Source: Daejeonella sp. JGW-45
GTDB taxonomy: Bacteria; Bacteroidota; Bacteroidia; Sphingobacteriales; Sphingobacteriaceae
Reading direction: 5' to 3'
Length of the DNA stretch: 64,000 nt
Assembly: GCF_029360805.1 (NCBI RefSeq)
Contig: NZ_JARKNC010000003.1
Span: 1-64,000 of the forward strand
The notes beneath the pieces are model-generated. The model was given only the letters and a program-made list of their open reading frames with translations. It made no database searches and was not told the DNA's origin. A program made the translations under genes and the position numbers. This document shows, piece after piece, positions 1-64,000 of the stretch. Numbering within the stretch: the first letter of the stretch is position 1; every line of letters begins with the position of its first letter.

Positions 1-76
1 ACCTGCTATGATCTCCAAACAACAGACTGAGGTCAACACGAAGAATGTATTAATTGAGGAAATAACTCTAAATTAA
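1..76 (+). CDS. Possible 3' end of a gene running in from the left edge
   Basis: Frame 2 is open from the window edge to a TAA at 74-76 and would encode about 24 residues ending in EEITLN. It has no start inside the window. No family can be recognised from so short a tail. The stretch after it (77-207) holds no gene that I can see, only AT-rich DNA up to the stop of the convergent ChrA gene. A transposase tail is one possibility, but nothing in the sequence proves it. Confidence 0.25.
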   Translation, partial: PAMISKQQTEVNTKNVLIEEITLN

Positions 77-207
77 CGGTGTCTTAAAAATGGGAAGGCT
101 ACAATTTTAAAAGAGTAATAGAAACTGTTATCGGTATGGACAGTTAGTCTGAGAAAGTTACGAATTTGTACAGTTTCTCCTTATGAAGATAATAATCTAA
201 ATTTTTA

Positions 208-1338
208 TCAAATTTGAAATAACACATATCCTAATAAGGAACCGCCCAAAACTACAACAGCACTATTTAATTTTTTGTATCCAAAAGTTATTGCAATGCT
301 CAAAACTGCAATTAAAATCGTTCGCCAATCAGTAATGGTTTCTTTACCCATTTCATAGCACACTGCTATGATTATGGCTACCGATGCTACATTCACGGCA
401 TCTAAAAAGGCAGATAACCCTTTAGAATTTCGTAGCTTTTTCATTAACGGATTAAGCAGTGCCACAAAAACAAATGATGGCAGGAAAATGGCAATAGTTG
501 AGATAATGGCTCCTGAAAGCCCATTGATTTGAAAGCCAATAAACGTTACCGATGAAAAAACGGGACCAGGCGTGAACTGACCTACTGCAATAGCATCCAT
601 CAATTGCCGTCTTGTGAGCAGACCTGTTGCTACCAATTCTGTATCTAAAAAAGCAAACAGCACATATCCGCTCCCATAAAGTATGGAGCCAATTTTAAGA
701 AATGTCCAAAACAGTTTAGCATTTGTCGCTGTCCAAAAAGTTGTCTGTGTAACCTGAAGAAAGGTAAACGGAACGATACTTTGCAAAGTATTATTTTGTC
801 TGTTCTGAACCGTGTGCAATCCAAACGCTAACAGACCTGCACCAAACATTAAATAAATTTCATTAACTCCAAACACCGCCGCTAATAAAACAGTAATACC
901 AATAAGACCTAAATTTATGGATTTGACAGATTGTTTTGCCAATGGATAAATTGCAGCCAGAATAATGGCTATTATAGCAGGTTTGATACCATAGATAAAA
1001 GGTTGTACTTCGGGTAGCTGTCCGTAAAGGCTATACAAATACGCTAAAATTCCTGTTATTAAAACGGCAGGCAGAATAAAGCATAAACCGGCTGTCAGTA
1101 AGCCTTTCCAACCACCTTTATCGTATCCAATATGGATTGCCATTTCGGTACTGTTGGGTCCTGGAATAAGGTTGGTAGCACCCAGCAGATCCAAAAAGTG
1201 CTGTTCGTTCATCCATTTTCGTTTAACTACCACTTCATCCCGCATCATGGCAATATGTGCTGCCGGACCTCCAAACCCTATAATCCCCAACTTACTGAAA
1301 ACTTTTGCTATTTCTTTTAAGGTTACATTCTCTTCCAT
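208..1338 (-). CDS. chrA: ChrA-family chromate transporter
   Basis: This 376-residue integral membrane protein has the length of two-domain CHR-family chromate/sulfate antiporters. The N-terminal half has GFGGPAAHIAMM (about residues 22-33) and NLIPGPNSTEMAIHIG (about 56-71). The C-terminal half has the related FTPGPVFSSVTFIG, so the internal duplication typical of the family is visible. Characterised members expel chromate from the cytoplasm; the substrate here is inferred from family only. It is the last gene of the minus-strand island set and starts 5 bases after the stop of the metallophosphoesterase gene, so co-transcription is likely. The ATG at 1338 is the natural start. Confidence 0.85.
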   Translation of the reverse strand: MEENVTLKEIAKVFSKLGIIGFGGPAAHIAMMRDEVVVKRKWMNEQHFLDLLGATNLIPGPNSTEMAIHIGYDKGGWKGLLTAGLCFILPAVLITGILAYLYSLYGQLPEVQPFIYGIKPAIIAIILAAIYPLAKQSVKSINLGLIGITVLLAAVFGVNEIYLMFGAGLLAFGLHTVQNRQNNTLQSIVPFTFLQVTQTTFWTATNAKLFWTFLKIGSILYGSGYVLFAFLDTELVATGLLTRRQLMDAIAVGQFTPGPVFSSVTFIGFQINGLSGAIISTIAIFLPSFVFVALLNPLMKKLRNSKGLSAFLDAVNVASVAIIIAVCYEMGKETITDWRTILIAVLSIAITFGYKKLNSAVVVLGGSLLGYVLFQI

Positions 1339-1343
1339 TTAAA

Positions 1344-3217
1344 CTATCTTAATTCGACTTCATCTATTTGATTTAATGTGTCCGGATTAAATACTTTCAT
1401 TGTTATTTTTTTTTCCTCCACATAAAACAGGCACAGTGCATTTTCCACGCTAAAGGACTGGGTATGCTTACTCCATGGCAATACTTCCTGACCATAATAA
1501 GGAGCTCCTGCTGCACCATTATTGATTTGATAGATTGGGCGCGATACGTTAAGTTTTTTATGCGGATAATTCTCGGGGTAAATTGGCATATCAGCCGTCA
1601 GTTTTAACCAGTTATAGTTATGTTCATCACCTGTAAGCATACCCACCACTTTCTTACTTTGATTAATCAAAATATCTAAATATTCATCTCTGCGTTCTAT
1701 AATTCCTTTATCAACGGGCTTTCCTCCAATGTAGGGTCTTTTTTCGTTGTTACCGCTGTACCACATCACATCTTTACTGTGTCCTCCATTAGGAAATGCA
1801 GGAGTATGTTGTGTAAGAAAAATATGGTCAATATTCTTGTCTCTTTCCAACTTTGAGATCGTTTCACGAAGCCATTGAAGTTGGTTATCCATTAAATACC
1901 CATGCAACCCTCCGCTGGAAGCCGTTTGATTAGCAATGGAAGGTGCATACCAGTAATTGCTATTAAGGACAATCATCGCCACGTTTCCGTAGGTATAATA
2001 AAACACATTTTCCTTATAGGAAGGGAAGTCTATATTTTTAGGGTCAGGGTCATACTTGTTATCATCCTCGCTATCTGGACCATTTTCAGGATTTACAAAT
2101 TCCTCTGCAAAAAGTGCTTCTGCTGATTGGGTCTCATAAGGAAAAGCATCAATAAATGCCTGTTGCTTGCCGTTTTCATCTTTAAAAATAAGACCTAATG
2201 CTTCATGATTACCCATACCTATATAAAAGGGCATGTAGTGCCAAAATGGTTCAATGGATTTTTTCCAGTTAGAATATTCCAGTCTCTGCTGTTCTTTGCT
2301 GCTCAAATAGCCGTTAATCATATCACCGGTGAATTGCATAAAGCTCACGTCCTTCATGTGAGCAAGTGCAGCCATTTTTTTCATTATATAGGCGTTGGCT
2401 CCAAGGATTTTCCGTTCACCTCCACCTGTAGCATGGCGGCTGTCGCTTGCATAACCAAATACGAACGCTTCTCTGCTGCCTTTAGATGGTGCAGTTTTAA
2501 GATGATACGATTGCGATTGTATCCCATATTTTACCTTATAGTTGTGCTTTGTATTTGGGGTAAGTCCTGCTATATTCCAGCGATGCAGCGTTGTTTCGTG
2601 CTCATCTTTATAAACTTTGCCATTGATTTCAATTTCGGCCTTTACGGGATGTGTGGTTTTGCACCAGATTACAGCAGAGTTATCAGTAAGCATATTTACA
2701 AAAGGTCCTTCATAAATTGCCGGTATGACTTCAAATGGTCCTTCACCTTTTAAAGCAATTATGCCATCAAACAAAAGCATACCTTGCTCATCAGCAATTC
2801 GGTAGCCAAGGTTCAGGTACCCATTTTTCTTCCAGTCTACAAAATCATACGGATACTTGAAATCCTCTTTTATATTGAGCTCTATTTTACCGTCTTCAAT
2901 TTTGACGGTTTTTCGATATACGGGAAGGGGATGCGGAACTTTTCCGAAGGGATTAAGCCATAGGTTACCGTTCCTTTTAAAGTCCCAAAATCCATCTGAA
3001 CTCCATTTTCAGTACCTTTCGGTTTACCAAGAAGTTGTTCGGTCGTTAGCGGATTTTTAAATTCTTCTGCAAAGTATTTTTCATCCTTATCTTTAAAATA
3101 TAACCTTCCATTAGTATCATAGCCCAGGTTACTGTATGCCGCAGGAATTTTAGGAAGTTGCGCCATTGCTGTTGTAGCAAACACCAACGCAATAGCAGAA
3201 AATAGTATCTTATTCAT
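1344..3217 (-). pseudogene. Secreted purple-acid-phosphatase-like metallophosphoesterase, frameshifted
   Basis: The two reading frames 2882-3217 and 1344-2780 join into one protein if a single base is restored at about 2921-2930. There the minus strand reads CCCCTTCCC, and one more C gives ...IPFPVYRKTVKIEDGK, which runs on in frame with no stop into the large ORF. The N-terminal piece has a signal peptide (MNKILFSAIALVFATTAMA, cleavage before QLPK). The large piece has a fibronectin/PAP-like N-terminal domain and metallophosphoesterase motifs such as FTGDMI, GMGNHEAL, LTQHTPAF and TGDEHNYNW. The intact form would be a roughly 620-residue periplasmic phosphatase. If the shift is real, the exported form ends after 111 residues and the catalytic part lacks a signal peptide. 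A sequencing error in the C run is the alternative. Confidence 0.85.
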
Positions 3218-3268
3218 ATAAATTGTCTAAAATGATATGTTATATTTAAGTGATTGAAATTTTCCCAG

Positions 3269-3697
3269 TTATTTAGGAGTATTTGTCAAACTATCTATAG
3301 ACCAACGACCTCCACCTTTTATCAATAGAAAGATACTCCCCAAAAGCATCGCCCAGTCTGTACGGCTTCCATGCATCATTTCCCAAAATCCTTTTTCTGC
3401 TAAAACCTCTGATTTAGTTGTTGCAATAGCAACGAACATAATAATGATAAGAGGAATGCTCGCCAATCTTGTCAGAAGTCCAATAAGAGTTAAAAAACCA
3501 CAAATAATTTCAAAGCTGCCAACGAAACTGCCCAAAAAATCAGGATTAGGCAGACCTATTTTTGCAAAACGTCCAGCACCTAAGGTGTCTGCAAATAAAA
3601 ACTTCTGTATTCCTTCCGAAAGAAATACGGCACCTACCATCAGTCGAATAAGTATGGTAGTTTTTGATTGGTCTGTCTTAGTTATTTTTTGAAACAT
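3269..3697 (-). CDS. DoxX family membrane protein
   Basis: This 142-residue protein has about four hydrophobic segments. It carries the DoxX-type opening LIRLMVGAVFLSEGIQKF followed by GRFAKIGLPNP and FEIICGFLTLIGLLTR. DoxX proteins are small inner-membrane proteins linked to redox or quinone functions; the exact role of this one is unknown. The start at 3697 overlaps the end of the PAP2 gene by 20 bases, which suggests translational coupling. The next gene downstream begins about 50 bases after its stop. Confidence 0.8.
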   Translation of the reverse strand: MFQKITKTDQSKTTILIRLMVGAVFLSEGIQKFLFADTLGAGRFAKIGLPNPDFLGSFVGSFEIICGFLTLIGLLTRLASIPLIIIMFVAIATTKSEVLAEKGFWEMMHGSRTDWAMLLGSIFLLIKGGGRWSIDSLTNTPK

Positions 3698-4277
3698 GAT
3701 GATTAAATAGTTTTATGAATTTTGGATTGAATGTTTTATATAGATGGGCTACCATCCCCGCAATAAGCATACTTAAAATAGCTGGAACTAAAATATCAGT
3801 TGGATAGTGTACGCCTAAATAAACCCTGCTCAAACTGACAAAAATTGCCCATGGGATAAGAATGATTGGGAGCCATTTTAGATTTTGTTTAGTTAATATG
3901 GTTAAATAAAATGCCAAAGCAAAGACATTGGAGGCATGAGAAGAAATAAAACCGAACTTGCCGCCTCGATAATTGTTTACTATATGCAGCTCTCCTTCCA
4001 ATGCTGCATTATGACTTGGACGCAGCCTTTCAAATAGAGGTTTAAATATACCGGAAGCCAGCTGATCACTCATTGTGATGAGCAAGGCGATTAGTAAGAT
4101 CATCAGGATAGCATCCTTTTTATACTTCCAGACAAGCAAAATTATCAGTGCAACATAAAAAGGAAGCCAAGTGTATTTGCCGCTGGCAAACCACATTACT
4201 TCGTCCCAAAATTCATTATGGCTTCCATTTAGCCATAATAGAATATTTGTATCTATCTGTTTGATATCTTCAAGCAT
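3678..4277 (-). CDS. PAP2-family membrane phosphatase
   Basis: This 199-residue, multi-helix membrane protein has the three PAP2 phosphatase motifs: KPLFERLRPSH (K-x6-RP type), FISSHASN (PSGH-type, here SSHASN) and SRVYLGVHYPTD (SR-x5-H-x3-D). Family members dephosphorylate lipid pyrophosphates or phosphatidic acids at the periplasmic face; the substrate here is not known. Its ATG (4277-4275) overlaps the stop of the upstream cytochrome-like reading frame in a TAATG arrangement, provided that frame is restored. It also overlaps the DoxX start by 20 bases. Confidence 0.85.
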   Translation of the reverse strand: MLEDIKQIDTNILLWLNGSHNEFWDEVMWFASGKYTWLPFYVALIILLVWKYKKDAILMILLIALLITMSDQLASGIFKPLFERLRPSHNAALEGELHIVNNYRGGKFGFISSHASNVFALAFYLTILTKQNLKWLPIILIPWAIFVSLSRVYLGVHYPTDILVPAILSMLIAGMVAHLYKTFNPKFIKLFNHHVSKNN

Positions 4278-4749
4278 TATTTTCTGATGGGTGATTGTCT
4301 TTCTACAGGAGTTTTTACAGTAAAAAAAGGTACTTTTTCCATTGCATGACAGCTAACGCAACTATTGGTAAGCATTTGGAAGTTCTTATTAAAAACAACT
4401 GTATCTCTTTTTTTTAGAGCCTCATTCATTTGAGGGAGTGTAACGGTTAAAAAATGTTGTGCGGAAGCTGTCCGTTTTGGTCTTCTTCCAATCCATTTTC
4501 TATCGCCTTTTGGATTTTTTCCAATTGATAATCAGCATACTCCCAGTTTTCGTCTTGTCCTGCCAAATATAATTCCTGATAACGATATCCGGTTTCAACC
4601 ATTGCCATGTCAAATCCACGAAATTGATTTTCTATCGTTTCAAGTTTCTCCTGCTCGTTTCCTTTTATCCACTGTCCTTGAACAGCTTCGTGTTTTTGAT
4701 TACAAGCTGAAAAAAAAGAAAGTATAAATAAAATTGTCAAATATTTCAT
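4277..4749 (-). pseudogene. Cytochrome c-like lipoprotein with one CxxCH motif, frameshifted
   Basis: The uninterrupted part (4447-4749, 100 codons) starts with a lipoprotein signal ending in FFSAC, followed by a helical region. It stops at a run of six A (4449-4454 on the plus strand). Adding one base there continues the frame through ...TLPQMNEALKKRD and NSCVSCHAMEKVPFF, to a TAA at 4279-4277 that overlaps the PAP2 start codon. CVSCH is a c-type haem attachment motif, so the intact product would be a small monohaem lipoprotein facing the periplasm. As sequenced, the haem site is cut off. The clean overlap of the restored stop with the next start supports this reading. Confidence 0.75.
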
Positions 4750-4828
4750 AACCTGTATTTTACGCTATACAAATTTCGTACAATACAAATTATAATATAC
4801 GGTATATTTGAAAATGAAAAGGTGTATT

Positions 4829-5629
4829 TTAGGTATTCCGTAAGGTTTGTGGCGTAAGGCCTGTGTGCCGTTTGAAATACTTTACAAAGTGGGAAGTGTC
4901 ATTAAAATTCAAACTATAGGCAATTTCAGAAACACTACCTTCTGTATAAATCAATTGTCTTTTTGCCTCGCTGATGATATGCTCAGCAATTACTTCTGCT
5001 GCTGATTGGCTTAGTGTTTTACGACAAATAGCATTTAGATTTTGTGGTGTCGTATGGAGTTTTTCTGCATAGTGAGCAACATTGTTTCGAAGGTCGTTTG
5101 TTTGGTTGAGCAATTCCCTGAAAACTGTAATTACATCATCGGTTTTACTGGTTTTATTAGTCAAAGGTTTTGCTGAAATCAATATTTTAGCAAATAGTGC
5201 TTTTAGTAATCCTTCGGTGACGGTAAAGTCTTTTTCTGTAGTGAGCAGCTGAAATAATGTATCTATACTTCCTATTTCTTTCAGATAGATGCAACTTAAT
5301 TCGCTGAGTTTGGATAATAGACTTTTCAGCTCACTGTCCATCGATTGGTCGAGAAATCCCTTCTTTAAAAGCAGAACAAAGCCGTCAGGTGTATCTGTCA
5401 TATCCCAATGATGTACCTGTTCTTTACGAACAAAAAATACGGTGGGTGGCTTAATTGAAAATGAAGTATGGTCTATGGTATGGAAACCGTTTCCTTCTCT
5501 CAAATAAATAATTTCAAAATAGCTGTTGTGTTTGTGCGGTTCGGTCTTGCGAATTTCTTTCCGGAATGGTACAACTTTTAATAATGCTGCCGCTTCAATT
5601 TTGGTTTTTATGGAAATAGAATTTTTCAA
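4829..5629 (-). CDS. AraC-family transcriptional regulator
   Basis: This 266-residue protein has an N-terminal cupin-like sensory half with an HKHNSYFEIIYLREGNG stretch. The C-terminal AraC/XylS DNA-binding domain has two helix-turn-helix units, including GSVSEIAYSLNFNDTSHFVK and YFKRHTGLTPQTLR. It begins 33 bases after the stop of the ACR3 gene in the same direction, so it is probably in the ars operon or a sub-operon. Its inducer is unknown. It may control the downstream redox and phosphatase genes, but that is inference from position. Confidence 0.85.
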   Translation of the reverse strand: MKNSISIKTKIEAAALLKVVPFRKEIRKTEPHKHNSYFEIIYLREGNGFHTIDHTSFSIKPPTVFFVRKEQVHHWDMTDTPDGFVLLLKKGFLDQSMDSELKSLLSKLSELSCIYLKEIGSIDTLFQLLTTEKDFTVTEGLLKALFAKILISAKPLTNKTSKTDDVITVFRELLNQTNDLRNNVAHYAEKLHTTPQNLNAICRKTLSQSAAEVIAEHIISEAKRQLIYTEGSVSEIAYSLNFNDTSHFVKYFKRHTGLTPQTLRNT

Positions 5630-5661
5630 TTTGCTGGAGCTTCTATATTGTCTTTATAAAA

Positions 5662-6693
5662 TTAATTATAATACCTCTTCTTTAACCGTAAACTTGCTCT
5701 TACTAAAAGTATCAGAACAGGAACCTCGACCAATGGACCGATAACTCCAACAAATGCCTGTGGTGAATGGATGCCGAATACCGCTATAGATACGGCGATT
5801 GCCAATTCAAAATTATTACCTGTAGCAGTAAAAGCGATTGATGCGTTCTTGTCGTAAGACAGTTTCAATAATTTATTGATAAAGAAGCTCACGAAAAACA
5901 TCAATACAAAGTAGATGATTAAGGGTATGGCTACTTTTATCACATCCATTGGTAACGCCACTATTTTGTCGCCTTTCAAGCTGAACATCAATACTATGGT
6001 AAACAGTAAAGCATATAATGTAATGGGCGATATTTTAGGTACGAATGTTCTGTTATACCATTCAATTCCTTGTATTTTGACTAAAAAATAACGACTTAAA
6101 AAACCTGCCAAAAACGGAATACCTAAGTATATCAATACGCTTTCTGTTACGTCTTTCATAGATACACTTACGTTGAAATTGGCTAAACCTAATTTTGCTG
6201 GTAATACATTGATGAACAGCCAAACCAAAACACTGTAACTCAATATCTGAAAGATACTATTTAAAGCAACCAACATAGCAGTATATTCTCTGTTGGCTTT
6301 TGCCAAATCACTCCATACAATAACCATGGCGATACACCTTGCTAAGCCTATCAGTATTAAGCCTGTCATATAATCTGGTTCGTTGCGTAAAAACAAAACA
6401 GCTAATCCGAACATTAATACTGTACCGATTAGCCAGTTCAACAATAAGGATATGCCGATTACTTTTTTGTCCTTAAAGGCTTTTGGTAGTAAGGAATAAT
6501 CCACTTTTGCCAATGGTGGATACATCATCAGTATTAATCCTATTGCTAAAGGAATATTAGTAGTACCTACTGACAAGCTGTTTGTAACATTGGAAATTGT
6601 GGGAAAGAAATGACCCAATCCTACACCTAATGCCATGGCAAGGAATATCCATAAGGTCAGGTAACGGTCAAGGAATTTTAGTTTTGGTTGCAT
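5662..6693 (-). CDS. arsB: ACR3-family arsenite efflux transporter
   Basis: This 343-residue protein has about ten transmembrane segments and matches the ACR3 (BASS superfamily) arsenite permeases. It shows the conserved [16 protein letters not shown] segment with the functionally important cysteine of the family, and [16 protein letters not shown] near the C-terminus. ACR3 exports As(III) using the proton motive force. It starts 3 bases after the arsC stop, completing an arsR-to-acr3 resistance operon. The ATG at 6693 gives the usual family length. The gene is often named acr3; it is not related in sequence to E. coli ArsB. Confidence 0.92.
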
Positions 6694-6696
6694 TGG

Positions 6697-7308
6697 TTAT
6701 TGGCTGATTTTTGAGAAGACATAAAACATTTCCGCTGCTATCTGCAAACTTCTTTCGGTATACACTTTTGATTGCTCCGGTGTATTATCTGAAATTTTAG
6801 GATCTTCAAAAGTGATGGGAATTCTTTTTTCTGCTCCTGCTATAAAAGGGCAACCACCGTCTGCCTGAGAACAGGTCATAATAGCTGCGAACGCTGAAAC
6901 TGGATTAAAAGGGCTATCGTATTTTTTGGAAAAACCGATTATTGGTAAAGCATTTTCACTGTACTTTATAGCATATATAGGATTATGAGTGTCTGCAATT
7001 TTGAAGATATTAAAACCCTGATTAGTCAATGTTTCTGCCACTTTCGGAAATAGTGCTGTTTCTTCCGTTCCGCCGGAAAAGCAATGTACATTTGCAATAT
7101 TGAAGTACGCACTGGCTACTTGTGCCCAAACCTGAGACAAATGGCTTCTGCGGGAATTATGGGTGCAAATGAAGTTGATATTTATTTCCCGCTTATGAGC
7201 TGTTTTTTGCTGTACAAAATCGATCAGTGGCTGTAATATAGTTTTACGTTCTTCGCTAATGTTTTGCTTTTGTACTTGTTCGATTGTTTTTGATAATACT
7301 GAATACAT
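6697..7308 (-). CDS. arsC: Arsenate reductase / LMW protein-tyrosine-phosphatase type
   Basis: The chosen ATG at 7308 gives 203 residues; an upstream in-frame ATG at 7365 would run into the methyltransferase gene. The protein has a low-molecular-weight phosphatase loop, CTHNSRRSHLSQ, and a downstream TCSQADGGCPF segment whose cysteines could serve as the redox relay of thioredoxin-coupled ArsC enzymes. The likely reaction is reduction of arsenate to arsenite for export by ACR3. It begins 10 bases after the methyltransferase stop and ends 3 bases before acr3. Confidence 0.85.
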   Translation of the reverse strand: MYSVLSKTIEQVQKQNISEERKTILQPLIDFVQQKTAHKREININFICTHNSRRSHLSQVWAQVASAYFNIANVHCFSGGTEETALFPKVAETLTNQGFNIFKIADTHNPIYAIKYSENALPIIGFSKKYDSPFNPVSAFAAIMTCSQADGGCPFIAGAEKRIPITFEDPKISDNTPEQSKVYTERSLQIAAEMFYVFSKISQ

Positions 7309-7318
7309 AATGGGGGAT

Positions 7319-7939
7319 TTAATTTTTATGGAAACTACAGAACACGAAATTCTGATCGGTATCAAATGGTGTCGTATGATTAACGGTTATACAATTGATT
7401 TTCTCAAAGGAGTTTTCAAATAATTTCGACAAGCTACTATCCGAATATTGCTTGATATCTATGCCACTACATTTTGTGGGACCTAGTTCAGAAAAGGTTC
7501 CCATTACTAAAATGCCATCCGGGGCAATTGCTTTGGTCGTAGTCTGTATATAATTTTCTATTTCGTGGTTCTCCGTCAGGAAATGAAACGCTGCCCTGTC
7601 GTGCCAAAAGTCGTATTGCTGAGTGGGTACAAAATCTGAAATATCTGAAATAATCCAGTGTACCTTGTTGGCTTTACTGCCTAATCTTTCCTTTGCCCGT
7701 TGGATAGCGGCATTGGAAATATCCAATACGGTAATATCGACATAACCTAAATCAAGTAGGTAGTCAACCAAAAAGCTGTCTCCTCCGCCAATATCAATAA
7801 TTTTTGCACTCTTCGGTAAGTTGAATTGATGAACAAAATTTAATGAAGTTTCTGGATTAGGCTGATACCAACTCACTGTTTCTAAAGATTTGCTCTCGTA
7901 AATATTTTCCCAATGGGATTTTCGATTGAAATGTTCCAT
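7319..7939 (-). CDS. Class I SAM-dependent methyltransferase in ars operon
   Basis: With the ATG at 7939 the product is 206 residues; a start at 7969 would overlap the upstream gene. Motif I is clear (IIDIGGGDSFLVDYLL) and is followed by VTVLDIS-like and HDRAAFHFL segments of class I methyltransferases. It lacks the spaced cysteines known to bind As(III) in ArsM, so arsenic methylation cannot be claimed. Homologous genes of this type recur in Bacteroidota arsenic operons as I remember them, but the substrate is unknown. It lies 13 bases downstream of the DUF6428 gene. Confidence 0.8.
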   Translation of the reverse strand: MEHFNRKSHWENIYESKSLETVSWYQPNPETSLNFVHQFNLPKSAKIIDIGGGDSFLVDYLLDLGYVDITVLDISNAAIQRAKERLGSKANKVHWIISDISDFVPTQQYDFWHDRAAFHFLTENHEIENYIQTTTKAIAPDGILVMGTFSELGPTKCSGIDIKQYSDSSLSKLFENSFEKINCITVNHTTPFDTDQNFVFCSFHKN

Positions 7940-7952
7940 ATTTATTTTGGGA

Positions 7953-8426
7953 TTAACAACATCCGCCACCTGGTGTGCAAGTATTGGTTTGATTTACGTT
8001 CAATTCTATTAAATTTTTCTTTTGCTTTTCTGATGGAATACCGCAAGCATCTTCTGCCAAACAAGCTGTAGTTTTGTTTTTCAGCACAAATGTTTTTCCG
8101 ATGAACTCTAAATCATATTTTCCAATGGTATTGCTTTGGTATTCCACTTCAATTTCGGCATCTTCCATACCTAACTTTTCTTCCGAAAGCTTAATGATGT
8201 TTAAAAGTTTGGTGGGTTTTAAGCGATGTTCAAAATCGTTAGCATCCCATAATTGAAAATTGATAACTTTTTCGGTGCGAACTACGCCACCGCAGTCAAT
8301 AAAATTTTTAGTTATTTGCCCCACTTCGGTTACATGAAAATGTTCGGGTACAAAAGTTCCGTTTTCTAATTGGAATTCAACATTATCCAATGTCGGAAGG
8401 ATTTCTTTGATTTCTGATAGTTTCAT
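7953..8426 (-). CDS. DUF6428 family protein with cysteine-rich tail
   Basis: The ATG at 8426 gives 157 residues starting MKLSEIKEIL. The earlier ATG at 8459 lies inside an ArsR-like operator and is rejected. The protein resembles the DUF6428 family found in arsenic operons. It ends with a cysteine cluster, CTPGGGCC, and has two more cysteines in ACLAEDACGIP. Such spacing could bind a soft metalloid, so an arsenite-binding or carrier role is possible. No catalytic motif is visible. It sits second in the operon behind arsR. Confidence 0.75.
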   Translation of the reverse strand: MKLSEIKEILPTLDNVEFQLENGTFVPEHFHVTEVGQITKNFIDCGGVVRTEKVINFQLWDANDFEHRLKPTKLLNIIKLSEEKLGMEDAEIEVEYQSNTIGKYDLEFIGKTFVLKNKTTACLAEDACGIPSEKQKKNLIELNVNQTNTCTPGGGCC

Positions 8427-8449
8427 ATTGTTGAAATTATAGTTAATTA

Positions 8450-8470
8450 TATATTGCAATGTAGCGATAA
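8450..8470. promoter_or_regulatory. Second ArsR-like operator between arsR and DUF6428
   Basis: This 21-base site matches the one upstream of arsR at most positions, with the shared pattern TATAT[C/T]GCAAT followed by CGATAA at the right end. It lies 24 bases ahead of the DUF6428 ATG. It would allow ArsR to control the rest of the operon separately from its own gene. The evidence is sequence similarity and position only. Confidence 0.55.
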
Positions 8471-8492
8471 ATAAAGGCTTTAAAAAAATGCC

Positions 8493-8822
8493 TTAACAGC
8501 ATTTTTCTATAGTTATATCATCTACAAAGAAAGTATTGAGTTCCTTTTTAACTTGTTGCCAAACTATCTCATTAATACAATAGCAAACACTTGTTCCCTC
8601 AATATTACCTTTAATGATGCCAATGTTCTTTAATTCTTTCAAATGCTGTGAAATGGTGGCCTGTGCCAATCCCAATTCTTCAACCAAATCATTACAGATA
8701 CAGGCATTCTGCTTGATGATATATTGTAAAATGGCAATTCTTGCAGGATGCGCCAGTGCTTTCAAAGTAATAGCTAAATGATTTTGCTCTTCTGTAAATA
8801 TTTCAGTCTTCGTGACACCCAT
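8493..8822 (-). CDS. arsR: ArsR/SmtB-family arsenic-responsive repressor
   Basis: This 109-residue winged-helix protein begins with a typical ArsR core, LKALAHPARIAILQYI. The next helix carries C41 and C43 (ACICNDLVEELGLAQ), equivalent in position to the CxC arsenite site at the DNA-binding helix of classical ArsR. The recognition helix is ATISQHLKELKNIGII. Extra cysteines occur in the wing (SVCYCIN) and at the C-terminus (EKCC). It should repress the operon and release on As(III). It is the first gene of the operon, with matching palindromes before it and after it. Confidence 0.9.
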   Translation of the reverse strand: MGVTKTEIFTEEQNHLAITLKALAHPARIAILQYIIKQNACICNDLVEELGLAQATISQHLKELKNIGIIKGNIEGTSVCYCINEIVWQQVKKELNTFFVDDITIEKCC

Positions 8823-8835
8823 TTGTTTTTTTATT

Positions 8836-8856
8836 TATATCGCAATATTACGATAA
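8836..8856. promoter_or_regulatory. ArsR-like operator upstream of arsR
   Basis: The site contains a perfect inverted repeat TATCG-N8-CGATA at 8838-8855, starting 14 bases upstream of the arsR start codon. A nearly identical element lies at 8450-8470. Location and symmetry fit a repressor site of the ArsR family; binding is inferred. Confidence 0.6.
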
Positions 8857-8906
8857 TATATCAAAAACTGCAATAGCTTTATAAAAAATATTGTTGAAAT
8901 GCATTG

Positions 8907-8955
8907 ATAAGACAAGAAGGTCTCTCTGTAGAGATAGTTTGGTAACTCGTCTTAT
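8907..8955 (-). terminator. Weak hairpin downstream of the 8981 gene
   Basis: The arms ATAAGACAAG and CTCGTCTTAT pair at 9 of 10 positions around a loop that itself contains TCTCT-GT-AGAGA. It lies just after the stop of the minus-strand gene ending at 8981 and ahead of the arsR promoter region. There is no strong U tract, so its role as a terminator is uncertain. Confidence 0.3.
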
Positions 8956-8980
8956 TGAAAAATAGGGTTACATTATTTCT

Positions 8981-9490
8981 TTAAATTTGATAATAAACCT
9001 TAATTATCTTATCATTTTCTATTACAAATTGGATCTGTTCATATTTTTGAAATGGTCGATCTTCTGAGTTTGATGATTTGGGGAAATACTTAACACCAAT
9101 AGTTACATTTGGTAAGTTGAAATTCCAAGATGATCGAATTTTAAAATCCTTGCCACACAATTGTTGTTCGGATGATTTCAAATATTCTCTGAATTTCGAA
9201 AGACCTTCGGTTTCAAATATAGTTTTCCAGTTTTTGCGTTCTTCAAAAGTGATATTCTCGTCAAGATTTTTCAGGATACTACTTTCGTCGGAACTGTTGC
9301 AAGCCTTTATAAAATCCCTGATGATTTTTCGCGGTATCTTTTGAATTTCTCTGATTTTTTTCTTTTCATTTTCAAGGTAAAAAGCAAAATCATTATCTAC
9401 CAACTTACGCATCTTATCGCATCCAAAATGAAATGCCTCTATCTTAGATTTATAAAGTCGATCTTTGAAAAAATCAGTATCATCATTCAC
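8981..9490 (-). CDS. Hypothetical protein, probably N-terminally truncated
   Basis: I do not recognise a family. The product from the ATG at 9490 is 169 residues, charged and mostly helical, then beta-rich at the end (FVIENDKIIKVYYQI). The frame stays open upstream without another ATG to about 9597, reading KVLFGDKEQFYQVNIIDG and on into NVNDDTDFF, up to the point where the integrase fragment ends. This suggests that the gene lost its 5' part when it was joined to the broken integrase. It may be a passenger-gene remnant. Confidence 0.5.
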   Translation of the reverse strand: MNDDTDFFKDRLYKSKIEAFHFGCDKMRKLVDNDFAFYLENEKKKIREIQKIPRKIIRDFIKACNSSDESSILKNLDENITFEERKNWKTIFETEGLSKFREYLKSSEQQLCGKDFKIRSSWNFNLPNVTIGVKYFPKSSNSEDRPFQKYEQIQFVIENDKIIKVYYQI

Positions 9491-9600
9491 ATTATTTTTA
9501 AACTCATTCAGTAATAGGAAGCCTTTTTCATTCGTTGCTTCATTAATACCATCTATAATGTTTACTTGATAAAACTGTTCTTTGTCTCCAAATAAAACTT

Positions 9601-10242
9601 TTACCTTGGGGTTAAAATTCGGAGTTTAGCCATATTTACCATTTTGCGTAAACGTTCCATATGTTTCATCACCCCATTATTATTAAGGGATTTGTGATGA
9701 TCGGTCGACTCATAATTAATGAGGAAATTTTCGAAATCAAGAATGAACTTATAATTGAGTTCTTCCAGCATTATATCGTTTTTACGATATTGATGTTTAA
9801 TAAACTTTTTGAGATAACTTTCGGTAGTATGATAATTCTTCATGGTACCTGGTGCAAGTTTTGTAGCTGCAACTTGCCTATGATATTCAATAACCTTTAA
9901 TAAAGTCATCGTTTCTTCTATATCTTCACCAAGGTACTTGGCTTTAACGGCATCCACGGAAACCGATTTGTTCTGCTGTATCAATTCTTGGTAACCATCA
10001 GAAATTAACGAGCGCACTTGCTCCATGTGGCTGTTCAATTTTATGATTTCTTCTCGCTTTCCTTTTGCTCTTCCTTTTGCTTCATCCCAATTATTAATTG
10101 ACACTTTACTTTTTAAGGAAATTTCAGCTCTGCGACCGTTTACTGTAATTCTTGCATAAACAACGGCCATCTCGTCTTTCTTGTTTTTGGGTAACCGCAA
10201 CACGAATTGAATCCCAAAGGTGTTTTTACTTTTCATATCCAT
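9601..10242 (-). pseudogene. Tyrosine recombinase (phage-type integrase), C-terminally truncated
   Basis: The 213 residues contain the N-terminal arm-type DNA-binding domain (FGIQFVLRLPKNKKDEMAVV onward) and the SAM-like core-binding domain (TMKNYHTTESYLKKFIKH to KHMERLRKMVNMAK) of Bacteroidota integrases. The whole catalytic domain with its R, HxxR and Tyr residues is missing. Related integrases are usually about 400 residues long. The frame ends at a TAA where an unrelated open frame begins. The start may be the second Met at 10236. The gene faces away from the tRNA-Pro 3' end that was probably its target. As it stands it cannot be active. Confidence 0.8.
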
Positions 10243-10385
10243 TTATTTTATGTTCAACTCATACACTTTGGAGCAGTTCTCGCATTCCAACCATTCAATG
10301 GAATGAAGTGAAGAAGTCAAACAATTATAAATAGCATCAAAATAAATGTATTAAATAAGTGATTTACAGTTATTTATAAGCTATT

Positions 10386-10420
10386 CGGTGAGTAAATTTA
10401 AAACTTAAAATGACTCACCG
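10386..10420. repeat. Inverted repeat between integrase and tRNA-Pro
   Basis: CGGTGAGT at 10386-10393 and ACTCACCG at 10413-10420 form a perfect 8-base inverted repeat over an AT-rich spacer. A further TTAACTCAC copy follows at once. The site lies between the integrase remnant and the tRNA. It could be a recombinase arm site or a small regulatory site; this is inference. The rest of 10243-10477 shows nothing else that I can name. Confidence 0.4.
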
Positions 10421-10477
10421 TTTAACTCACATTTACCTTGATATTCTTTGGGGTTTCTTGATATGATATAAAACAAT

Positions 10478-10510
10478 AAACCCTCAAATTCATAGAATTT
10501 GAGGGTTTTT
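10478..10510. terminator. Bidirectional hairpin terminator after tRNA-Pro
   Basis: AAACCCTCAAATT and AATTTGAGGGTTT form a near-perfect stem with a four- to six-base loop. T-rich sequence follows on the plus strand and A-rich sequence precedes it. It lies just beyond the 3' end of the minus-strand tRNA-Pro and would end that transcript. The short A-run on the left also makes it usable from the other side. Confidence 0.75.
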
Positions 10511-10530
10511 GACCTTACTTAGTGTAAGTG

Positions 10531-10607
10531 TGGTCGGGGTGGCAGGATTCGAACCTACGACCTCCTGGTCCCAAACCAGGCGCGATACCGGGCTACGCTA
10601 CACCCCG
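10531..10607 (-). tRNA. tRNA-Pro (TGG anticodon)
   Basis: The minus strand folds as a 77-nucleotide tRNA including an encoded CCA (10533-10531). The acceptor arms are CGGGGTG and CACCCCG. The anticodon stem CCTGG/CCAGG holds the loop TTTGGGA with anticodon TGG. The T arm contains GGTTCGAATCC. Its 3' end faces the arsenic island and is the probable integration target. It has a strong promoter upstream and a terminator downstream. Confidence 0.95.
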
Positions 10608-10653
10608 AACATTTAACAATGATAACCGGTGTTTTTCATTTGTTAAGGGACTG

Positions 10654-10684
10654 CAAAGATAGACTTTTCATTATCTGTGACAAA
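10654..10684 (-). promoter_or_regulatory. Bacteroidota-type promoter of tRNA-Pro
   Basis: On the minus strand TTTG (10684-10681) and TATCTTTG (10661-10654) are separated by 19 bases. This matches the -33/-7 consensus TTTG and TAnnTTTG used by the Bacteroidota housekeeping sigma factor. It lies 46 bases upstream of the mature tRNA 5' end. Confidence 0.75.
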
Positions 10685-10807
10685 TATTTTTGAAAATAAT
10701 TTCGAATAAAAAAGAGGCGGGGAGAATGTCTGTTTATAACCAATTGATCTATAGCAGGTATGAGGTAAGAAGCTGGACGGAATATGATTTCAATTCCACG
10801 TGAGGAG

Positions 10808-10832
10808 ATCCCCGATTAAATCGGGGAAGATC
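10808..10832 (-). terminator. GC-rich hairpin after the GH18-like gene
   Basis: TCCCCGATT and AATCGGGGA pair closely around a short loop, about 20 bases past the stop of the minus-strand gene ending at 10848. No T run follows, so it is a weaker terminator candidate or a 3' stabilising hairpin. Confidence 0.4.
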
Positions 10833-10847
10833 TGCTCAGCTCTTAGC

Positions 10848-12902
10848 TCAAGGTTTCTCGTCATGCTGTATCGCCGGGAAAATAAGGAACCTCATGATAA
10901 GCGAGCCCAGCACAATGCCTGTGAAGATGATCAGCAACAGTGCTGTAAATGGCATATCAACACAGTCCTGGCCAGCGCCAAACCAGGGAATATTGTTATC
11001 AATGTACAACCACATGAATATGGTGATGATAAACAGGTTGAAGCAGACAATAAGAACCCGGAAGAGGGTCTTCTTCCATTTCCAGCGCTCGCCGTTTTCC
11101 TTGATCTTTAAGATAAGGATAACCGTCAGTGCTATTGAGACAAGCGCCAGGAAGATATTAAAGATGGTAAGAAGAAGTGTTTCGGGCTGGTCGTAGCTTG
11201 GGTCGCATGGATGCTGTAAAGCGTAATAGTAGGCAACCGTATTCTTTTTAATGTACCCCCAGACTGAGCCGTCAATGCCACCGGCACCTTTTAGCAATAT
11301 CGTTTCTTTGGAAACCGTATCGATTTTAACGAATTTGTTAGCCAGGGCATCCCACAGCTCGCCGTAACCGCCATCGGCTCCCAGTTCCCAGAAAGCCACT
11401 CCACCAAGGCCATTTTGCAAAATAAAATCGTATTTCTGTTCGAGGGACCGCTCATTATCATAATAAATGTGCCCTGTGAGGTTGCCTTCATCGTCCCGTG
11501 TTTCGATGCTCACAAACCCCTGTTCTTCATGATAGGTTACCGGGGCATACTGGTAGTTCAGGCGGATCGTCTGGTACGGCACATAGCCTTTAAACGTTTC
11601 TGTTCCTGTATCCGGGTTAATTGAGAACTCAGCCCCATAGTAGGAAAGACCCAGGATAAATTTATACGGCGGAATACCGGCATTCAGATAGCGCGAAACG
11701 CTGGACTGCACGCTGTAGTCGCTGTCGTCATTTAGGGGAGCGACCGGCCCCGGGAAGTTAGTAGGCTTCTTGCTGAAATTGATGATAAACTTGTCGACCA
11801 GGGTGTCCAGGCTTGCAATATCATAGGCTTTCAGATCATCGTATACCGGCAGGGTAACTGCGATCTGGTATTGCTTCTGCTTTGCCCTGTAGGCTTTAGA
11901 CAGCGAGCCGACAAAATCAACGAAGTAGGAGCGGAGCCTCTGGTTTAAGCCAGTTACCTGAATGTTTACCCCGTCGGCCCCCCGGTGTTCCAGGAGCTCC
12001 AGGGTTTTGCTGATCATGGTTTTCATGGCGGTCTGGTTCGTCAGAAACCTTGCCATTTCCACAGAGCTTTTTGTCGTAACGGTCAGGTATACTTTTGAAC
12101 CGCCTTCCTTTGCACTTTCAATGATGGGGGCATCATTCCAGGAATTGAAGTTCTTCGCAAAACCCGTATTGCCATCCAGATCGTATGAATTATAAAGCAG
12201 GCCGGTGAGGGTGGTAAAATTATAGGGATTGACCCTGTAGCCGCTTTCATACATGTAATTACCCAGGACCTCTACGCGCCGGCTTAGCTTCAGCCTGTAC
12301 CTGACGACAACACTGTCGTTTAGCGTATCAATAAATGCTTCCTTGCGGGCATAGATGTCGCGCATGAGTTTAAGACGCTCCTGCCGGGTTTTTACCTGCT
12401 CATCGTCTTCTTTAGTATCGGTGAGTATTGGGATCAGCCGGTCTACCAGGTCATTGATATACTTATCATTAGGGTCCAACTCCTTAGTAACCTTGAATGG
12501 TCTTTTGCTGGGATCACCGCCCGATGGCTGTTCTTCGGCCGGAGCCGCCCCTTCGGGTATCTTTATTTCCTTGATAAGCTCAAGGAGCATGTCAAATTGC
12601 TGCTTATTGGCTTCCGAAAGCTCACTCTTTAGCTTTTCGAGATCCTGAACAGTAGCAACGGTAGAATCTTTTGAGATCATCTTCTCAATGATCGCCTGGA
12701 CTCGCTTCTGTTCCTTGGTTATCGTGTTTTTCCGAAACTTAATTGCCTCGGATAACTTCTTGAGAAGGTTAGCTTTTTTTGTAGTGTCTTTTTTTGCTTT
12801 AGGCTGCTGGTATACGATAAGAGTTCGTTCAGGATATGCAAGCAATGTTTTTCCGCCCAGAAGCAAAAAAACCAAGAGAAATAAAGTAATAATTTTCGGC
12901 AT
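10848..12902 (-). CDS. Membrane-anchored GH18-like protein with degenerate active site
   Basis: From the ATG at 12902 the product has 684 residues; an ATG at 12923 would add seven. It has an N-terminal signal or anchor (ITLFLLVFLLLGGKTLLAY), a charged helical segment, a glycoside hydrolase family 18-like TIM barrel and three C-terminal transmembrane helices (about residues 576-599, 615-636, 652-676). GH18 chitinases need DGxDxDxE; the matching segment here is ADGVNIQVTG at about residues 308-317, so two acidic residues and the proton-donor Glu are gone. A later GGVAFWELGADG fits the last GH18 strand. It is therefore probably a glycan-binding or structural protein exposed in the periplasm. It is divergent from the eCIS operon across 180 bases of AT-rich DNA and may belong to that system, but this is inferred from position. 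Confidence 0.75.
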   Translation of the reverse strand: MPKIITLFLLVFLLLGGKTLLAYPERTLIVYQQPKAKKDTTKKANLLKKLSEAIKFRKNTITKEQKRVQAIIEKMISKDSTVATVQDLEKLKSELSEANKQQFDMLLELIKEIKIPEGAAPAEEQPSGGDPSKRPFKVTKELDPNDKYINDLVDRLIPILTDTKEDDEQVKTRQERLKLMRDIYARKEAFIDTLNDSVVVRYRLKLSRRVEVLGNYMYESGYRVNPYNFTTLTGLLYNSYDLDGNTGFAKNFNSWNDAPIIESAKEGGSKVYLTVTTKSSVEMARFLTNQTAMKTMISKTLELLEHRGADGVNIQVTGLNQRLRSYFVDFVGSLSKAYRAKQKQYQIAVTLPVYDDLKAYDIASLDTLVDKFIINFSKKPTNFPGPVAPLNDDSDYSVQSSVSRYLNAGIPPYKFILGLSYYGAEFSINPDTGTETFKGYVPYQTIRLNYQYAPVTYHEEQGFVSIETRDDEGNLTGHIYYDNERSLEQKYDFILQNGLGGVAFWELGADGGYGELWDALANKFVKIDTVSKETILLKGAGGIDGSVWGYIKKNTVAYYYALQHPCDPSYDQPETLLLTIFNIFLALVSIALTVILILKIKENGERWKWKKTLFRVLIVCFNLFIITIFMWLYIDNNIPWFGAGQDCVDMPFTALLLIIFTGIVLGSLIMRFLIFPAIQHDEKP

Positions 12903-13084
12903 ATGTCTTTCGTAGGACGACACTAAATCTCGTGAAAAAAAATTATAGTATATTTTTTAAATTAATTTTCTTAATGTTACAAAAGTTTTTAACACTATTT
13001 TTAAACATATTTACTTTAGGACATGGAATTTTATTGTCAAAGTGTTATATATTTAAGATAACAAAAATGTTAAAATAAATATAA

Positions 13085-13663
13085 ATGATTTACGAAGCCC
13101 TCTCGTGTCTCGCTGAAGAGATAAATGAGTATTTCAGGATAAGGCTTAAAATTAGCGAGGATAAGGTTGTTCTTTCAGCTATAGTAAATCAGGATGGGAC
13201 GATTGCGATACAGGGTGAGAACAAGATCCTGGTCACGCTGGTGAATATAGAAAGGGAAAGCATAGGTAAGAGCAACTCGGGCATTCCGGGCGGCTCAGTG
13301 TTAATAAATAAATCCTCTGCTTTAACAATAAATTTATACGTGCTGTTCTCGGCCTATTTCAGCAATGGAAATTACCCGGAAGCACTGCGGTTTATTTCTT
13401 TTATCATAGCTTATTTCCAGCAGAACAGCGTGTTTACCAGAACCAACACGCCGAGACTGGATATTGATATAGAAAAAATGGTTTTTGAGCTGGCTACGAT
13501 CAGCCCGGAACAGGTGAATAATATTTGGGGAGCATTGGGGGCTAAATATATGCCATCTGTGGTGTATAAAGTCAGGATGTTAACATTCGATAACAATGTT
13601 GTAAGAGAGTACAGACCTCTGGTAACAGGTGTCGATAATGAGAATAATATTGCAAATAACTGA
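13085..13663 (+). CDS. eCIS cap/tail-terminator protein, DUF4255 (Pvc16/Afp16-like)
   Basis: This 192-residue protein matches the DUF4255 (Pvc16 N-terminal) family. It opens with MIYEALSCLAEEINEYF, and the LTINLYVLFSAYF and YPEALRFISFIIAYFQ segments are typical of these proteins. In Afp and PVC particles the homologue sits at the top end of the tube and sheath and fixes their length. It is the first gene of the plus-strand eCIS operon, with 182 bases of AT-rich upstream DNA. I see no clean TTTG/TAnnTTTG promoter there, so expression may use another sigma factor or an activator. The next gene starts 2 bases after its stop. Confidence 0.88.
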   Translation: MIYEALSCLAEEINEYFRIRLKISEDKVVLSAIVNQDGTIAIQGENKILVTLVNIERESIGKSNSGIPGGSVLINKSSALTINLYVLFSAYFSNGNYPEALRFISFIIAYFQQNSVFTRTNTPRLDIDIEKMVFELATISPEQVNNIWGALGAKYMPSVVYKVRMLTFDNNVVREYRPLVTGVDNENNIANN

Positions 13664-13665
13664 GG

Positions 13666-14502
13666 ATGAATTACAGGTTTGAAACTTTAGTGACTGTGTA
13701 TTTCAGGCACAGCTATTTTTCAGATCAGCTGTTTGGGGGATTTATTATCGAGCCATCAGACCGCAGCTTACGAAAGCTGCTGAATCATGGATTGATGTTA
13801 AAGCCTTTTAATGGCGGGTTTCGTATTTTGTTTGATGTAAACTTTGCCGGAGGCTCACGTGAAAGAAGCGATGCGCTGAGAGATGAGGTGTTATGTGAAT
13901 GTGTATTAAGGCTGACCGACAAGGGGTTTTATAATTACACTGAACCAATGGAGGGAGACATTACTTCCGGTATCTTCTACTTCCATAACATGCTTAAGGA
14001 CAGCAACAGCTTGAAAAGGTCACTGCACAGCGATTCGTATGTTACTTCTGAGGACCTATTGCCATTAGATTCTTTTGAGGAAAGGTACTTCAGCAAACCC
14101 TTTGGTAAACTGGATCTCTTGCTTTCTGCAGGCCTGGAAGATTCATATACCATAACATTTAAAGCTAAGGAGACTTACTGGCGATATATCCTGGTTAGCG
14201 ACGACTTGAAGTCGCTGAACAGTCCTGCCATACTTGACAGCCTTAGTGCGGAATCCTTCGAAGGCCCGGAAACCTTACCAGTCAGGGGCAAGGATGCCCT
14301 TGCTTTCCGGTCTAAGAGCCCTATAAGCTTTAGTCAGAAGGCCAGGAACGTTTTCCAGCTGGTAGATAATTACGATGCTGAAACAGGCAGATATAAGGTC
14401 GTCATGAGGGCCCTGCCTTCCGCCGATCCGAATCACATCACTTTAATAGACTCTGATTCACCCCCCCGAACCCTCAATTATTCAGAAATATTTATTCATT
14501 AA
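13666..14502 (+). CDS. eCIS-associated protein of unknown function, possible cap adaptor
   Basis: The 278-residue product matches no family that I can name with confidence. It lacks a signal peptide and transmembrane helices, and looks like a mixed alpha/beta cytoplasmic protein beginning MNYRFETLVTVYFRHSYFSD. It lies between the DUF4255 cap gene and the sheath gene with almost no spacing, which suggests a structural or assembly part of the particle. A cap adaptor has been described for the Bacteroidota particle AlgoCIS; this could be the counterpart, but I cannot show it from sequence. Confidence 0.7.
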   Translation: MNYRFETLVTVYFRHSYFSDQLFGGFIIEPSDRSLRKLLNHGLMLKPFNGGFRILFDVNFAGGSRERSDALRDEVLCECVLRLTDKGFYNYTEPMEGDITSGIFYFHNMLKDSNSLKRSLHSDSYVTSEDLLPLDSFEERYFSKPFGKLDLLLSAGLEDSYTITFKAKETYWRYILVSDDLKSLNSPAILDSLSAESFEGPETLPVRGKDALAFRSKSPISFSQKARNVFQLVDNYDAETGRYKVVMRALPSADPNHITLIDSDSPPRTLNYSEIFIH

Positions 14503-14514
14503 TCAACTTAAACT

Positions 14515-16092
14515 ATGGCATCAACACTTATGACCCCAGGGGTTTACCTGGAAGAAAAGAACGCCTTTCCCAGCTCAGCAGTAGCAGTTGCGACTGCTGT
14601 GCCTGTATTTGTCGGCTACACCGCATTTGCAGAACGGAATGGTAAATCACTGGTAGGTAAACCAACCAGGATCACATCTTTTGCCGAATACATTGAATGT
14701 TTCGGACAAGGATTCAATTCGAAATTTACGGTAACGGATGCGTCGAAAGATGACACCGACGTGTTTACGGTAGACGGTGTACAGAAAACGGTTGTCGTTA
14801 ACGACAACAACACTGCGTACCTGTTTAACAGTATCCGTTTATTTTATGCGAATGGCGGTGGGCCGAGCTATGTACTGTCTGTAGGTCTGTACGCAGGAGC
14901 CGATAGCATCGAGATCAAAGCCGGCGACTTCGAAGTTTTGGATATCCTCGAGAAAGAGTTCGAGCCAACCTTAGTAGTTATGCCGGATGCTACTGCATTA
15001 GGAGGAGAAGCCTATGGTATCTACCAGAAGGTGCTGGCGCACTGCGCGAAGATGCAGAGCCGCTTTGCGATCTTTGACGTTGCAAAACAAGGTCCCACTG
15101 ATGAAACAGCAGAGGTGATCAACACCTTCCGTGAAGCGATCGGTATTAATTTCCTGAATTACGGTGCTGCTTACTACCCATGGCTGGAAACTTCTATTGT
15201 ACAGCCTGATGAGCTTGATTTTGAGAACATCGACGGCGATCTTGCTGCCTTGCTGCCAGAAACCGATGCCAAAAAGATCATTGCCAAGTATAATGACGAC
15301 CGTAAGAAATTTGACCCTGAGCTGAAAACTCTTATCGATCAGCGTGAAGAGGCGCTTAAAGGCGGCGATGCTATCGTCATCGTGGAAGCGGAGGCTGCAG
15401 TTGATTCAAAGAGCAAAGACATATCAACAGCGAAAAAGCACCTGCACCAGGGATTGAAGGCAGTAAGCCCGACCTATGGCAATATCATCAATGAGATCCG
15501 TAATAAGCTGAACCAATTGCCCCCAAGCGGTGCAATGGCTGGTATCTACACACAGGTCGACAACAGCCGTGGTGTATGGAAAGCTCCGGCAAACGTGTCA
15601 GTTAATATGGTGAACGCACCGGCAGTAAATATTTCCAGTGAAGGCCAGCAAAGCCTGAACGTGGATGTCATGGCTGGAAAATCGATCAACGTGATCCGTT
15701 CCTTCCCGGGAATAGGTTCTTTGGTTTGGGGTGGTCGTACATTGGACGGAAACAGCCAGGACTGGAGATATATCAACGTGAGAAGGACTCTGATCATGAT
15801 CGAACAATCTATCAAGTTATCTACACGTGCTTATGTTTTTGAGCCGAATGATGCTAATACCTGGGTTACTGTAAAAAGTATGATCGAGAACTTCCTCATC
15901 AACCTTTGGAAACAGGGCGCATTGGCGGGTGCATCGCCGGAAGCAGCTTTCGAAGTACAGATCGGATTAGGGTCAACAATGACACCTACTGATATCCTGG
16001 ATGGAAAAATGCTGATCACAGTGAAGGTAGCCCTGGTTCGTCCGGCTGAGTTCATCGTAATCACGTTCCAGCAGCAAATGCAACAGTCTTAA
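14515..16092 (+). CDS. eCIS contractile sheath protein
   Basis: This 525-residue protein has the N-terminal TPGVYLEEKNAFPSSAVAVA segment of phage-type and eCIS sheath subunits. Its conserved C-terminal sheath domain includes RRTLIMIEQSIKLSTRAYVF, PNDANTWVTVKSMIENFL and ALVRPAEFIVITFQQQ. These ends interlock neighbouring subunits and carry the contraction. Only one sheath gene is present, unlike Afp and PVC which have several paralogues. A middle insertion at about residues 235-310 is rich in Lys, Glu and Asp and probably forms an outer domain. The next gene follows after 42 bases. Confidence 0.93.
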   Translation: MASTLMTPGVYLEEKNAFPSSAVAVATAVPVFVGYTAFAERNGKSLVGKPTRITSFAEYIECFGQGFNSKFTVTDASKDDTDVFTVDGVQKTVVVNDNNTAYLFNSIRLFYANGGGPSYVLSVGLYAGADSIEIKAGDFEVLDILEKEFEPTLVVMPDATALGGEAYGIYQKVLAHCAKMQSRFAIFDVAKQGPTDETAEVINTFREAIGINFLNYGAAYYPWLETSIVQPDELDFENIDGDLAALLPETDAKKIIAKYNDDRKKFDPELKTLIDQREEALKGGDAIVIVEAEAAVDSKSKDISTAKKHLHQGLKAVSPTYGNIINEIRNKLNQLPPSGAMAGIYTQVDNSRGVWKAPANVSVNMVNAPAVNISSEGQQSLNVDVMAGKSINVIRSFPGIGSLVWGGRTLDGNSQDWRYINVRRTLIMIEQSIKLSTRAYVFEPNDANTWVTVKSMIENFLINLWKQGALAGASPEAAFEVQIGLGSTMTPTDILDGKMLITVKVALVRPAEFIVITFQQQMQQS

Positions 16093-16134
16093 ATTAATTA
16101 ATCGTAAACAATCACAAATTAAAATATTACAATT

Positions 16135-16590
16135 ATGGCAGATGATGGCGCAGCACAGTCAACGGCAACCTGGCCGTTAGTTAAGTTTTCATTTCAAGTG
16201 AAATGGGACGATGCTGAATATATATTCCAGGAAGTGACCGGTTTATCATCGGAAACCCAGGTTATCGAGTACCGCGGAGGAAACAGCAAAGTTTACTCTA
16301 CAGTAAAAATGCCGGGCATCCAGAAGTTCGGTAACATTACCCTCAAGAAGGGGATCTTTAAAGGCGACAAAGCGCTTTGGGATAAGTATAACTTATTAAA
16401 GATGAACACGATAAAACGTTCAACTATATTGATAAGTTTACTTGATGAGACCAACGCGGTTGCGATGAGCTGGAAGTTGCTTAATGCATTTCCTACCAAG
16501 ATGACAGTTTCGGACATGAAAGCCGATGCTAACGAAATTGCGGTAGAAACAATCGAACTAGCGCACGAAGGTTTGTCATTAAGCGCATAA
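16135..16590 (+). CDS. eCIS inner tube protein (gp19-like), first copy
   Basis: This 151-residue protein is of the T4 gp19/Hcp-like tail-tube family. Diagnostic parts are YIFQEVTGLSSETQVIEYRGG, KMPGIQKFGNITLKKGIFKG and WKLLNAFPTKMTVSDMKADA followed by VETIELAHEGL. It forms the hexameric rings through which cargo travels. It is the more likely main tube subunit because it directly follows the sheath gene. A paralogue follows after 6 bases. Confidence 0.92.
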   Translation: MADDGAAQSTATWPLVKFSFQVKWDDAEYIFQEVTGLSSETQVIEYRGGNSKVYSTVKMPGIQKFGNITLKKGIFKGDKALWDKYNLLKMNTIKRSTILISLLDETNAVAMSWKLLNAFPTKMTVSDMKADANEIAVETIELAHEGLSLSA

Positions 16591-16596
16591 TAATTA

Positions 16597-17043
16597 ATGT
16601 CTACTGAAATATATTACCCGCCCGTCGGATTCAGCTTTAAGGTGAACGTTGAGGGGATAACGGGGATAAATGAAGGTAGTTTCCAGGAGGTTAGCGGCTT
16701 AAACGCTAAAATCACTCCTGAAAGTATTAAAGAGGGCGGGGAGAACCGGTTTGAACACCGGTTCCCCAATCGCCCTGTTTATGAAAATCTTATCCTCAAA
16801 AGAGGAATGTTACTGGGCTCTCCGTTAATTACATGGGCAAGGAATAGTTTCGACTTGTTCGAATTTAAACCTAAGCTGGTAAATCTGAATCTTCTCGATG
16901 AAAAGGGTGCTCCGATATCAACCTGGAGGTTCATAAATGCTTACCCCGTTGCTTTGAAGGTTTCTGATCTCAAAGCACAGGAAAATGCTATTGTCGTGGA
17001 GACGCTGGAGCTTTGCTATGATTATTTTACTAAAGTGAACTAA
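16597..17043 (+). CDS. eCIS tube protein, second copy (Pvc5/Afp5-like)
   Basis: This 148-residue gp19-family protein is clearly related to its neighbour, with FQEVSGLNAKITPESIKEGG, FPNRPVYENLILKRGMLLG and WRFINAYPVALKVSDLKAQE. In Afp-type systems a second tube paralogue acts as tube initiator at the baseplate; that role is inferred here. It carries longer loops than the first copy at the ITPESIKEGGENRFEH segment. The small DUF5908 gene begins one base after its stop. Confidence 0.9.
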   Translation: MSTEIYYPPVGFSFKVNVEGITGINEGSFQEVSGLNAKITPESIKEGGENRFEHRFPNRPVYENLILKRGMLLGSPLITWARNSFDLFEFKPKLVNLNLLDEKGAPISTWRFINAYPVALKVSDLKAQENAIVVETLELCYDYFTKVN

Positions 17044-17044
17044 G

Positions 17045-17212
17045 ATGCCGATAGAGATCAGAGAGCTTGTTATTAAGGTAGCTGTGGATGAGAATAACAG
17101 AAAAACTGACAAAGGCATTGATCAGAGAGAGCTCGCACGGCTGAAAGACAAAATTGTTAAGGAATGCGTGAATAGTGTCATGCAGAAGATGAGTAAGCTT
17201 TCGGATCGCTGA
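17045..17212 (+). CDS. DUF5908 small eCIS protein
   Basis: A 55-residue ORF starts MPIEIRELVIKVAVDE, the hallmark opening of the DUF5908 family, and ends in a Lys-rich helix (CVNSVMQKMSKLSDR). It starts one base after the second tube gene and ends one base before the LysM gene, so it is locked into the operon. The family is known from Bacteroidota contractile-injection loci but has no proven role. Placed between tube and baseplate-hub genes, it may be a small adaptor or assembly factor. It is easily missed by gene callers because of its size. Confidence 0.85.
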   Translation: MPIEIRELVIKVAVDENNRKTDKGIDQRELARLKDKIVKECVNSVMQKMSKLSDR

Positions 17213-17213
17213 T

Positions 17214-17882
17214 ATGCAGAATCTTGTTAAGTTAAAAATATTTGCCTACAAGGATCCGGCCTGTAAGGGGCCGACGTCAGATTCTATTGTGGCTTTCATA
17301 AATCCCTCGAGTTATCAGAGGAAGCTAACCGTCGATTATAGTCCGGACCAGACGCTGGGCGCTCCTGCACCCACCCTTGGTTTTAAAAGTATGGGCCAGA
17401 GTGATCTGAGCCTTTCTTTTTTTGTGGACGGCACTGGCGTGGTTAAACTGCCCGCTGGTTTTGCTGACGTTGATGCGTATATAAAGAAATTTACAGACCT
17501 GGTTGCCAAGTACCAGGGGGATATTCATCGGCCCTACTATCTGCTGATCATTTGGGGAAGCCTGAAGTTTACCGGGGTGTGCTCGAAAATAGATGTGAAA
17601 TACAGTCTGTTCAACCCTTCTGGTAAGGCTCTCAGGGCTACGATCGATGTAGATTTTACTCAAAGTATAGATTATAAGACCAAAACGCAGGAAGCGGCAA
17701 CAAGCTCTCCGGACCTTACCCACCTGAGAACAGTTAAAGCCGGGGATACCCTGCCTTTAATGTCTTACCGGATTTATGGCGACAGTTCGCATTATATACA
17801 GGTGGCAAAGGCCAATGGGCTGAACAGCCCGATGGATATCAAGCCCGGCGACGAAATTTACTTTCCCCCGCTTAAGAAATAG
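17214..17882 (+). CDS. LysM-domain tube-baseplate connector (Pvc7/Afp7-like)
   Basis: This 222-residue protein has an N-terminal CIS tube-like domain (about 1-165) and a C-terminal LysM module. The LysM begins LRTVKAGDTLPLMSYRIYGD and ends IKPGDEIYFPPLKK. In Afp and PVC the equivalent hub protein connects the tube initiator with the spike, much as gp53-like LysM proteins do in phages. Here LysM serves inside the particle rather than on peptidoglycan, by family analogy. It ends two bases before the VgrG-like gene. Confidence 0.88.
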   Translation: MQNLVKLKIFAYKDPACKGPTSDSIVAFINPSSYQRKLTVDYSPDQTLGAPAPTLGFKSMGQSDLSLSFFVDGTGVVKLPAGFADVDAYIKKFTDLVAKYQGDIHRPYYLLIIWGSLKFTGVCSKIDVKYSLFNPSGKALRATIDVDFTQSIDYKTKTQEAATSSPDLTHLRTVKAGDTLPLMSYRIYGDSSHYIQVAKANGLNSPMDIKPGDEIYFPPLKK

Positions 17883-17884
17883 AT

Positions 17885-19672
17885 ATGGCTGACTCACCAT
17901 TAAATCATTCGGAATTCACCATCAGGCACTCCATCACAGCAGACGGCACCGCATTGGCGGATACTACGCCTATTGTTTCGATACATACGCGCTATGAGAT
18001 CAACCGTATACCTACAGCCGAAATTGTGATCATTGATGGAAGCGTTGAGACGGCTGATTTTCCCATAAGTAATGCGGCCACGCTGATTCCCGGAGTTAAG
18101 GTGACGATTTCTGCAGGCTACGGTGAGCAGGAAGCACTTATATTCAGCGGGGTTATCGTGAAACAAGCTATCAGGATAAGTGCAGAGTCATCATTCCTGG
18201 TGGTGACCTGTAAACATGAGGCCGTGGAAATGACCTTCAATAAAAAGGAAGCTATTTTTCTCCAGCAGAAGGACAGTGACATCATTTCCGCAATACTGGG
18301 AACTTACAGTGCGCTAAGCCCGACTGTTGGATCTACATCGGTCCAGCATGAGAGCATGGTGCAGAAATTGGCTACAGACTGGGATTTTGTGCTTGCGAGA
18401 GCTGAGGCGTGCGGTTTTGTGATTTCGTATACAATGTCTAATATAGTCATTCAAGCACCCGAGCTGTCGACCGAGCCGGTACTCAGCATGACCTATGGAA
18501 TGGATATTACCGAATTCGATGCTGAGCTGAACGCTGAAAGGCAGCCTGCGAGCGTTGACGCGTCCAGCTGGGACCTTGCCACGCAGGCCATGACAAAATC
18601 CAGCGCTACAGAACCAACGATCAACGCACAGGGTAACATCACCGGTGTACAGTTATCTTCAAAGCTGAACCAGAAGCCCCTGAGTTTAAACTCGGGATCG
18701 CCAATGACAACCGATTCGCTAAAGTCCTGGGCAGATGCAAGCCTGCTAAGGATGCGTCTTAGCGCTTTACGGGGGACTGTAAGTTTCCAGGGCAGCTCCC
18801 TTGTTATGCCGGGCAATATTATAGAGCTAAATGGTGTGGGCGCGCGGTTTAACGGAAAGGCCTATGTTTCATCGGTAGAGCATAGCCTTGTGGATGGCGA
18901 CTGGAAAACAACGGCGCGGTTCGGACTTGAAAATAACCCTGTTGCAGAGCGACCGGATTTTTCGTACACGCCGGCTGCCGGGCAGGTGCCCTCAGTTCAT
19001 GGTTTACAAGTGGCCGTTGTTATGAAGTTGGACGCCGATCCCGCGAATGAGTTCAGGATCCAGGTGAAATTCGGGGGTATCTCTGAAACCGACGTTACAA
19101 TGTGGGCCCGTATGGGTAATTTCTATGCAACAGGTACCTCCGGGTCTTTCTTCCTTCCCGAGATCGGGGATGAGGTGGTGATCGGGTTCCTTGACAACAA
19201 CCCTTTGTCGCCGGTAATTCTGGGCTCACTTTACAGCTCCAAGAATGCGCCGGAAACTACAGTAGCCGCGGGGAACTATGTTAAGGGTATCACTACTAAG
19301 AGTAAACTGAAGATCAGCTTTGATGATGAAAAGAAGATCACGAAAATATCAACGCCGGGGGGAAATACAGTGACCCTGGACGATGACGGCAAGGCCGTCG
19401 AGATCGTCGACCAGAACAGCAACTCCATAAAAATGACCGCATCCGGCATTGAAATAAAAAGTGCAAAAGATCTAACTTTAAAGGCCACAGGTAAGATTGT
19501 CTTAGATGCTACAGCAGCGCTTAGTATCAGCTCGAAAGCCGATGTAGCAATAGAAGGATTAAATATTAACAGCACCGCACAGGTTGGCTTTGTAGCTAAG
19601 GGAAATGCTTCAGCAGAGATCTCCGCTTCCGGCCAGACAGTGGTAAAGGGTGCGCTTGTAATGATAAACTAA
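17885..19672 (+). CDS. VgrG-like central spike protein (Afp8/Pvc8-like)
   Basis: The 595-residue protein combines the gp27-like hub domain (about 1-360), the gp5 OB-fold (about 375-455, with GSFFLPEIGDEVVIGFLDNN) and a C-terminal beta-prism needle. The needle shows short repeats such as GNTVTLDDDGKAVEIVDQ and SGIEIKSAKDLTLKATGK. It forms the trimeric spike under the tube. No extra effector domain is fused to the end. The PAAR gene begins one base after the stop, as expected for the tip protein that caps the needle. Confidence 0.92.
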   Translation: MADSPLNHSEFTIRHSITADGTALADTTPIVSIHTRYEINRIPTAEIVIIDGSVETADFPISNAATLIPGVKVTISAGYGEQEALIFSGVIVKQAIRISAESSFLVVTCKHEAVEMTFNKKEAIFLQQKDSDIISAILGTYSALSPTVGSTSVQHESMVQKLATDWDFVLARAEACGFVISYTMSNIVIQAPELSTEPVLSMTYGMDITEFDAELNAERQPASVDASSWDLATQAMTKSSATEPTINAQGNITGVQLSSKLNQKPLSLNSGSPMTTDSLKSWADASLLRMRLSALRGTVSFQGSSLVMPGNIIELNGVGARFNGKAYVSSVEHSLVDGDWKTTARFGLENNPVAERPDFSYTPAAGQVPSVHGLQVAVVMKLDADPANEFRIQVKFGGISETDVTMWARMGNFYATGTSGSFFLPEIGDEVVIGFLDNNPLSPVILGSLYSSKNAPETTVAAGNYVKGITTKSKLKISFDDEKKITKISTPGGNTVTLDDDGKAVEIVDQNSNSIKMTASGIEIKSAKDLTLKATGKIVLDATAALSISSKADVAIEGLNINSTAQVGFVAKGNASAEISASGQTVVKGALVMIN

Positions 19673-19673
19673 T

Positions 19674-19973
19674 ATGCCACCAGCAGCAAGACTAACAGAT
19701 ATGCATGTATGCCCGATGGTTACCCCGGGATTGCCGCCAATTCCGCATGTTGGCGGGCCGGTTGTAGGACCAGGAATTCCAACGGTATTGATCGGAAAGA
19801 TTCCGGCAGCCGTCTTAGGTGATAATTGTGTTTGTGTTGGCCCCCCGGATTCAATAGTGAAGGGCTCGGCCACGGTTCAGATAGGCGGCAAACCTGCGGC
19901 CCGCATGGGCGATACGACCGCACACGGCGGTTCGATAGTTTTGGGTTTACCCACAGTTATGATAGGAGGTTAA
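19674..19973 (+). CDS. PAAR-repeat spike tip protein
   Basis: This 99-residue protein consists of PAAR-type repeats: PPAARLTDMHVCPM at the start and KPAARMGDTTAHGG near the end, with Gly/Pro-rich strands between them. It contains the His and Cys residues that usually bind a metal ion at the sharp tip. It caps the VgrG-like needle and helps puncture the target membrane. No cargo domain is attached. The following gp25 gene starts one base after the stop. Confidence 0.92.
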   Translation: MPPAARLTDMHVCPMVTPGLPPIPHVGGPVVGPGIPTVLIGKIPAAVLGDNCVCVGPPDSIVKGSATVQIGGKPAARMGDTTAHGGSIVLGLPTVMIGG

Positions 19974-19974
19974 T

Positions 19975-20394
19975 ATGAATGAGGTTAAATCGTTTCTGGG
20001 AACCGGGTGGAGCTTTCCACCTGAATTTAATAAGGTCGATAATTCAGTCCAGATGGTCGGTGATATCGCTGACATAGAAGATAGTATCCGCATAATTTTA
20101 AGCACCACCCCGGGCGAGAGGATCATGCAGCCGGAATTCGGATGCGATCTGAAGCGGTTGGTGTTCGAAACCATAGACTCGACCTTGCTGGCAAGCCTGG
20201 ATCACCTGATCTACCATGCTTTATTAAATTTTGAGCCCCGTATAACTTTCCTCAACACTGAGGTGCTAAACCTCGACAGCCCGGATGGCCGCTTGCTGAT
20301 ACAGATCAATTTTAAGGTGATCATCACTAACACAAGGCACAATATTGTATTTCCTTTCTATTTGCTTGAGGGAACAAATGTTTCATCTGTCTAG
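19975..20394 (+). CDS. Baseplate wedge protein gp25/GPW family (Afp9-like)
   Basis: The 139-residue protein has the gp25-like lysozyme-fold core with IEDSIRIILSTTPGERIMQP and EFGCDLKRLVFE. The EPR-type motif of this family is replaced here by the GERIMQPEFG segment. In contractile machines this protein links the baseplate wedge with the first sheath ring. It is followed after 12 bases by the large baseplate-J gene. Confidence 0.9.
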   Translation: MNEVKSFLGTGWSFPPEFNKVDNSVQMVGDIADIEDSIRIILSTTPGERIMQPEFGCDLKRLVFETIDSTLLASLDHLIYHALLNFEPRITFLNTEVLNLDSPDGRLLIQINFKVIITNTRHNIVFPFYLLEGTNVSSV

Positions 20395-20406
20395 GTTCCG
20401 CAATAA

Positions 20407-23400
20407 ATGGCTAACGATCAGTTACAGGATTTAATAGATGGTATGACCCAGGATGAAAGGCGCATCAAGGCGCTTGATCCTGACTATATCAAAATTGACG
20501 GCCGGACTGTTGAAGAGCTCTTAAAATTCATGACGGACCTTGCTGGGGAGATCAACTTCTATAATGAGAAGAACCAGGTTGACGGCACCTGGCAAGATTT
20601 CTTTAAATCTGATATTAATATCCTCATTATGCTCATCACCCGGTTCGACCTGACCCGCCATATGGCGCAGTTCGAACGGCTGGAATCGAAGATCCAGACT
20701 TCCACAGGTGATAAGGAAGCGCTGTCAGCACTCCGCGAATTGTTTAGCTACCTCTCAGACATCATCAACACATTTAAGGTTAGCCATGAGAAGCTAAAGA
20801 GCGGACCAGCCTACAACAGGATCGCTTCTGAGCTTTCCGGTATCATTGCTGCATTCGGTCCCGAGATCAATCTCATCAACGCCTATACACAGGAGGCCGG
20901 GGATCTTTTCGGGGAATCTTTCAGAATAAATATTGCCGGAGATGATTTTGAAAAGACTGAGGATGAGCCGGGACCAATCTTCGGTGCTGACCCGGAGATC
21001 AAGCAGAAGATATTACCTGCGTTACCGGAAATAAAGAAAGCATTTACCAGTCTAAGGACTAAGTACAACAACTTTTTGGGCGTCACGGCATTTTACTATA
21101 AAGACCACGATATATCGGGGCAGGAATATCCGCCGCACCTGGCTCTGTGTATAACCTTCCTGCACTTGTTTCAGAACCTGCAGAACCAGCTAAACGACGT
21201 TTCCAGGGAGCATCTTAATTTTTACTACAAGGATGTCTTAGGCCTTCAGCCCAGGAGCGCTGTGCCGGATTCTGTTCACATTGTGTTTGATCCTGCCGTC
21301 GTCGACAGGGTTGATCTGGAGGAGGGTGAGGAGCTGCAGGCAGAAGTTGATGGGCGCACGCTCTATTACTTGCTTAACGAAGACCTGATGGTGACCAAAG
21401 CAAAGGTTACAGAACTCAGAACTGTGTTTCTCGATGAACACACCCAGGTTGTATCTCCCGAGATAGAGGATAAGGATGTAAACGAGACGGAAGTGTATAA
21501 AGCTTCTTATCCTAATTTGCAGCCTGGCGAGTTCTTTAAGAGCCAGTCTTTATTAAAGCCATGGCCGGTACTTGGCGAAAGCCAGTTCGAGCTGTCTGAT
21601 GATGACCGCACTATGGAGGATGCGGAGATCGGGCTTTTGCTGGCTTCGCCAGTGCTCTACCTGACGGAAGGGACACGCACGGTGTCCATATTATTTTATT
21701 TTGAAACGGGTTCATTTATACAACTGCTTCAGTATTTCAGGAACTTTGCCAAAATTACCGGTAAGCTGCTGCAAACAGTAAGCTACGAGCTTCTATCTGA
21801 TGCCTTCGTACTTAGTTTCACTACTGCCGAAAGCTGGGAGGAGATAAGGCGATATACGGTTAAGATCAATATGGCTGAGAATAGTATCGAGATCGAATTC
21901 GAGCTGTCGCCGGTCGATGTGGCTTTCGGTGTGTATAATCCCGAGTTTCATGGTGAAGACTACAAGGTGGAGTGGCCAATCATTAAAGTGCTGCTCAACA
22001 ATTACTCAACGCATAACCCATTTTCATTTTTCAGGAAGATGATCATCGAAAGGGTAACCATAAACTCTCATGTTAATGGTAGCCGGGCCGTAAAATTGCA
22101 AAACAACGTGGGGAATCTCAGTCCTGATAACCCATTCCATCCTTTTGGACCGCAACCCAGCGTTGGATCGTACCTCGACATAAAGAACACGAATATATTC
22201 AACCGTTTCACCAAGGATTTCTGCATTAAGCTTGATTGGATCGATCTTCCAAGGAATTCGGGCGGATGGGAAGATTATTACAAGGAATATAATGCGAATA
22301 TCAACAACGACTCGTTCCGGGTCAAGCTGAGTGCTTTATCCCACGGTAAGTTTAAACCTGCCTTGTCGAAGCGACAGGAATTTAACCTCTTCAACGTGGA
22401 AAGGGGAGAATTTGGTGGAGAGATATTAAGTGACAGTTCCGAAATAAGCGGTGTTGATCTTAAAAAGCTGGAGATGCCTAACAGGCCCCTGCTAAACCGT
22501 GAGGCCTTGATAGCTGATCAGAACTTTACGGAAGGGGCAGTACGCCTTGAGTTTTCTTCACCGAAGGAGGCATTTGGGTCGAAGATATATCCACCACTGC
22601 TTTCGGAAACGGTGATGCATAATTCAAAACGCTTTGTTACCAAAAGGCCCATGCCAAATACGCCGGCTGCGCCTGTGGTCAGGTCGATAACCATTGACTA
22701 CAGCCTTGAGCATTCGGAAATTCTTTTGAAAACGTTCAATAATGAAGATTCGGCTTTAAAGATCATTCACCAATATCCTTTCGGATTTGATAATATCTAT
22801 CCTGAAAGCGACAAGCAGCCGTACCTCTTCATTCCTGACTTTGAATATGAGAACAATCTTTATATTGGGATTCAGGATCTGCTCCCGGAACAGGACCTTA
22901 CGCTTCTTTTCCAGCTCAGAGAGCAGAATTTTACAAATACAGCGAAAGATCCGGCACCGATAATCTGGAGTTATATGTACAATAATTCCTGGATTGATTT
23001 TGCAAAGGGCGATATACTTTACGATACGACGAATAATTTTATCAATACTGGGATAGTAAAGATCCGCCTGCCTGAAGACGTCAGGAAGAATAATACCCGG
23101 CTTTCGGCAGATCTGCACTGGCTGAGAGCAGCCTCAAAAGGACAGACGAATGTCATGTCACGTATGATCGGCGTTTATCCGCATGCGGTTACTGCTGCAC
23201 GGCTCGTCAACGATGGCCGGGACCTGACCGCGTTTAAGCTTCCTCCAAATACTATAAAGACGTTAAGTAAAAAAATAGCGGGTCTCAACGGCCTCTACCA
23301 GTTGTTTCCGTCTTACGGCGGAACCGCTGCTGAAACCAGTGAGCAATTTTATATCCGCGTAAGTGAGCGGCTAAGGCATAAGAGCAGACTTATTACCAAC

Positions 23401-24204
23401 CGCGATATAGAACAAGCGATTCTGGAACGGTTTCCGGCCATTCTGATGGCCAAATGCATTTCACCCGAGCCGCCGCTGAATAGTATTTACTCGGCAGGGA
23501 GCAGGAAGATAAGGATCATTGTGGTACCTGAGGATCATGAGCAAAGTTATTTCAAGAACGATCAGCCTAAGGTAAGCCTGGCGGTACTCTATCAGATCAA
23601 GACCTTTGTAAAAGCATCGATCTCAACGTTCGTGGATGTGGAAATAGAGAATCCCGTTTATGAGAAGGTTAAGATCGTAAGCAAGATCAAATTTAAGCAC
23701 AACAAGACTTCTGACGATGGGGTTTATAAACAAAAGCTAGGAGAAGATCTGAAGAAATACCTCTGCCCCTGGCTTTATGAATCAAGCTCTTCGTTTAAGA
23801 TCGGTTCCCAGATATTTGTAACTGAAATCCTCAATTATATAAAAAAGCGGCCTTACGTTGACTACGTCACCGGGTTTTCAGTGCTGCATTTTTATAATTG
23901 GGAAAATGAGGAAACCGGGGAGATATTGTCAGGTGTGAATGATTTCGGGCGCAACAACCTGAATGCTATCAGGGGCTCGGTTCCCGAGGCGGTGATCATA
24001 CCTTCGGAAGACCACCTGTTTGAGATGATCGCTGAACCGGAATATTCTGACCCACTCAGAACTGGTGTTGGAAACCTGCTGATAGGTGAGGAACTGCTGG
24101 TATTTGACGATAAGCTCGCGCAGAATGAGCAGGCTCAGGCCGACAAAACATCGATTGATGAGGACGAATATTTTAACTTCTTCATTAGTCATGATATAAT
24201 TTAA
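20407..24204 (+). CDS. Large baseplate J-like wedge protein (Afp11/Pvc11-like)
   Basis: At 1,265 residues this is the largest structural protein of the locus. Its C-terminal part carries the baseplate-J/gp6-like region, with EQFYIRVSERLRHKSRLITN, RDIEQAILERFPAILMAKCI and a later FVDVEIENPVYEKVKIV segment. The N-terminal 400 residues are helical and specific to eCIS. Homologues form the wedge ring that triggers sheath contraction. Six bases separate it from the fibre-like gene. Confidence 0.88.
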   Translation: MANDQLQDLIDGMTQDERRIKALDPDYIKIDGRTVEELLKFMTDLAGEINFYNEKNQVDGTWQDFFKSDINILIMLITRFDLTRHMAQFERLESKIQTSTGDKEALSALRELFSYLSDIINTFKVSHEKLKSGPAYNRIASELSGIIAAFGPEINLINAYTQEAGDLFGESFRINIAGDDFEKTEDEPGPIFGADPEIKQKILPALPEIKKAFTSLRTKYNNFLGVTAFYYKDHDISGQEYPPHLALCITFLHLFQNLQNQLNDVSREHLNFYYKDVLGLQPRSAVPDSVHIVFDPAVVDRVDLEEGEELQAEVDGRTLYYLLNEDLMVTKAKVTELRTVFLDEHTQVVSPEIEDKDVNETEVYKASYPNLQPGEFFKSQSLLKPWPVLGESQFELSDDDRTMEDAEIGLLLASPVLYLTEGTRTVSILFYFETGSFIQLLQYFRNFAKITGKLLQTVSYELLSDAFVLSFTTAESWEEIRRYTVKINMAENSIEIEFELSPVDVAFGVYNPEFHGEDYKVEWPIIKVLLNNYSTHNPFSFFRKMIIERVTINSHVNGSRAVKLQNNVGNLSPDNPFHPFGPQPSVGSYLDIKNTNIFNRFTKDFCIKLDWIDLPRNSGGWEDYYKEYNANINNDSFRVKLSALSHGKFKPALSKRQEFNLFNVERGEFGGEILSDSSEISGVDLKKLEMPNRPLLNREALIADQNFTEGAVRLEFSSPKEAFGSKIYPPLLSETVMHNSKRFVTKRPMPNTPAAPVVRSITIDYSLEHSEILLKTFNNEDSALKIIHQYPFGFDNIYPESDKQPYLFIPDFEYENNLYIGIQDLLPEQDLTLLFQLREQNFTNTAKDPAPIIWSYMYNNSWIDFAKGDILYDTTNNFINTGIVKIRLPEDVRKNNTRLSADLHWLRAASKGQTNVMSRMIGVYPHAVTAARLVNDGRDLTAFKLPPNTIKTLSKKIAGLNGLYQLFPSYGGTAAETSEQFYIRVSERLRHKSRLITNRDIEQAILERFPAILMAKCISPEPPLNSIYSAGSRKIRIIVVPEDHEQSYFKNDQPKVSLAVLYQIKTFVKASISTFVDVEIENPVYEKVKIVSKIKFKHNKTSDDGVYKQKLGEDLKKYLCPWLYESSSSFKIGSQIFVTEILNYIKKRPYVDYVTGFSVLHFYNWENEETGEILSGVNDFGRNNLNAIRGSVPEAVIIPSEDHLFEMIAEPEYSDPLRTGVGNLLIGEELLVFDDKLAQNEQAQADKTSIDEDEYFNFFISHDII

Positions 24205-24209
24205 CTGAT

Positions 24210-24983
24210 ATGGGAAAGAAAAAGCAATATCAAAGCAGGGAGCAGCTGAAAGAGTTTTTCAGGAATGGTAAGATCCCCTCGGAAAAGCACTATGCCGACC
24301 TGATTAATTCCATGGTTCATAAAGTTGATGATGGCTTCTCAAAGGATGAAGTTAATGGCCTGAGGATATCTTCAACTGAAGAAACTAAAAATCTTATCTC
24401 GTTTTATAAAGACCTTAACGAGCAGGATCCCTTTTTCCTGATGGCGAAGGATGAGCTTGATCCGGACAGCCTGGCCCTGAAACCATTTCAGACGCCCGAT
24501 ACAGTGAAGCATGAAAATGAAAATAGCTTTTTCTTTCATAATAACGGAAAGCTGGGGATAGGTAAGAAATGCGATAATAAGTTCAAAATGGATGTCAACG
24601 GCTTTGTTGGCATGCAGGGCCGAATTGGCACCTATAACAGCGGTACACGCCCCGCAGATGGCCAATGGCATATTATTCTTGAAAAGTTAGATAATTGCCA
24701 GGCGTTTGAAGTAGTAGCCCGGACCGGGAAGAAGGGCTCCGGCAGGTTTGCCCTCATGCATGCAATTGCTCTAAGTGTATACGGTCCCAAGGGCGGCAAG
24801 ATAAAGAGAAGCAATGCTTATTACGGGTTCTTCTGGAATAAGCTTAACCTTCGGTGGACCGGTACAACGCATAATTATAACCTGGAGATCAGGTCTAACA
24901 GTAATTACGGCGAAAATATTGATATCCATTATACCATTACCCGTTTATGGGACGATGAACTGTTCCTGGATCCAACTAAATAA
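24210..24983 (+). CDS. Putative eCIS fibre or adhesin-like protein
   Basis: The 257-residue product starts with a helical module, QYQSREQLKEFFRNGKIPSE, that resembles attachment segments at the N-terminus of tail-fibre proteins. It continues with KFKMDVNGFVGMQGRIGTY and a beta-rich C-terminal domain (RWTGTTHNYNLEIRSNSNYG). It may be the host-recognition element or a baseplate-bound adhesin. No trimerisation repeat region is visible, so the fibre would be short. Two stop codons end the gene, and the next baseplate gene begins 14 bases later. Function is inferred from layout and the N-terminal module. Confidence 0.6.
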   Translation: MGKKKQYQSREQLKEFFRNGKIPSEKHYADLINSMVHKVDDGFSKDEVNGLRISSTEETKNLISFYKDLNEQDPFFLMAKDELDPDSLALKPFQTPDTVKHENENSFFFHNNGKLGIGKKCDNKFKMDVNGFVGMQGRIGTYNSGTRPADGQWHIILEKLDNCQAFEVVARTGKKGSGRFALMHAIALSVYGPKGGKIKRSNAYYGFFWNKLNLRWTGTTHNYNLEIRSNSNYGENIDIHYTITRLWDDELFLDPTK

Positions 24984-24996
24984 TAGGCCACACTTC

Positions 24997-27867
24997 ATGA
25001 TAAAACCAGTTGCTATTGCTAAGAACACAGGTGAACATGCTGCCTTAAATTTCGAGTTCCTTCGGAATTCCGGCATCGCTTTGATCCAGCAATTAGCAGG
25101 AAGGAGCTGGACTGACTTCAACCTTCACGATCCGGGTGTTACCATCCTGGAGCAATTATGCTTTGCTATTACGGAGCTTGCGTACCGGACCGATTTCCCG
25201 ATTGAAGACCTGCTCGCGAATGAAAAGGGAATTATCGATTATGATAAGAATGCCTTTTTTACCAGGGAGGAGATACTGACCACGAACCCGGTTACCATTA
25301 ATGATTACCGTAAAGTAATAATAGATGAAATAGACCTGGTTCAGAACGTATGGCTGTACCCCGTGAAGTCGAAATACTCCGATAGTGCTATTTCCGGCCT
25401 TTACAGGATATATGTGCAGGTGAGAGCCGAGACCGCGGAAAAGATGCTTTCAGATGCAGACTCTGTAACCCGGGAGGTGCAGAGCCTTGTAAGAAGATGC
25501 TTTGTAAGCAAGCGTAACCTGTGCGAGGATACGTTACACGAGATCATCATTTTAAAGCCGGTACGGATTACCATCGAGGCGGAGGTAATGATCGGGGAGG
25601 ACCATATACCCGAAGAGGTTCTGGCCAATGTTTACCATAATCTGGAAAGCTCGATGAACATGCCTGTGAGGTATTTTTCAGAGCGAGAACTGATCGAACA
25701 GGGTTATACAGTTGATGAAATATATAGCGGCCCATTCCTGAAAAAAGGCTTTATCCCCGATTCCGAACTTAATGAACGGAAGGTGGTTGTAGACCCCGCA
25801 GACCTCATCAGGGCGCTCTCGCATATAGACGGGATACTATCGGTTAAAAAACTGCGGGTCATTCAGTCGCAGCAGGGTAAAAATAACAAGCCCTATATAT
25901 TGCCTGAAAATAGCTTTCCATTACTTAATATACAATCCTCAGAACAGCATATAAAACTTATCCGGGATAATTTTGAGCTTCCTATTAAACGCCCTGTATT
26001 CCGTTTGATCCTGGAAAAGATAAGGGAAGCCCATAACAGGAGTTTTATAGCATCCTTCTCGACGCGTTCTTCGAAAAACCTGTTAAGGGGCACATACCGC
26101 GATAATAAATATTACTCGATACAAAACCAGTTCCCGAGGAATTATGGCATCGGGGCCGAAGGCCTTCTGGCCAGTGATACAAAACAACGTAAAGCTCAGG
26201 CAAGACAGCTAAAAGCATACCTTCTGTTCTTTGAACAGATTATGGCGAATTACCTCGCACAGCTTGGTAATGTTGGCGAAATATTTTCCATTGATATCGC
26301 CAGAAAGCATGAGCAAACTTATTTCAAAAGTCCTTTGTACGATATTCCGGATGTGAAAGACCTTTTCAGGGAATTTACCTCTAAAAGCCCGGACCGGTCT
26401 GACGAAGCATGGGAATCTTTCAAAAAGAGTAAAAACAATGCCTATATGAAAGCGCTGGATTCGGCGAGCGAAAGCGATCAAACATTTATTGATCGTAAAA
26501 ACAGGCTTTTCGAGCATCTTCTGGCGCGTTTCAACGAGTTCGTGACCATTTACCCCGTTCAGCTCCACAGCACGCTTTACGAGCCCCATTTGGCTGATGA
26601 ACGGGTAAATGCTGAATTGAAATGGAAGGCGAAGATATTAAAGAACATTGCCGGCCTAGGGGCAGGACGTGTTAAGGCCCCCGACTACCTTAATACCGAC
26701 CCCGGTTCGGGGGCTATTGATTTCGAAGCCAAAATGCGGATGTTGCTGAATATTGTCGACGCGGATGGATTTACCCGTAAAACGCTGAGCTCTGCTATCG
26801 ATCCTGATATAGTATCTGTGGAGGCCTCGGGCAGGAAGTTTCAGAATGAAGAAAATAGGAAATCTGACGATGCCGATGAGCAATCCGGCTGGCAGGAGGA
26901 GATGCCGAAGATACTCATCAATAAATCAGAGATAAGTTTCCTCTTTGACGATGGCAAGGTGATCAGCAGTGATGAAGTGCCGAATGATGCCTTTCTGCTC
27001 AAGTACCAGGAAGTTAGCGTCCTTAAACATGCGCTTGATATAAGAAATTACAGGATTGGCCCCAACCCGGCGAACGAGTCAGGCTATGTATTATTGTATA
27101 AGGCGCCCCAGGAGAAAAAGTGGGTAATTATCAGCCGCTTTCCCAGCCATGGCACTGCTATGAAGGCCCTTAAAAAACTGATCGGGTATGTTAAGCAGAT
27201 CAATGTGAATTCTGAAGGTTTCTATGTGGTTGAACACCTTTTACTGAGACCATATCTATATTCTAAGAACTTCGGATTCCGGTTTATAGCCAGGAACGGC
27301 CAGAAGCTTATGGAGCACGCTAAATGGATGTCGTTTGACGGGCGTGAAAAAGCCATTAAGTCGCTTCTGGAGGTGCTGGAGGATGAGGACGATATAACTT
27401 CAGAGAAATTGGCGCCCCTGTGTAAGATTAATCTTTATGCTCCAACATCTGAGGTTCCCGATAATACTTTGCAGAGGGGAACTGGTGAGAGCAAAAATCT
27501 TTACAACTATTTTAAGCTTTACGCTGCGCAGCGGGAAAAATTTTTATCCAGGTTTGAAATGGTGATTCGCGGCGAAGACAACTCGATGATCCCTGACGAC
27601 TTCTTCAGCATGCGGATGAGCGTTGTTTTTCCTTCCTGGCCGGCACGTTTCCAGGATAAGAATTTCCGGGAAGCTGCAGAAAGCCTTTTCAGGTTAAATT
27701 CACCAGCCCACGTGAAGATCAACTTTATCTGGATGAATTTATCGAATCTGAAGAAGTTTGAGTCTATATATTTTGACTGGAGGAACTTCATAGGGGACGA
27801 TACTGACAAAGAAACCAGGAATGAGCTCCGGGAGGCACTTGTTCAGATGCTGATCAAGTATAAATAA
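24997..27867 (+). CDS. Second large baseplate protein (Afp12/Pvc12-like)
   Basis: The ATG at 24997 gives 956 residues beginning MIKPVAIAKNTGEHAALNF. The open frame extends to 24814, but that would overlap the fibre-like gene by 170 bases and add unrelated residues. The conserved SWTDFNLHDPGVTILEQLCF motif near the N-terminus marks the Afp12-like wedge family. In the particle it would form a heterodimer with the other large wedge protein. A TTG-start tape measure gene follows after 8 bases. Confidence 0.85.
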   Translation: MIKPVAIAKNTGEHAALNFEFLRNSGIALIQQLAGRSWTDFNLHDPGVTILEQLCFAITELAYRTDFPIEDLLANEKGIIDYDKNAFFTREEILTTNPVTINDYRKVIIDEIDLVQNVWLYPVKSKYSDSAISGLYRIYVQVRAETAEKMLSDADSVTREVQSLVRRCFVSKRNLCEDTLHEIIILKPVRITIEAEVMIGEDHIPEEVLANVYHNLESSMNMPVRYFSERELIEQGYTVDEIYSGPFLKKGFIPDSELNERKVVVDPADLIRALSHIDGILSVKKLRVIQSQQGKNNKPYILPENSFPLLNIQSSEQHIKLIRDNFELPIKRPVFRLILEKIREAHNRSFIASFSTRSSKNLLRGTYRDNKYYSIQNQFPRNYGIGAEGLLASDTKQRKAQARQLKAYLLFFEQIMANYLAQLGNVGEIFSIDIARKHEQTYFKSPLYDIPDVKDLFREFTSKSPDRSDEAWESFKKSKNNAYMKALDSASESDQTFIDRKNRLFEHLLARFNEFVTIYPVQLHSTLYEPHLADERVNAELKWKAKILKNIAGLGAGRVKAPDYLNTDPGSGAIDFEAKMRMLLNIVDADGFTRKTLSSAIDPDIVSVEASGRKFQNEENRKSDDADEQSGWQEEMPKILINKSEISFLFDDGKVISSDEVPNDAFLLKYQEVSVLKHALDIRNYRIGPNPANESGYVLLYKAPQEKKWVIISRFPSHGTAMKALKKLIGYVKQINVNSEGFYVVEHLLLRPYLYSKNFGFRFIARNGQKLMEHAKWMSFDGREKAIKSLLEVLEDEDDITSEKLAPLCKINLYAPTSEVPDNTLQRGTGESKNLYNYFKLYAAQREKFLSRFEMVIRGEDNSMIPDDFFSMRMSVVFPSWPARFQDKNFREAAESLFRLNSPAHVKINFIWMNLSNLKKFESIYFDWRNFIGDDTDKETRNELREALVQMLIKYK

Positions 27868-27875
27868 TTTCAGCT

Positions 27876-30800
27876 TTGCAAAAGTATTCACATATCATCG
27901 GCCGGCAGATATTTGAAGTGCAATGTTCTTCCGAAGCGAAGGGCCGCGAACTGCAGGATAAGATCAGCTTATTATTCAACACGGAACTTCAGCGACGGAT
28001 AGATGCGCTTTTCGAGGATATCATCCCGAAGAGCAAACATCTCAGGATAGGAAACCTTACGATCGATTTAGGAAATATTGGATATGAGTCGCTGGATCAT
28101 GAATTGGTTATCAGGATCATCGAAAAGCTTGAACGGGAGATCTCGCTGCTGCTCCTGCATGATAACCAGGCAGCAGATACCGATGCAGAACCCCATTCAA
28201 CGGATCAAGAAGGATCGTACCTGACTTTAGTTGAGTACTTCCTGCTGAGGGGAACATTACCCTGGTGGGCTGGCACAGAGCATTCGGCCTCGCCTTTTCT
28301 GGCATTCGATTTTCTTTTGACCCAGAGTCCGCAGAGCCTTATTACGCTGATCATGAGGGTCGGGCAGAAGGCTTACGTAAGAAAAAGACTTATATACCAG
28401 TTTTCGGAAGATCAGATAAAGGCCTTTATCGGCATCCTGGAACCATCGCAGGCCGCGTTCATTTTCGATTACCATGCGGAGGTTGTCAATACACAGCGGA
28501 AAAATCTGCTGGTAAAGAACGAGGAGGCTGATTTCAAAAAAGCTGTATGGGATTTTATTGTCACGTATCTGATCGTTGACCGGGGATCGCACTTTAATCG
28601 GAAGGAATTTGTTAAAAGTACTCTGATGAGCATTGCAGCTAATTTCAATGTTAGCTTTGAAGGCCTGTTAAATTTATTCGCTTCTGCCATTGTTCCCGGG
28701 GCATATAATCTGAAGAACGTCGATTCCCTACAAGCCATTATCCTGGAGATTGCAGTTGAAAGGCAAATACATGTAAGCGAAGGCACCACTGTTGAGGACA
28801 TGCTGGAAATCCCGGTTGATACACCCGATAAAGGTCTGGACCTGCTACGGTATTACCTGACCTTCGGAAGCTTTCCCTGGTGGTCTATGAATGTTACAGA
28901 AGCAGGTTTACAGCAATTGATATCTGTTCTGGTAGAGAAATATCCCAGGACGCTTGAAAGCCTGATCCAAAGCGTGGGTCAGCGGCAATATAGCCGGAGG
29001 CTTATGGTAAAAACATTTAAGGAAGATACCTTAAAGGAGATTTTGGTAGCCATTGAGCCCGAAAATTCAGGCCTCATCAGTGATTATATACAGGAAGTAA
29101 AGGCAACGCATACGCGGACCTCTGTCTTGAAAACAGAAACAGAAAACCTGCGTGAAGCGCTTTGGGAGTTTATTTTGGAATACCTGCTTGTTGACAGGGG
29201 ATCGGAATTTAACAGGAAGGTGTTTCTGGAGAGTAATATAAAGAATCTGGCAAACAGGTTTAACATTAATTTTAAAGACCTGGTGGCATTTATGGTGAAT
29301 AATATTGCCGTAGCACATAGTAAAAGCTCCAGGCATTTAAACCTCTTTCAGGGATTGACGAGCCTGTACAACGAAAATCTAGACAGTCGGGAAATTGCAG
29401 CCGCTACTCCCGTCAAACAAGGAGTTAGGGAGCAGGAGAACAGAGTGTCTCAGGCCAATTTGAAGGATGTGCTCTACTTTTGGATAAAAACCGGCATTAT
29501 GCCCTGGTGGGCGGGACGCTACGCAAATATCTCGCCATCTGTCCTAGTTGATAAGCTGACCAGGGAAGCCCCGCTTGATGCGGTCACTTTTTTAAAGCAT
29601 GCCGGTCTGCAGGTCAAAATGCGTAAGCGATTAGTTTACCAGGTGCCTTTCGAGACTATTTTCAAGCTATTCGGGCTTTTGCCTTCTGCGGCAGAAGCAC
29701 TGGGCTACGTCACAGTTTTACTGTCTGTAGTGAAAAACAGTAAGGTTGTCAAATACTCAGACCAGACCGTCGCCGACAGGGTATTGCTGTTTTCGCTTTG
29801 GGAATCAATGGCAGCGGGTTCATACCAGGCTTTAAAGCCGGTGCATTTTGTAAGCTCGGTGATTTCTAAGCTTGCGCTATGGTTTCAGATTTCTGCCGGT
29901 AAATTGATCGCCTCATTTAATGTTGACCAAGACAGTGAGATAAGCAGAATTATCGCCGAAGCTCATCGATATATTCAGCAAAACCGCACTAATGTGGCAT
30001 CTTACGAAAGCGATCTCCTGGAAGAGTGGGCAGAGAGCAATTCAATTGAAGAGATCCTCACTCGCTTATTGATTAAAACCAAACCGGATCCGGGCGGGGC
30101 AGGAAAGGAAGAAACCCTCCGTGAGGCTTTGTCACTGTTCTTATCCTTTCTAAAGACAGGCAAGCTTCCAGGAGAATTTCAGCACTATTCCCGGTCTGCC
30201 ATAAATTCCTTTATAAAGGCCATGCTTCTCTACCTGATGAGAGAGAAACCGGCTGAATTAAGGGCAATTTTGGATTCAGGCGATTATCAGGGCGAGCATT
30301 TTCTTCATATTTATGAGCTGTTTTCGGTTCCCGGCTCAATTGAAGAAAGCAGCGTGGCCAAGCTGTTGCAGCCAATGCTGGAAAAGAATATTCTTCTTTA
30401 TATTGCTCAATATGGCTATATTGAACACACGGACTCTATTTTGTCGTTTATCGACAGTTATATTAAAGATCTGCCCGGCCGGAATTCCCCGGAATTTTTA
30501 AGGGCTTTGCTCAGGTACCCTTCCGTATCGATGCAGCTGGCTTATTACTATAAGAATGAGGTTACTTACGGATTGATAGAAAGTAATTTTATACAAATAG
30601 GCTGGGGCAACCAGACAAGCGGATTCCTGAGGGCGTTTAACACCTGGTTAATGGATATAACAGACGATCAGCTTGACCGGGAGCGCCTGGATCTGTTCTT
30701 CAGAACCTTTAATTTTATGATGATAGGCGGTGGGGTGACTGCAGGCAGTCTGAAAGTTTATTTGAGCTATTTCTTCAAATTTCTTTTTGAGCGCGATTAC

Positions 30801-31601
30801 CAGCTTATGTTAAAGCTGGCCACACGTGTTGAAAAGCTGAAGCCCGATGAAGATAAGCAAAATGACACTGTGATCGGCGCGTCACTAGCCGATATCAGGC
30901 ATGAGATAGCCGCTTATACCAGTTTTAACAGGATATCCGGGAAACTGATTGAAGGTCTTAACGAGAGCTATGCGTCGTCGCTGAAGGAGCTTATTCCAGA
31001 TATCGAGAGTCAACTGGAAGCCGAGAGGAAAATATTTACACAGGAAATAGAACAGGGGGACTCTGAAAATGAGGAAAAGAAGGATCTGTTTTCAGAGCAC
31101 GATAAGATGTATGTTCATAATGCTGGTCTGGTTATCTTACATCCATTTTTAAGCACTTATTTTAGCCGCCTCCAGATGCTGGCGAACGGTGATTTTATAA
31201 ACGAGGCGATGAGGCACAGGGCGGTCATGTTACTTCAGTATCTTGCGTTTGGTACAGAGACAGGCGAGGAACATGAACTGGTTCTTAATAAACTGCTATG
31301 TAATTTATCTGTAGAAGAGCCAATTATTACAACTATTGAACTTACTGATCAGGAGAGAACAATATCTGCTGAACTGCTCAAGGCCGTGATCGCTCAATGG
31401 GACAAGCTGAAAAATTCAAGTCCGGAAAGCCTGCAGGCTTCCTTTATCCAACGTGACGGTGCTTTATTTAAAACAGACGACACATGGAATCTGAAGGTAG
31501 AGCAAAGGGGGTATGACGTTCTGCTTCAAACATTGCCCTGGGGCTTGGGAATGGTTAAAACCCCATGGATGACCAATTTTATTATTATTGAATGGATGTG
31601 A
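27876..31601 (+). CDS. CIS tape measure protein with internal repeats (Afp14-like)
   Basis: The 1,241-residue protein opens with HIIGRQIFEVQCSSEAKGRE, the conserved N-terminal part of contractile-injection tape measure proteins. The start is TTG at 27876, the only start that keeps this conserved region. Three tandem units of about 207 residues follow, each centred on a PWW motif (GTLPWWAG, GSFPWWSM, GIMPWWAG). The units carry matching segments such as FIVTYLIVDRGSHFNRKEF and FILEYLLVDRGSEFNRKVF. A helical C-terminus ends with VYNAGL-type YVHNAGLVILHPFLSTYF. The tape measure is threaded through the tube during assembly and sets its length. The following ATPase gene overlaps its end. Confidence 0.88.
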   Translation: MQKYSHIIGRQIFEVQCSSEAKGRELQDKISLLFNTELQRRIDALFEDIIPKSKHLRIGNLTIDLGNIGYESLDHELVIRIIEKLEREISLLLLHDNQAADTDAEPHSTDQEGSYLTLVEYFLLRGTLPWWAGTEHSASPFLAFDFLLTQSPQSLITLIMRVGQKAYVRKRLIYQFSEDQIKAFIGILEPSQAAFIFDYHAEVVNTQRKNLLVKNEEADFKKAVWDFIVTYLIVDRGSHFNRKEFVKSTLMSIAANFNVSFEGLLNLFASAIVPGAYNLKNVDSLQAIILEIAVERQIHVSEGTTVEDMLEIPVDTPDKGLDLLRYYLTFGSFPWWSMNVTEAGLQQLISVLVEKYPRTLESLIQSVGQRQYSRRLMVKTFKEDTLKEILVAIEPENSGLISDYIQEVKATHTRTSVLKTETENLREALWEFILEYLLVDRGSEFNRKVFLESNIKNLANRFNINFKDLVAFMVNNIAVAHSKSSRHLNLFQGLTSLYNENLDSREIAAATPVKQGVREQENRVSQANLKDVLYFWIKTGIMPWWAGRYANISPSVLVDKLTREAPLDAVTFLKHAGLQVKMRKRLVYQVPFETIFKLFGLLPSAAEALGYVTVLLSVVKNSKVVKYSDQTVADRVLLFSLWESMAAGSYQALKPVHFVSSVISKLALWFQISAGKLIASFNVDQDSEISRIIAEAHRYIQQNRTNVASYESDLLEEWAESNSIEEILTRLLIKTKPDPGGAGKEETLREALSLFLSFLKTGKLPGEFQHYSRSAINSFIKAMLLYLMREKPAELRAILDSGDYQGEHFLHIYELFSVPGSIEESSVAKLLQPMLEKNILLYIAQYGYIEHTDSILSFIDSYIKDLPGRNSPEFLRALLRYPSVSMQLAYYYKNEVTYGLIESNFIQIGWGNQTSGFLRAFNTWLMDITDDQLDRERLDLFFRTFNFMMIGGGVTAGSLKVYLSYFFKFLFERDYQLMLKLATRVEKLKPDEDKQNDTVIGASLADIRHEIAAYTSFNRISGKLIEGLNESYASSLKELIPDIESQLEAERKIFTQEIEQGDSENEEKKDLFSEHDKMYVHNAGLVILHPFLSTYFSRLQMLANGDFINEAMRHRAVMLLQYLAFGTETGEEHELVLNKLLCNLSVEEPIITTIELTDQERTISAELLKAVIAQWDKLKNSSPESLQASFIQRDGALFKTDDTWNLKVEQRGYDVLLQTLPWGLGMVKTPWMTNFIIIEWM
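28225..30060 (+). repeat. Three protein-level tandem units inside the tape measure gene
   Basis: CCCTGGTGG-type codons for PWW recur at about 28260, 28879 and 29502, giving spacings of about 619 and 623 bases. Units 1 and 2 are most alike; unit 3 is more diverged and lacks the DRG-FNRK element in clear form. The DNA is not repeated closely, so the duplication is old. Confidence 0.75.
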
Positions 31602-32947
31602 TGGATCCTCTAAAGGCAAACGCCGAAATATTACGCAGGGAAATGCAGTGGCTCGCCAGGGTGATCGAGACCCGTATGAATTTGTATTGGTCTAAACCAT
31701 CGGGCGTTTCTGCCATTACCGAAATAAGCCCCCCTTCGCTGGAGGATGACGGATCTGTATTTGCAAGTATCGTTAAGCATTACAAAATGTCCTTCGCAGA
31801 ACGAATTATACTCGCGTTAGCGCTGGCGCCACACATTCAGCCACACTTACTGGATGTTTTCTTTATCAAGAATTCAGACTATGACCGGGGGTTCACAGAG
31901 TTCGGTGGTATCAAGGGGCAGAATCATGGTGGCTTTATTCCGACCGGGGAGACAGCTTCCTTTATTCTGTCTGACAGCGACCTGATAAAACGGTTCGAGT
32001 TGCTTAGAATTTTTGATGAAGATCATTTTTTCCGGAAATTCAAAATACTTGATCTTATTCACGGACAGGCACAGGAGCCATTTTTGAGCGGGGTTCTGTC
32101 CTTATCCGGTGAATACCTGAGTTATTTCACCAGCGGGGTGTCGGCTAAGCCCGATTATGGTATAAATTTTCCGGCAAAGCGGATCTCCACCTCTCTCGAT
32201 TGGGCCGACCTGGTGCTTGATGAAAACATCATGGAGGAAGTTGACGAGATCCGGGATTGGATTGAGCATGGTGATACGCTGATCAATGACTGGGGCATGA
32301 GCAAGAAGATAAAGCCGGGTTTCAGAACGCTGTTTTATGGTCCCCCGGGAACGGGAAAGACGCTGACAGCAAGTTTGCTCGGAAAGTCGGCCGGGCTCGA
32401 TGTTTACCGGATTGATCTTTCAATGGTGGTTTCTAAGTTCATAGGTGAGACGGAGAAGAATCTTTCTAATGTATTTGACCAGGCTGAAAATAAGAACTGG
32501 ATACTATTCTTCGATGAAGCCGATGCATTGTTTGGAAAGCGCACGCAGACGAGCAGTTCTAATGATCGCCATGCAAACCAGGAAGTATCTTACCTGCTTC
32601 AAAGGGTAGAGGATTTCCCCGGTGTGGTCATCCTGGCTACTAATCTGAAGGCTAACCTTGATGATGCGTTTTCGCGCCGTTTTCAATCCATGATCTATTT
32701 CCCGATGCCCGGCCCTGAACAGCGGCGACGCTTGTGGCGGCAGGCATTTTCAGAGTATACAGTGATGGAAGAGAACTTTAATCTCGATGAGATAGCGAGT
32801 AAACATGAAATGGCGGGGGGCGCCATTATTAATGTGGTAAGGTATAGTTCCATGAAAGCCCTGAAACGTGGGGATAATATCATTCTTAGAAAAGATGTCA
32901 TTGAGGGAATACGAAAGGAGTTTGGCAAGGACGGCAAAATTGTATAA
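31592..32947 (+). CDS. eCIS AAA+ ATPase (Afp15/Pvc15-like)
   Basis: This 451-residue ATPase has Walker A GPPGTGKT at about residues 250-257, Walker B ILFFDEADALFGKR at about 304-317, and sensor/arginine-finger parts DDAFSRRFQSMIYFPMP. The N-terminal 200 residues form a family-specific domain. Pvc15-type ATPases are needed for assembly or cargo loading of eCIS particles and are not part of the final structure. The ATG at 31592 lies within the tape measure gene; an alternative ATG at 31601 gives a TGATG stop-start overlap. Translational coupling is likely either way. Confidence 0.92.
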   Translation: MDVMDPLKANAEILRREMQWLARVIETRMNLYWSKPSGVSAITEISPPSLEDDGSVFASIVKHYKMSFAERIILALALAPHIQPHLLDVFFIKNSDYDRGFTEFGGIKGQNHGGFIPTGETASFILSDSDLIKRFELLRIFDEDHFFRKFKILDLIHGQAQEPFLSGVLSLSGEYLSYFTSGVSAKPDYGINFPAKRISTSLDWADLVLDENIMEEVDEIRDWIEHGDTLINDWGMSKKIKPGFRTLFYGPPGTGKTLTASLLGKSAGLDVYRIDLSMVVSKFIGETEKNLSNVFDQAENKNWILFFDEADALFGKRTQTSSSNDRHANQEVSYLLQRVEDFPGVVILATNLKANLDDAFSRRFQSMIYFPMPGPEQRRRLWRQAFSEYTVMEENFNLDEIASKHEMAGGAIINVVRYSSMKALKRGDNIILRKDVIEGIRKEFGKDGKIV

Positions 32948-32948
32948 A

Positions 32949-33551
32949 ATGGATTTTGTAGACAGATCGGTCATTTACCGCTTCCATCAGGAACGTATAG
33001 AAATGTTCGGACATGGCACCACCGATGCCCTGGGCTGGAAAGAAGAGGCTAGCCAGCGCGTAAGGTTTGAAGTACTGGCGCAGATAGGGGATATGAACGG
33101 GCTTTCTGTCCTTGATCTGGGATGCGGCCACGGTGACCTCCGGGCTTTCCTTGGGGAAAAGTACCCCGAAATCCGATACGCAGGTATTGATCAGATGGAA
33201 GAATTCCTTGATGTAGCCACAGCAAAATATGGACACTTACCGGATACCACATTCTACCTTGGAGATTGCTGGACCGCAGAGCTGCCCAATATGGATTACG
33301 TGCTGGCTTGCGGCTTGCTAGCCTACAGGAACAGTAATCCTGGTTTTATTTACCGGATGATCGATAAACTATTTGCATCAAGCAGGCTGGGCTTAGGATT
33401 TAATTTGCTCAAGAATGTTAAAGATCCGGATGGTATCCTGGTAAATTACGATCCTCAGGAAATTTTGTCGTATTGCAAAACGCTTACGCCTAAGGTCGTG
33501 CTGCGGGAAGGATACGCAGTCGATGATTTCACGATTTTCATGTATCAGTAA
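32949..33551 (+). CDS. Class I SAM-dependent methyltransferase at end of eCIS operon
   Basis: From the ATG at 32949 (one base after the ATPase stop) the product has 200 residues. It shows motif I LSVLDLGCGHGDLRAFL and motif II YAGIDQMEEFLDVA, with a YVLACGLLAY segment in the motif IV position. The open frame reaches back to 32868 but would then overlap the ATPase. The substrate is not evident. Tight spacing places it in the eCIS operon, where it might modify a particle protein, a cargo or a small molecule; this is inference. Confidence 0.82.
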   Translation: MDFVDRSVIYRFHQERIEMFGHGTTDALGWKEEASQRVRFEVLAQIGDMNGLSVLDLGCGHGDLRAFLGEKYPEIRYAGIDQMEEFLDVATAKYGHLPDTTFYLGDCWTAELPNMDYVLACGLLAYRNSNPGFIYRMIDKLFASSRLGLGFNLLKNVKDPDGILVNYDPQEILSYCKTLTPKVVLREGYAVDDFTIFMYQ

Positions 33552-33589
33552 TACACTCTGCCGGAATTTTCGAAGAATATAAACCTGCC

Positions 33590-34126
33590 TTAAAGCATTT
33601 CTCTTAGCCCTTTTATCACGTCATCGGCTCCCTTAACAGAGTTTGCCACCAGTTCGACCGGGTCGCTGTACGTATCAATCGTAAAGATTAAGAACTTCAA
33701 GAGTTCCAGTATCAGCGAACCGGTTTCTGAAAGGCTTTGAAACTTATCCATACTGTGAACATACCTCACACTTATTTTATAGTCGTCATTTAACCCGAAT
33801 GAGCCAATGGGCGAGTTGACGTTAATAAAGTTAAATAAAGCCTCGAGTCCCGCCTGCGACTCCTTCAAACCATGAAACGGCATTTCTGTATGAAACTGCA
33901 GTAATTTGATATTGTCAAATACCTCTTCCGGCAATGGAATGAAGCTCATATAGATACTTCTTTTCCGGTTACTTTCGTCGGGGTCTATCTCAACACCCAG
34001 GGTGCTTAAGCGGATCAGGTCAGACTTTTCAAGAAGTGTGGTCTTAAGCCCGGTTTCGTTGAGTATATTCTGGATACTTAAGAGATCCAGGTCCATCATG
34101 ATTTCGTCCTGATTATTCATGGTCAA
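33590..34126 (-). CDS. YbjN-like small protein, possible chaperone or immunity partner
   Basis: The 178-residue acidic protein has an alpha/beta pattern like the YbjN or type III chaperone-like fold (LSIQNILNETGLKTTLLE, RSIYMSFIPLPEEVFDNIKL), but similarity is weak. No signal peptide or membrane helix is visible. It lies 9 bases downstream of the DUF4157 protein gene in the same direction, so the two are surely co-transcribed. It converges on the eCIS operon across 38 bases. The likely role is stabilising, loading or neutralising the neighbouring protein; this rests on position alone. Confidence 0.6.
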   Translation of the reverse strand: MTMNNQDEIMMDLDLLSIQNILNETGLKTTLLEKSDLIRLSTLGVEIDPDESNRKRSIYMSFIPLPEEVFDNIKLLQFHTEMPFHGLKESQAGLEALFNFINVNSPIGSFGLNDDYKISVRYVHSMDKFQSLSETGSLILELLKFLIFTIDTYSDPVELVANSVKGADDVIKGLREML

Positions 34127-34135
34127 AAAGTACGG

Positions 34136-36646
34136 TTATTTTGATAATGATTTATATAAAAGTTGAACGCCCTCATTTATTTTATCTGGCCCTGTAACGG
34201 TTCTGTACAGTGCTTTTGGATCACAGCCAGTCGAGGAAATGATCTGTTCGATGACCGCAGCTTTTGTTTTAAATGCCGGCGACTCTGTATCTTCGGGAAG
34301 AGACTTCACTTCAGTGAAGATGTACTTGATAGTACCGGTATTGCGCTCTTTGACCGCGTCTGAGCTCTTTGTACTGTCGAATAATTTGTTTAATGCCGAA
34401 TCTGACTTGCCCGCTGCCTTGTCACGGCCCCACTGTATGATCTTGCTGCCAATGCCTTTCGCAACCTTCGAGCCGCCCGCTATCAGTTTGAGCGACATGC
34501 TGGCAACTTGTGAGCCAGGTTCAGGCACGAGCGAAAGTACATCGCCAACGATCTTAACGATGTTAACAGATATTTCAAACCCAGCGTTATATTTCCTGTC
34601 CTGATTAACCCCCTTTAGATGAGTAAGGGCATTATTCTCTTTTAATCCGGCAAATTGTTTCTCACCTAAGGCGATCGAATCATCTAGAGATTTGATCTTT
34701 TCGTCAACAGCTGCTGTAGAAGTGCCGGCAGCGGCAAGATCGGCTTTTTCTTTCACCAGCCCGGCCCGCTTAGTTTTCATTGCAGCAAGCTCATCTTCAA
34801 AGGTCTTAACATAAAGATCCCGTTGCTTACGGCCTTCCTTACCTTTTTTAAAGGTACTTCCACCAGCTTCCCACATATTCTTTTTAAGCTGCTCTTTCAC
34901 GAACGACTCGGAACACTTTGCTTTGATCAGGTTATATATTCCTATTGCAATGTCGATGGATGAAAGTGCGATCCCTAGTCCGGGTACCGCTGTAGCAAGA
35001 CCGGCGCTCCCTGTTTGAAGCATGTCGGCAATGGTTTTGCCCATTGATACTGCTTTGCCGGCCGACTCAACAAGCCCCCGCACTGTCGCCATTCCGGTTT
35101 CGATCTTCTCCCTGGTGCTAGAGCCCTCTGCACTCGTAGCATCCTTATATGCATCGTAAATTCCCTTTATCGTTAAGACAAGGGCTTTAACAGCGTCTAT
35201 ACCATCGGTAACCGAGCCGGCAACGCTCGACGTTTTGCCGGCTTCTCCGGCTGTATCAGATCCCTCTTTTGATGTTGTCTTGGCAACGTCGGCACCTGAT
35301 TTGACCATCGTTGAGGTGGCTGTCATCGCTGAGAATACTCCTTCAATAACTGAATTTACCTCGCCTTCGCGTATCTTTTGGATTGCCTGGTACATACCGA
35401 AAATTCCGGAGTATACACCCAGGCCGACGCCAGCAGCACTTGCTGCCTTTCCAAGCGGGTCGGCTTTGTGACCGCTTACAACCGCTTTATCTTCATCGAC
35501 GACCTTTTCACCGGTTTTTTCATCGATTTTCGTGTTGGAAGAATTAGTGTAGGTTAAGGGACCTGAGGTCAGAAAATCTCCGGTCGACGAAAGTGTTCCC
35601 GAATAGGAATCCACAAAGGAATCGGCGGCCTCTTCATCTTCTCCTTTTTTTGATGGGTCCTCTTTAATGGACTCAACATCGAAACCTTTGTCCTCACGCT
35701 GAACAACAGCCTTTAATTGCGCCGTATTGCCATTAAAGGAATTATGCTTTTTTTTTTGAAGCTGCATGGCCTGTTTTCCGGCCTGGTCAGCTTTTGCACC
35801 CATCACATCGGCTTCAGTTTCAAGTCCGGTATCATCGTTGACGGGAACGTTTCCTTTCATCTGTACCGTTGCCTGGACCCGGCCTTGCTTTTGTTGTGCG
35901 ACGTGCCAGGCTTCATGCGGCAGATGTTGTTCCTGCCCCGGGGCGATATGTATATCAGTACCCTGCGCATAGGCATGCGCCTTTAACTGTTTAGGTTTGT
36001 CGGAATTGTAGTGAACTTTAACATCATCCATTGAAAAGCCTGAGAGGCTTTCAACGCCTGATTTAAGGTGGGAAGGCAGGCCGGTGGTGCCGGAACTTCC
36101 CCCATCATCCTTTTTTTGAACGGGCAGATTAAATGCAGTGGCGTTCTTTAAGAATTTGCCTTGTAGGGGTTCCTCTTCTTCAATACCCGCCCGTTGCAGA
36201 GTTTCGAACTTGCCCTGCAGCGGCTCTTCTTCATCCATGGCAGCACGCTGGGCGATGTCAAACCTGCCCTGCAGAGGTTCTTCTTCTTCCATTCCTGCCC
36301 GCTGCACAGTTTCAAACTTGCCCTGCAATGGCTCTTCTTCTTCCATGGCAGCACGCTGGGCTACTTCAAACTTGCCTTGCAAAGGTTCTTCTTCTTCCAT
36401 TCCTGCCCGCTGCACAGTGTCGAATTTGCCCTGCAGCGGCTCTTCCTCTTCCATTCCTGCCCGCTGGACTGCTTCGAACTTGCCCTGAACCGGCTCCTCT
36501 TCGACTGCAGCAAGTTGAGTCACATGCTTTTTCATTTGAAAAGCCGGGACAGAAGGAGCTGAGATACCCTTTCTTAAAGCAATTGTTTCTCCCGCAGAAT
36601 TGCTTTTGGCAGGCGATTTTTCCGAGTTCTTTAGTTTGTAGGACAT
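34136..36646 (-). CDS. DUF4157 eCIS cargo candidate with 18-residue tandem repeats
   Basis: The 836-residue protein has four parts. A short leader (1-47) is followed by seven copies of an 18-residue repeat of the form EEEEPLQGKFxTVQRAGM (about 48-165). Next comes a DUF4157 domain (about 189-257) with LSGFSMDDVKVHYNSDKPKQ and the metalloprotease-like HEAWH at 244-248. The rest is a long helical, Ala/Gly-rich part with hydrophobic stretches such as AVPGLGIALSSIDIAIGIYN. DUF4157 domains are reported to be strongly associated with eCIS loci and their cargo. The hydrophobic C-terminal half could act on membranes, but no toxin family is recognisable. It has no signal peptide, as expected for cargo loaded in the cytoplasm. 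Confidence 0.8.
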   Translation of the reverse strand: MSYKLKNSEKSPAKSNSAGETIALRKGISAPSVPAFQMKKHVTQLAAVEEEPVQGKFEAVQRAGMEEEEPLQGKFDTVQRAGMEEEEPLQGKFEVAQRAAMEEEEPLQGKFETVQRAGMEEEEPLQGRFDIAQRAAMDEEEPLQGKFETLQRAGIEEEEPLQGKFLKNATAFNLPVQKKDDGGSSGTTGLPSHLKSGVESLSGFSMDDVKVHYNSDKPKQLKAHAYAQGTDIHIAPGQEQHLPHEAWHVAQQKQGRVQATVQMKGNVPVNDDTGLETEADVMGAKADQAGKQAMQLQKKKHNSFNGNTAQLKAVVQREDKGFDVESIKEDPSKKGEDEEAADSFVDSYSGTLSSTGDFLTSGPLTYTNSSNTKIDEKTGEKVVDEDKAVVSGHKADPLGKAASAAGVGLGVYSGIFGMYQAIQKIREGEVNSVIEGVFSAMTATSTMVKSGADVAKTTSKEGSDTAGEAGKTSSVAGSVTDGIDAVKALVLTIKGIYDAYKDATSAEGSSTREKIETGMATVRGLVESAGKAVSMGKTIADMLQTGSAGLATAVPGLGIALSSIDIAIGIYNLIKAKCSESFVKEQLKKNMWEAGGSTFKKGKEGRKQRDLYVKTFEDELAAMKTKRAGLVKEKADLAAAGTSTAAVDEKIKSLDDSIALGEKQFAGLKENNALTHLKGVNQDRKYNAGFEISVNIVKIVGDVLSLVPEPGSQVASMSLKLIAGGSKVAKGIGSKIIQWGRDKAAGKSDSALNKLFDSTKSSDAVKERNTGTIKYIFTEVKSLPEDTESPAFKTKAAVIEQIISSTGCDPKALYRTVTGPDKINEGVQLLYKSLSK
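36152..36505 (-). repeat. 54-bp tandem repeats coding for the DUF4157 protein leader
   Basis: Seven units of 54 bases encode EEEEPLQGKF plus a variable VQRA-GM segment. The first and last units are the most diverged (VEEEPVQGKF and EEEEPLQGKFLKNATAF). Inner units alternate between QRAGM and QRAAM endings. Because the period is a multiple of three and low in stops, long false ORFs appear on the opposite strand. Confidence 0.92.
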
Positions 36647-36848
36647 AGTATGAAAATATATCTACGATTCAGGTTCTGTATTTCTTATTAAAAATATTAA
36701 AATTAATTTAAAAGTAATTAAATATTATCTGTCTTGATTTATAAGGCTTTATCAGCGGTGTTTTAGATTAGGAATCAGCGCATTAATAAATTGGCGCTTT
36801 CATTTTAATTAACCCGTATGTTTTTGCATTTTTAGAAAAAATTGTTCG

Positions 36849-38789
36849 ATGAGTAAAAAAAATAGCGGCATTTGGGAAAAGATTAAACTTGTCTTGATTA
36901 TCCTGTCTGTCTTGCTGGTGTTTGTACTTGGCGTTTTGGGCTTCCAGGAAACCACAGGTTCGGATTTTAATTTTTTTGGGGCCATCTATTCTACGATCTG
37001 CCTGTTCCTGATGGGGAACGCGGATCCTGTTGTCGGAAGCAATTACCTTCTCGCTGCACAGTACCTTGCTGCTATTCTGTTCAGTCTCGGGGTTTTTTCT
37101 TTGGTCTTTGACCAGGTGTACAACGCGTATGTCATCGCAAAGATCAGGTTCCGGTATCGCGACCACATTGTCGTATTTTCCCTGAATATAGTAGGGCAAA
37201 AGATCACGGAAGAGCTTTTGGTAAAAGGATATAAGGTAGTCGTTGTGGAAAGTGACAAGGAAAACAGCTTTATCCATCAGATAAAAGAAAAGGGCGGACT
37301 GGTAGTGATCGGCAATGGGACAGATGGGAAGGCTATCGGTAACGCAGGATTAACGGTAGCGAAGACATGTATTATTGCGGGTGACGATGATAAAGAGAAT
37401 ATGGAAATCGCCAATGAGGTTCTTTTTTACCGCGAGAAAAAAAATACCGAAGAGTCTTTAAAGATCATGCTTCATATCACAGATAATAACAATATAAATG
37501 TACTGAAAGACTATCTTGACATTCACAATGAAGATGAGGACTACGACCTGGAAACATTTAACGTGTCGCAGCTTGCAGCCAGGAAGATCTACGATCTTTA
37601 CCCTCCTCACAACTATGTAAATCCCGCACAGGATGAAGAGAACATTATCGCCGTTGTTGGCTACAATCAAACTGCCGAAGAATTTCTGCTGGAAAACATT
37701 ATCCTCAGCCATTATCCGGAGTTAAGCAATCTTCAGGTTTATCTTGTCGACAAAGAGGCCGATCAGCATTTTAATGATTTTAGTTATAAGTATCCTTTCT
37801 ATGCTGAATTTATAGACATTATACCTGTTAAGCTGCACAACAGCAGCTTTTACGCCAACTTTGCCTTATCGAAGAAACATATTGAAAAATTAAGCAAGGC
37901 TAAAGCAGTTTATATGTTTGGTGACAGCGATGCTGGTTTGCTAACAAGTTCGGCCAACCTCAGGCAGTTTTTCTATAATCAAACATCCAGTGTTTCCCAG
38001 ACCCCGATCATCATTTGTCTGCCGGAAGATGCAGGCATTACGGAGCTTCTTGATTCTAACCGTGATCCAAAAACTAATGCCACAAATGTATTCAGTAAAA
38101 AGCTGAATATTCAGTTGTATCACGGTGTATCAGATTCCTGTACAACCGAAAGCCTGCTTGAGCACAGTGAACTGATTGACAAGCTGTCTAAACTTATAAA
38201 TTATTATTATTCAATTAAATACGAGTTTTCATATGAACTAAAAGATCGATGGGATGTAAAAGATCCGGAGAATGTTGTAAGCAGGCTGGAAAAGTTTTTA
38301 CTGGCAATGCCGGATGATGAAGAAAAGATAACCGACAAAGCGATTCAGAAGCGCGTGATCCGTTTTCTTTCGGATGAAACCGGCATCCATTATAATTCGC
38401 TTTATTCCCGTTTATCGATCGAGAAAAGATGGAATATTCTTACACACAGGAAGAAAGATTCAAACCGCTACGCAGCAAGGCAGCTGGCGCTTAAATTCAG
38501 TGCCTTAAAGCGGATCGGTTGTGAGCCGCTTACCAATGAGAATATTGTACGTTTTTACGGCCGGCTGGCACCAATGGAACATAAGCGGTGGAGTGCTGAA
38601 AAGATGGTTTTTAATTACAAGTATGGAGTTTTGGTCGCTGACAAGAACGACAGGTATGTTTTGAAGGATATATTAAAGATACATGATCAGCTCATACCTT
38701 ACGATAAGTTAACCGAGATAGAAAAAGAAAAAGATTTGAATTTGTTTTTGCTGCTGCCACTGCTCAGCCGGGTTGGCAGTAAAAACTGA
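36849..38789 (+). CDS. Two-TM RCK/TrkA-N protein with C-terminal RyR domain
   Basis: The 646-residue protein begins with a transmembrane helix (KLVLIILSVLLVFVLGVLGF), a pore-loop-like stretch and a second helix (LAAILFSLGVFSLVF). Two Rossmann-type TrkA-N/RCK domains follow (HIVVFSLNIVGQKITEELLV and IIAVVGYNQTAEEFLLENII). Near the C-terminus is a RyR-type domain, MEHKRWSAEKMVFNYKYGV to HDQLIPYDKLTEIEKEKD. The layout is that of a ligand-gated channel, but the TVGYG filter is absent (YSTICLFLMGNADPV instead). RyR domains in bacteria have been proposed to sense nucleotide-derived signals in conflict systems. It is the first gene of a five-gene operon; the gap to the TIR gene is 10 bases. Confidence 0.8.
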   Translation: MSKKNSGIWEKIKLVLIILSVLLVFVLGVLGFQETTGSDFNFFGAIYSTICLFLMGNADPVVGSNYLLAAQYLAAILFSLGVFSLVFDQVYNAYVIAKIRFRYRDHIVVFSLNIVGQKITEELLVKGYKVVVVESDKENSFIHQIKEKGGLVVIGNGTDGKAIGNAGLTVAKTCIIAGDDDKENMEIANEVLFYREKKNTEESLKIMLHITDNNNINVLKDYLDIHNEDEDYDLETFNVSQLAARKIYDLYPPHNYVNPAQDEENIIAVVGYNQTAEEFLLENIILSHYPELSNLQVYLVDKEADQHFNDFSYKYPFYAEFIDIIPVKLHNSSFYANFALSKKHIEKLSKAKAVYMFGDSDAGLLTSSANLRQFFYNQTSSVSQTPIIICLPEDAGITELLDSNRDPKTNATNVFSKKLNIQLYHGVSDSCTTESLLEHSELIDKLSKLINYYYSIKYEFSYELKDRWDVKDPENVVSRLEKFLLAMPDDEEKITDKAIQKRVIRFLSDETGIHYNSLYSRLSIEKRWNILTHRKKDSNRYAARQLALKFSALKRIGCEPLTNENIVRFYGRLAPMEHKRWSAEKMVFNYKYGVLVADKNDRYVLKDILKIHDQLIPYDKLTEIEKEKDLNLFLLLPLLSRVGSKN

Positions 38790-38799
38790 TCGTAGCATT

Positions 38800-40293
38800 A
38801 TGCAGTTCCCTAAAGATATTTTCATTAGTTATGCTCACATAGATGATGAGTCCCTGATCCAGAACCAGAAAGGCTGGATCTCTGAGTTTCATCGTGCATT
38901 GGACATACGCCTGGCGCAATTGCTTGGCAGAAGGCCGGTGATCTGGAGAGATGATTCACTTCAGGGTAATCATGTATTCGATAAACAAATTGTTGATCAG
39001 TTCGAGAAGGTTGCTATCATGATCTCGATCATCACACCACGATATGTGAAATCTGACTGGTGTATTAAGGAAGTAGACGAATTTTATAATGCCAGTCTCA
39101 ATAATATTGGCTTCACTGTAAGTAACAAGGCACGGATATTCAAAGTGATCAAAACTCCGGTAAGAATTGAGCAGCATCCCGAGAAGATTTCGGGTGTACT
39201 TGGTTACGAGTTTTATAATACAGATCCGGGTACGGGGCGTGTTAAGGAGCTTTCCCAGGCATTCGGCAACGAAACGGAGCGATTGTACTGGGAAAAGCTG
39301 GACGATCTTGCTCATGACATAAGTTCTTTCCTTGAAAGTATCGAACACCCGGCCCCTGGTACACAGACTTCGCCGCTGATTGCCGCCAACAGCCAGTCTG
39401 CTGGTAAGGTATTTCTTGCTGAATCCAGCTACGATACACAGGATTTTCGTGACAGCCTGAAGCGGGAACTCCAGGGATACGGCTATTATATCCTTCCTGA
39501 CAAACAATTACCGCTAATCGCTACTCCGCTAAACGAGGCTCTTGCCGCCAACCTGGCTGAATCAGACTTAACTATTCATCTGCTGGGCGAAAATTACGGG
39601 GTCGTGCCCGAAGGGGCACAAAAGTCCATAGTTGAGATCCAGAATGATGTGGCAGCTTCTTATAGCGCCGCAAACGGGATACCGAGGTTTATATGGATCC
39701 CTGAGGGCTGCGAACCAGGTGATGAGCGGCAGATCAGTTTTATAGACAGACTTAATGCCGGCAAAGGGGGGATCACGGGGGCCGATCTTGTACAGGGATC
39801 ATTGGAGGATTTTAAAAGTGTGGTGATCGATAAACTGAACTCTATGAAAAAAGAGGAGAATAAGGAAGAGGCGGCACCGGAAATGTATGATGAAACGGCC
39901 AAGATCATTTATCTGATCTGCGATATTTCAGATATTGACGAAATACGGCCTTTAGAAGATTATCTTTTCGACAACGGGTATGAAGTGGTTCTTCCGATCT
40001 TCGAGGGCGACGAATCTGGCATCCGGGAAGATCATATAGAAAATCTTAAGACCTGCTCAGCAGCCATAATCTTCTTTAGTAATGCAAACGAATTGTGGCT
40101 CCGTTCGAAAACCCGCGATTTCATGAAGATAAACGGCTATGGCCGGGCTAAACCGCTCGCGTTCAAAGCCATCTATATAGCCCCACCTGACAGCCTGGCA
40201 AAACAACGTTTCCGGACACTCGATGCAGAGGTTATTAATGCTTTGGATGGCTTGCCTGAAGAGAAACTAAAAAACTTATTGTCCAGAATATAA
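38800..40293 (+). CDS. Protein with three TIR-superfamily domains
   Basis: From the ATG at 38800 the product has 497 residues; a TTG at 38773 overlaps the previous gene and is less likely. Domain 1 (about 5-185) is a TIR domain starting KDIFISYAHIDDESL, with SDWCIKE in which Glu91 matches the catalytic Glu of TIR NAD-cleaving enzymes. Domain 2 (about 201-345) is a DUF4062-like fold (GKVFLAESSYDTQDFRDSL). Domain 3 (about 366-495) is another TIR-like fold (IIYLICDISDIDEIRPLEDY). TIR proteins cleave NAD or produce signal nucleotides in bacterial defence; this one may make or sense such a signal. It is 15 bases ahead of the nSTAND1 gene. Confidence 0.82.
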   Translation: MQFPKDIFISYAHIDDESLIQNQKGWISEFHRALDIRLAQLLGRRPVIWRDDSLQGNHVFDKQIVDQFEKVAIMISIITPRYVKSDWCIKEVDEFYNASLNNIGFTVSNKARIFKVIKTPVRIEQHPEKISGVLGYEFYNTDPGTGRVKELSQAFGNETERLYWEKLDDLAHDISSFLESIEHPAPGTQTSPLIAANSQSAGKVFLAESSYDTQDFRDSLKRELQGYGYYILPDKQLPLIATPLNEALAANLAESDLTIHLLGENYGVVPEGAQKSIVEIQNDVAASYSAANGIPRFIWIPEGCEPGDERQISFIDRLNAGKGGITGADLVQGSLEDFKSVVIDKLNSMKKEENKEEAAPEMYDETAKIIYLICDISDIDEIRPLEDYLFDNGYEVVLPIFEGDESGIREDHIENLKTCSAAIIFFSNANELWLRSKTRDFMKINGYGRAKPLAFKAIYIAPPDSLAKQRFRTLDAEVINALDGLPEEKLKNLLSRI

Positions 40294-40308
40294 TCAACCT
40301 GGTATATT

Positions 40309-43300
40309 ATGTTAGACGATATCATACAAAATCCCTTTCCGGGGCTTAGGGCATTCGATGAAGAAGAAGATATTCTTTTCTTCGGACGCGAGAAGCAGGT
40401 TGACGAACTTCTCAAGAAGCTTCGCACACAACGTTTTCTAACCGTTATCGGGTCTTCCGGCAGTGGGAAGTCCTCACTCGTTAAATCCGGCCTTATACCA
40501 TCTTTGCATAGTGGCTTTATGTCGGGTGCGGGATCTAACTGGAAGATATGCTCATTGCGCCCCGGGGTAAATCCTATAGGAAATCTTGCGCGGGCTTTAT
40601 CCCAGAATGGAATTCTGTATAATTATGAGTCGCCTGATGATGAGCAGATGTATTCTTCTATCAATGAAAGCGTACTCAGGAGAAGTAACTTCGGATTGAT
40701 AGATGCATTTACACAGTCCGGAATCGACGCTAAAAACAATCTGCTGATCCTCGTAGATCAGTTTGAGGAGTTGTTCCGTTTCATCAAGTTCGAAAAGGAA
40801 GCCAAAGAAGGCAAGCGCGATTCAGTTGCATTTATCAACCTGCTGTTGAAAGCAACGGAACAGCGGGAACTACCGATCTATGTTGTTTTCACTATGCGGT
40901 CTGACTTTCTTGGCGACTGTACAGAATTCCGCGGTCTTCCCGAAGCAATCAACGAAGGACAGTACCTGGTACCTCGAATGACGCGTGAAGAACGCAGGGA
41001 TGCAATTGTGGGGCCTGTCGGCGTGGGTGGAGCGAGCATTACCCCACGCTTGCTGAACCAGCTTCTGAATGATGTTGGGGATAACCCTGACCAGTTGCCG
41101 ATCCTTCAGCATGCGCTTATGCGTACGTGGGACGCCTATAAAAAGAAAAACCCTGAGCCATATTCTGAAAAGGAGATCGACCTTGACGACTACAACGAAA
41201 TAGGGACTATGGAGCATGCCTTATCTCAGCATGCAGAAGAAGCCTACGCTGAGCTGGAGACGCCGAGGATGAAGCAAATCTGCGAATCGGTTTTTCGCGC
41301 GCTTACCGAGCGTGGAGCCGACTCCAGGGGAGTACGCCGGCCGAGCAGACTCTCGGAGTTATGTCAGCTGTCGAATGCAAAGGAAGAGGAAGTTGTCCAG
41401 GTTATTGAAATATTCAGAAAAAAGGGCAGGGGCTTTCTGATGCCGCCTGCGGGGACTCCCCTGACAGCAGATTCGATCATCGACATATCTCATGAAAGTA
41501 TTATGCGTGTATGGGAACGGTTAATGCTATGGGTGGAGACTGAAAATCAGTCAGCTTCTATTTACCTGCGCCTCTGCGACGCCGCTGATCTGTACGAAGC
41601 GGGGAGAGGTGGTTTACTTCGTGATCCCGAATTACAGGTGGCCTGGAAATGGAAAGAGGAAAACGCTCCCAATTCCGTATGGGCATCGCGTTACAATGAT
41701 CTTTTTGACAAAGCGATACTATTTCTCGATCACAGCAAGGAGGAGAACGAAAAAGAACTGCTCTTTAAGGAGCGCATGCAAAAAGAACGCCTGCGCAAAG
41801 CCCGGCGAATAACGGTTATCATTTCGATAATTGCCTTTGGAGCCTTCTTGTTAGCGATCTATTCTTTCCAATTAAGGAACCTGGCTACAAAGCAAACTAT
41901 ATTAGCTGAGCAGGAAAGCGAAGAAGCAAAAAGACAGCGTAAACTAGCCGAAGACCAGAAACTTCTCGCTCAGCAAAGCGAGGCCGAAGCAGAGGAGAGC
42001 GCTAAGCAGGCTCTTATCCAAAAGGGTATAGCAGTAACAGAACAGGAAAACGCCAAAAAGAGCGAAAAGAATGCTCTGCTCCAAAAAGTTATAGCGGAAG
42101 AGCAAAAGGCATATGCAGAGCGTCAGAAGGTTATCTCGGAACGGAATGCTGAAATAGCCAGACAACAGCAGGGAATCGCAGAGACGCAAACCGCACGAGC
42201 TGTGAGCAACGAAAAGATCGCTAAAGAACAAACAGCTATTTCGTCCAGGCTTAAAGATATAGCCCAGGCCAGGAACTTAGCATATGAAGCTATGATGCTC
42301 TTAAATGATAATAAACAGGAAGAGAGCCGGAAGAATATAGTGAGCGCCTACAAACTGAATGCTGATAATAATGGGCCTTTGCAAAACAGCGACATCTACA
42401 ATGCGCTGCATTTTAACTGGATTGGCGCCATTCAAAACAAGAACCAGTTTTCATCTCATAAATTTTCTGTGAGAAGTATCGCTCAAGGGCCGGCAGGCAA
42501 TCAAATAATTTCAGTTGATGAGGCCGGGATACTCTACATATCGAGGGCAGTAAACGGTGTGCTTGAGCCGCTTACTTCTTATGATGTAAAGGATGAAGCC
42601 CGGTCGGTGAGTACATCTCCTGACGGAGCCAAAGCCCTGATTGTAACTGCCACAGGGAAGGGGATTTTATTAGATCTGGCTCCCGGAGGTACCTCGGTTA
42701 AGGAAAGGTCCCGTTTTGCATTCACCGGAATAGCCAGGCAGGCAATGTTTAAGAATAGCTCAGAGTTTGCCATACTGACCAATAAAGGCCTAGGGATTTA
42801 TCGTAACGAAGCTCCGGTAGAGTTCATGCCTGGGAATTTTTCAACGGTAAGTTACAGCCGGAGCGGTAAGCTTTACCTGGTGTCTGGAAATAAGATATCA
42901 GTATTTGCAAATTCAACTAATATCACCGAAAAGCCGGAATCAGTGATCACCCTTAACTCCAGGATCACTAGTCTTACTGTCAGCCCGGGCGACGATTACA
43001 TGGCCGCCGGTACTTATGACGGCGGAATTTACCTCCGTGGCCTCGGCTCTAACAGGATGCCGGTAAGTTTTACGCCTCATGCTTCGGCAGTAAACGATCT
43101 TAAGTTTAAATCTGTGGATGGCCACCTTCAGCTTGCTTCAGCCAGCAGTGATCAGACCATCAAGCTGATGGACGTAAATGCTATCATGACTTCCAATAAT
43201 ACGGAAGATATACTTACGCTAAGAGGTCATAACAAATGGGTTTACAGTATTTTATATACGCCTGATGGAAAATATTTATATTCTGCCAGTGAAGACAAGC

Positions 43301-43365
43301 GGATAATCGGCTGGCACTCATCGATGGGTGGAATTTATAAGTCGTTAACTTCTGATAAAAACTAA
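40309..43365 (+). CDS. nSTAND1 ATPase with TM helix, coiled coil and WD40-like propeller
   Basis: The 1,018-residue protein starts NPFPGLRAFDEEEDILFFGR, the signature of the novel STAND NTPase 1 family. Walker A is GSSGSGKSS at 48-56 and the Walker B region is NLLILVDQFEELFRF (about residue 144). A single transmembrane helix (ITVIISIIAFGAFLLAIYSF, about 501-520) is followed by a long Ala/Glu/Gln-rich coiled coil (about 524-665). A C-terminal WD40-like propeller ends RGHNKWVYSILYTPDGKYLY. STAND proteins are signal-triggered switches that oligomerise on ligand binding; the propeller is the likely sensor. With the helix in the middle, the ATPase and the propeller would lie on opposite sides of the inner membrane. 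The TonB receptor gene starts 1 base later. Confidence 0.9.
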   Translation: MLDDIIQNPFPGLRAFDEEEDILFFGREKQVDELLKKLRTQRFLTVIGSSGSGKSSLVKSGLIPSLHSGFMSGAGSNWKICSLRPGVNPIGNLARALSQNGILYNYESPDDEQMYSSINESVLRRSNFGLIDAFTQSGIDAKNNLLILVDQFEELFRFIKFEKEAKEGKRDSVAFINLLLKATEQRELPIYVVFTMRSDFLGDCTEFRGLPEAINEGQYLVPRMTREERRDAIVGPVGVGGASITPRLLNQLLNDVGDNPDQLPILQHALMRTWDAYKKKNPEPYSEKEIDLDDYNEIGTMEHALSQHAEEAYAELETPRMKQICESVFRALTERGADSRGVRRPSRLSELCQLSNAKEEEVVQVIEIFRKKGRGFLMPPAGTPLTADSIIDISHESIMRVWERLMLWVETENQSASIYLRLCDAADLYEAGRGGLLRDPELQVAWKWKEENAPNSVWASRYNDLFDKAILFLDHSKEENEKELLFKERMQKERLRKARRITVIISIIAFGAFLLAIYSFQLRNLATKQTILAEQESEEAKRQRKLAEDQKLLAQQSEAEAEESAKQALIQKGIAVTEQENAKKSEKNALLQKVIAEEQKAYAERQKVISERNAEIARQQQGIAETQTARAVSNEKIAKEQTAISSRLKDIAQARNLAYEAMMLLNDNKQEESRKNIVSAYKLNADNNGPLQNSDIYNALHFNWIGAIQNKNQFSSHKFSVRSIAQGPAGNQIISVDEAGILYISRAVNGVLEPLTSYDVKDEARSVSTSPDGAKALIVTATGKGILLDLAPGGTSVKERSRFAFTGIARQAMFKNSSEFAILTNKGLGIYRNEAPVEFMPGNFSTVSYSRSGKLYLVSGNKISVFANSTNITEKPESVITLNSRITSLTVSPGDDYMAAGTYDGGIYLRGLGSNRMPVSFTPHASAVNDLKFKSVDGHLQLASASSDQTIKLMDVNAIMTSNNTEDILTLRGHNKWVYSILYTPDGKYLYSASEDKRIIGWHSSMGGIYKSLTSDKN

Positions 43366-43366
43366 A

Positions 43367-46000
43367 ATGATTACAAAACTACGTTTACGGCTGTTATTTG
43401 CGCTCTTTATTCTTGCTGCTGGCAGACTTACAGCGCAGGAATGCGGCCTGAATGCACTGAACGATGCGGAGGGGCAGTATAACATCGGCAAGTTCTACGA
43501 AAGCATTAGCCGGCTGAATTCATGTATTACAGGAAAAGGCTTTACCTACAGTGAGAAGGTGCAGGCTTACAGGCTGTTATCCATGTCGTATCTTGCGCTG
43601 GACTCGGTGGAAAAGGCTGATGAAAGTATTGAACGCCTGTTGCTCCTTAAAGATAATTTTGAAGCAGATACCCGTGATCCGGATCGTTTCAGGCTTCAGG
43701 TATTGTTTCTCAGGCAGCAAATGAGGGCAAAACTGACCTCTTCCGTTTCCAAAAAGGCAGAAAGTATTGAACTGGCGCCGGCTACGATTCAGATTATTAC
43801 TTATGAGGATATTCTGAATCGAGGTTATACAGACGTGGAGCAGCTTTTTCACGATCTTCAGGGATTTGATATTTCAAGAAATTCGGGGCTTTCGTACTCA
43901 GATATGTACCAGAGGGGTTACCGTACAGCTGCGAACACTGATCGCACGCTTCTTCTGGTAGATGGTGTGGAGGATAACGAAATGTGGTCGAATTCGGCGT
44001 TTATAAGCCGACAGTACGCCCTCAGTAATATCAAACGGGTTGAGGTTATCTATGGCCCTGCATCTACTATCTATGGTGCGAATGCTTTCCTCGGTGTGAT
44101 CAATATTATCACTAAAAATGAAGAGGACTATTTCAAACAGGAGAAAGCCTGGAATATCAATGATAAAACATCCCGGTTTGCCGTAACGGGCCATGGGGGC
44201 GCAGGGTCACTTAATACCAAATTTGGCGATGTTACTGTTTCTGGAATGGGCCGGGATGCATTTTTCGCCGTTACGGGCAGGGTCTACAGTACAGATGAGC
44301 ACGACCTCTCATCCTATCCGGACTGGGATAATAAATGGTCAGCCGATGAATTCGGACCTAACCGCTACCAGGCTATTCTTACCCAGGACTATACTGCGGC
44401 ACGTGAAGCGACATATTTAGCAAATGATCCGACCAGGAAATATTTTACTATAAGTCCTGACAGAACCAAGATCCTGCCTACTGCAGCAGCTATTTTCCGG
44501 GCTGACTCCCTTGATCAGGCGAATTATAAAAAGGGTTATAATGGTATATCCACTCAATACTCTGACGAAGCTAAAAACTACTATATGTCTGCGAAACTGC
44601 GGGTGGGTGACTTTAAATTTGGCCTTGAGTATCAAAAATGGTCAGAGGGAGTAGCCCCGATCTACATCGATAAGTATTATGCAGTGAGCAAAGAGCTCAC
44701 ACATTGGGAGGTCCGCCAGCAGTATTTTTATGTGAGATATGATAAAAGCCTTTCAGAGCGTATTTCTTTTTCTAATTTTTCTTATTTCCGGACCAGTGAT
44801 TTCGGGAAGAATGCAGTAACTACCCGTTTCTACGGGTTCGCTAATGCCGGGGTGTCCATGCAGGACCTGGTAGCCGGCCGTAGTCCTTATTTCCTGCCGA
44901 CGTACTTTTCCCAGCAATCCAAGCAATTCAGGTCTGAAACCAAGATGAATTATGTGATCAATGAGAAAATGGACTTTAACCTTGGTGTAGAATTAAGGAA
45001 CGGGCTGTTGCAGGGCGATTACGTGAATTCAACTACTGAGGATCCAATAACGACCGGTACTTCTGCCAACGGGATAAAAGGGGGTAATTATTACTCGATC
45101 ATGGATGTCGGTGTTTACGGGCAGTTGAGTTACCAGGACCGGGCAAGGAGGTTGAATATCAGTGCTGCGGGAAGGATGGATAATAACAAGATTAACAGCA
45201 TATATGGTTATGGTACGGTATTCAACCCGAGATTATCGGTTGTATATTACCCAGGCAAGTTCATTTTCAAATCGATCTATTCTGAGGCTTTCCTCGATGC
45301 ATCGGTTTATAATAAGTTCGCTACGTCGTCGGCGAGATTAGTTAACAACCCTTTGCTGGAACCTGAAAGGGTCAAGAATCTGGAAGTTTCCGCACGATTC
45401 AGCCCGTTTAGCCAAACGTTTATTGAGCTGGCATACTTCAATGCATCCTATAGCAATACCCTGGGAACGGTGAATATTGATACCATGGGTATCAGGACCA
45501 CCCAGTTCCGGGCTATTGGGAAATCCCATATCCAGGGAATTCAGCTTGCCGGCGAAACCAAACTTCTGGAGAAGGTGTCCCTCTTTGCCAACTTTTCCCT
45601 GATCGATCCTACTCGTACTTCTGCCGGAGCAAGCGGTTCGGCTAAAGTCAGGATAGGTGATATTTCCGATTTTTCTTTCAATGCAGGTGTTAATGCAAAA
45701 TTTATCAAAGACAGGGTAAACCTGAATGTCAGGGCCAACTTTGTTGGCGATAAGCCGACCGGGGCCAACACCTCCATAAGCGGCAGCCCGTACAATGAAA
45801 CTCCGAGATACACCCTTATACACAGTGCGGTCAGTTTCAATTTGAATAAGATGATCATGCTGCAAGTTATTACAAATAACCTGTTCGATCTTGATTACGT
45901 AACCCCCGGAGTCCGGGCGGCAAGCGGGGTCCAGAGCTCGAGGATCCCCCAACCGGGGCGGACCGTTACTGCGCGCATCGTAGCGAATTTAGGAAAGTAG
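43367..46000 (+). CDS. TonB-dependent outer membrane receptor with TPR-like extension
   Basis: The 877-residue protein has a signal peptide (about 1-23, RLLFALFILAAGRLTAQ), then a helical TPR-like region (about 25-115, with YSEKVQAYRLLSMSYLALDS). The plug domain follows (TIQIITYEDILNRGYTDVEQ, RTLLLVDGVEDNEMW, YGPASTIYGANAFLGVINII), then a long beta-barrel ending in GRTVTARIVANLGK. Receptors of this type import or sense ligands at the outer membrane; the TPR-like N-terminal part is unusual and may bind partners in the periplasm. There is no SusD partner, so it is not a standard glycan locus. It begins one base after the nSTAND1 gene and ends one base before the transporter gene. Confidence 0.85.
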   Translation: MITKLRLRLLFALFILAAGRLTAQECGLNALNDAEGQYNIGKFYESISRLNSCITGKGFTYSEKVQAYRLLSMSYLALDSVEKADESIERLLLLKDNFEADTRDPDRFRLQVLFLRQQMRAKLTSSVSKKAESIELAPATIQIITYEDILNRGYTDVEQLFHDLQGFDISRNSGLSYSDMYQRGYRTAANTDRTLLLVDGVEDNEMWSNSAFISRQYALSNIKRVEVIYGPASTIYGANAFLGVINIITKNEEDYFKQEKAWNINDKTSRFAVTGHGGAGSLNTKFGDVTVSGMGRDAFFAVTGRVYSTDEHDLSSYPDWDNKWSADEFGPNRYQAILTQDYTAAREATYLANDPTRKYFTISPDRTKILPTAAAIFRADSLDQANYKKGYNGISTQYSDEAKNYYMSAKLRVGDFKFGLEYQKWSEGVAPIYIDKYYAVSKELTHWEVRQQYFYVRYDKSLSERISFSNFSYFRTSDFGKNAVTTRFYGFANAGVSMQDLVAGRSPYFLPTYFSQQSKQFRSETKMNYVINEKMDFNLGVELRNGLLQGDYVNSTTEDPITTGTSANGIKGGNYYSIMDVGVYGQLSYQDRARRLNISAAGRMDNNKINSIYGYGTVFNPRLSVVYYPGKFIFKSIYSEAFLDASVYNKFATSSARLVNNPLLEPERVKNLEVSARFSPFSQTFIELAYFNASYSNTLGTVNIDTMGIRTTQFRAIGKSHIQGIQLAGETKLLEKVSLFANFSLIDPTRTSAGASGSAKVRIGDISDFSFNAGVNAKFIKDRVNLNVRANFVGDKPTGANTSISGSPYNETPRYTLIHSAVSFNLNKMIMLQVITNNLFDLDYVTPGVRAASGVQSSRIPQPGRTVTARIVANLGK

Positions 46001-46001
46001 T

Positions 46002-48533
46002 ATGGCACTGATCAAAGGCTTATCCGGGGTCATCAACCTTCGACCCGAAGAACGGCAATCGTTTCGGTCGCTGTTTCTTTTGTCGTTAATCACCGGTATC
46101 GGCCTGTCATATTACTTTGTTGCAGTAAATACCTTTTTGATCCAGAAAGCAAGTGTGTCCAACCTGCCTTATGCCTATATTATCTCAGGGCTTGGCGGAG
46201 TATTGCTGATAAAGATCTATCAGAGCCGGCAACAAAAGCGAGGTGTAATAAATAGTTACAGGGAAAGCCTTATAGCTTTCTTCATGGTGTCGGTCGGCGT
46301 ATTTATGGCGTTCTCAAAGTTTGGAGATAATAAGGGTTATGCTGTTTACCTGGCTTATCTGGGTTTCTTGTTTAACATGCCTTTTACCATAATCTTCGCG
46401 CTGAGTTTTTCCGGCATTTGCGCACGCTTGTTCAATCTGGCCCAAAGCAAGCGTTTGCTTGCGCTGGTCGGGACGGGGGAGATCATGGCTTCGATCATTG
46501 GGTATCTTACCGCTCCGCTGATCAGCCAGCTTACAGGAAGTCCGAATTATCTATTGCTGCTAGCCGCATTTTGTATCCTTCCGGCACTTGTACCCATTGT
46601 TAAGCTTGCAGCACAGAATAAAGACAGACTGAGCCATCTTCCTGTAGCCAAAGCCACGCTTAAAAAGCTGAACCTATCTTTTTTCGCGAACGAAAGATTT
46701 TATTTGCTGATTGCTGTTGTTTCACTATTTTCGGTTGCAGCCGTCTATTTTGTAGATTATTCCTATCTCATTACTGTGAGATTTATGGCCGAATACAACG
46801 ATATCGAGATCGCTGCAATTGTAGGTTTCTTCTTCAGTTTAGTAAAGGTCGGGGAACTGATCTTTTCGTTCCTTTCGGGCCACATTCTAAGTACGAAAGG
46901 GGTTAAGTTTTCAATTCTACTGCTTCCGGTACTGTTGACTGCCTGTTTTGCTTTTGCGGTAGCTGGGAGTTTATTATTCTCTGGCGAGCCCATATTCATA
47001 CTCGCATTTATATTTTTGGCTAAGTTTTGCGAACGGGTCATACGGAAGGCTATTTCCACTCCTGCAATAAAGGTGCTATACCAGGTAACGGGCCCGGACC
47101 GGCTGCGAATTGAGGCCACCATTGAAGGGGTTCTGAACCAGGTAGCCACTGTAATATCAGGAGTGCTGCTACTCGTATTCTCCGGACTCTTTGCGGGTGC
47201 TGAACCCCTGTATTTTCTCAATATTATATCAGCAGTGTGTTTTTTACTGTTTCTCATTTGGAGCGGACTTAGCCTGAAGCTGTACGAAAATTATAAAAAG
47301 AAGATCTGGGCGTACCTGACAGATATCCGGTCGGATAACAGACCCGGAGGGAGGGATAGGGTAGAGGTGGCGTACACAGCCGGAGATAGTCCGGTATCTG
47401 CCGAGGGTCTTCCTGGTGCCCTGGAGAAAGCCCTGGCAGCGGTCTCCTCATCAAGAAAAGTAAGGGATCTTGGTCCATTGATCAATTATTCACCTTCGGC
47501 ACTGAGCCATATCGGTGTCGATGACGAAGACTTGCTGAAACGTAAGATCATTTCTTCGTACTACTCGAATGATAATTTCTTTTTCAGGCTGGCCGTCATT
47601 AATTTCTTCCGGACCGGTAACGAGAAATTTTCATTAAAGCTGGTGAAGGAATTTGGCGAAATCTCTGACCTGCAGCTTAAATATGAGCTTATTTCGGCGT
47701 ATAATGAGAATGCCGCACGGCCTGACGCCGCCGATCTATTTTATTTCGAAAACCGGTGTGAGTATTATAGCAACGAGCTGATACTGGGAATGTCTGCCCA
47801 GAATGATCTGCGGGAAGTGGAAGATCCGGATCTGCAGGCTGAACTAAAAGCGTATAACGACCTGCTTACAAAGGTATTGTTTGAACTTTTGAAGGTTATT
47901 TATGATCCGGCGGCTATTCAGGCTAGTTACGACATTATCTCCGGTGACGATAGCCAGGATATTGAAAAGAGGCTTTTCGCGCTGGAACTGCTGGATAATA
48001 CGGTGAGTGATGAACAGAAACGGTATCTGATCCCAATTTTTGAACCCGCTCCATTTGAACAGAAGATCAGCAGGCTGCAGCAGTTTGTCCCGGTTTACTC
48101 AGTGAGCAAGGAGAAAAAGCTGAAGGAGCTTTTGATGAAAGATTTCACCCTGATAAATCCTGGTCTTAAAGAGGCCTGCCTGATTGCTTATTATAACCTC
48201 ACCCGCGACAATATCATATTGAATGCTTTCCTCGCAAGCAATATAAAGAATTTGCATTCGAAAGCTTCTCAACTGTTGCATCAAGAAGAAGCAAGCTTAA
48301 AAGAGTTGATGATCAGGGAATTGGGGAAGGTCTATAACCTTAGCCTGGCCCAGCGTACCTATCTTTACAACCAGGCAGTGCAGACACCGGGTGGCAAAAA
48401 GGATAAATCCAGTCCGGCGAAAACGAAAACTGGAAATATTTACGCCGTGGATATGGGTACGGGCAATGGGGCCCTTATCCTGGATGCCTATGCATTGGCT
48501 TTATTTATCGACGTTAATCAATCCGGGGTATAG
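46002..48533 (+). CDS. NTT/MFS-like transporter with large helical C-terminal domain
   Basis: The first 430 residues hold about twelve transmembrane helices and open with RPEERQSFRSLFLLSLITGI, resembling the Npt/ATP:ADP translocase (NTT) branch of MFS-like carriers. The remaining 410 residues are soluble and helical (ELISAYNENAARPDAADLFY, LFALELLDNTVSDEQKRYL), like HEAT repeats. Some bacterial NTT relatives carry such HEAT extensions. Nucleotide transport is possible but not shown. It is the last gene of the five-gene operon, and its 3' end overlaps the convergent GNAT-like gene by 16 bases. Confidence 0.7.
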   Translation: MALIKGLSGVINLRPEERQSFRSLFLLSLITGIGLSYYFVAVNTFLIQKASVSNLPYAYIISGLGGVLLIKIYQSRQQKRGVINSYRESLIAFFMVSVGVFMAFSKFGDNKGYAVYLAYLGFLFNMPFTIIFALSFSGICARLFNLAQSKRLLALVGTGEIMASIIGYLTAPLISQLTGSPNYLLLLAAFCILPALVPIVKLAAQNKDRLSHLPVAKATLKKLNLSFFANERFYLLIAVVSLFSVAAVYFVDYSYLITVRFMAEYNDIEIAAIVGFFFSLVKVGELIFSFLSGHILSTKGVKFSILLLPVLLTACFAFAVAGSLLFSGEPIFILAFIFLAKFCERVIRKAISTPAIKVLYQVTGPDRLRIEATIEGVLNQVATVISGVLLLVFSGLFAGAEPLYFLNIISAVCFLLFLIWSGLSLKLYENYKKKIWAYLTDIRSDNRPGGRDRVEVAYTAGDSPVSAEGLPGALEKALAAVSSSRKVRDLGPLINYSPSALSHIGVDDEDLLKRKIISSYYSNDNFFFRLAVINFFRTGNEKFSLKLVKEFGEISDLQLKYELISAYNENAARPDAADLFYFENRCEYYSNELILGMSAQNDLREVEDPDLQAELKAYNDLLTKVLFELLKVIYDPAAIQASYDIISGDDSQDIEKRLFALELLDNTVSDEQKRYLIPIFEPAPFEQKISRLQQFVPVYSVSKEKKLKELLMKDFTLINPGLKEACLIAYYNLTRDNIILNAFLASNIKNLHSKASQLLHQEEASLKELMIRELGKVYNLSLAQRTYLYNQAVQTPGGKKDKSSPAKTKTGNIYAVDMGTGNGALILDAYALALFIDVNQSGV

Positions 48534-49198
48534 CCAATCATTAAAAAGCGATCGGCGTTCTCTTCCTTCAGACTGAATTTCTGAAATACATCCATCCCGA
48601 GGCTTTCCGTGGCTACCAGCAGGCGTGCCTGTTCGTTTAATGAATAACTGGTGTTTTGAGCCACTGACCGTAATATAAAAGGGTGAACTTTATCTACCGG
48701 AATTCCTCTGAACTTTTCTTTTATAATGGAAAGTACAATGCTTTTGCCTTCATCGTTATAATCTCCATTCATATCCGGTTGAACAGAGGCTACATATTTA
48801 TTGAACCAGTAGTAAACAATAGGAGTCGCAGTTGTCCACCAAAGAAGAAACTTTTTTCCTTCCTGCTTTTCACGAAGGCGGCAATCGTCCATGAACTTTA
48901 AGTATAACGATTTGCCGAATCCATTTCCTTTCAGATCATCCCTGCAGCCGCTTAAACCAAGGTAATAAGTGTCTTGTCCATTCACCTTTTCGAAATTGAT
49001 CATGAAGAATGCAAGCAGGTCTTCATTTGAATTGCTGATGATATAAATATCACTGTTGTGTTCTATCTCCCTTTCAATCAGTTCAATATTATTAACATAA
49101 GTGGCACGGGTAAGATCCAATAATTTTGAAACCAGCACTTTATCGAACTTGAAATTTGTTTTTAGCTCAATAGGAAGGATGTTGTCAGTTAAAACCAT
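48518..49198 (-). CDS. GNAT-like N-acetyltransferase domain protein
   Basis: The 226-residue protein has a GNAT-type segment, YYLGLSGCRDDLKGNGFGKS, in which the R/Q-xx-G-x-G/A acetyl-CoA loop appears as KGNGFGKS. The flanking secondary structure fits this fold. The C-terminal 80 residues show no known motif. The substrate is unknown. It converges on the five-gene operon with a 16-base overlap and is divergent from the alkyltransferase-like gene. Confidence 0.6.
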   Translation of the reverse strand: MVLTDNILPIELKTNFKFDKVLVSKLLDLTRATYVNNIELIEREIEHNSDIYIISNSNEDLLAFFMINFEKVNGQDTYYLGLSGCRDDLKGNGFGKSLYLKFMDDCRLREKQEGKKFLLWWTTATPIVYYWFNKYVASVQPDMNGDYNDEGKSIVLSIIKEKFRGIPVDKVHPFILRSVAQNTSYSLNEQARLLVATESLGMDVFQKFSLKEENADRFLMIGYTPD

Positions 49199-49289
49199 TT
49201 GAGAGGTTGGAAAGGAGAATTGCCGTTAATTTGTTAAACACATTATAAAAATAAATAAACTTGACGAGGAATTCTATCTTTATTTGTCA

Positions 49290-49622
49290 ATGAAAGATGA
49301 ACATTTTTTCGAACACGTCTGGGAAATTGCCCGACAAGTTCCTAAGGGGCGGGTAACTTCCTACGGGGCGATAGCAAAGGTCTTGGGTGTAGGAAACCTT
49401 TCCCGAATGGTTGCGAGGGCAATAGGTAGCTGTGGAAATGCCCCGACTCCGGTTCCGTACCATCGGGTGGTAAGCAGCAGCGGCCATCTTTCAGGAGACC
49501 CATCGTCGGCGAGAAAAAGACAACAGATGCTTGAGGAGGAGGGTCTCGAGATCAGTAACCTGAAGATTAAGAACTTTAGAACTGTTTTCTGGAATCCGGT
49601 TACGGATTTGAACTACGACTAG
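49290..49622 (+). CDS. Alkyltransferase-like (MGMT family) protein without catalytic Cys
   Basis: The ATG at 49290 gives 110 residues (a TTG lies at 49284). The protein has the MGMT DNA-binding domain with GRVTSYGAIAKVLGVGNLSR and ARAIGSCGNAPTPVPYHRV. In true O6-methylguanine methyltransferases the acceptor is the Cys of PCHRV; here Tyr takes that place. Alkyltransferase-like (ATL) proteins with a Trp or other residue there bind alkylated guanine and recruit nucleotide excision repair. That role is likely here. Its 3' end overlaps the convergent DinB-type gene by 4 bases. Confidence 0.85.
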   Translation: MKDEHFFEHVWEIARQVPKGRVTSYGAIAKVLGVGNLSRMVARAIGSCGNAPTPVPYHRVVSSSGHLSGDPSSARKRQQMLEEEGLEISNLKIKNFRTVFWNPVTDLNYD

Positions 49623-50128
49623 GGACTAATTGTGCCACTCTCTTCATACGTAGGGCCATACATGCCAGGCACCTTGTTACCAGTAGCCCGCAGGTAGACG
49701 ATCATTTCGCCCCGGTGGTGGTAAATATGGTTGAACAGGAAGCCGCGTGCGACTATTCCCCTCGGCATTGGCCCAAGAACAACTTTATCACCGACTTTCA
49801 TAGTCCAGTTTGCATGCAGCTTCTCTTCTGTAAGCGTTTTTAGCGCTGCCCTGGCTTTCTGGACATTGCTTTCAAAAAGCTCCAGGGTTGCTTTGATATC
49901 GCTGGTCTCGCCTCGTTCCAGCTTATCAGCTGCTATATCATAAACATCCCGGGTCAGCGTACCTACATACCAGTAATAAATGGTTGCGATATGCTGTGCA
50001 AGCTCGCCCATTGTCCAGGAAATTTCGGAGGGTTTATAAGCGAGGTCCTTTTCAGGAATCGCCTGTAACAATTTTCGTGTGCTGTTTACTTCGTGCTCGA
50101 ACTCCTGAGTTAAATATTCAAGTATCAT
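49619..50128 (-). CDS. DinB-family four-helix-bundle protein
   Basis: The 169-residue protein has the DinB/YfiT pattern with SWTMGELAQHIATIYYWY and FNHIYHHRGEMIVYLRATG. The three spaced His residues (one in AQHIA, two in HIYHHRGE) form the metal site of the family. Members include thiol-transfer enzymes and stress proteins of unknown role. Its activity cannot be told from sequence. It stands alone between convergent and co-directional neighbours. Confidence 0.85.
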   Translation of the reverse strand: MILEYLTQEFEHEVNSTRKLLQAIPEKDLAYKPSEISWTMGELAQHIATIYYWYVGTLTRDVYDIAADKLERGETSDIKATLELFESNVQKARAALKTLTEEKLHANWTMKVGDKVVLGPMPRGIVARGFLFNHIYHHRGEMIVYLRATGNKVPGMYGPTYEESGTISP

Positions 50129-50192
50129 GGTCAGATGAATTTTAATAACAAACTAATAAATATACATTACTGGTGCGCCCGCAACCAGGTGG

Positions 50193-51215
50193 CTACCGCC
50201 AACCCAACCCCGGTGCAACATGCTCTAAAATCGACGATAAGACGTGTACATTGTAGTCTGTACCTAATGTATTGGGTATAGTTAACAGAAGAGTATCTGC
50301 TTCCTGAATAGCTTCGTCCTGCGCCAGTTCCTTTATAAGCTGGTCGGGCTCAGCAGCATAGCTTCGCCCAAAAATTGCCCGTTTATTACTTTCAATAAAT
50401 CCGATTTTATCCGACCTGTTGGCCTCCTGTCCGAATAAATATCTATCCTGATCGTTTATAAGTGCAAAAATCGACCGGCTTACCGACACCCGCGGTTCCC
50501 GAATATGCCCCGCTTTTTTCCAAGCTTCCCTGTAGAGCCTGATCTGTTCTGCCTGCTGTACGTGGAACGGTTTGCCGGTTTCATCATATTTAAGAGTAGA
50601 ACTTTGCAGGTGCATACCATGTTCTGCAGCCCAGACGGCCGTTGAGTTAGATGCAGCTCCCCACCATATACGCTCTCTCAAGCCTTCGGAATGTGGCTCC
50701 AGACGTAGTAAACCCGGCGGATTCGGAAACATCGGATAGGGGTTAGGCTCGGCAAACCCTTCACCTTTGAGCATGTCCAGAAATTCCAATCCTTTCCGCC
50801 GTCCCATGCCGGCATCATTTTCCCCCTCAGCTGGTTCATACCCAAAGTAGCGCCAGCCATCAATCACCTGTTCGGGTGAACCCCGGCTGATACCTAACTG
50901 CAACCGGCCGCCAGAAATTAAATCCGCCGCACCGGCATCTTCTATCATATACATGGGATTTTCATAACGCATATCTATCACCCCGGTACCAATCTCTATG
51001 CGGCTTGTCTTGGCGCCTATAGCCGATAGCAGGGGAAATGGTGAAGCCAATTGAGCGGCAAAATGATGTACCCGGAAATAAGCACCGTCTAGACCGATTT
51101 CCTCGGCTGCAACGGCCAGGTCGATCGACTGAAGTAGGGTATCGCCTGCTGTCCTGGTTTTATAGGCTGGGTGATCCGACCAATGCCCAAAAGATAAAAA
51201 TCCTATTTTCTTCAT
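50193..51215 (-). CDS. LLM-class flavin-dependent oxidoreductase
   Basis: From the ATG at 51215 the protein has 340 residues starting MKKIGFLSFGHW; an upstream ATG at 51239 is less likely. It fits the luciferase-like monooxygenase family with EEIGLDGAYFRVHHFAAQ, RIEIGTGVIDMRYENPMY and LISGGRLQLGISRGSPEQV. Members use FMN or F420 to oxidise varied substrates; the substrate here is unknown. It is a single gene. Confidence 0.88.
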   Translation of the reverse strand: MKKIGFLSFGHWSDHPAYKTRTAGDTLLQSIDLAVAAEEIGLDGAYFRVHHFAAQLASPFPLLSAIGAKTSRIEIGTGVIDMRYENPMYMIEDAGAADLISGGRLQLGISRGSPEQVIDGWRYFGYEPAEGENDAGMGRRKGLEFLDMLKGEGFAEPNPYPMFPNPPGLLRLEPHSEGLRERIWWGAASNSTAVWAAEHGMHLQSSTLKYDETGKPFHVQQAEQIRLYREAWKKAGHIREPRVSVSRSIFALINDQDRYLFGQEANRSDKIGFIESNKRAIFGRSYAAEPDQLIKELAQDEAIQEADTLLLTIPNTLGTDYNVHVLSSILEHVAPGLGWR

Positions 51216-51429
51216 AAGGTGAGTTTCGGTGAAATACAATTGTAAAGATAATGATAACGCTTATAACGGGAAGCTGTTTGAGTTGCTTGTTTGGCTAATA
51301 AGAAAACAGATCTCGTGTAACACGAAACTACTATCCGGGCTTATCTTCTGATTATGAGCAGGTAAATCACTGATCTCTCGTAAGCTGAAAAACCATAAAA
51401 TAAAATAGTCTTTCTAAGTGAAAATATTT

Positions 51430-51459
51430 TTTGACAGCCTAACTGAATTGCTATATTTG
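51430..51459 (+). promoter_or_regulatory. Bacteroidota-type promoter of tRNA-Ser(GCT)
   Basis: TTTG (51430-51433) and TATATTTG (51452-51459) are separated by 18 bases, close to the -33/-7 consensus. The tRNA starts 31 bases further on. Confidence 0.7.
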
Positions 51460-51490
51460 CAGTCCTCTAGAGAGGGCTTTTTATTTTAAC

Positions 51491-51580
51491 GGAGAGATGC
51501 CTGAGTGGCCGAAAGGAACAGTTTGCTAAACTGTCGTACTGGCAACGGTACCGAGGGTTCGAATCCCTCTCTCTCCGCCA
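51491..51580 (+). tRNA. tRNA-Ser (GCT anticodon)
   Basis: A 90-nucleotide class II tRNA including an encoded CCA. The acceptor arms are GGAGAGA and TCTCTCC. The anticodon stem and loop CAGTTTGCTAAACTG has anticodon GCT. A long variable arm and the T arm GGGTTCGAATCCC are present. A promoter and a terminator flank it. Confidence 0.95.
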
Positions 51581-51581
51581 C

Positions 51582-51617
51582 CGCCCGTCTTTGCCAAAAG
51601 CTAAGGCGGGCTTTTTG
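51582..51617 (+). terminator. Intrinsic terminator after tRNA-Ser(GCT)
   Basis: GCCCG-CTT-GC and GC-AAG-CGGGC pair with small mismatches around a CAAAA loop and are followed by TTTTT. It starts directly after the tRNA CCA end. Confidence 0.75.
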
Positions 51618-51673
51618 TTTAGAGGCACAGAAGTCTATTTATCTTGCTGATTCCCACGCAGCTCCTTTATTGT

Positions 51674-53755
51674 CTATTCCTGAACGCTATAATCAATCCT
51701 TACATGGTAGATTCCCATCAGCATGGTTTTGAAGATCAGTTTAATGGTCTCGATGTCTTTGAGGGTGATATTGCTATCAATAAGTTGTTCCTGGTCTTGC
51801 TTATAGTCGATAATGCGTTCAACCAGGTTATTAATGCTCAACGCATCAGGTTCTTTTAAGCTCCTGGAGGCGGCTTCTACAGAATCAGCCAACATAAGTA
51901 CGGCGGTTTCTTTGGAGAAAGGGATCGGACCGGGATAACGGAACGTGTTCTCGTCAACGAATTTCTCAGGAAAGTTCTTTAAGAAAGACTGGTAGAAATA
52001 GTCGACCCTGGTATTTCCATGATGCGTCCTGATAAAATCAATCAGCATTTCGGGGATCTGATTTTTGCGTGCTATCTCGACCCCTTTGTTTACGTGTTGA
52101 ATTATTATCTGAGCGCTTTGTTCGTATGAAAGAGTATCATGAGGATTAGTACCGCGGTTTTGATTTTCAATAAAATACTGAGGGTTTACGATCTTGCCTA
52201 TATCATGATACAATGCACCGGCGCGTACAAGAAGGGCATTCCCACCGATCTTAAATATCGCCGCTTCAGCGAGGTTTGCAACCTGCAGCGAATGTTGAAA
52301 TGTGCCCGGGGCCTTGAATGCGAGATCGCGCAATAACCGGGAGTTGGTGTTGGTTAACTCCATTAGGGTTACATCCGATGTGATCCCAAACATCCGCTCG
52401 AAAGCATAAATAAGGGGGTACGCGAGCAATGACAATAAAACTGAAAAAATGAAGGGAACGAAATTCAGCCATTCGATATCTGTAAGAGAACCGTCCCGTA
52501 TTAGTGAGATGCCGAGAAATGCTATGAAGTAGTTAAGCAGGATCAACAGTGCCGAGATAAGGAATTGTTCTCTTTTTATAAGGTTTTTAATACTGTAGAT
52601 AGCGACCATCCCGGCTGATGTCTGGAGAAAAGCAAATTCAAAACTATTTGGCACAAAGAAGCCGGCGATAAGGACAACGAGCAGATGAATATTGAGCGCC
52701 AGCCTGGTATCAAACAGTATCCGGATAATTATCGGTACTATACAAAATGGGATGTAATAGATATTCGGAATTTTAACACGGATGGCCCAGGATAAGCTAA
52801 TAAGCATTCCCGTTATAATCAGCAGGATAAGTGATAGCTGCCGGTTATCTGCATAGATATCCTTCCTGAAAAGATAAAGAAAAACGATTAATAAAGTTAT
52901 GATTAGCCCTGAAATGAAAAACTGACCCATCCAGATGAGGTTGCGGTCGCCTACCACTTTTGCATCATCTTCATACGCTGCTCTAAGGGATTCCAGTTTC
53001 TGGTAGATCTCAGCGTTAACTCTTGTACCTCTGGCTACAACAAGTTCACCTTTTTGAACCATGCCACGTGTAGTAGAGATGCTGCTTAGAGCATTTTCTT
53101 CCTGTTTATCTGTAAGCGCTTCATCGTAGACATAGTTTGGCCTGAGATGATTATTTACAAGCTTCAGCAACCATTCCTTATTTCCGATACCGGGGTTTTG
53201 CTGAATACTGCTTTTTACAAATTCCATAGCAGTTTCAAGGGTATATGCATCCGCGGTGTTCAATTGAGTGCTGACATTATTGGTCAGAAGGCTAAAGTTG
53301 TAATTAAAGCCGTAGCGCTGATACTTTTTAACGGGATCTAGTAAGCCCCGCCTGTAAATTTCCACGAGAAGCTTGTTTGCCTGTGCGTTATACGCTGTCT
53401 TTTCATTGTCAGGAATTCTCGAGGTTTTCCATTTTATTTCAAATTCGGAGTTCAGGGCGTCCACCGAGTTCTGGGCCGATTCAGGATCGTTCTGATAAAT
53501 CGGCAGCACGGACTTTAATATATCCTCACGGTCTTTTTCTATCTCAGTATTGGTTTTTTTTATCGCAAAGCTATAGGGAGAGAAAAGGTCTTTCTGCATC
53601 CAGGTTTTTCCACGTTCATATTCAAACCTGAAACGGGCCTGCTTAGGGAGGAAAAGCGTTACGATCAGTACGCATAATCCCATCATAACGAACTTTATGT
53701 TGGAACTATACTTCCTGTAAAGTATAAGGTGTAGTTGCTTTTTTAGTCGTGCCAA
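51674..53755 (-). CDS. pgpH: PgpH-type membrane HD phosphohydrolase (7TM-HD)
   Basis: The 693-residue protein has an N-terminal membrane helix, a large extracytoplasmic domain, about seven transmembrane helices (about residues 275-455) and a C-terminal HD domain. HD motifs are FQHSLQVANLAE, GALYHDIGK, RTHHGNTRVDYF and MLADSVEAASR. The family (PgpH) hydrolyses cyclic di-AMP in the cytoplasm and is found across Bacteroidota. The symbol is by family resemblance. It is a single gene flanked by tRNA genes. Confidence 0.85.
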   Translation of the reverse strand: MARLKKQLHLILYRKYSSNIKFVMMGLCVLIVTLFLPKQARFRFEYERGKTWMQKDLFSPYSFAIKKTNTEIEKDREDILKSVLPIYQNDPESAQNSVDALNSEFEIKWKTSRIPDNEKTAYNAQANKLLVEIYRRGLLDPVKKYQRYGFNYNFSLLTNNVSTQLNTADAYTLETAMEFVKSSIQQNPGIGNKEWLLKLVNNHLRPNYVYDEALTDKQEENALSSISTTRGMVQKGELVVARGTRVNAEIYQKLESLRAAYEDDAKVVGDRNLIWMGQFFISGLIITLLIVFLYLFRKDIYADNRQLSLILLIITGMLISLSWAIRVKIPNIYYIPFCIVPIIIRILFDTRLALNIHLLVVLIAGFFVPNSFEFAFLQTSAGMVAIYSIKNLIKREQFLISALLILLNYFIAFLGISLIRDGSLTDIEWLNFVPFIFSVLLSLLAYPLIYAFERMFGITSDVTLMELTNTNSRLLRDLAFKAPGTFQHSLQVANLAEAAIFKIGGNALLVRAGALYHDIGKIVNPQYFIENQNRGTNPHDTLSYEQSAQIIIQHVNKGVEIARKNQIPEMLIDFIRTHHGNTRVDYFYQSFLKNFPEKFVDENTFRYPGPIPFSKETAVLMLADSVEAASRSLKEPDALSINNLVERIIDYKQDQEQLIDSNITLKDIETIKLIFKTMLMGIYHVRIDYSVQE

Positions 53756-53793
53756 AGGGTTTGGGTTTGATCAAAAATAGGAATTTTTTCGCT

Positions 53794-53819
53794 ACGAGAT
53801 GCGAGCTATGAGATGCGAG
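53794..53819. repeat. Short direct repeat GAGATGCGAG
   Basis: Two copies of GAGATGCGAG occur 14 bases apart upstream of the pgpH-type gene. A related GAGAGGCGAG-like string occurs at the right end of the window. They are probably non-coding intergenic repeats of no known function. Confidence 0.4.
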
Positions 53820-53896
53820 ATCGTTCCATTGAATAAAAGCAAATTCTGGTGAATTAGTCTGGCGCCATGCTTCTCTTATCTGAATTCTGATTTTAA

Positions 53897-53927
53897 TTTG
53901 TCTTTTTACTCTATTTTCCTACTTTTG
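53897..53927 (+). promoter_or_regulatory. Bacteroidota-type promoter of tRNA-Arg
   Basis: TTTG (53897-53900) and TACTTTTG (53920-53927) are separated by exactly 19 bases. The tRNA starts 12 bases later. Confidence 0.75.
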
Positions 53928-53939
53928 TCGAATAATTCT

Positions 53940-54013
53940 GCGCCCATAGCTCAGCTGGATAGAGCAACGGTTTTCTAAACCGTAGGTCTTAGGTTCGAAT
54001 CCTAATGGGCGTA
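53940..54013 (+). tRNA. tRNA-Arg (TCT anticodon)
   Basis: A 74-nucleotide tRNA with acceptor arms GCGCCCA and TGGGCGT. The anticodon stem CGGTT/AACCG has loop TTCTA containing anticodon TCT. The T arm is AGGTTCGAATCCT. No CCA is encoded. A strong hairpin terminator follows. Confidence 0.95.
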
Positions 54014-54016
54014 CTC

Positions 54017-54050
54017 AAACCGACTCAGCTATAAGTGAGTCGGTTTTTTT
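54017..54050 (+). terminator. Intrinsic terminator after tRNA-Arg
   Basis: AAACCGACTCA and TGAGTCGGTTT form a perfect stem around an 8-base loop, with a run of seven T. It lies 3 bases after the tRNA end. Confidence 0.9.
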
Positions 54051-54129
54051 ATTAGACATAATTCCAGCAGGCACTCTAAAACCACAAGTGAATCTCCAGG
54101 GGGCGGTGCGATAGCCTTTACTACCAGTC

Positions 54130-54729
54130 TTATTTCAATTTGTCCTTAAATACCTTCTCAAGTTTATCGATTTTTGGCTGAATAACCATCCGGCAGTAGG
54201 GCTGACGACCATTAAGATTATAATAATTTTGATGATAGTCTTCTGCCTTATAAAATGGCTGTGCCGCTACTATCTCTGTTACGATAGGTTTTGGGTAAAC
54301 CCTGGCTTTATTCAGCTCGGTTTTGTATTTTTCTGCTTCGGCCTTTTGCAGTGCATCATGGTAGAATATAGCTGAGCGATAATGCGTGCCTACATCCGCA
54401 CCCTGACGATTCAGGGTTGTTGGGTCATGCATCTTCCAGAATATTTCAAGAAGTTCAGCGTAGCTTATTTTAGCCGGGTCGTAGGTGAGCCGGGAAACCT
54501 CTGCATGACCGGTTTTACCGGTTGACACCTGTTCATAGGTGGGATTTTTTACCTTTCCGCCACTATAACCGGATTCTACCTTACTTACTCCTTTAACCCG
54601 TTGGAAAACGGCTTCTGTACACCAAAAGCATCCCATCCCAAAGGTTGCTTTCTTTAGAGCCGGTTTTTTCTGGGCATAAACTAAACTAGTAAGCGCAAAG
54701 TAAAATATTATTAATATCGTCTTTTTCAT
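54130..54729 (-). CDS. msrA: Peptide methionine sulfoxide reductase MsrA, exported
   Basis: The 199-residue protein has a signal peptide (LIIFYFALTSLVYAQ) followed by the MsrA domain with the catalytic GMGCFWCTEAVF motif, ESGYSGG and TGHAEV. It repairs methionine-S-sulfoxide in periplasmic proteins. It follows the MsrB gene by 10 bases in the same direction, so together they reduce both stereoisomers. The final residues KLEKVFKDKLK are typical of the family end. Confidence 0.95.
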   Translation of the reverse strand: MKKTILIIFYFALTSLVYAQKKPALKKATFGMGCFWCTEAVFQRVKGVSKVESGYSGGKVKNPTYEQVSTGKTGHAEVSRLTYDPAKISYAELLEIFWKMHDPTTLNRQGADVGTHYRSAIFYHDALQKAEAEKYKTELNKARVYPKPIVTEIVAAQPFYKAEDYHQNYYNLNGRQPYCRMVIQPKIDKLEKVFKDKLK

Positions 54730-54739
54730 GTGTTATCTG

Positions 54740-55246
54740 TTAACTTTTTGCCCTTATTTCGGCCGCCGGGATGAATTTTAACGAAATGGAATTGACGCAA
54801 TGCCGGGTGTTCTTCGCCGTGAAGCCTTCGCCCAAAAATACGTGTCCGAGGTGCGCACCGCATTTAACGCATTGAATCTCTGTACGCATGCCGTCAGGGT
54901 CGGGGAGGCGTTTTACTTTACCGGCAATCTCCTCGTCGAAGCTAGGCCAACCACAGCGGGCGTCAAATTTTGTTTTTGACGTATAAAGAGGCTCATTACA
55001 CCTTGCGCATATGTAGACTCCCTCACCCATGTCTTTCACGTATTCACCACTATAAGGCCTTTCGGTACCCTTATGGACGATAATCCTTTCCTGTTCCGCG
55101 CTTAATTTATTATAGCCCGCGCGGTCCGGAGAAAGGGTTGTATTATTATTTGCAAGTGTTCCGTGCTTTTCGGCTTTCGGCTGACATGACGTTGCAAGAC
55201 CAGCTATCAGGCAGATCGCTGGAAGTATATTTTTTAAGTTGAGCAT
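54740..55246 (-). CDS. msrB: Peptide methionine sulfoxide reductase MsrB, lipoprotein
   Basis: The 168-residue protein begins with a lipoprotein signal (LIAGLATSCQPK) and then carries the MsrB domain. Zinc ligands are CARC and CVKC, other landmarks are CGWPSFDEEI and GAHLGHVF, and the catalytic cysteine is in RHCVNS. It reduces methionine-R-sulfoxide and is probably anchored in a membrane facing the periplasm. It is the first gene of the msrBA pair. The 190-base gap to the next plus-strand gene holds no gene. Confidence 0.95.
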   Translation of the reverse strand: MLNLKNILPAICLIAGLATSCQPKAEKHGTLANNNTTLSPDRAGYNKLSAEQERIIVHKGTERPYSGEYVKDMGEGVYICARCNEPLYTSKTKFDARCGWPSFDEEIAGKVKRLPDPDGMRTEIQCVKCGAHLGHVFLGEGFTAKNTRHCVNSISLKFIPAAEIRAKS

Positions 55247-55435
55247 CGCGGTTTTGATGTATGTACGAAGAAAACACGTTTAAGGGATTTAAAATTTTTC
55301 ATGGTTTGCATTATGACATCTGCATGACCCTTCACAGCAGGCGTAATATCTAATGTAAGATTAAAGATGGGATATTGTTTATCCCATTTAAGTTTTTATT
55401 TTTAGTTTTTATCACCCTAAACCAAACAGTATTAT

Positions 55436-57010
55436 ATGATTACCAAAAAATTAATGATTGTATTTATGGCGACAGTGCTCGTGTCGTCTGGGGGATTTGC
55501 CCAGGTCAAACCCATTATTGGTGTTGCCGGCATTTCTCATGAATCTAATTCTTTTAATGTTCACAAAACCCCAATCGAAGACTTTAGTGTAAAAATCGGC
55601 GAAGATAAGAATGAAAGAGCTAAGAAATTTTTTGCAGGTGCTAGCGCGAAAACTACTACTGCAGGTTATATTGAAGGTGCAAAGCGCTTCGGACTGGAAC
55701 TTTATCCCACAGTGGTGACGGGCGCCACTCCAAAGGGACCAGTAACCGATCAGGCTTTTAACGCATTGATGAAAGAGATTATCACTGATCTAAAGGCGGG
55801 TCCTAAATTGGAGGGAATATTGCTCGCACTTCATGGTGCAATGATCGTGGAAAGCTACCCAAGCGGTGATGAAGAAATAGTGAGGAGAGTAAGAGAAGCC
55901 TTTGGCAAAGATATGCCGATCGTGGTAACGCACGACTTTCACGCGAATATTACCCCAAAAATGATCGAGTTGTCCAATGTGCTGATTACCTTCAAAGAGA
56001 ATCCCCATTTAGACACCTATGAGCGTGGCTTACAGGCTGCCGAAGTGATGTCAAAGATCGTAAAAGGTGAGGTGAAACCTGTTCAGAGCATTGTAAAGCC
56101 TCCTATGATTTATAACATAGCCTTTCAAAACACCTTCTCAAAACCTCTGATTCCTATTGTTGATGCAAGTAAGGAACTTGAAAAGAACCCTAAAGTGCTC
56201 GCAGTTAGCGTTTCAGGAGGTTATCAATATGCTGATGTGCCGTCAATGGGGCCCTCCATTGTAGTGGTTACGGATAATGATAAGGAACTAGCTGACAGGG
56301 AAGCCAATCGCTTAGCAAAAATGATGTGGGATACTCGCGAGCAAACTCGTTTAAGCAACCCGTCCCCGAAGGACGCTGTGAAAATGGCAATTCAGCATGA
56401 AGGAAGACCTGTTATTTTGATCGACATGGGTGACAATATTGGCGGTGGTTCAACCGGTGATAGCTCTTTCCTTCTTGAAGAACTTATTAAGCAGAATGCA
56501 CAGGGCTGGGCCATGGTAATTGCCGATCCGGCTGCTTATAAAGTGGCAGAGAAAGCGGGGGTAGGAAATTCGTTTGATTTTGAAGTTGGTGGGAAAACGG
56601 ATGCCCTGCACGGCAAGCCGGTAAGGATCAAAGGACAGGTAAGGTCTTTGAACGTGGGAAGATATCTTGAGACTGAGGTAAGGCATGGTGGTGGCAGATA
56701 TTGGAATATGGGCCATACCGCCGTAATCCAGGTTGAAGGATCAACTTTGGATGAGCCAAACCTTTTATTGCTGACAACTCAGCGCGCCAGTCCAAATAGC
56801 GCACATATCTTTACCTCAAACGGAGTTTATGTTGAGCGTCAGAAAATGTTGGTAGTTAAAGGAGCCATTGCCCCAAGAGCTGCTTACGAGCCGTTTGCAT
56901 CTGTACTTCTTTCTGTTGACAGCCCGGGTGCGACAGCTATAAACCCAACATGGTTTAAATATTATAATATCCGGGAAGGCTTATTTGGGATAGAAAAGTC
57001 GAAACGCTAG
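55436..57010 (+). CDS. M81-family (MlrC-like) metallopeptidase
   Basis: The 524-residue protein has a signal peptide (MIVFMATVLVSSGGFAQ) and the M81/MlrC domains. Conserved segments are GISHESNSFN, LLALHGAM, VVTHDFHANIT (probable zinc ligands) and DMGDNIGGGSTGDSSFLLEE. The founding member MlrC degrades linearised microcystin peptides; most homologues have unknown substrates. It faces the symporter gene, with an inverted-repeat terminator between them. Confidence 0.88.
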   Translation: MITKKLMIVFMATVLVSSGGFAQVKPIIGVAGISHESNSFNVHKTPIEDFSVKIGEDKNERAKKFFAGASAKTTTAGYIEGAKRFGLELYPTVVTGATPKGPVTDQAFNALMKEIITDLKAGPKLEGILLALHGAMIVESYPSGDEEIVRRVREAFGKDMPIVVTHDFHANITPKMIELSNVLITFKENPHLDTYERGLQAAEVMSKIVKGEVKPVQSIVKPPMIYNIAFQNTFSKPLIPIVDASKELEKNPKVLAVSVSGGYQYADVPSMGPSIVVVTDNDKELADREANRLAKMMWDTREQTRLSNPSPKDAVKMAIQHEGRPVILIDMGDNIGGGSTGDSSFLLEELIKQNAQGWAMVIADPAAYKVAEKAGVGNSFDFEVGGKTDALHGKPVRIKGQVRSLNVGRYLETEVRHGGGRYWNMGHTAVIQVEGSTLDEPNLLLLTTQRASPNSAHIFTSNGVYVERQKMLVVKGAIAPRAAYEPFASVLLSVDSPGATAINPTWFKYYNIREGLFGIEKSKR

Positions 57011-57026
57011 CTAACAAAGGTTTATG

Positions 57027-57074
57027 CTTTGAGCTAAGAACGGCAAATGATGACTTGCTTATCTTAGCTCAAAG
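57027..57074. terminator. Inverted-repeat terminator between convergent genes
   Basis: CTTTGAGCTAAGA and TCTTAGCTCAAAG form a perfect 13-base stem with a 22-base loop, between the stops of the M81 gene and the symporter gene. T-rich runs are weak, so it may act in both directions with modest strength. Confidence 0.6.
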
Positions 57075-57084
57075 TTAAAATTCG

Positions 57085-58233
57085 TTACTCCGGTTTTGCC
57101 ACAATGACTTTTTTTGAACTAAAATCGCTTTCAGTTTCTTCATCCAATACATTGTCTTCCACCGGTTTTTTCCTCCAAAGATTTGCAAGGAACGAGCCTG
57201 AAATATCCATCCAGGTACCGAATATTGCCGGGTAAAGGCCCATAGTGGCTGCTCTTCCCAATTCTTGCGCTATACCGGCAGCCATTCCTCCGTTCTGCAG
57301 CCCCACTTCAATAGCAATAGTTCTGCTGTCGCGCTTATTTAGCTTGAAAAGTCTGCCGCCCCAATACCCCAAAAGGAATCCCATGGCGTTATGAATAAAG
57401 GCAGCTAAGAAGAGGAAAAAGCCCATCGATAAGAGGCTGTCGCGTCCGGCAGCAACGATGACGGCTATAATAAAAACGTTGGCTGCCATGGCAATGACAG
57501 GCATTGAAGCATTTAGCCACGCACTTCTGCTTCCCAAAAAACGGTTATAAACAATTCCGGCTATTAGGGGCAGGAAGATCATTTTACTGATACTCAGTAT
57601 CATTGTAGACACGTCTATTGGAATAAACTGACCGGCGAGCCTCTCCATTAATAAGGGCGTTACCAGCGGTGCCATCAATGTGGCAAAAGAGGTCAGTGTG
57701 ATGGATAACGCAAGATTGCCTTTCGACAGGAAGTTCAGGATGTTAGAAGATACCCCACACGGTACGCAACCTATAAGTATCACTCCAGCAGCAATTTCAG
57801 GTGGAAAATTAAATACCTGGGTTAAACTCAATGCGACAAGGGGCATAATGGTAAACTGCAGCACCAACCCAACTAATACACCTTTAGGCATCTTCAGAAC
57901 GCCTGCGAAATCTTTTATACCCATGGTAGTGCCCATTCCGAACATAATGAGCTGGATCAGGGGTACAATCAGATTATCTGTTTGGTAACCACCAATGCTG
58001 GTAATATACTCAGGATAGATCATACTTATGGTGGCTGCCGCTATTACCCAAATGGTAAACGAAAAACCTTTTAGCAATTCAATACTGTTCATGCCGATAA
58101 GGAAAAGGACAAAGAACAAAATAATCAGGGGGGTCGCAATGCCCGGCTTACCCAGATAATAGAAAAGAACGCTACCCAATAGGATGAGCCCCGAAAGATT
58201 CAGCGAAACTTTTGTTAATGATTTAACATTCAT
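57085..58233 (-). CDS. Bile acid:sodium symporter (BASS) family transporter
   Basis: The 382-residue protein has about ten transmembrane helices. It carries the BASS-type GVILIGCVPCGVSSNILNF motif and EVGLQNGGMAAGIAQELGRA near the C-terminus. Family members import bile acids, pyruvate, pantoate or other organic acids with sodium; the substrate is unknown. It is a single gene, ending beside the M81 gene, which does not prove a functional link. Confidence 0.88.
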   Translation of the reverse strand: MNVKSLTKVSLNLSGLILLGSVLFYYLGKPGIATPLIILFFVLFLIGMNSIELLKGFSFTIWVIAAATISMIYPEYITSIGGYQTDNLIVPLIQLIMFGMGTTMGIKDFAGVLKMPKGVLVGLVLQFTIMPLVALSLTQVFNFPPEIAAGVILIGCVPCGVSSNILNFLSKGNLALSITLTSFATLMAPLVTPLLMERLAGQFIPIDVSTMILSISKMIFLPLIAGIVYNRFLGSRSAWLNASMPVIAMAANVFIIAVIVAAGRDSLLSMGFFLFLAAFIHNAMGFLLGYWGGRLFKLNKRDSRTIAIEVGLQNGGMAAGIAQELGRAATMGLYPAIFGTWMDISGSFLANLWRKKPVEDNVLDEETESDFSSKKVIVAKPE

Positions 58234-58363
58234 AATTGTGTGGTTTAGGTTGTGCCCATGAAAATAGAAAAAAAATCTAAAGGGAGCAGTAAGGAGGAGA
58301 TAATGTTGGCAATTACGGAATTTTATACCAGCAATGCTTACAAAACGATATGATTTGGAGAAT

Positions 58364-58396
58364 GAAAAAAGCCTGATACTTTAGCATCAGGCTTTA
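58364..58396 (-). terminator. Intrinsic terminator after tRNA-Ser(TGA)
   Basis: AAGCCTGAT and ATCAGGCTT form a stem. On the minus strand it is followed by a run of six T. It lies about 90 bases past the tRNA 3' end. The DNA between holds nothing else that I can name. Confidence 0.75.
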
Positions 58397-58483
58397 TCGT
58401 AATGTGTTGATCGCTTTGGTGAACTAGTCTTCTTTGCTTCCTCTAGCAGACTGTCCGGCGTAGGTAACTTCGGCGACCGAATG

Positions 58484-58570
58484 CGGAGAGCTAGGGATTC
58501 GAACCCCAGGAACCTGTAACAGTTCAACAGTTTTCAAGACTGCCGCAATCGACCACTCTGCCAGCTCTCC
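58484..58570 (-). tRNA. tRNA-Ser (TGA anticodon)
   Basis: An 87-nucleotide class II tRNA on the minus strand. The acceptor arms are GGAGAGC and GCTCTCC. The anticodon loop CTTGAAA gives anticodon TGA. A long variable arm and GGGTTCGAATCCC are present. CCA is not encoded. Confidence 0.95.
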
Positions 58571-58575
58571 GGGGG

Positions 58576-58606
58576 CAAAAGTACAAAACCGTGCTTAATC
58601 TGCAAA
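58576..58606 (-). promoter_or_regulatory. Bacteroidota-type promoter of tRNA-Ser(TGA)
   Basis: On the minus strand TTTG (58606-58603) and TACTTTTG (58583-58576) are separated by exactly 19 bases. The tRNA starts 5 bases past the -7 element. Confidence 0.75.
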
Positions 58607-58674
58607 CAAAAAACGCATTTTTTGAGTTTCAGCACGTAACTCACAGAAACTGAACGGGAAAATCTGCAGCAATA

Positions 58675-59670
58675 CTATTTATTGGGCTTACTTTCCAATC
58701 TTTCTTCTACCGGAGCTGATTTAAACGTGTTGAATTTAGGCTTAACGATTCGGATGCTTCTCTTGGAGAGATCAATACTCGCGTTAAGTTCAAAACCTAC
58801 AAGTATTATAAGGGAATTTAGATATAACCAGATCATAAGGACAATCAGGGTGCCAATGGAGCCATACAGTTTATTGTAGTTGCCGAAATTATTAATGTAG
58901 AAGGAAAAGCCCCAAAACGTCAGTATTGCAAGGATTGTAGCCATCCAGGAACCTGCGCTAAAGAATTTCCATTTCTTGGGGTGTGCCGGTCCGTAGCGAT
59001 AAAGAATGGAAATGGTGACGAAATAGACCACTACAAGTATAAACCATCGGCCGGCATTTAAAACGTATAACCAAAATGCGTCTTTAAAACTTAATTCACT
59101 CTTAAGCAGATTCAAAACGTATTCTCCGATAGTCATAATGATTAATCCAAAGATCAAGGCAAAGGAGATCAAAACCGTCAGGTAAAGAGCAACAAGCCTT
59201 TGTTTGAGCCAGGGCCTGGTTTCGATGAGAAGAGACGATTTATTGAAGGCCTGCATTAGCGTGTGTACACCATTCGTGGCGAAAAACAGAGCAAGAAGGA
59301 AACCGAATGACAAGAGCCTCGAGTTCTGGTTGTTGACAATATCAAGCAGCGTGGTTTTGACAGCATCGAATGCCTCCAATGGCAATACCAGCGCGATCAG
59401 ATCCATTAGCTTATTCTGGAAATCATGTATCGGTATATAAGGTATTAGCGTGAATAAAAAAATTATCGCGGGAAAAATAGCCAGCATGAAATTATACGCC
59501 AGCGAAGAAGCCTTATTGATCAGTTCGTCTTTGCCGATCTCCTGGAAAAAAAAGGTAGCTACTGTATAAACAGGCAAGGGGCTGAATCCTGGCAAGATCA
59601 TTACCTTAGTCCATTCAATGAACAGGTAATAAGGTTTGACGTTAAGCAGAAGTTTATGCAGCCAGAGCAT
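58675..59670 (-). CDS. YihY/BrkB-family inner membrane protein
   Basis: The 331-residue protein has six hydrophobic segments and the family landmarks ASSLAYNFMLAIFPAIIFL, RYGPAHPKKWKFFSAGSWMA and YGSIGTLIVLMIWLYLNSL. The function of the family is not settled. It starts 4 bases after the thioesterase stop and is the last gene of an envelope-related minus-strand cluster that begins with the PASTA gene. Confidence 0.9.
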   Translation of the reverse strand: MLWLHKLLLNVKPYYLFIEWTKVMILPGFSPLPVYTVATFFFQEIGKDELINKASSLAYNFMLAIFPAIIFLFTLIPYIPIHDFQNKLMDLIALVLPLEAFDAVKTTLLDIVNNQNSRLLSFGFLLALFFATNGVHTLMQAFNKSSLLIETRPWLKQRLVALYLTVLISFALIFGLIIMTIGEYVLNLLKSELSFKDAFWLYVLNAGRWFILVVVYFVTISILYRYGPAHPKKWKFFSAGSWMATILAILTFWGFSFYINNFGNYNKLYGSIGTLIVLMIWLYLNSLIILVGFELNASIDLSKRSIRIVKPKFNTFKSAPVEERLESKPNK

Positions 59671-59674
59671 ATCT

Positions 59675-60082
59675 TTAATTAAAATGGATCTTTATCTTAT
59701 CTAAAAAATCGTCAGGAGGAAGGCAGGGCCGGTTTTTTTCCTGATTAATAAAGACAAGCATAGTTTCCCCCAGGTTGATCAGCTCTTCTCTTTCATTAAA
59801 CAATTCATAACGAAAATGGATCCTCACCGAGGGCATAGCTTCCATAACAACTTTTACAGTTATTTCCTCATCATATAATGCAGGTTTGATATACTTGCAT
59901 TTCAGTTCGGTGACCGGCATAATTATGCCAGAAGCCTCCATAGCCTTGTAGGTCAAACCCAAGCTTCTAAGCATCTCAACGCGGCCTACTTCATAAAATT
60001 CAGCGTAATTACCATAATACATATAACCCATCTGGTCAGTGTCTGCGTATCGTACCCGGATTTTAGTAGAATGGACAAACAT
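59675..60082 (-). CDS. YbgC/FadM-type acyl-CoA thioesterase
   Basis: The 135-residue hot-dog-fold protein has the 4HBT active-site segment YADTDQMGYMYYGNYAEFYE. It probably hydrolyses short or hydroxy-acyl-CoA thioesters; the substrate is unknown. Its start overlaps the stop of the mltG gene by one base, so translation is probably coupled. Confidence 0.88.
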   Translation of the reverse strand: MFVHSTKIRVRYADTDQMGYMYYGNYAEFYEVGRVEMLRSLGLTYKAMEASGIIMPVTELKCKYIKPALYDEEITVKVVMEAMPSVRIHFRYELFNEREELINLGETMLVFINQEKNRPCLPPDDFLDKIKIHFN

Positions 60083-61137
60083 TACTTCTTAATATTTCTT
60101 TCGTTCAAGGCCTGCTGAAATTTCCTGGCGTTGATAGTGTGTTGAGCCAAGTTGGTTGCAAAGTTGTGGTAACCGGAAAAGTCTTCTTTAGCACACATGT
60201 ACAGGTAATCGTGGTTAGCATAGTTTAAAACAGCATCGATCGCACTAATGCTGGGCATCCCAATGGGACCCGGGGGCAGACCTTTATACATATATGTGTT
60301 ATACGACGAGCTGATCCGAAGGTGCTTATTTAAAACCCGCCTGATAGTAAAGTCCTTAGCCGCAAAGATCACCGTCGGGTCGGCTTCGAGCTTCATACCC
60401 TTCTTTAAACGATTGATATATAAGCCGGCGATTACCGGCATTTCTTTGTCCATAAGTGCCTCACCATCAACAATAGACGCAAGGATACTTACATTGATTG
60501 GGGAAAGTTCTATTTTTTCGGCGCGTGCCTTTCTTTCCTGAGTCCAGAACTTGTTATATTCATCATACATCCGGGTGAAGAACTTTTCGGCAGAAGTATT
60601 CCAATATATTTCATATGAGTTAGGGATAAACATCGTGTAAACATTGTCGGTATTAAACCCGTATTTCCCGACAAAGGCTGCCGAATCTAATAAATGGCTG
60701 ATAGATGCCGAATCGGTTTCAATCTTCTTAGAAACCATTCCTGCAAGCGTTTCTTTAAGCCTGACATTTTGAAATGCTATTTTAACAGGTTCCTGGTTCC
60801 CAGCCTTCAGCATATTTATGAAAGACCGATTGCTCATGCCTTTCGTCAACCGGTATTTTCCAGGCTTCACTTTGCCGGGGTAATCCATATTATCGGCAGC
60901 ATTCCGGAACGAAATGCTGTCCTTCACGACCTCGTCCTTTCTAATACTTTCATAAACATCATCAAAGTCTGATCCGGTCCTGATATAAAGGTAATTAGTG
61001 TTATCAGTTACATTTGGACCGAAATACTTCATGTAATAGTTAAAGGCAGTGCCTGCCAGCATTATCAGGAATAGAATACCCAGAACAATGAAAATCTTGG
61101 ATTTGAAACTTAATTTATTGGTTTTGCTAGTAGCCAT
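60082..61137 (-). CDS. mltG: Endolytic murein transglycosylase MltG
   Basis: The 351-residue protein has an N-terminal membrane helix (IFIVLGILFLIMLAGTAFNY) and the YceG/MltG domain. Conserved parts are ILASIVDGEALMDKEMPVIA with the likely catalytic Glu, EADPTVIFAA, YNTYMYKGLPPGPIGMPS and YLYMCAKEDFSGYHNFATN. MltG cuts nascent glycan strands and ends their elongation. It starts 1 base after the rhodanese gene stop. Confidence 0.92.
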   Translation of the reverse strand: MATSKTNKLSFKSKIFIVLGILFLIMLAGTAFNYYMKYFGPNVTDNTNYLYIRTGSDFDDVYESIRKDEVVKDSISFRNAADNMDYPGKVKPGKYRLTKGMSNRSFINMLKAGNQEPVKIAFQNVRLKETLAGMVSKKIETDSASISHLLDSAAFVGKYGFNTDNVYTMFIPNSYEIYWNTSAEKFFTRMYDEYNKFWTQERKARAEKIELSPINVSILASIVDGEALMDKEMPVIAGLYINRLKKGMKLEADPTVIFAAKDFTIRRVLNKHLRISSSYNTYMYKGLPPGPIGMPSISAIDAVLNYANHDYLYMCAKEDFSGYHNFATNLAQHTINARKFQQALNERNIKK

Positions 61138-61138
61138 G

Positions 61139-61453
61139 CTATTGTTTTGAACTATTTGTTTTTAGCTTTTGAAGTGATAATAAGCCGCCCGTTAAATTAC
61201 GAACATTCATATATCCATATTGTGCCAGCGCCTGCTTTGCTGTTGCGCTTCGTAAACCCCTCTGACAAATCACCACGATCTCGTGGCTTTTATCAAAGCC
61301 GAGATCATCAATTTCTTTCAGCAGCAGGCTCAGTGGAATGTTGACGCCACCAAGATTAAATGTCTGAAATTCGAGTTCTTCGCGCACGTCGATAATAATG
61401 AAGCGATCCGGCTCCTTATAACGCGTACTGAACTCTGCAGCAGAGATATCCAT
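61139..61453 (-). CDS. Single-domain rhodanese-like protein
   Basis: The 104-residue protein has the rhodanese fold with FIIIDVREELEFQTFNLGG and the active-site loop VICQRGLRSATAK containing the persulfide Cys. It probably transfers sulfur in the cytoplasm; the partner is unknown. It starts 8 bases after the PASTA gene and lies in the cell-envelope cluster. Confidence 0.9.
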   Translation of the reverse strand: MDISAAEFSTRYKEPDRFIIIDVREELEFQTFNLGGVNIPLSLLLKEIDDLGFDKSHEIVVICQRGLRSATAKQALAQYGYMNVRNLTGGLLSLQKLKTNSSKQ

Positions 61454-61461
61454 GGAATTAG

Positions 61462-62223
61462 TTAATTTCCTAAGACTACATCAATTTGCGTACCGATACT
61501 GACCTTGCTAAGGGTATCACTGATAGCAGGGAATTGTCGAATGATCCTGGCACTGACAGAATCTCTTACCACACCTTCGTAGGTTACTTGTCCTAATACC
61601 AGGGAAGAACCCAGAAGCGATAATCTTGCTTCACTCAGGTTAAGACCCAGCAGGTTGGGGATATCTACCTCGCTCGCACCGAGGCCATCGCCAAGAATCA
61701 GGTCTATTTTCGATCCTTTTGGTACTTGCTGCCCTTTGGTAATTGTATTTCCTCCAAATGATGAGCTAATAATAACGTCGCGGGCTACGTCAGAAACGTA
61801 GGATGTATCTCCGATCTTCAGCTGGTAGTTGTTTAGTATCGACCTGACTTCGAGATAGGTTTTACCGGCAATATCCGGGAACTTGATATTCGGCGCGTCC
61901 CGGGTGATAATCAGATATATAGTACGGTTGGCTTTGACGTTGGTATTCGGATCGGGGTCCTGTTCGACCACTATTCCCGGCGCTTTATCTATAAGATATA
62001 CGGAATCGTTGATCTGGTATCTTAAGCCCCCGGCCTCCAGCAGCTCAATCGCTCTTTCAACAGTAAGCCCCTTTAGCTTGGGTACCGGCATTCCTTCACC
62101 ATGATGAGTATAAAAACCAAGGCTATAGAATATAATAAGCAGGAATGCCGTAATAGATATTGCCGCTATGATGAGGTTTTTACGAAAGGTCCTGGTCTTT
62201 AAGTAATCAAAGAATTTGCTCAT
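61462..62223 (-). CDS. PASTA-domain membrane protein (three PASTA repeats)
   Basis: The 253-residue protein has a short cytoplasmic part, one transmembrane helix (LIIAAISITAFLLIIFYSLG) and three PASTA repeats outside (beginning about MPVPKLKGLTVERAIELLEA, IKFPDIAGKTYLEVRSILNN and VDIPNLLGLNLSEARLSLLG). PASTA domains bind peptidoglycan or muropeptides. No kinase or transpeptidase domain is attached. It is the first gene of a minus-strand cluster and is divergent from ddl across 161 bases. Confidence 0.92.
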   Translation of the reverse strand: MSKFFDYLKTRTFRKNLIIAAISITAFLLIIFYSLGFYTHHGEGMPVPKLKGLTVERAIELLEAGGLRYQINDSVYLIDKAPGIVVEQDPDPNTNVKANRTIYLIITRDAPNIKFPDIAGKTYLEVRSILNNYQLKIGDTSYVSDVARDVIISSSFGGNTITKGQQVPKGSKIDLILGDGLGASEVDIPNLLGLNLSEARLSLLGSSLVLGQVTYEGVVRDSVSARIIRQFPAISDTLSKVSIGTQIDVVLGN

Positions 62224-62384
62224 TAACAGCTGGCTTAAGATTTATTAAAAGGTTCTCTGCAGTGATTATGCTGTTCTATAGAGCAGCATAAAGTATCCAA
62301 AAATAATCCAAAATTCGGCAATAGTGAAAGAATAAATATTCAGACCATTTCCGGTAGAATTGTTTTTTGCAATATATTTGAGCG

Positions 62385-63374
62385 ATGAATAAGACAATAG
62401 CTTTAGTTACCGGCGGGTTTACAGGTGAATCTGTAGTATCATTTAAAAGTGCCGCCTTCGTAGAATCTCAGCTAGACCGCAGCAAATATGAAGTATATAA
62501 GATAGCTGTGCTTAAGGAAGGGTGGTATTATGAAGGCCCCAACGGTGTAAAACACACGGTCGACAGGAATGATTTTACTCTAATGCTGCATGGCAAAAAA
62601 GTACATTTCGATGCAGTATTTATTATGCTACACGGTTCTCCAGGTGAAGACGGCAAGCTGCAGGGTTATTTTGACCTGTTAAATATCCCATATACCAGTT
62701 GTGATGCGTTGACTTCGTCTTTAACAATGAATAAGGGTTATTCCAAGGCGATAGTAGATGGTATATCTGGGCTTCATATTGCGAGGTCGGTTCAGTTGTT
62801 TGAGAATTCAAACCAGGACTCAGGGCAATTGTTAACCTCCCTGAAGCTGCCACTGTTCGTCAAACCTAACAATGGCGGAAGTAGCATTGGCATGAGCAAG
62901 GTTAAATCTTCAGATGAGCTGCCGGCTGCTCTTGATAAAGCTTTCAATGAGGATTCGCAGGTTCTGGTTGAGGAATTTATTCAGGGAAGAGAATTCTCCA
63001 TCGGAGTTTATAGTGGAAAAAATAGTATTACGGTACTTCCTGCAACTGAAGTGATACCTTCTAACGACTTCTTTGATTTTGAAGCTAAATATACCCCTGG
63101 TGCCACCGAAGAAATTACACCCGGCCGGATGAGTGATGAGGAGAAATCCAGAGTGGAAAGGATCGTGAAGGATATTTATATTAGACTTAATTGCCGCGGA
63201 ATGGTAAGAATCGATTATTTCCTTCAGGACGGTACGAGTAATTTTTATTTTGTGGAGATTAATACGATACCCGGTCAGACTGCTCAAAGTTTTATACCGC
63301 AACAGGTAAAGGCCGCCGGAATGAATATCGGAGAATTTTATGGAGAATTGATCGAGAAAGCTTTAGAGGGGTAA
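62385..63374 (+). CDS. ddl: D-alanine--D-alanine ligase
   Basis: The 329-residue ATP-grasp enzyme has the N-terminal VTGGFTGESVVSFKSA motif, MLHGSPGEDGKLQGYFDLL, FVKPNNGGSSIGMSK, EEFIQGREFSIGVY and FYFVEINTIPGQTAQSFIPQ. It joins two D-alanines for peptidoglycan precursor synthesis in the cytoplasm. A TATATTTG element at 62373-62380 lies so close to the ATG that the message might be nearly leaderless, or the match is chance. It is divergent from the PASTA gene. Confidence 0.95.
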   Translation: MNKTIALVTGGFTGESVVSFKSAAFVESQLDRSKYEVYKIAVLKEGWYYEGPNGVKHTVDRNDFTLMLHGKKVHFDAVFIMLHGSPGEDGKLQGYFDLLNIPYTSCDALTSSLTMNKGYSKAIVDGISGLHIARSVQLFENSNQDSGQLLTSLKLPLFVKPNNGGSSIGMSKVKSSDELPAALDKAFNEDSQVLVEEFIQGREFSIGVYSGKNSITVLPATEVIPSNDFFDFEAKYTPGATEEITPGRMSDEEKSRVERIVKDIYIRLNCRGMVRIDYFLQDGTSNFYFVEINTIPGQTAQSFIPQQVKAAGMNIGEFYGELIEKALEG

Positions 63375-63412
63375 TCAGTAATCAGTAATCAGTAAGCGGT
63401 AATCAGTATTCA
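63371..63412. repeat. TAATCAG short tandem repeat
   Basis: TAATCAG-type units repeat about five times just after the ddl stop, with one AGCGG interruption. It is non-coding. Its role is unknown, although repeats of this kind often sit in intergenic DNA of this group. Confidence 0.7.
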
Positions 63413-63499
63413 GTGCGAACGTACCGTGACTATTAAATAGTTTTTGATTGATGAATACCCATCACTGTTTACCCGGCGCAGCCACTGATTTACTGATCA

Positions 63500-63922
63500 C
63501 TAAATCGAATACTTCCCAATCATCTCTTCAGATACCAAAACTCCTTTCCCTGTTTTGGTATCGATCATAACATAGTCGAACCAGCCGTCACATGAAACTT
63601 TCCCTGTTTTCAGGTTTACGATCTCAAATCTAACCCTGCATCCTTTTGGACTTATCGTTTCGATACCGGTTTCAACCGTAAACATGTCACCAAGACCTAA
63701 TGGACGCTTGTAATCTACATGAGCGGTTCGTACAACCCAGCCATATCCCTGCTCAAGGAAAGTTTCCATTGGCATCTTATAAAAGACTTCCATTTGTTCG
63801 TATCGGGCTGCCAGCACATAGTCGAAATAAGTACTATTATGCACATGATTGAACATATCGATATCATCAGGGCGGACTTTGAACTCGGTTTTAAAGCGGC
63901 TGTATTTTGGGAGAGTTTCCAT
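63500..63922 (-). CDS. Acyl-CoA thioesterase-like hot-dog protein
   Basis: The 140-residue protein has the 4HBT motif RPDDIDMFNHVHNSTYFDYV, in which D and H residues mark the active site. It resembles acyl-ACP or acyl-CoA thioesterases. The substrate is unknown. It converges on ddl across a repeat-bearing gap of 125 bases. The start at 63922 follows about 78 bases of DNA to the window edge with no other gene visible. Confidence 0.85.
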   Translation of the reverse strand: METLPKYSRFKTEFKVRPDDIDMFNHVHNSTYFDYVLAARYEQMEVFYKMPMETFLEQGYGWVVRTAHVDYKRPLGLGDMFTVETGIETISPKGCRVRFEIVNLKTGKVSCDGWFDYVMIDTKTGKGVLVSEEMIGKYSI

Positions 63923-64000
63923 TGGATACGAAATTCGGGGTAATTATTGGGAATTGGAAATTTGACGAGAGGCGAGAAGCATAAGAAAGATTTCCGCCCA

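Follow-up and report, generated by a model that had tools for sequence, protein, structure and literature searches.

In Thoeris and CBASS systems a TIR NADase signals to a second protein, and FecA-FecR-type transducers relay a signal from a periplasmic domain at the N terminus of a TonB receptor to an inner-membrane protein that has a periplasmic part. The prevailing view of STAND immune switches is that of cytosolic sensors. As described in the accessible text of PMC13174449, DUF4062 is a TIR-like NADase family that hydrolyses NAD to ADP-ribose, and TEP1-type proteins join DUF4062 with a STAND-type NTPase, several of them also with WD40 repeats. The locus presented here consists of five neighbouring genes of Daejeonella sp. 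JGW-45, and in a literature search largely confined to papers available without subscription no description of this gene combination was found.

The window analysed is a stretch of 64,000 nucleotides at the beginning of contig NZ_JARKNC010000003.1, from a host genome of 4.1 Mb. As shown in Table 1, the five large genes are read in the same direction and encode, in order, an RCK-RyR channel-like protein, a TIR/DUF4062 protein, an nSTAND1-TM-WD40 protein, a TonB-dependent receptor and an ADP/ATP-carrier-like family protein. The gaps between them, of 10, 15, 1 and 1 bases, were already given in a first-pass annotation and were borne out by the ORF coordinates. A single transcript is plausible from this layout, and a scan for internal promoters and terminators gave sites no more numerous than in shuffles. 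Family and profile searches also supported the domains that had been assigned (RCK, TIR, nSTAND1, WD40, TonB receptor and NTT-like). The description of the second product as a triple-TIR protein stood in part, in such a way that TIR_2 and DUF4062 were recovered, while the third TIR-like domain, for which no Pfam family match was found, is drawn from alignment and length only.

Table 1. Features of the window, with positions counted from its first nucleotide.
Feature	Position	Strand	Basis
RCK-RyR channel-like protein of 646 aa, with a pore-helix-like segment and a pair of hydrophobic helices, two Rossmann domains of RCK-like type and a RyR domain at the C terminus	36849..38789	+	TrkA_N 3.8e-12
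RCK-RyR pore part	36876..37118	+	alignment to GsuK
RyR domain	38409..38786	+	RyR structure matches and invariant motif
Protein of 497 aa, counted from its likely start, with TIR, DUF4062 and a third TIR-like domain	38800..40293	+	TIR_2 8.7e-12, DUF4062 3e-6
nSTAND1 NTPase - single TM - long helical region - WD40	40309..43365	+	nSTAND1 6.6e-95 and WD40
STAND TM segment	41809-41865	+	hydrophobicity and charge bias
STAND WD40 propeller	about 42442-43362	+	Pfam WD40
TonB-dependent receptor, signal-peptide-like N terminus	43367..46000	+	Plug 2.4e-16; TonB subfamily matches under cut-off
Receptor adapter domain, residues 26-101, TPR-like, predicted periplasmic	43442..43669	+	profile and weak Pfam
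NTT/TLC-type nucleotide-carrier-like membrane protein; C-terminal region HEAT-like in homologues	46002..48533	+	family profile
Convergent GNAT-like acetyltransferase, 226 aa	48518..49198	-	homologue Pfam and conserved position
Divergent eCIS_core protein, 836 aa	34136-36646	-	
eCIS	13085-33551		
GH18-domain protein	10848-12923	-	
tRNA-Pro	10531-10607		
Truncated tyrosine integrase, 213 aa	within 9601-10607		Arm-DNA-bind_5 and SAM-like domain

The conservation of the set was studied in Sphingobacteriaceae, with 399 genomes searched for the STAND protein (E <= 1e-60) and 399, apparently the same draw, for the RCK protein (E <= 1e-10). The STAND protein gave matches in 14 genomes and the RCK protein in 19, strong (E 1e-181 or better) in 8, and all 8 fall among the 14 STAND-positive genomes (Fisher p 2e-13, relatedness ignored). 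The gene order is the same in 8/8 strong-RCK genomes, which span three genera (Daejeonella, Mucilaginibacter and the genus of G055); the operon is contiguous in G000, G006, G007, G055, G183 and G429, while in G002 and G011 contig ends interrupt it. PMG_265 (locus L019), as a further, ninth carrier, has two additional ORFs separating receptor and carrier. The first-pass annotation had proposed these genes as a five-gene unit, a proposal that would have been refuted if the homologues were rarely neighbours; this is not the case, and the agreement in order across three genera bears it out. The operon is a real conserved unit.

Other loci hold only part of the set. The genomes G159, G187, G263 and G417 have STAND, receptor, a methyltransferase gene (Pfam, 4/4) and NTT, with no match for RCK and TIR in the stretches read around STAND, and in G020 and G371 STAND stands without any of the other four operon genes within 20 kb. 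Since RCK and TIR are absent from many STAND-receptor loci, the channel arm is optional. In a class-wide sample RCK was found in 2/345 genomes, the window's own and G567; the latter carries RCK-TIR-STAND, with an RCK ORF that lacks the first TM and with the adapter gene and NTT absent nearby.

Related STAND loci with other outputs were also seen, one with a HAMP-SpoIIE protein (L083, 4420-6465) and one with a Reg_prop-Y_Y_Y-HATPase protein (L047, 2548-6321). In addition, G074, G607 and G552 (L024, L025 and L079-L082) hold two NTT-STAND-small OMP sets each, with a TIR gene in one per pair.

In the receptor, the adapter domain precedes the Plug (residues 137-244), a putative transducer-type arrangement; it gave weak matches to TPR_8 (0.014) and TssQ_fam (0.0039), and no STN match was obtained in the Pfam scan of the window proteins. 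With a profile built from receptor residues 21-128, an adapter ORF was located at most four ORFs from STAND in 29 of the 37 STAND loci, and immediately downstream in 26 (the 37 leave out loci without STAND, the contig-edge fragment L054 and, for M. hurinus and M. polytrichastri, second copies). The eight loci with no adapter gene near STAND are L052, L053, L078, L083, L085, L088, L091 and L096, and in L083 and L091 contig ends are close by. Across 22 whole genomes, the adapter was present in 13/13 STAND-positive genomes versus 0/9 of those without a STAND match at the search cut-offs, and 15/16 of the adapter matches lay beside a STAND gene, the exception being G633:C7. The receptor adapter domain tracks this STAND class. 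The barrels behind it differ, being TonB receptors or small barrels, with OMP_b-brl_2 in 4/5 of the small ones scanned; moreover, between PMG_265 and the window receptor the adapter is 58% identical and the barrel only 32%. Because the barrel type varies and the PMG_265 adapter is conserved above its barrel, the data fit a fixed adapter with an exchangeable barrel front.

In the STAND protein, the P-loop residues G48 and S50-S56 are invariant in 8/8, so that a Walker A NTPase is combined with a repeat sensor as in broad STAND/TIR conflict systems. Every STAND protein analysed (37/37) has one hydrophobic segment, starting at residues 459-573, and in 37/37 the 15 residues that precede it are richer in Lys/Arg than the 15 that follow. 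From the segment and this bias, therefore, a cytosolic NTPase and a periplasmic WD40 are predicted. The AF2 model was poor (mean pLDDT 58, pTM 0.36), in which, at low confidence, residues 464-540 and 574-666 form long helices and strands begin at 721, and because of this the helical span across the periplasm is uncertain. Compared with the window copy, conservation in seven proteins was higher in the NTPase (71-95%) than in the WD40 (35-75%).

The listed ORF of the TIR gene opens at TTG 38773, and in 13/13 aligned homologues the first residue corresponds to the one encoded at 38800, the likely start; the residue numbers used here are counted from 38773. E100, within an S-x-W-C-x-K/R-E motif, is present in 10/10 of the RCK-bearing-type TIR proteins and in 11/14 aligned overall, and E288 of DUF4062 in 9/10 and 11/14, respectively. 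The first TIR Glu is lost in three of four distant homologues, and the third TIR-like domain has no comparable Glu. Alignments to Cat1 and SNC1 were weak (E 0.06-0.09), and that to KpSwz ends before the KpSwz Glu. From these weak Cat1 and SNC1 alignments and from known TIR motifs, we take E100 and E288 to be the putative catalytic Glu residues. A TIR effector with its motif Glu is likewise a property of broad STAND/TIR conflict systems, the NADase activity being only predicted here.

The alignment of the RCK-RyR family profile with GsuK starts at TM1 and includes RCK1, and GsuK was also the best PDB match of the AF2 model (mean pLDDT 66, pTM 0.43), with low TM-scores. The GsuK K+ filter, TLGFGD, aligns to a variable FLMGNADP-type sequence; the TVGYG-type selectivity filter of RCK potassium channels is absent, and the K+ filter is thus not conserved. 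The RyR part of the window protein reaches 19.6 bits with Pfam RyR, under the cut-off of 27.4. Against the PDB, this part matched 6uhi, 'Ryanodine receptor 1 chimera', with E 3.6e-8 for the whole chain and two matches of about 0.035 each, and chains named 'putative ryanodine receptor', which we take to be bacterial, with E 0.002-0.04; with the whole-family profile, all chains found at E <= 0.01 were RCK chains. Typical RyR domains (PF02026) were found in 1/45 class genomes (G035) and 0/14 controls, a rarity that holds for typical domains only, as the search missed the window's own divergent RyR. Within a EHKRWSAEK motif, W581 and K585 are invariant in 9/9 RCK-RyR proteins. In RyR3 Repeat12, which binds adenine nucleotides, Trp880 and Lys884 contact the adenine and the phosphates, according to the accessible text of PMC12627627. 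From our reading of the motif and the alignment, W581 and K585 would be placed like these two residues.

The last operon protein gave by itself only a weak MFS_1 match in Pfam. The profile of its family, in turn, matched 9j3n, 'ADP,ATP carrier protein 1', with E 1.6e-16 over profile positions 125-436, so homology to NTT/TLC over the membrane part is given by the family profile, and nucleotide transport is putative. This profile also matches HEAT-type repeat proteins, and in the homologue at L024 both TLC and HEAT_2 are above the Pfam cut-off, with a cNMP-binding match just under it. NTT is a looser partner, present also in related loci without RCK and TIR. The operon ends against a convergent GNAT-like gene, missing from the gene list of the first-pass annotation, which overlaps the last gene by 16 bases. 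It adjoins the operon in 8/8 Sphingobacteriaceae carriers, and homologues are absent beside the L019 and L078 loci. In the M. hurinus homologue the Acetyltransf_1 score of 22.7 bits exceeds the cut-off of 20.7; three other homologues stay under it, and the window's own protein gave no Pfam match.

In g17, another genus of Sphingobacteriaceae, eleven genomes were found to have a weaker RCK homologue (E 1e-11 to 3e-20). In the one scanned, TrkA_N and RyR were both found, the latter with 43.3 bits, above the Pfam cut-off, and G035, the sole genome with PF02026, carries a pair of this type. In 5/5 enlarged loci the RCK-RyR gene comes directly, after 0-23 bases, behind that of a protein of 1109-1126 aa in which TIR and WD40 domains are both present (5/5), with one or two hydrophobic segments between them; from the remaining six genomes only short flanks were available, one with a split RCK gene. 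Like the operon, this pair places RCK-RyR close to TIR and to a WD40 that comes with a hydrophobic segment; unlike the operon, it consists of two genes, with no match for the window's STAND, receptor or NTT in the 12-kb stretches read. By a simple scale, 4/5 of the TIR-WD40 proteins have two hydrophobic segments, and the WD40 would be cytosolic if both cross the membrane; in our reading the second segment alone is probably a true TM. Here TIR, a membrane WD40 and RCK-RyR are combined in the absence of a separate STAND protein, which speaks for a relay that passes from WD40 through TIR to the channel.

Given the observed gene content, order, conservation, domain families and adapter-STAND co-occurrence, we propose that the operon could be an envelope-spanning alarm, running from the receptor through the periplasmic WD40/STAND and the TIR NADase to the RCK-RyR channel, a reading to which we give about even chances. 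It is suggested because the adapter tracks the STAND class and the g17 TIR-WD40 gene directly precedes RCK-RyR; together with the gene order in three genera, these observations support the idea of a relay from receptor to STAND, TIR and channel that the first-pass annotation had put forward. Its contacts, activities, topology and outcome are those we infer as follows. At the outer membrane the TonB-dependent receptor would meet a cue; the adapter domain at its periplasmic N terminus would change in response and act on the periplasmic WD40 propeller of the inner-membrane STAND, whose helical region would cross the periplasm and whose NTPase would be cytosolic. The NTPase would then oligomerise and cluster the soluble triple-TIR protein, leading to NAD cleavage, and either a product of the ADP-ribose type or the drop in NAD would act on the RyR/RCK domains, in such a way that the channel-like protein opens or closes. 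The NTT-like carrier may serve for nucleotide exchange or as a regulated membrane sensor. The outcome could be growth arrest, death or adaptation to an envelope attack, for example by a receptor-using phage or an antagonist.

An alternative, also raised by the first-pass annotation, is that the operon controls the production or release of the neighbouring eCIS, with a cue leading to cell lysis or permeabilisation by which the particles are freed. The eCIS itself is real. It is separated from the operon by the divergent eCIS_core gene, 202 bases from the RCK start, and the RCK gene of G000, G006, G002 and G011 adjoins an eCIS_core gene, whole or as an N-terminal part, while in G007 the contig ends earlier. 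Within Daejeonella a sheath match was found in 5/5 genomes with the operon versus 4/15 without (p 0.008, relatedness ignored). The set of G567 adjoins a GH18-TM gene and eCIS_core-like ORFs, a second and weaker adjacency, as these ORFs gave no Pfam match and were assigned by phmmer comparison with the window protein, with a motif as further ground in one case. The association is nevertheless not general, since outside Daejeonella only 1/3 family carriers has a sheath match: M. hurinus (G183), G055 and also PMG_265 gave none, and in M. polytrichastri (G429) the eCIS lies about 350 kb from the operon. Conversely, G008, a Daejeonella, has this eCIS and no RCK or STAND match, so that the occurrence of the operon does not follow that of the eCIS, and sheath matches (any at 1e-5) are common anyway in the family, 73/251. 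With three operon carriers without a detected sheath, eCIS control is not required, and as the main function we consider it unlikely. The adjacency in Daejeonella is real and may be due to shared ancestry, and the eCIS is probably only a neighbour of the operon. The main text of PMC8213781, a survey of eCIS, contains none of the words TIR, TonB and WD40.

Other features of this side of the window were recorded. The eCIS_core protein has, by eye, seven N-terminal copies of an EEEEPLQGKF-like repeat ahead of the eCIS_core motif. The GH18-domain protein, divergent from the eCIS, reads as having a signal-peptide-like start and C-terminal hydrophobic helices. The GH18-TM gene lies beside this eCIS in three genomes (G000, G006, G429), and in G567 it neighbours the RCK gene; it is likely an eCIS companion, perhaps with a role in release. 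Beyond the eCIS methyltransferase gene of G008, at a contig end, a 592-aa protein without Pfam match is encoded (L103, 1-1779). Further to the left, the truncated integrase, in which no catalytic domain was found, lies near the tRNA-Pro gene, about 26 kb upstream of the operon. The GC content is around 35% at 3-9 kb versus 42-49% from 12 kb on, and therefore a composition island, if any, would be the left stretch and not the eCIS side.

A second alternative is an uptake or homeostasis operon, in which the TonB receptor would import a nucleotide-like or metal ligand and the NTT would take it over the inner membrane, with STAND, TIR and RCK as regulators. The receptor and the nucleotide-carrier-like protein do share the operon, and we read a TonB-box-like segment, SSVSK, ahead of the plug; against this, small OMP_b-brl_2 barrels, which are not TonB receptors, are also found with the adapter and STAND, and a TIR with intact Glu would presumably be unusual in such an operon, for which reasons we find this option improbable.

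A classical intracellular anti-phage system, with receptor and carrier as mere passengers, would agree with the TIR, DUF4062 and STAND proteins known from such systems (accessible text of PMC13174449), and is as a whole unlikely, given that in the genomes examined the adapter domain accompanies STAND and that the WD40 is predicted outside the cytosol. A known defence system was likewise set aside, as PADLOC matches were only weak, and so was mobile-element cargo, the truncated integrase notwithstanding, since plasmids searched with RCK (E 1e-5) and phages searched with STAND (E 1e-30) gave no match; these results also count against the classical anti-phage reading.

If the alarm reading holds, a STAND coupled to receptors of the outer membrane would allow a Gram-negative cell to respond to an attack at a stage when nothing has yet entered. 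A RyR-domain channel beside a TIR NADase would open the idea of a nucleotide-gated channel effector to direct testing, and the RCK-RyR/TIR pairing could provide a simple model for RyR domains reading adenine nucleotides. A wider proposal, which we hold as possible and rather unlikely in full, is that of a bacterial receptor class, made of a barrel with exchangeable front and a fixed adapter acting on a periplasm-spanning STAND, together with a TIR product (ADP-ribose or cyclic ADP-ribose) that gates an ion channel directly by its RyR domain; the latter, if true, would be a bacterial counterpart of the animal cADPR-RyR link.

With respect to the described systems, the operon resembles Swarozyc, a defence system with a DUF4062 TIR-like NADase, and TEP1 in the DUF4062 with conserved Glu of its TIR protein (accessible text of PMC13174449), and is unlike them in that TIR-DUF4062 is a separate protein and the STAND-WD40 is predicted to be transmembrane and goes with an outer-membrane receptor. 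A TIR NADase signalling to a second protein makes Thoeris and CBASS a plausible parallel; however, among the five genes there is no SIR2/SLOG ThsA such as stands beside ThsB in Thoeris, no cyclase and no SAVED protein, and PADLOC matches were only weak. As in FecA-FecR, the receptor has a predicted periplasmic N-terminal domain and an inner-membrane partner with a predicted periplasmic part, although the adapter is TPR-like, without STN match, and the partner is a STAND NTPase instead of an anti-sigma factor. Finally, the RCK-RyR protein shares with the GsuK and MthK RCK channels the TM-pore-TM arrangement followed by RCK domains, and differs from them by its lack of a conserved K+ filter and by the addition of a RyR domain.
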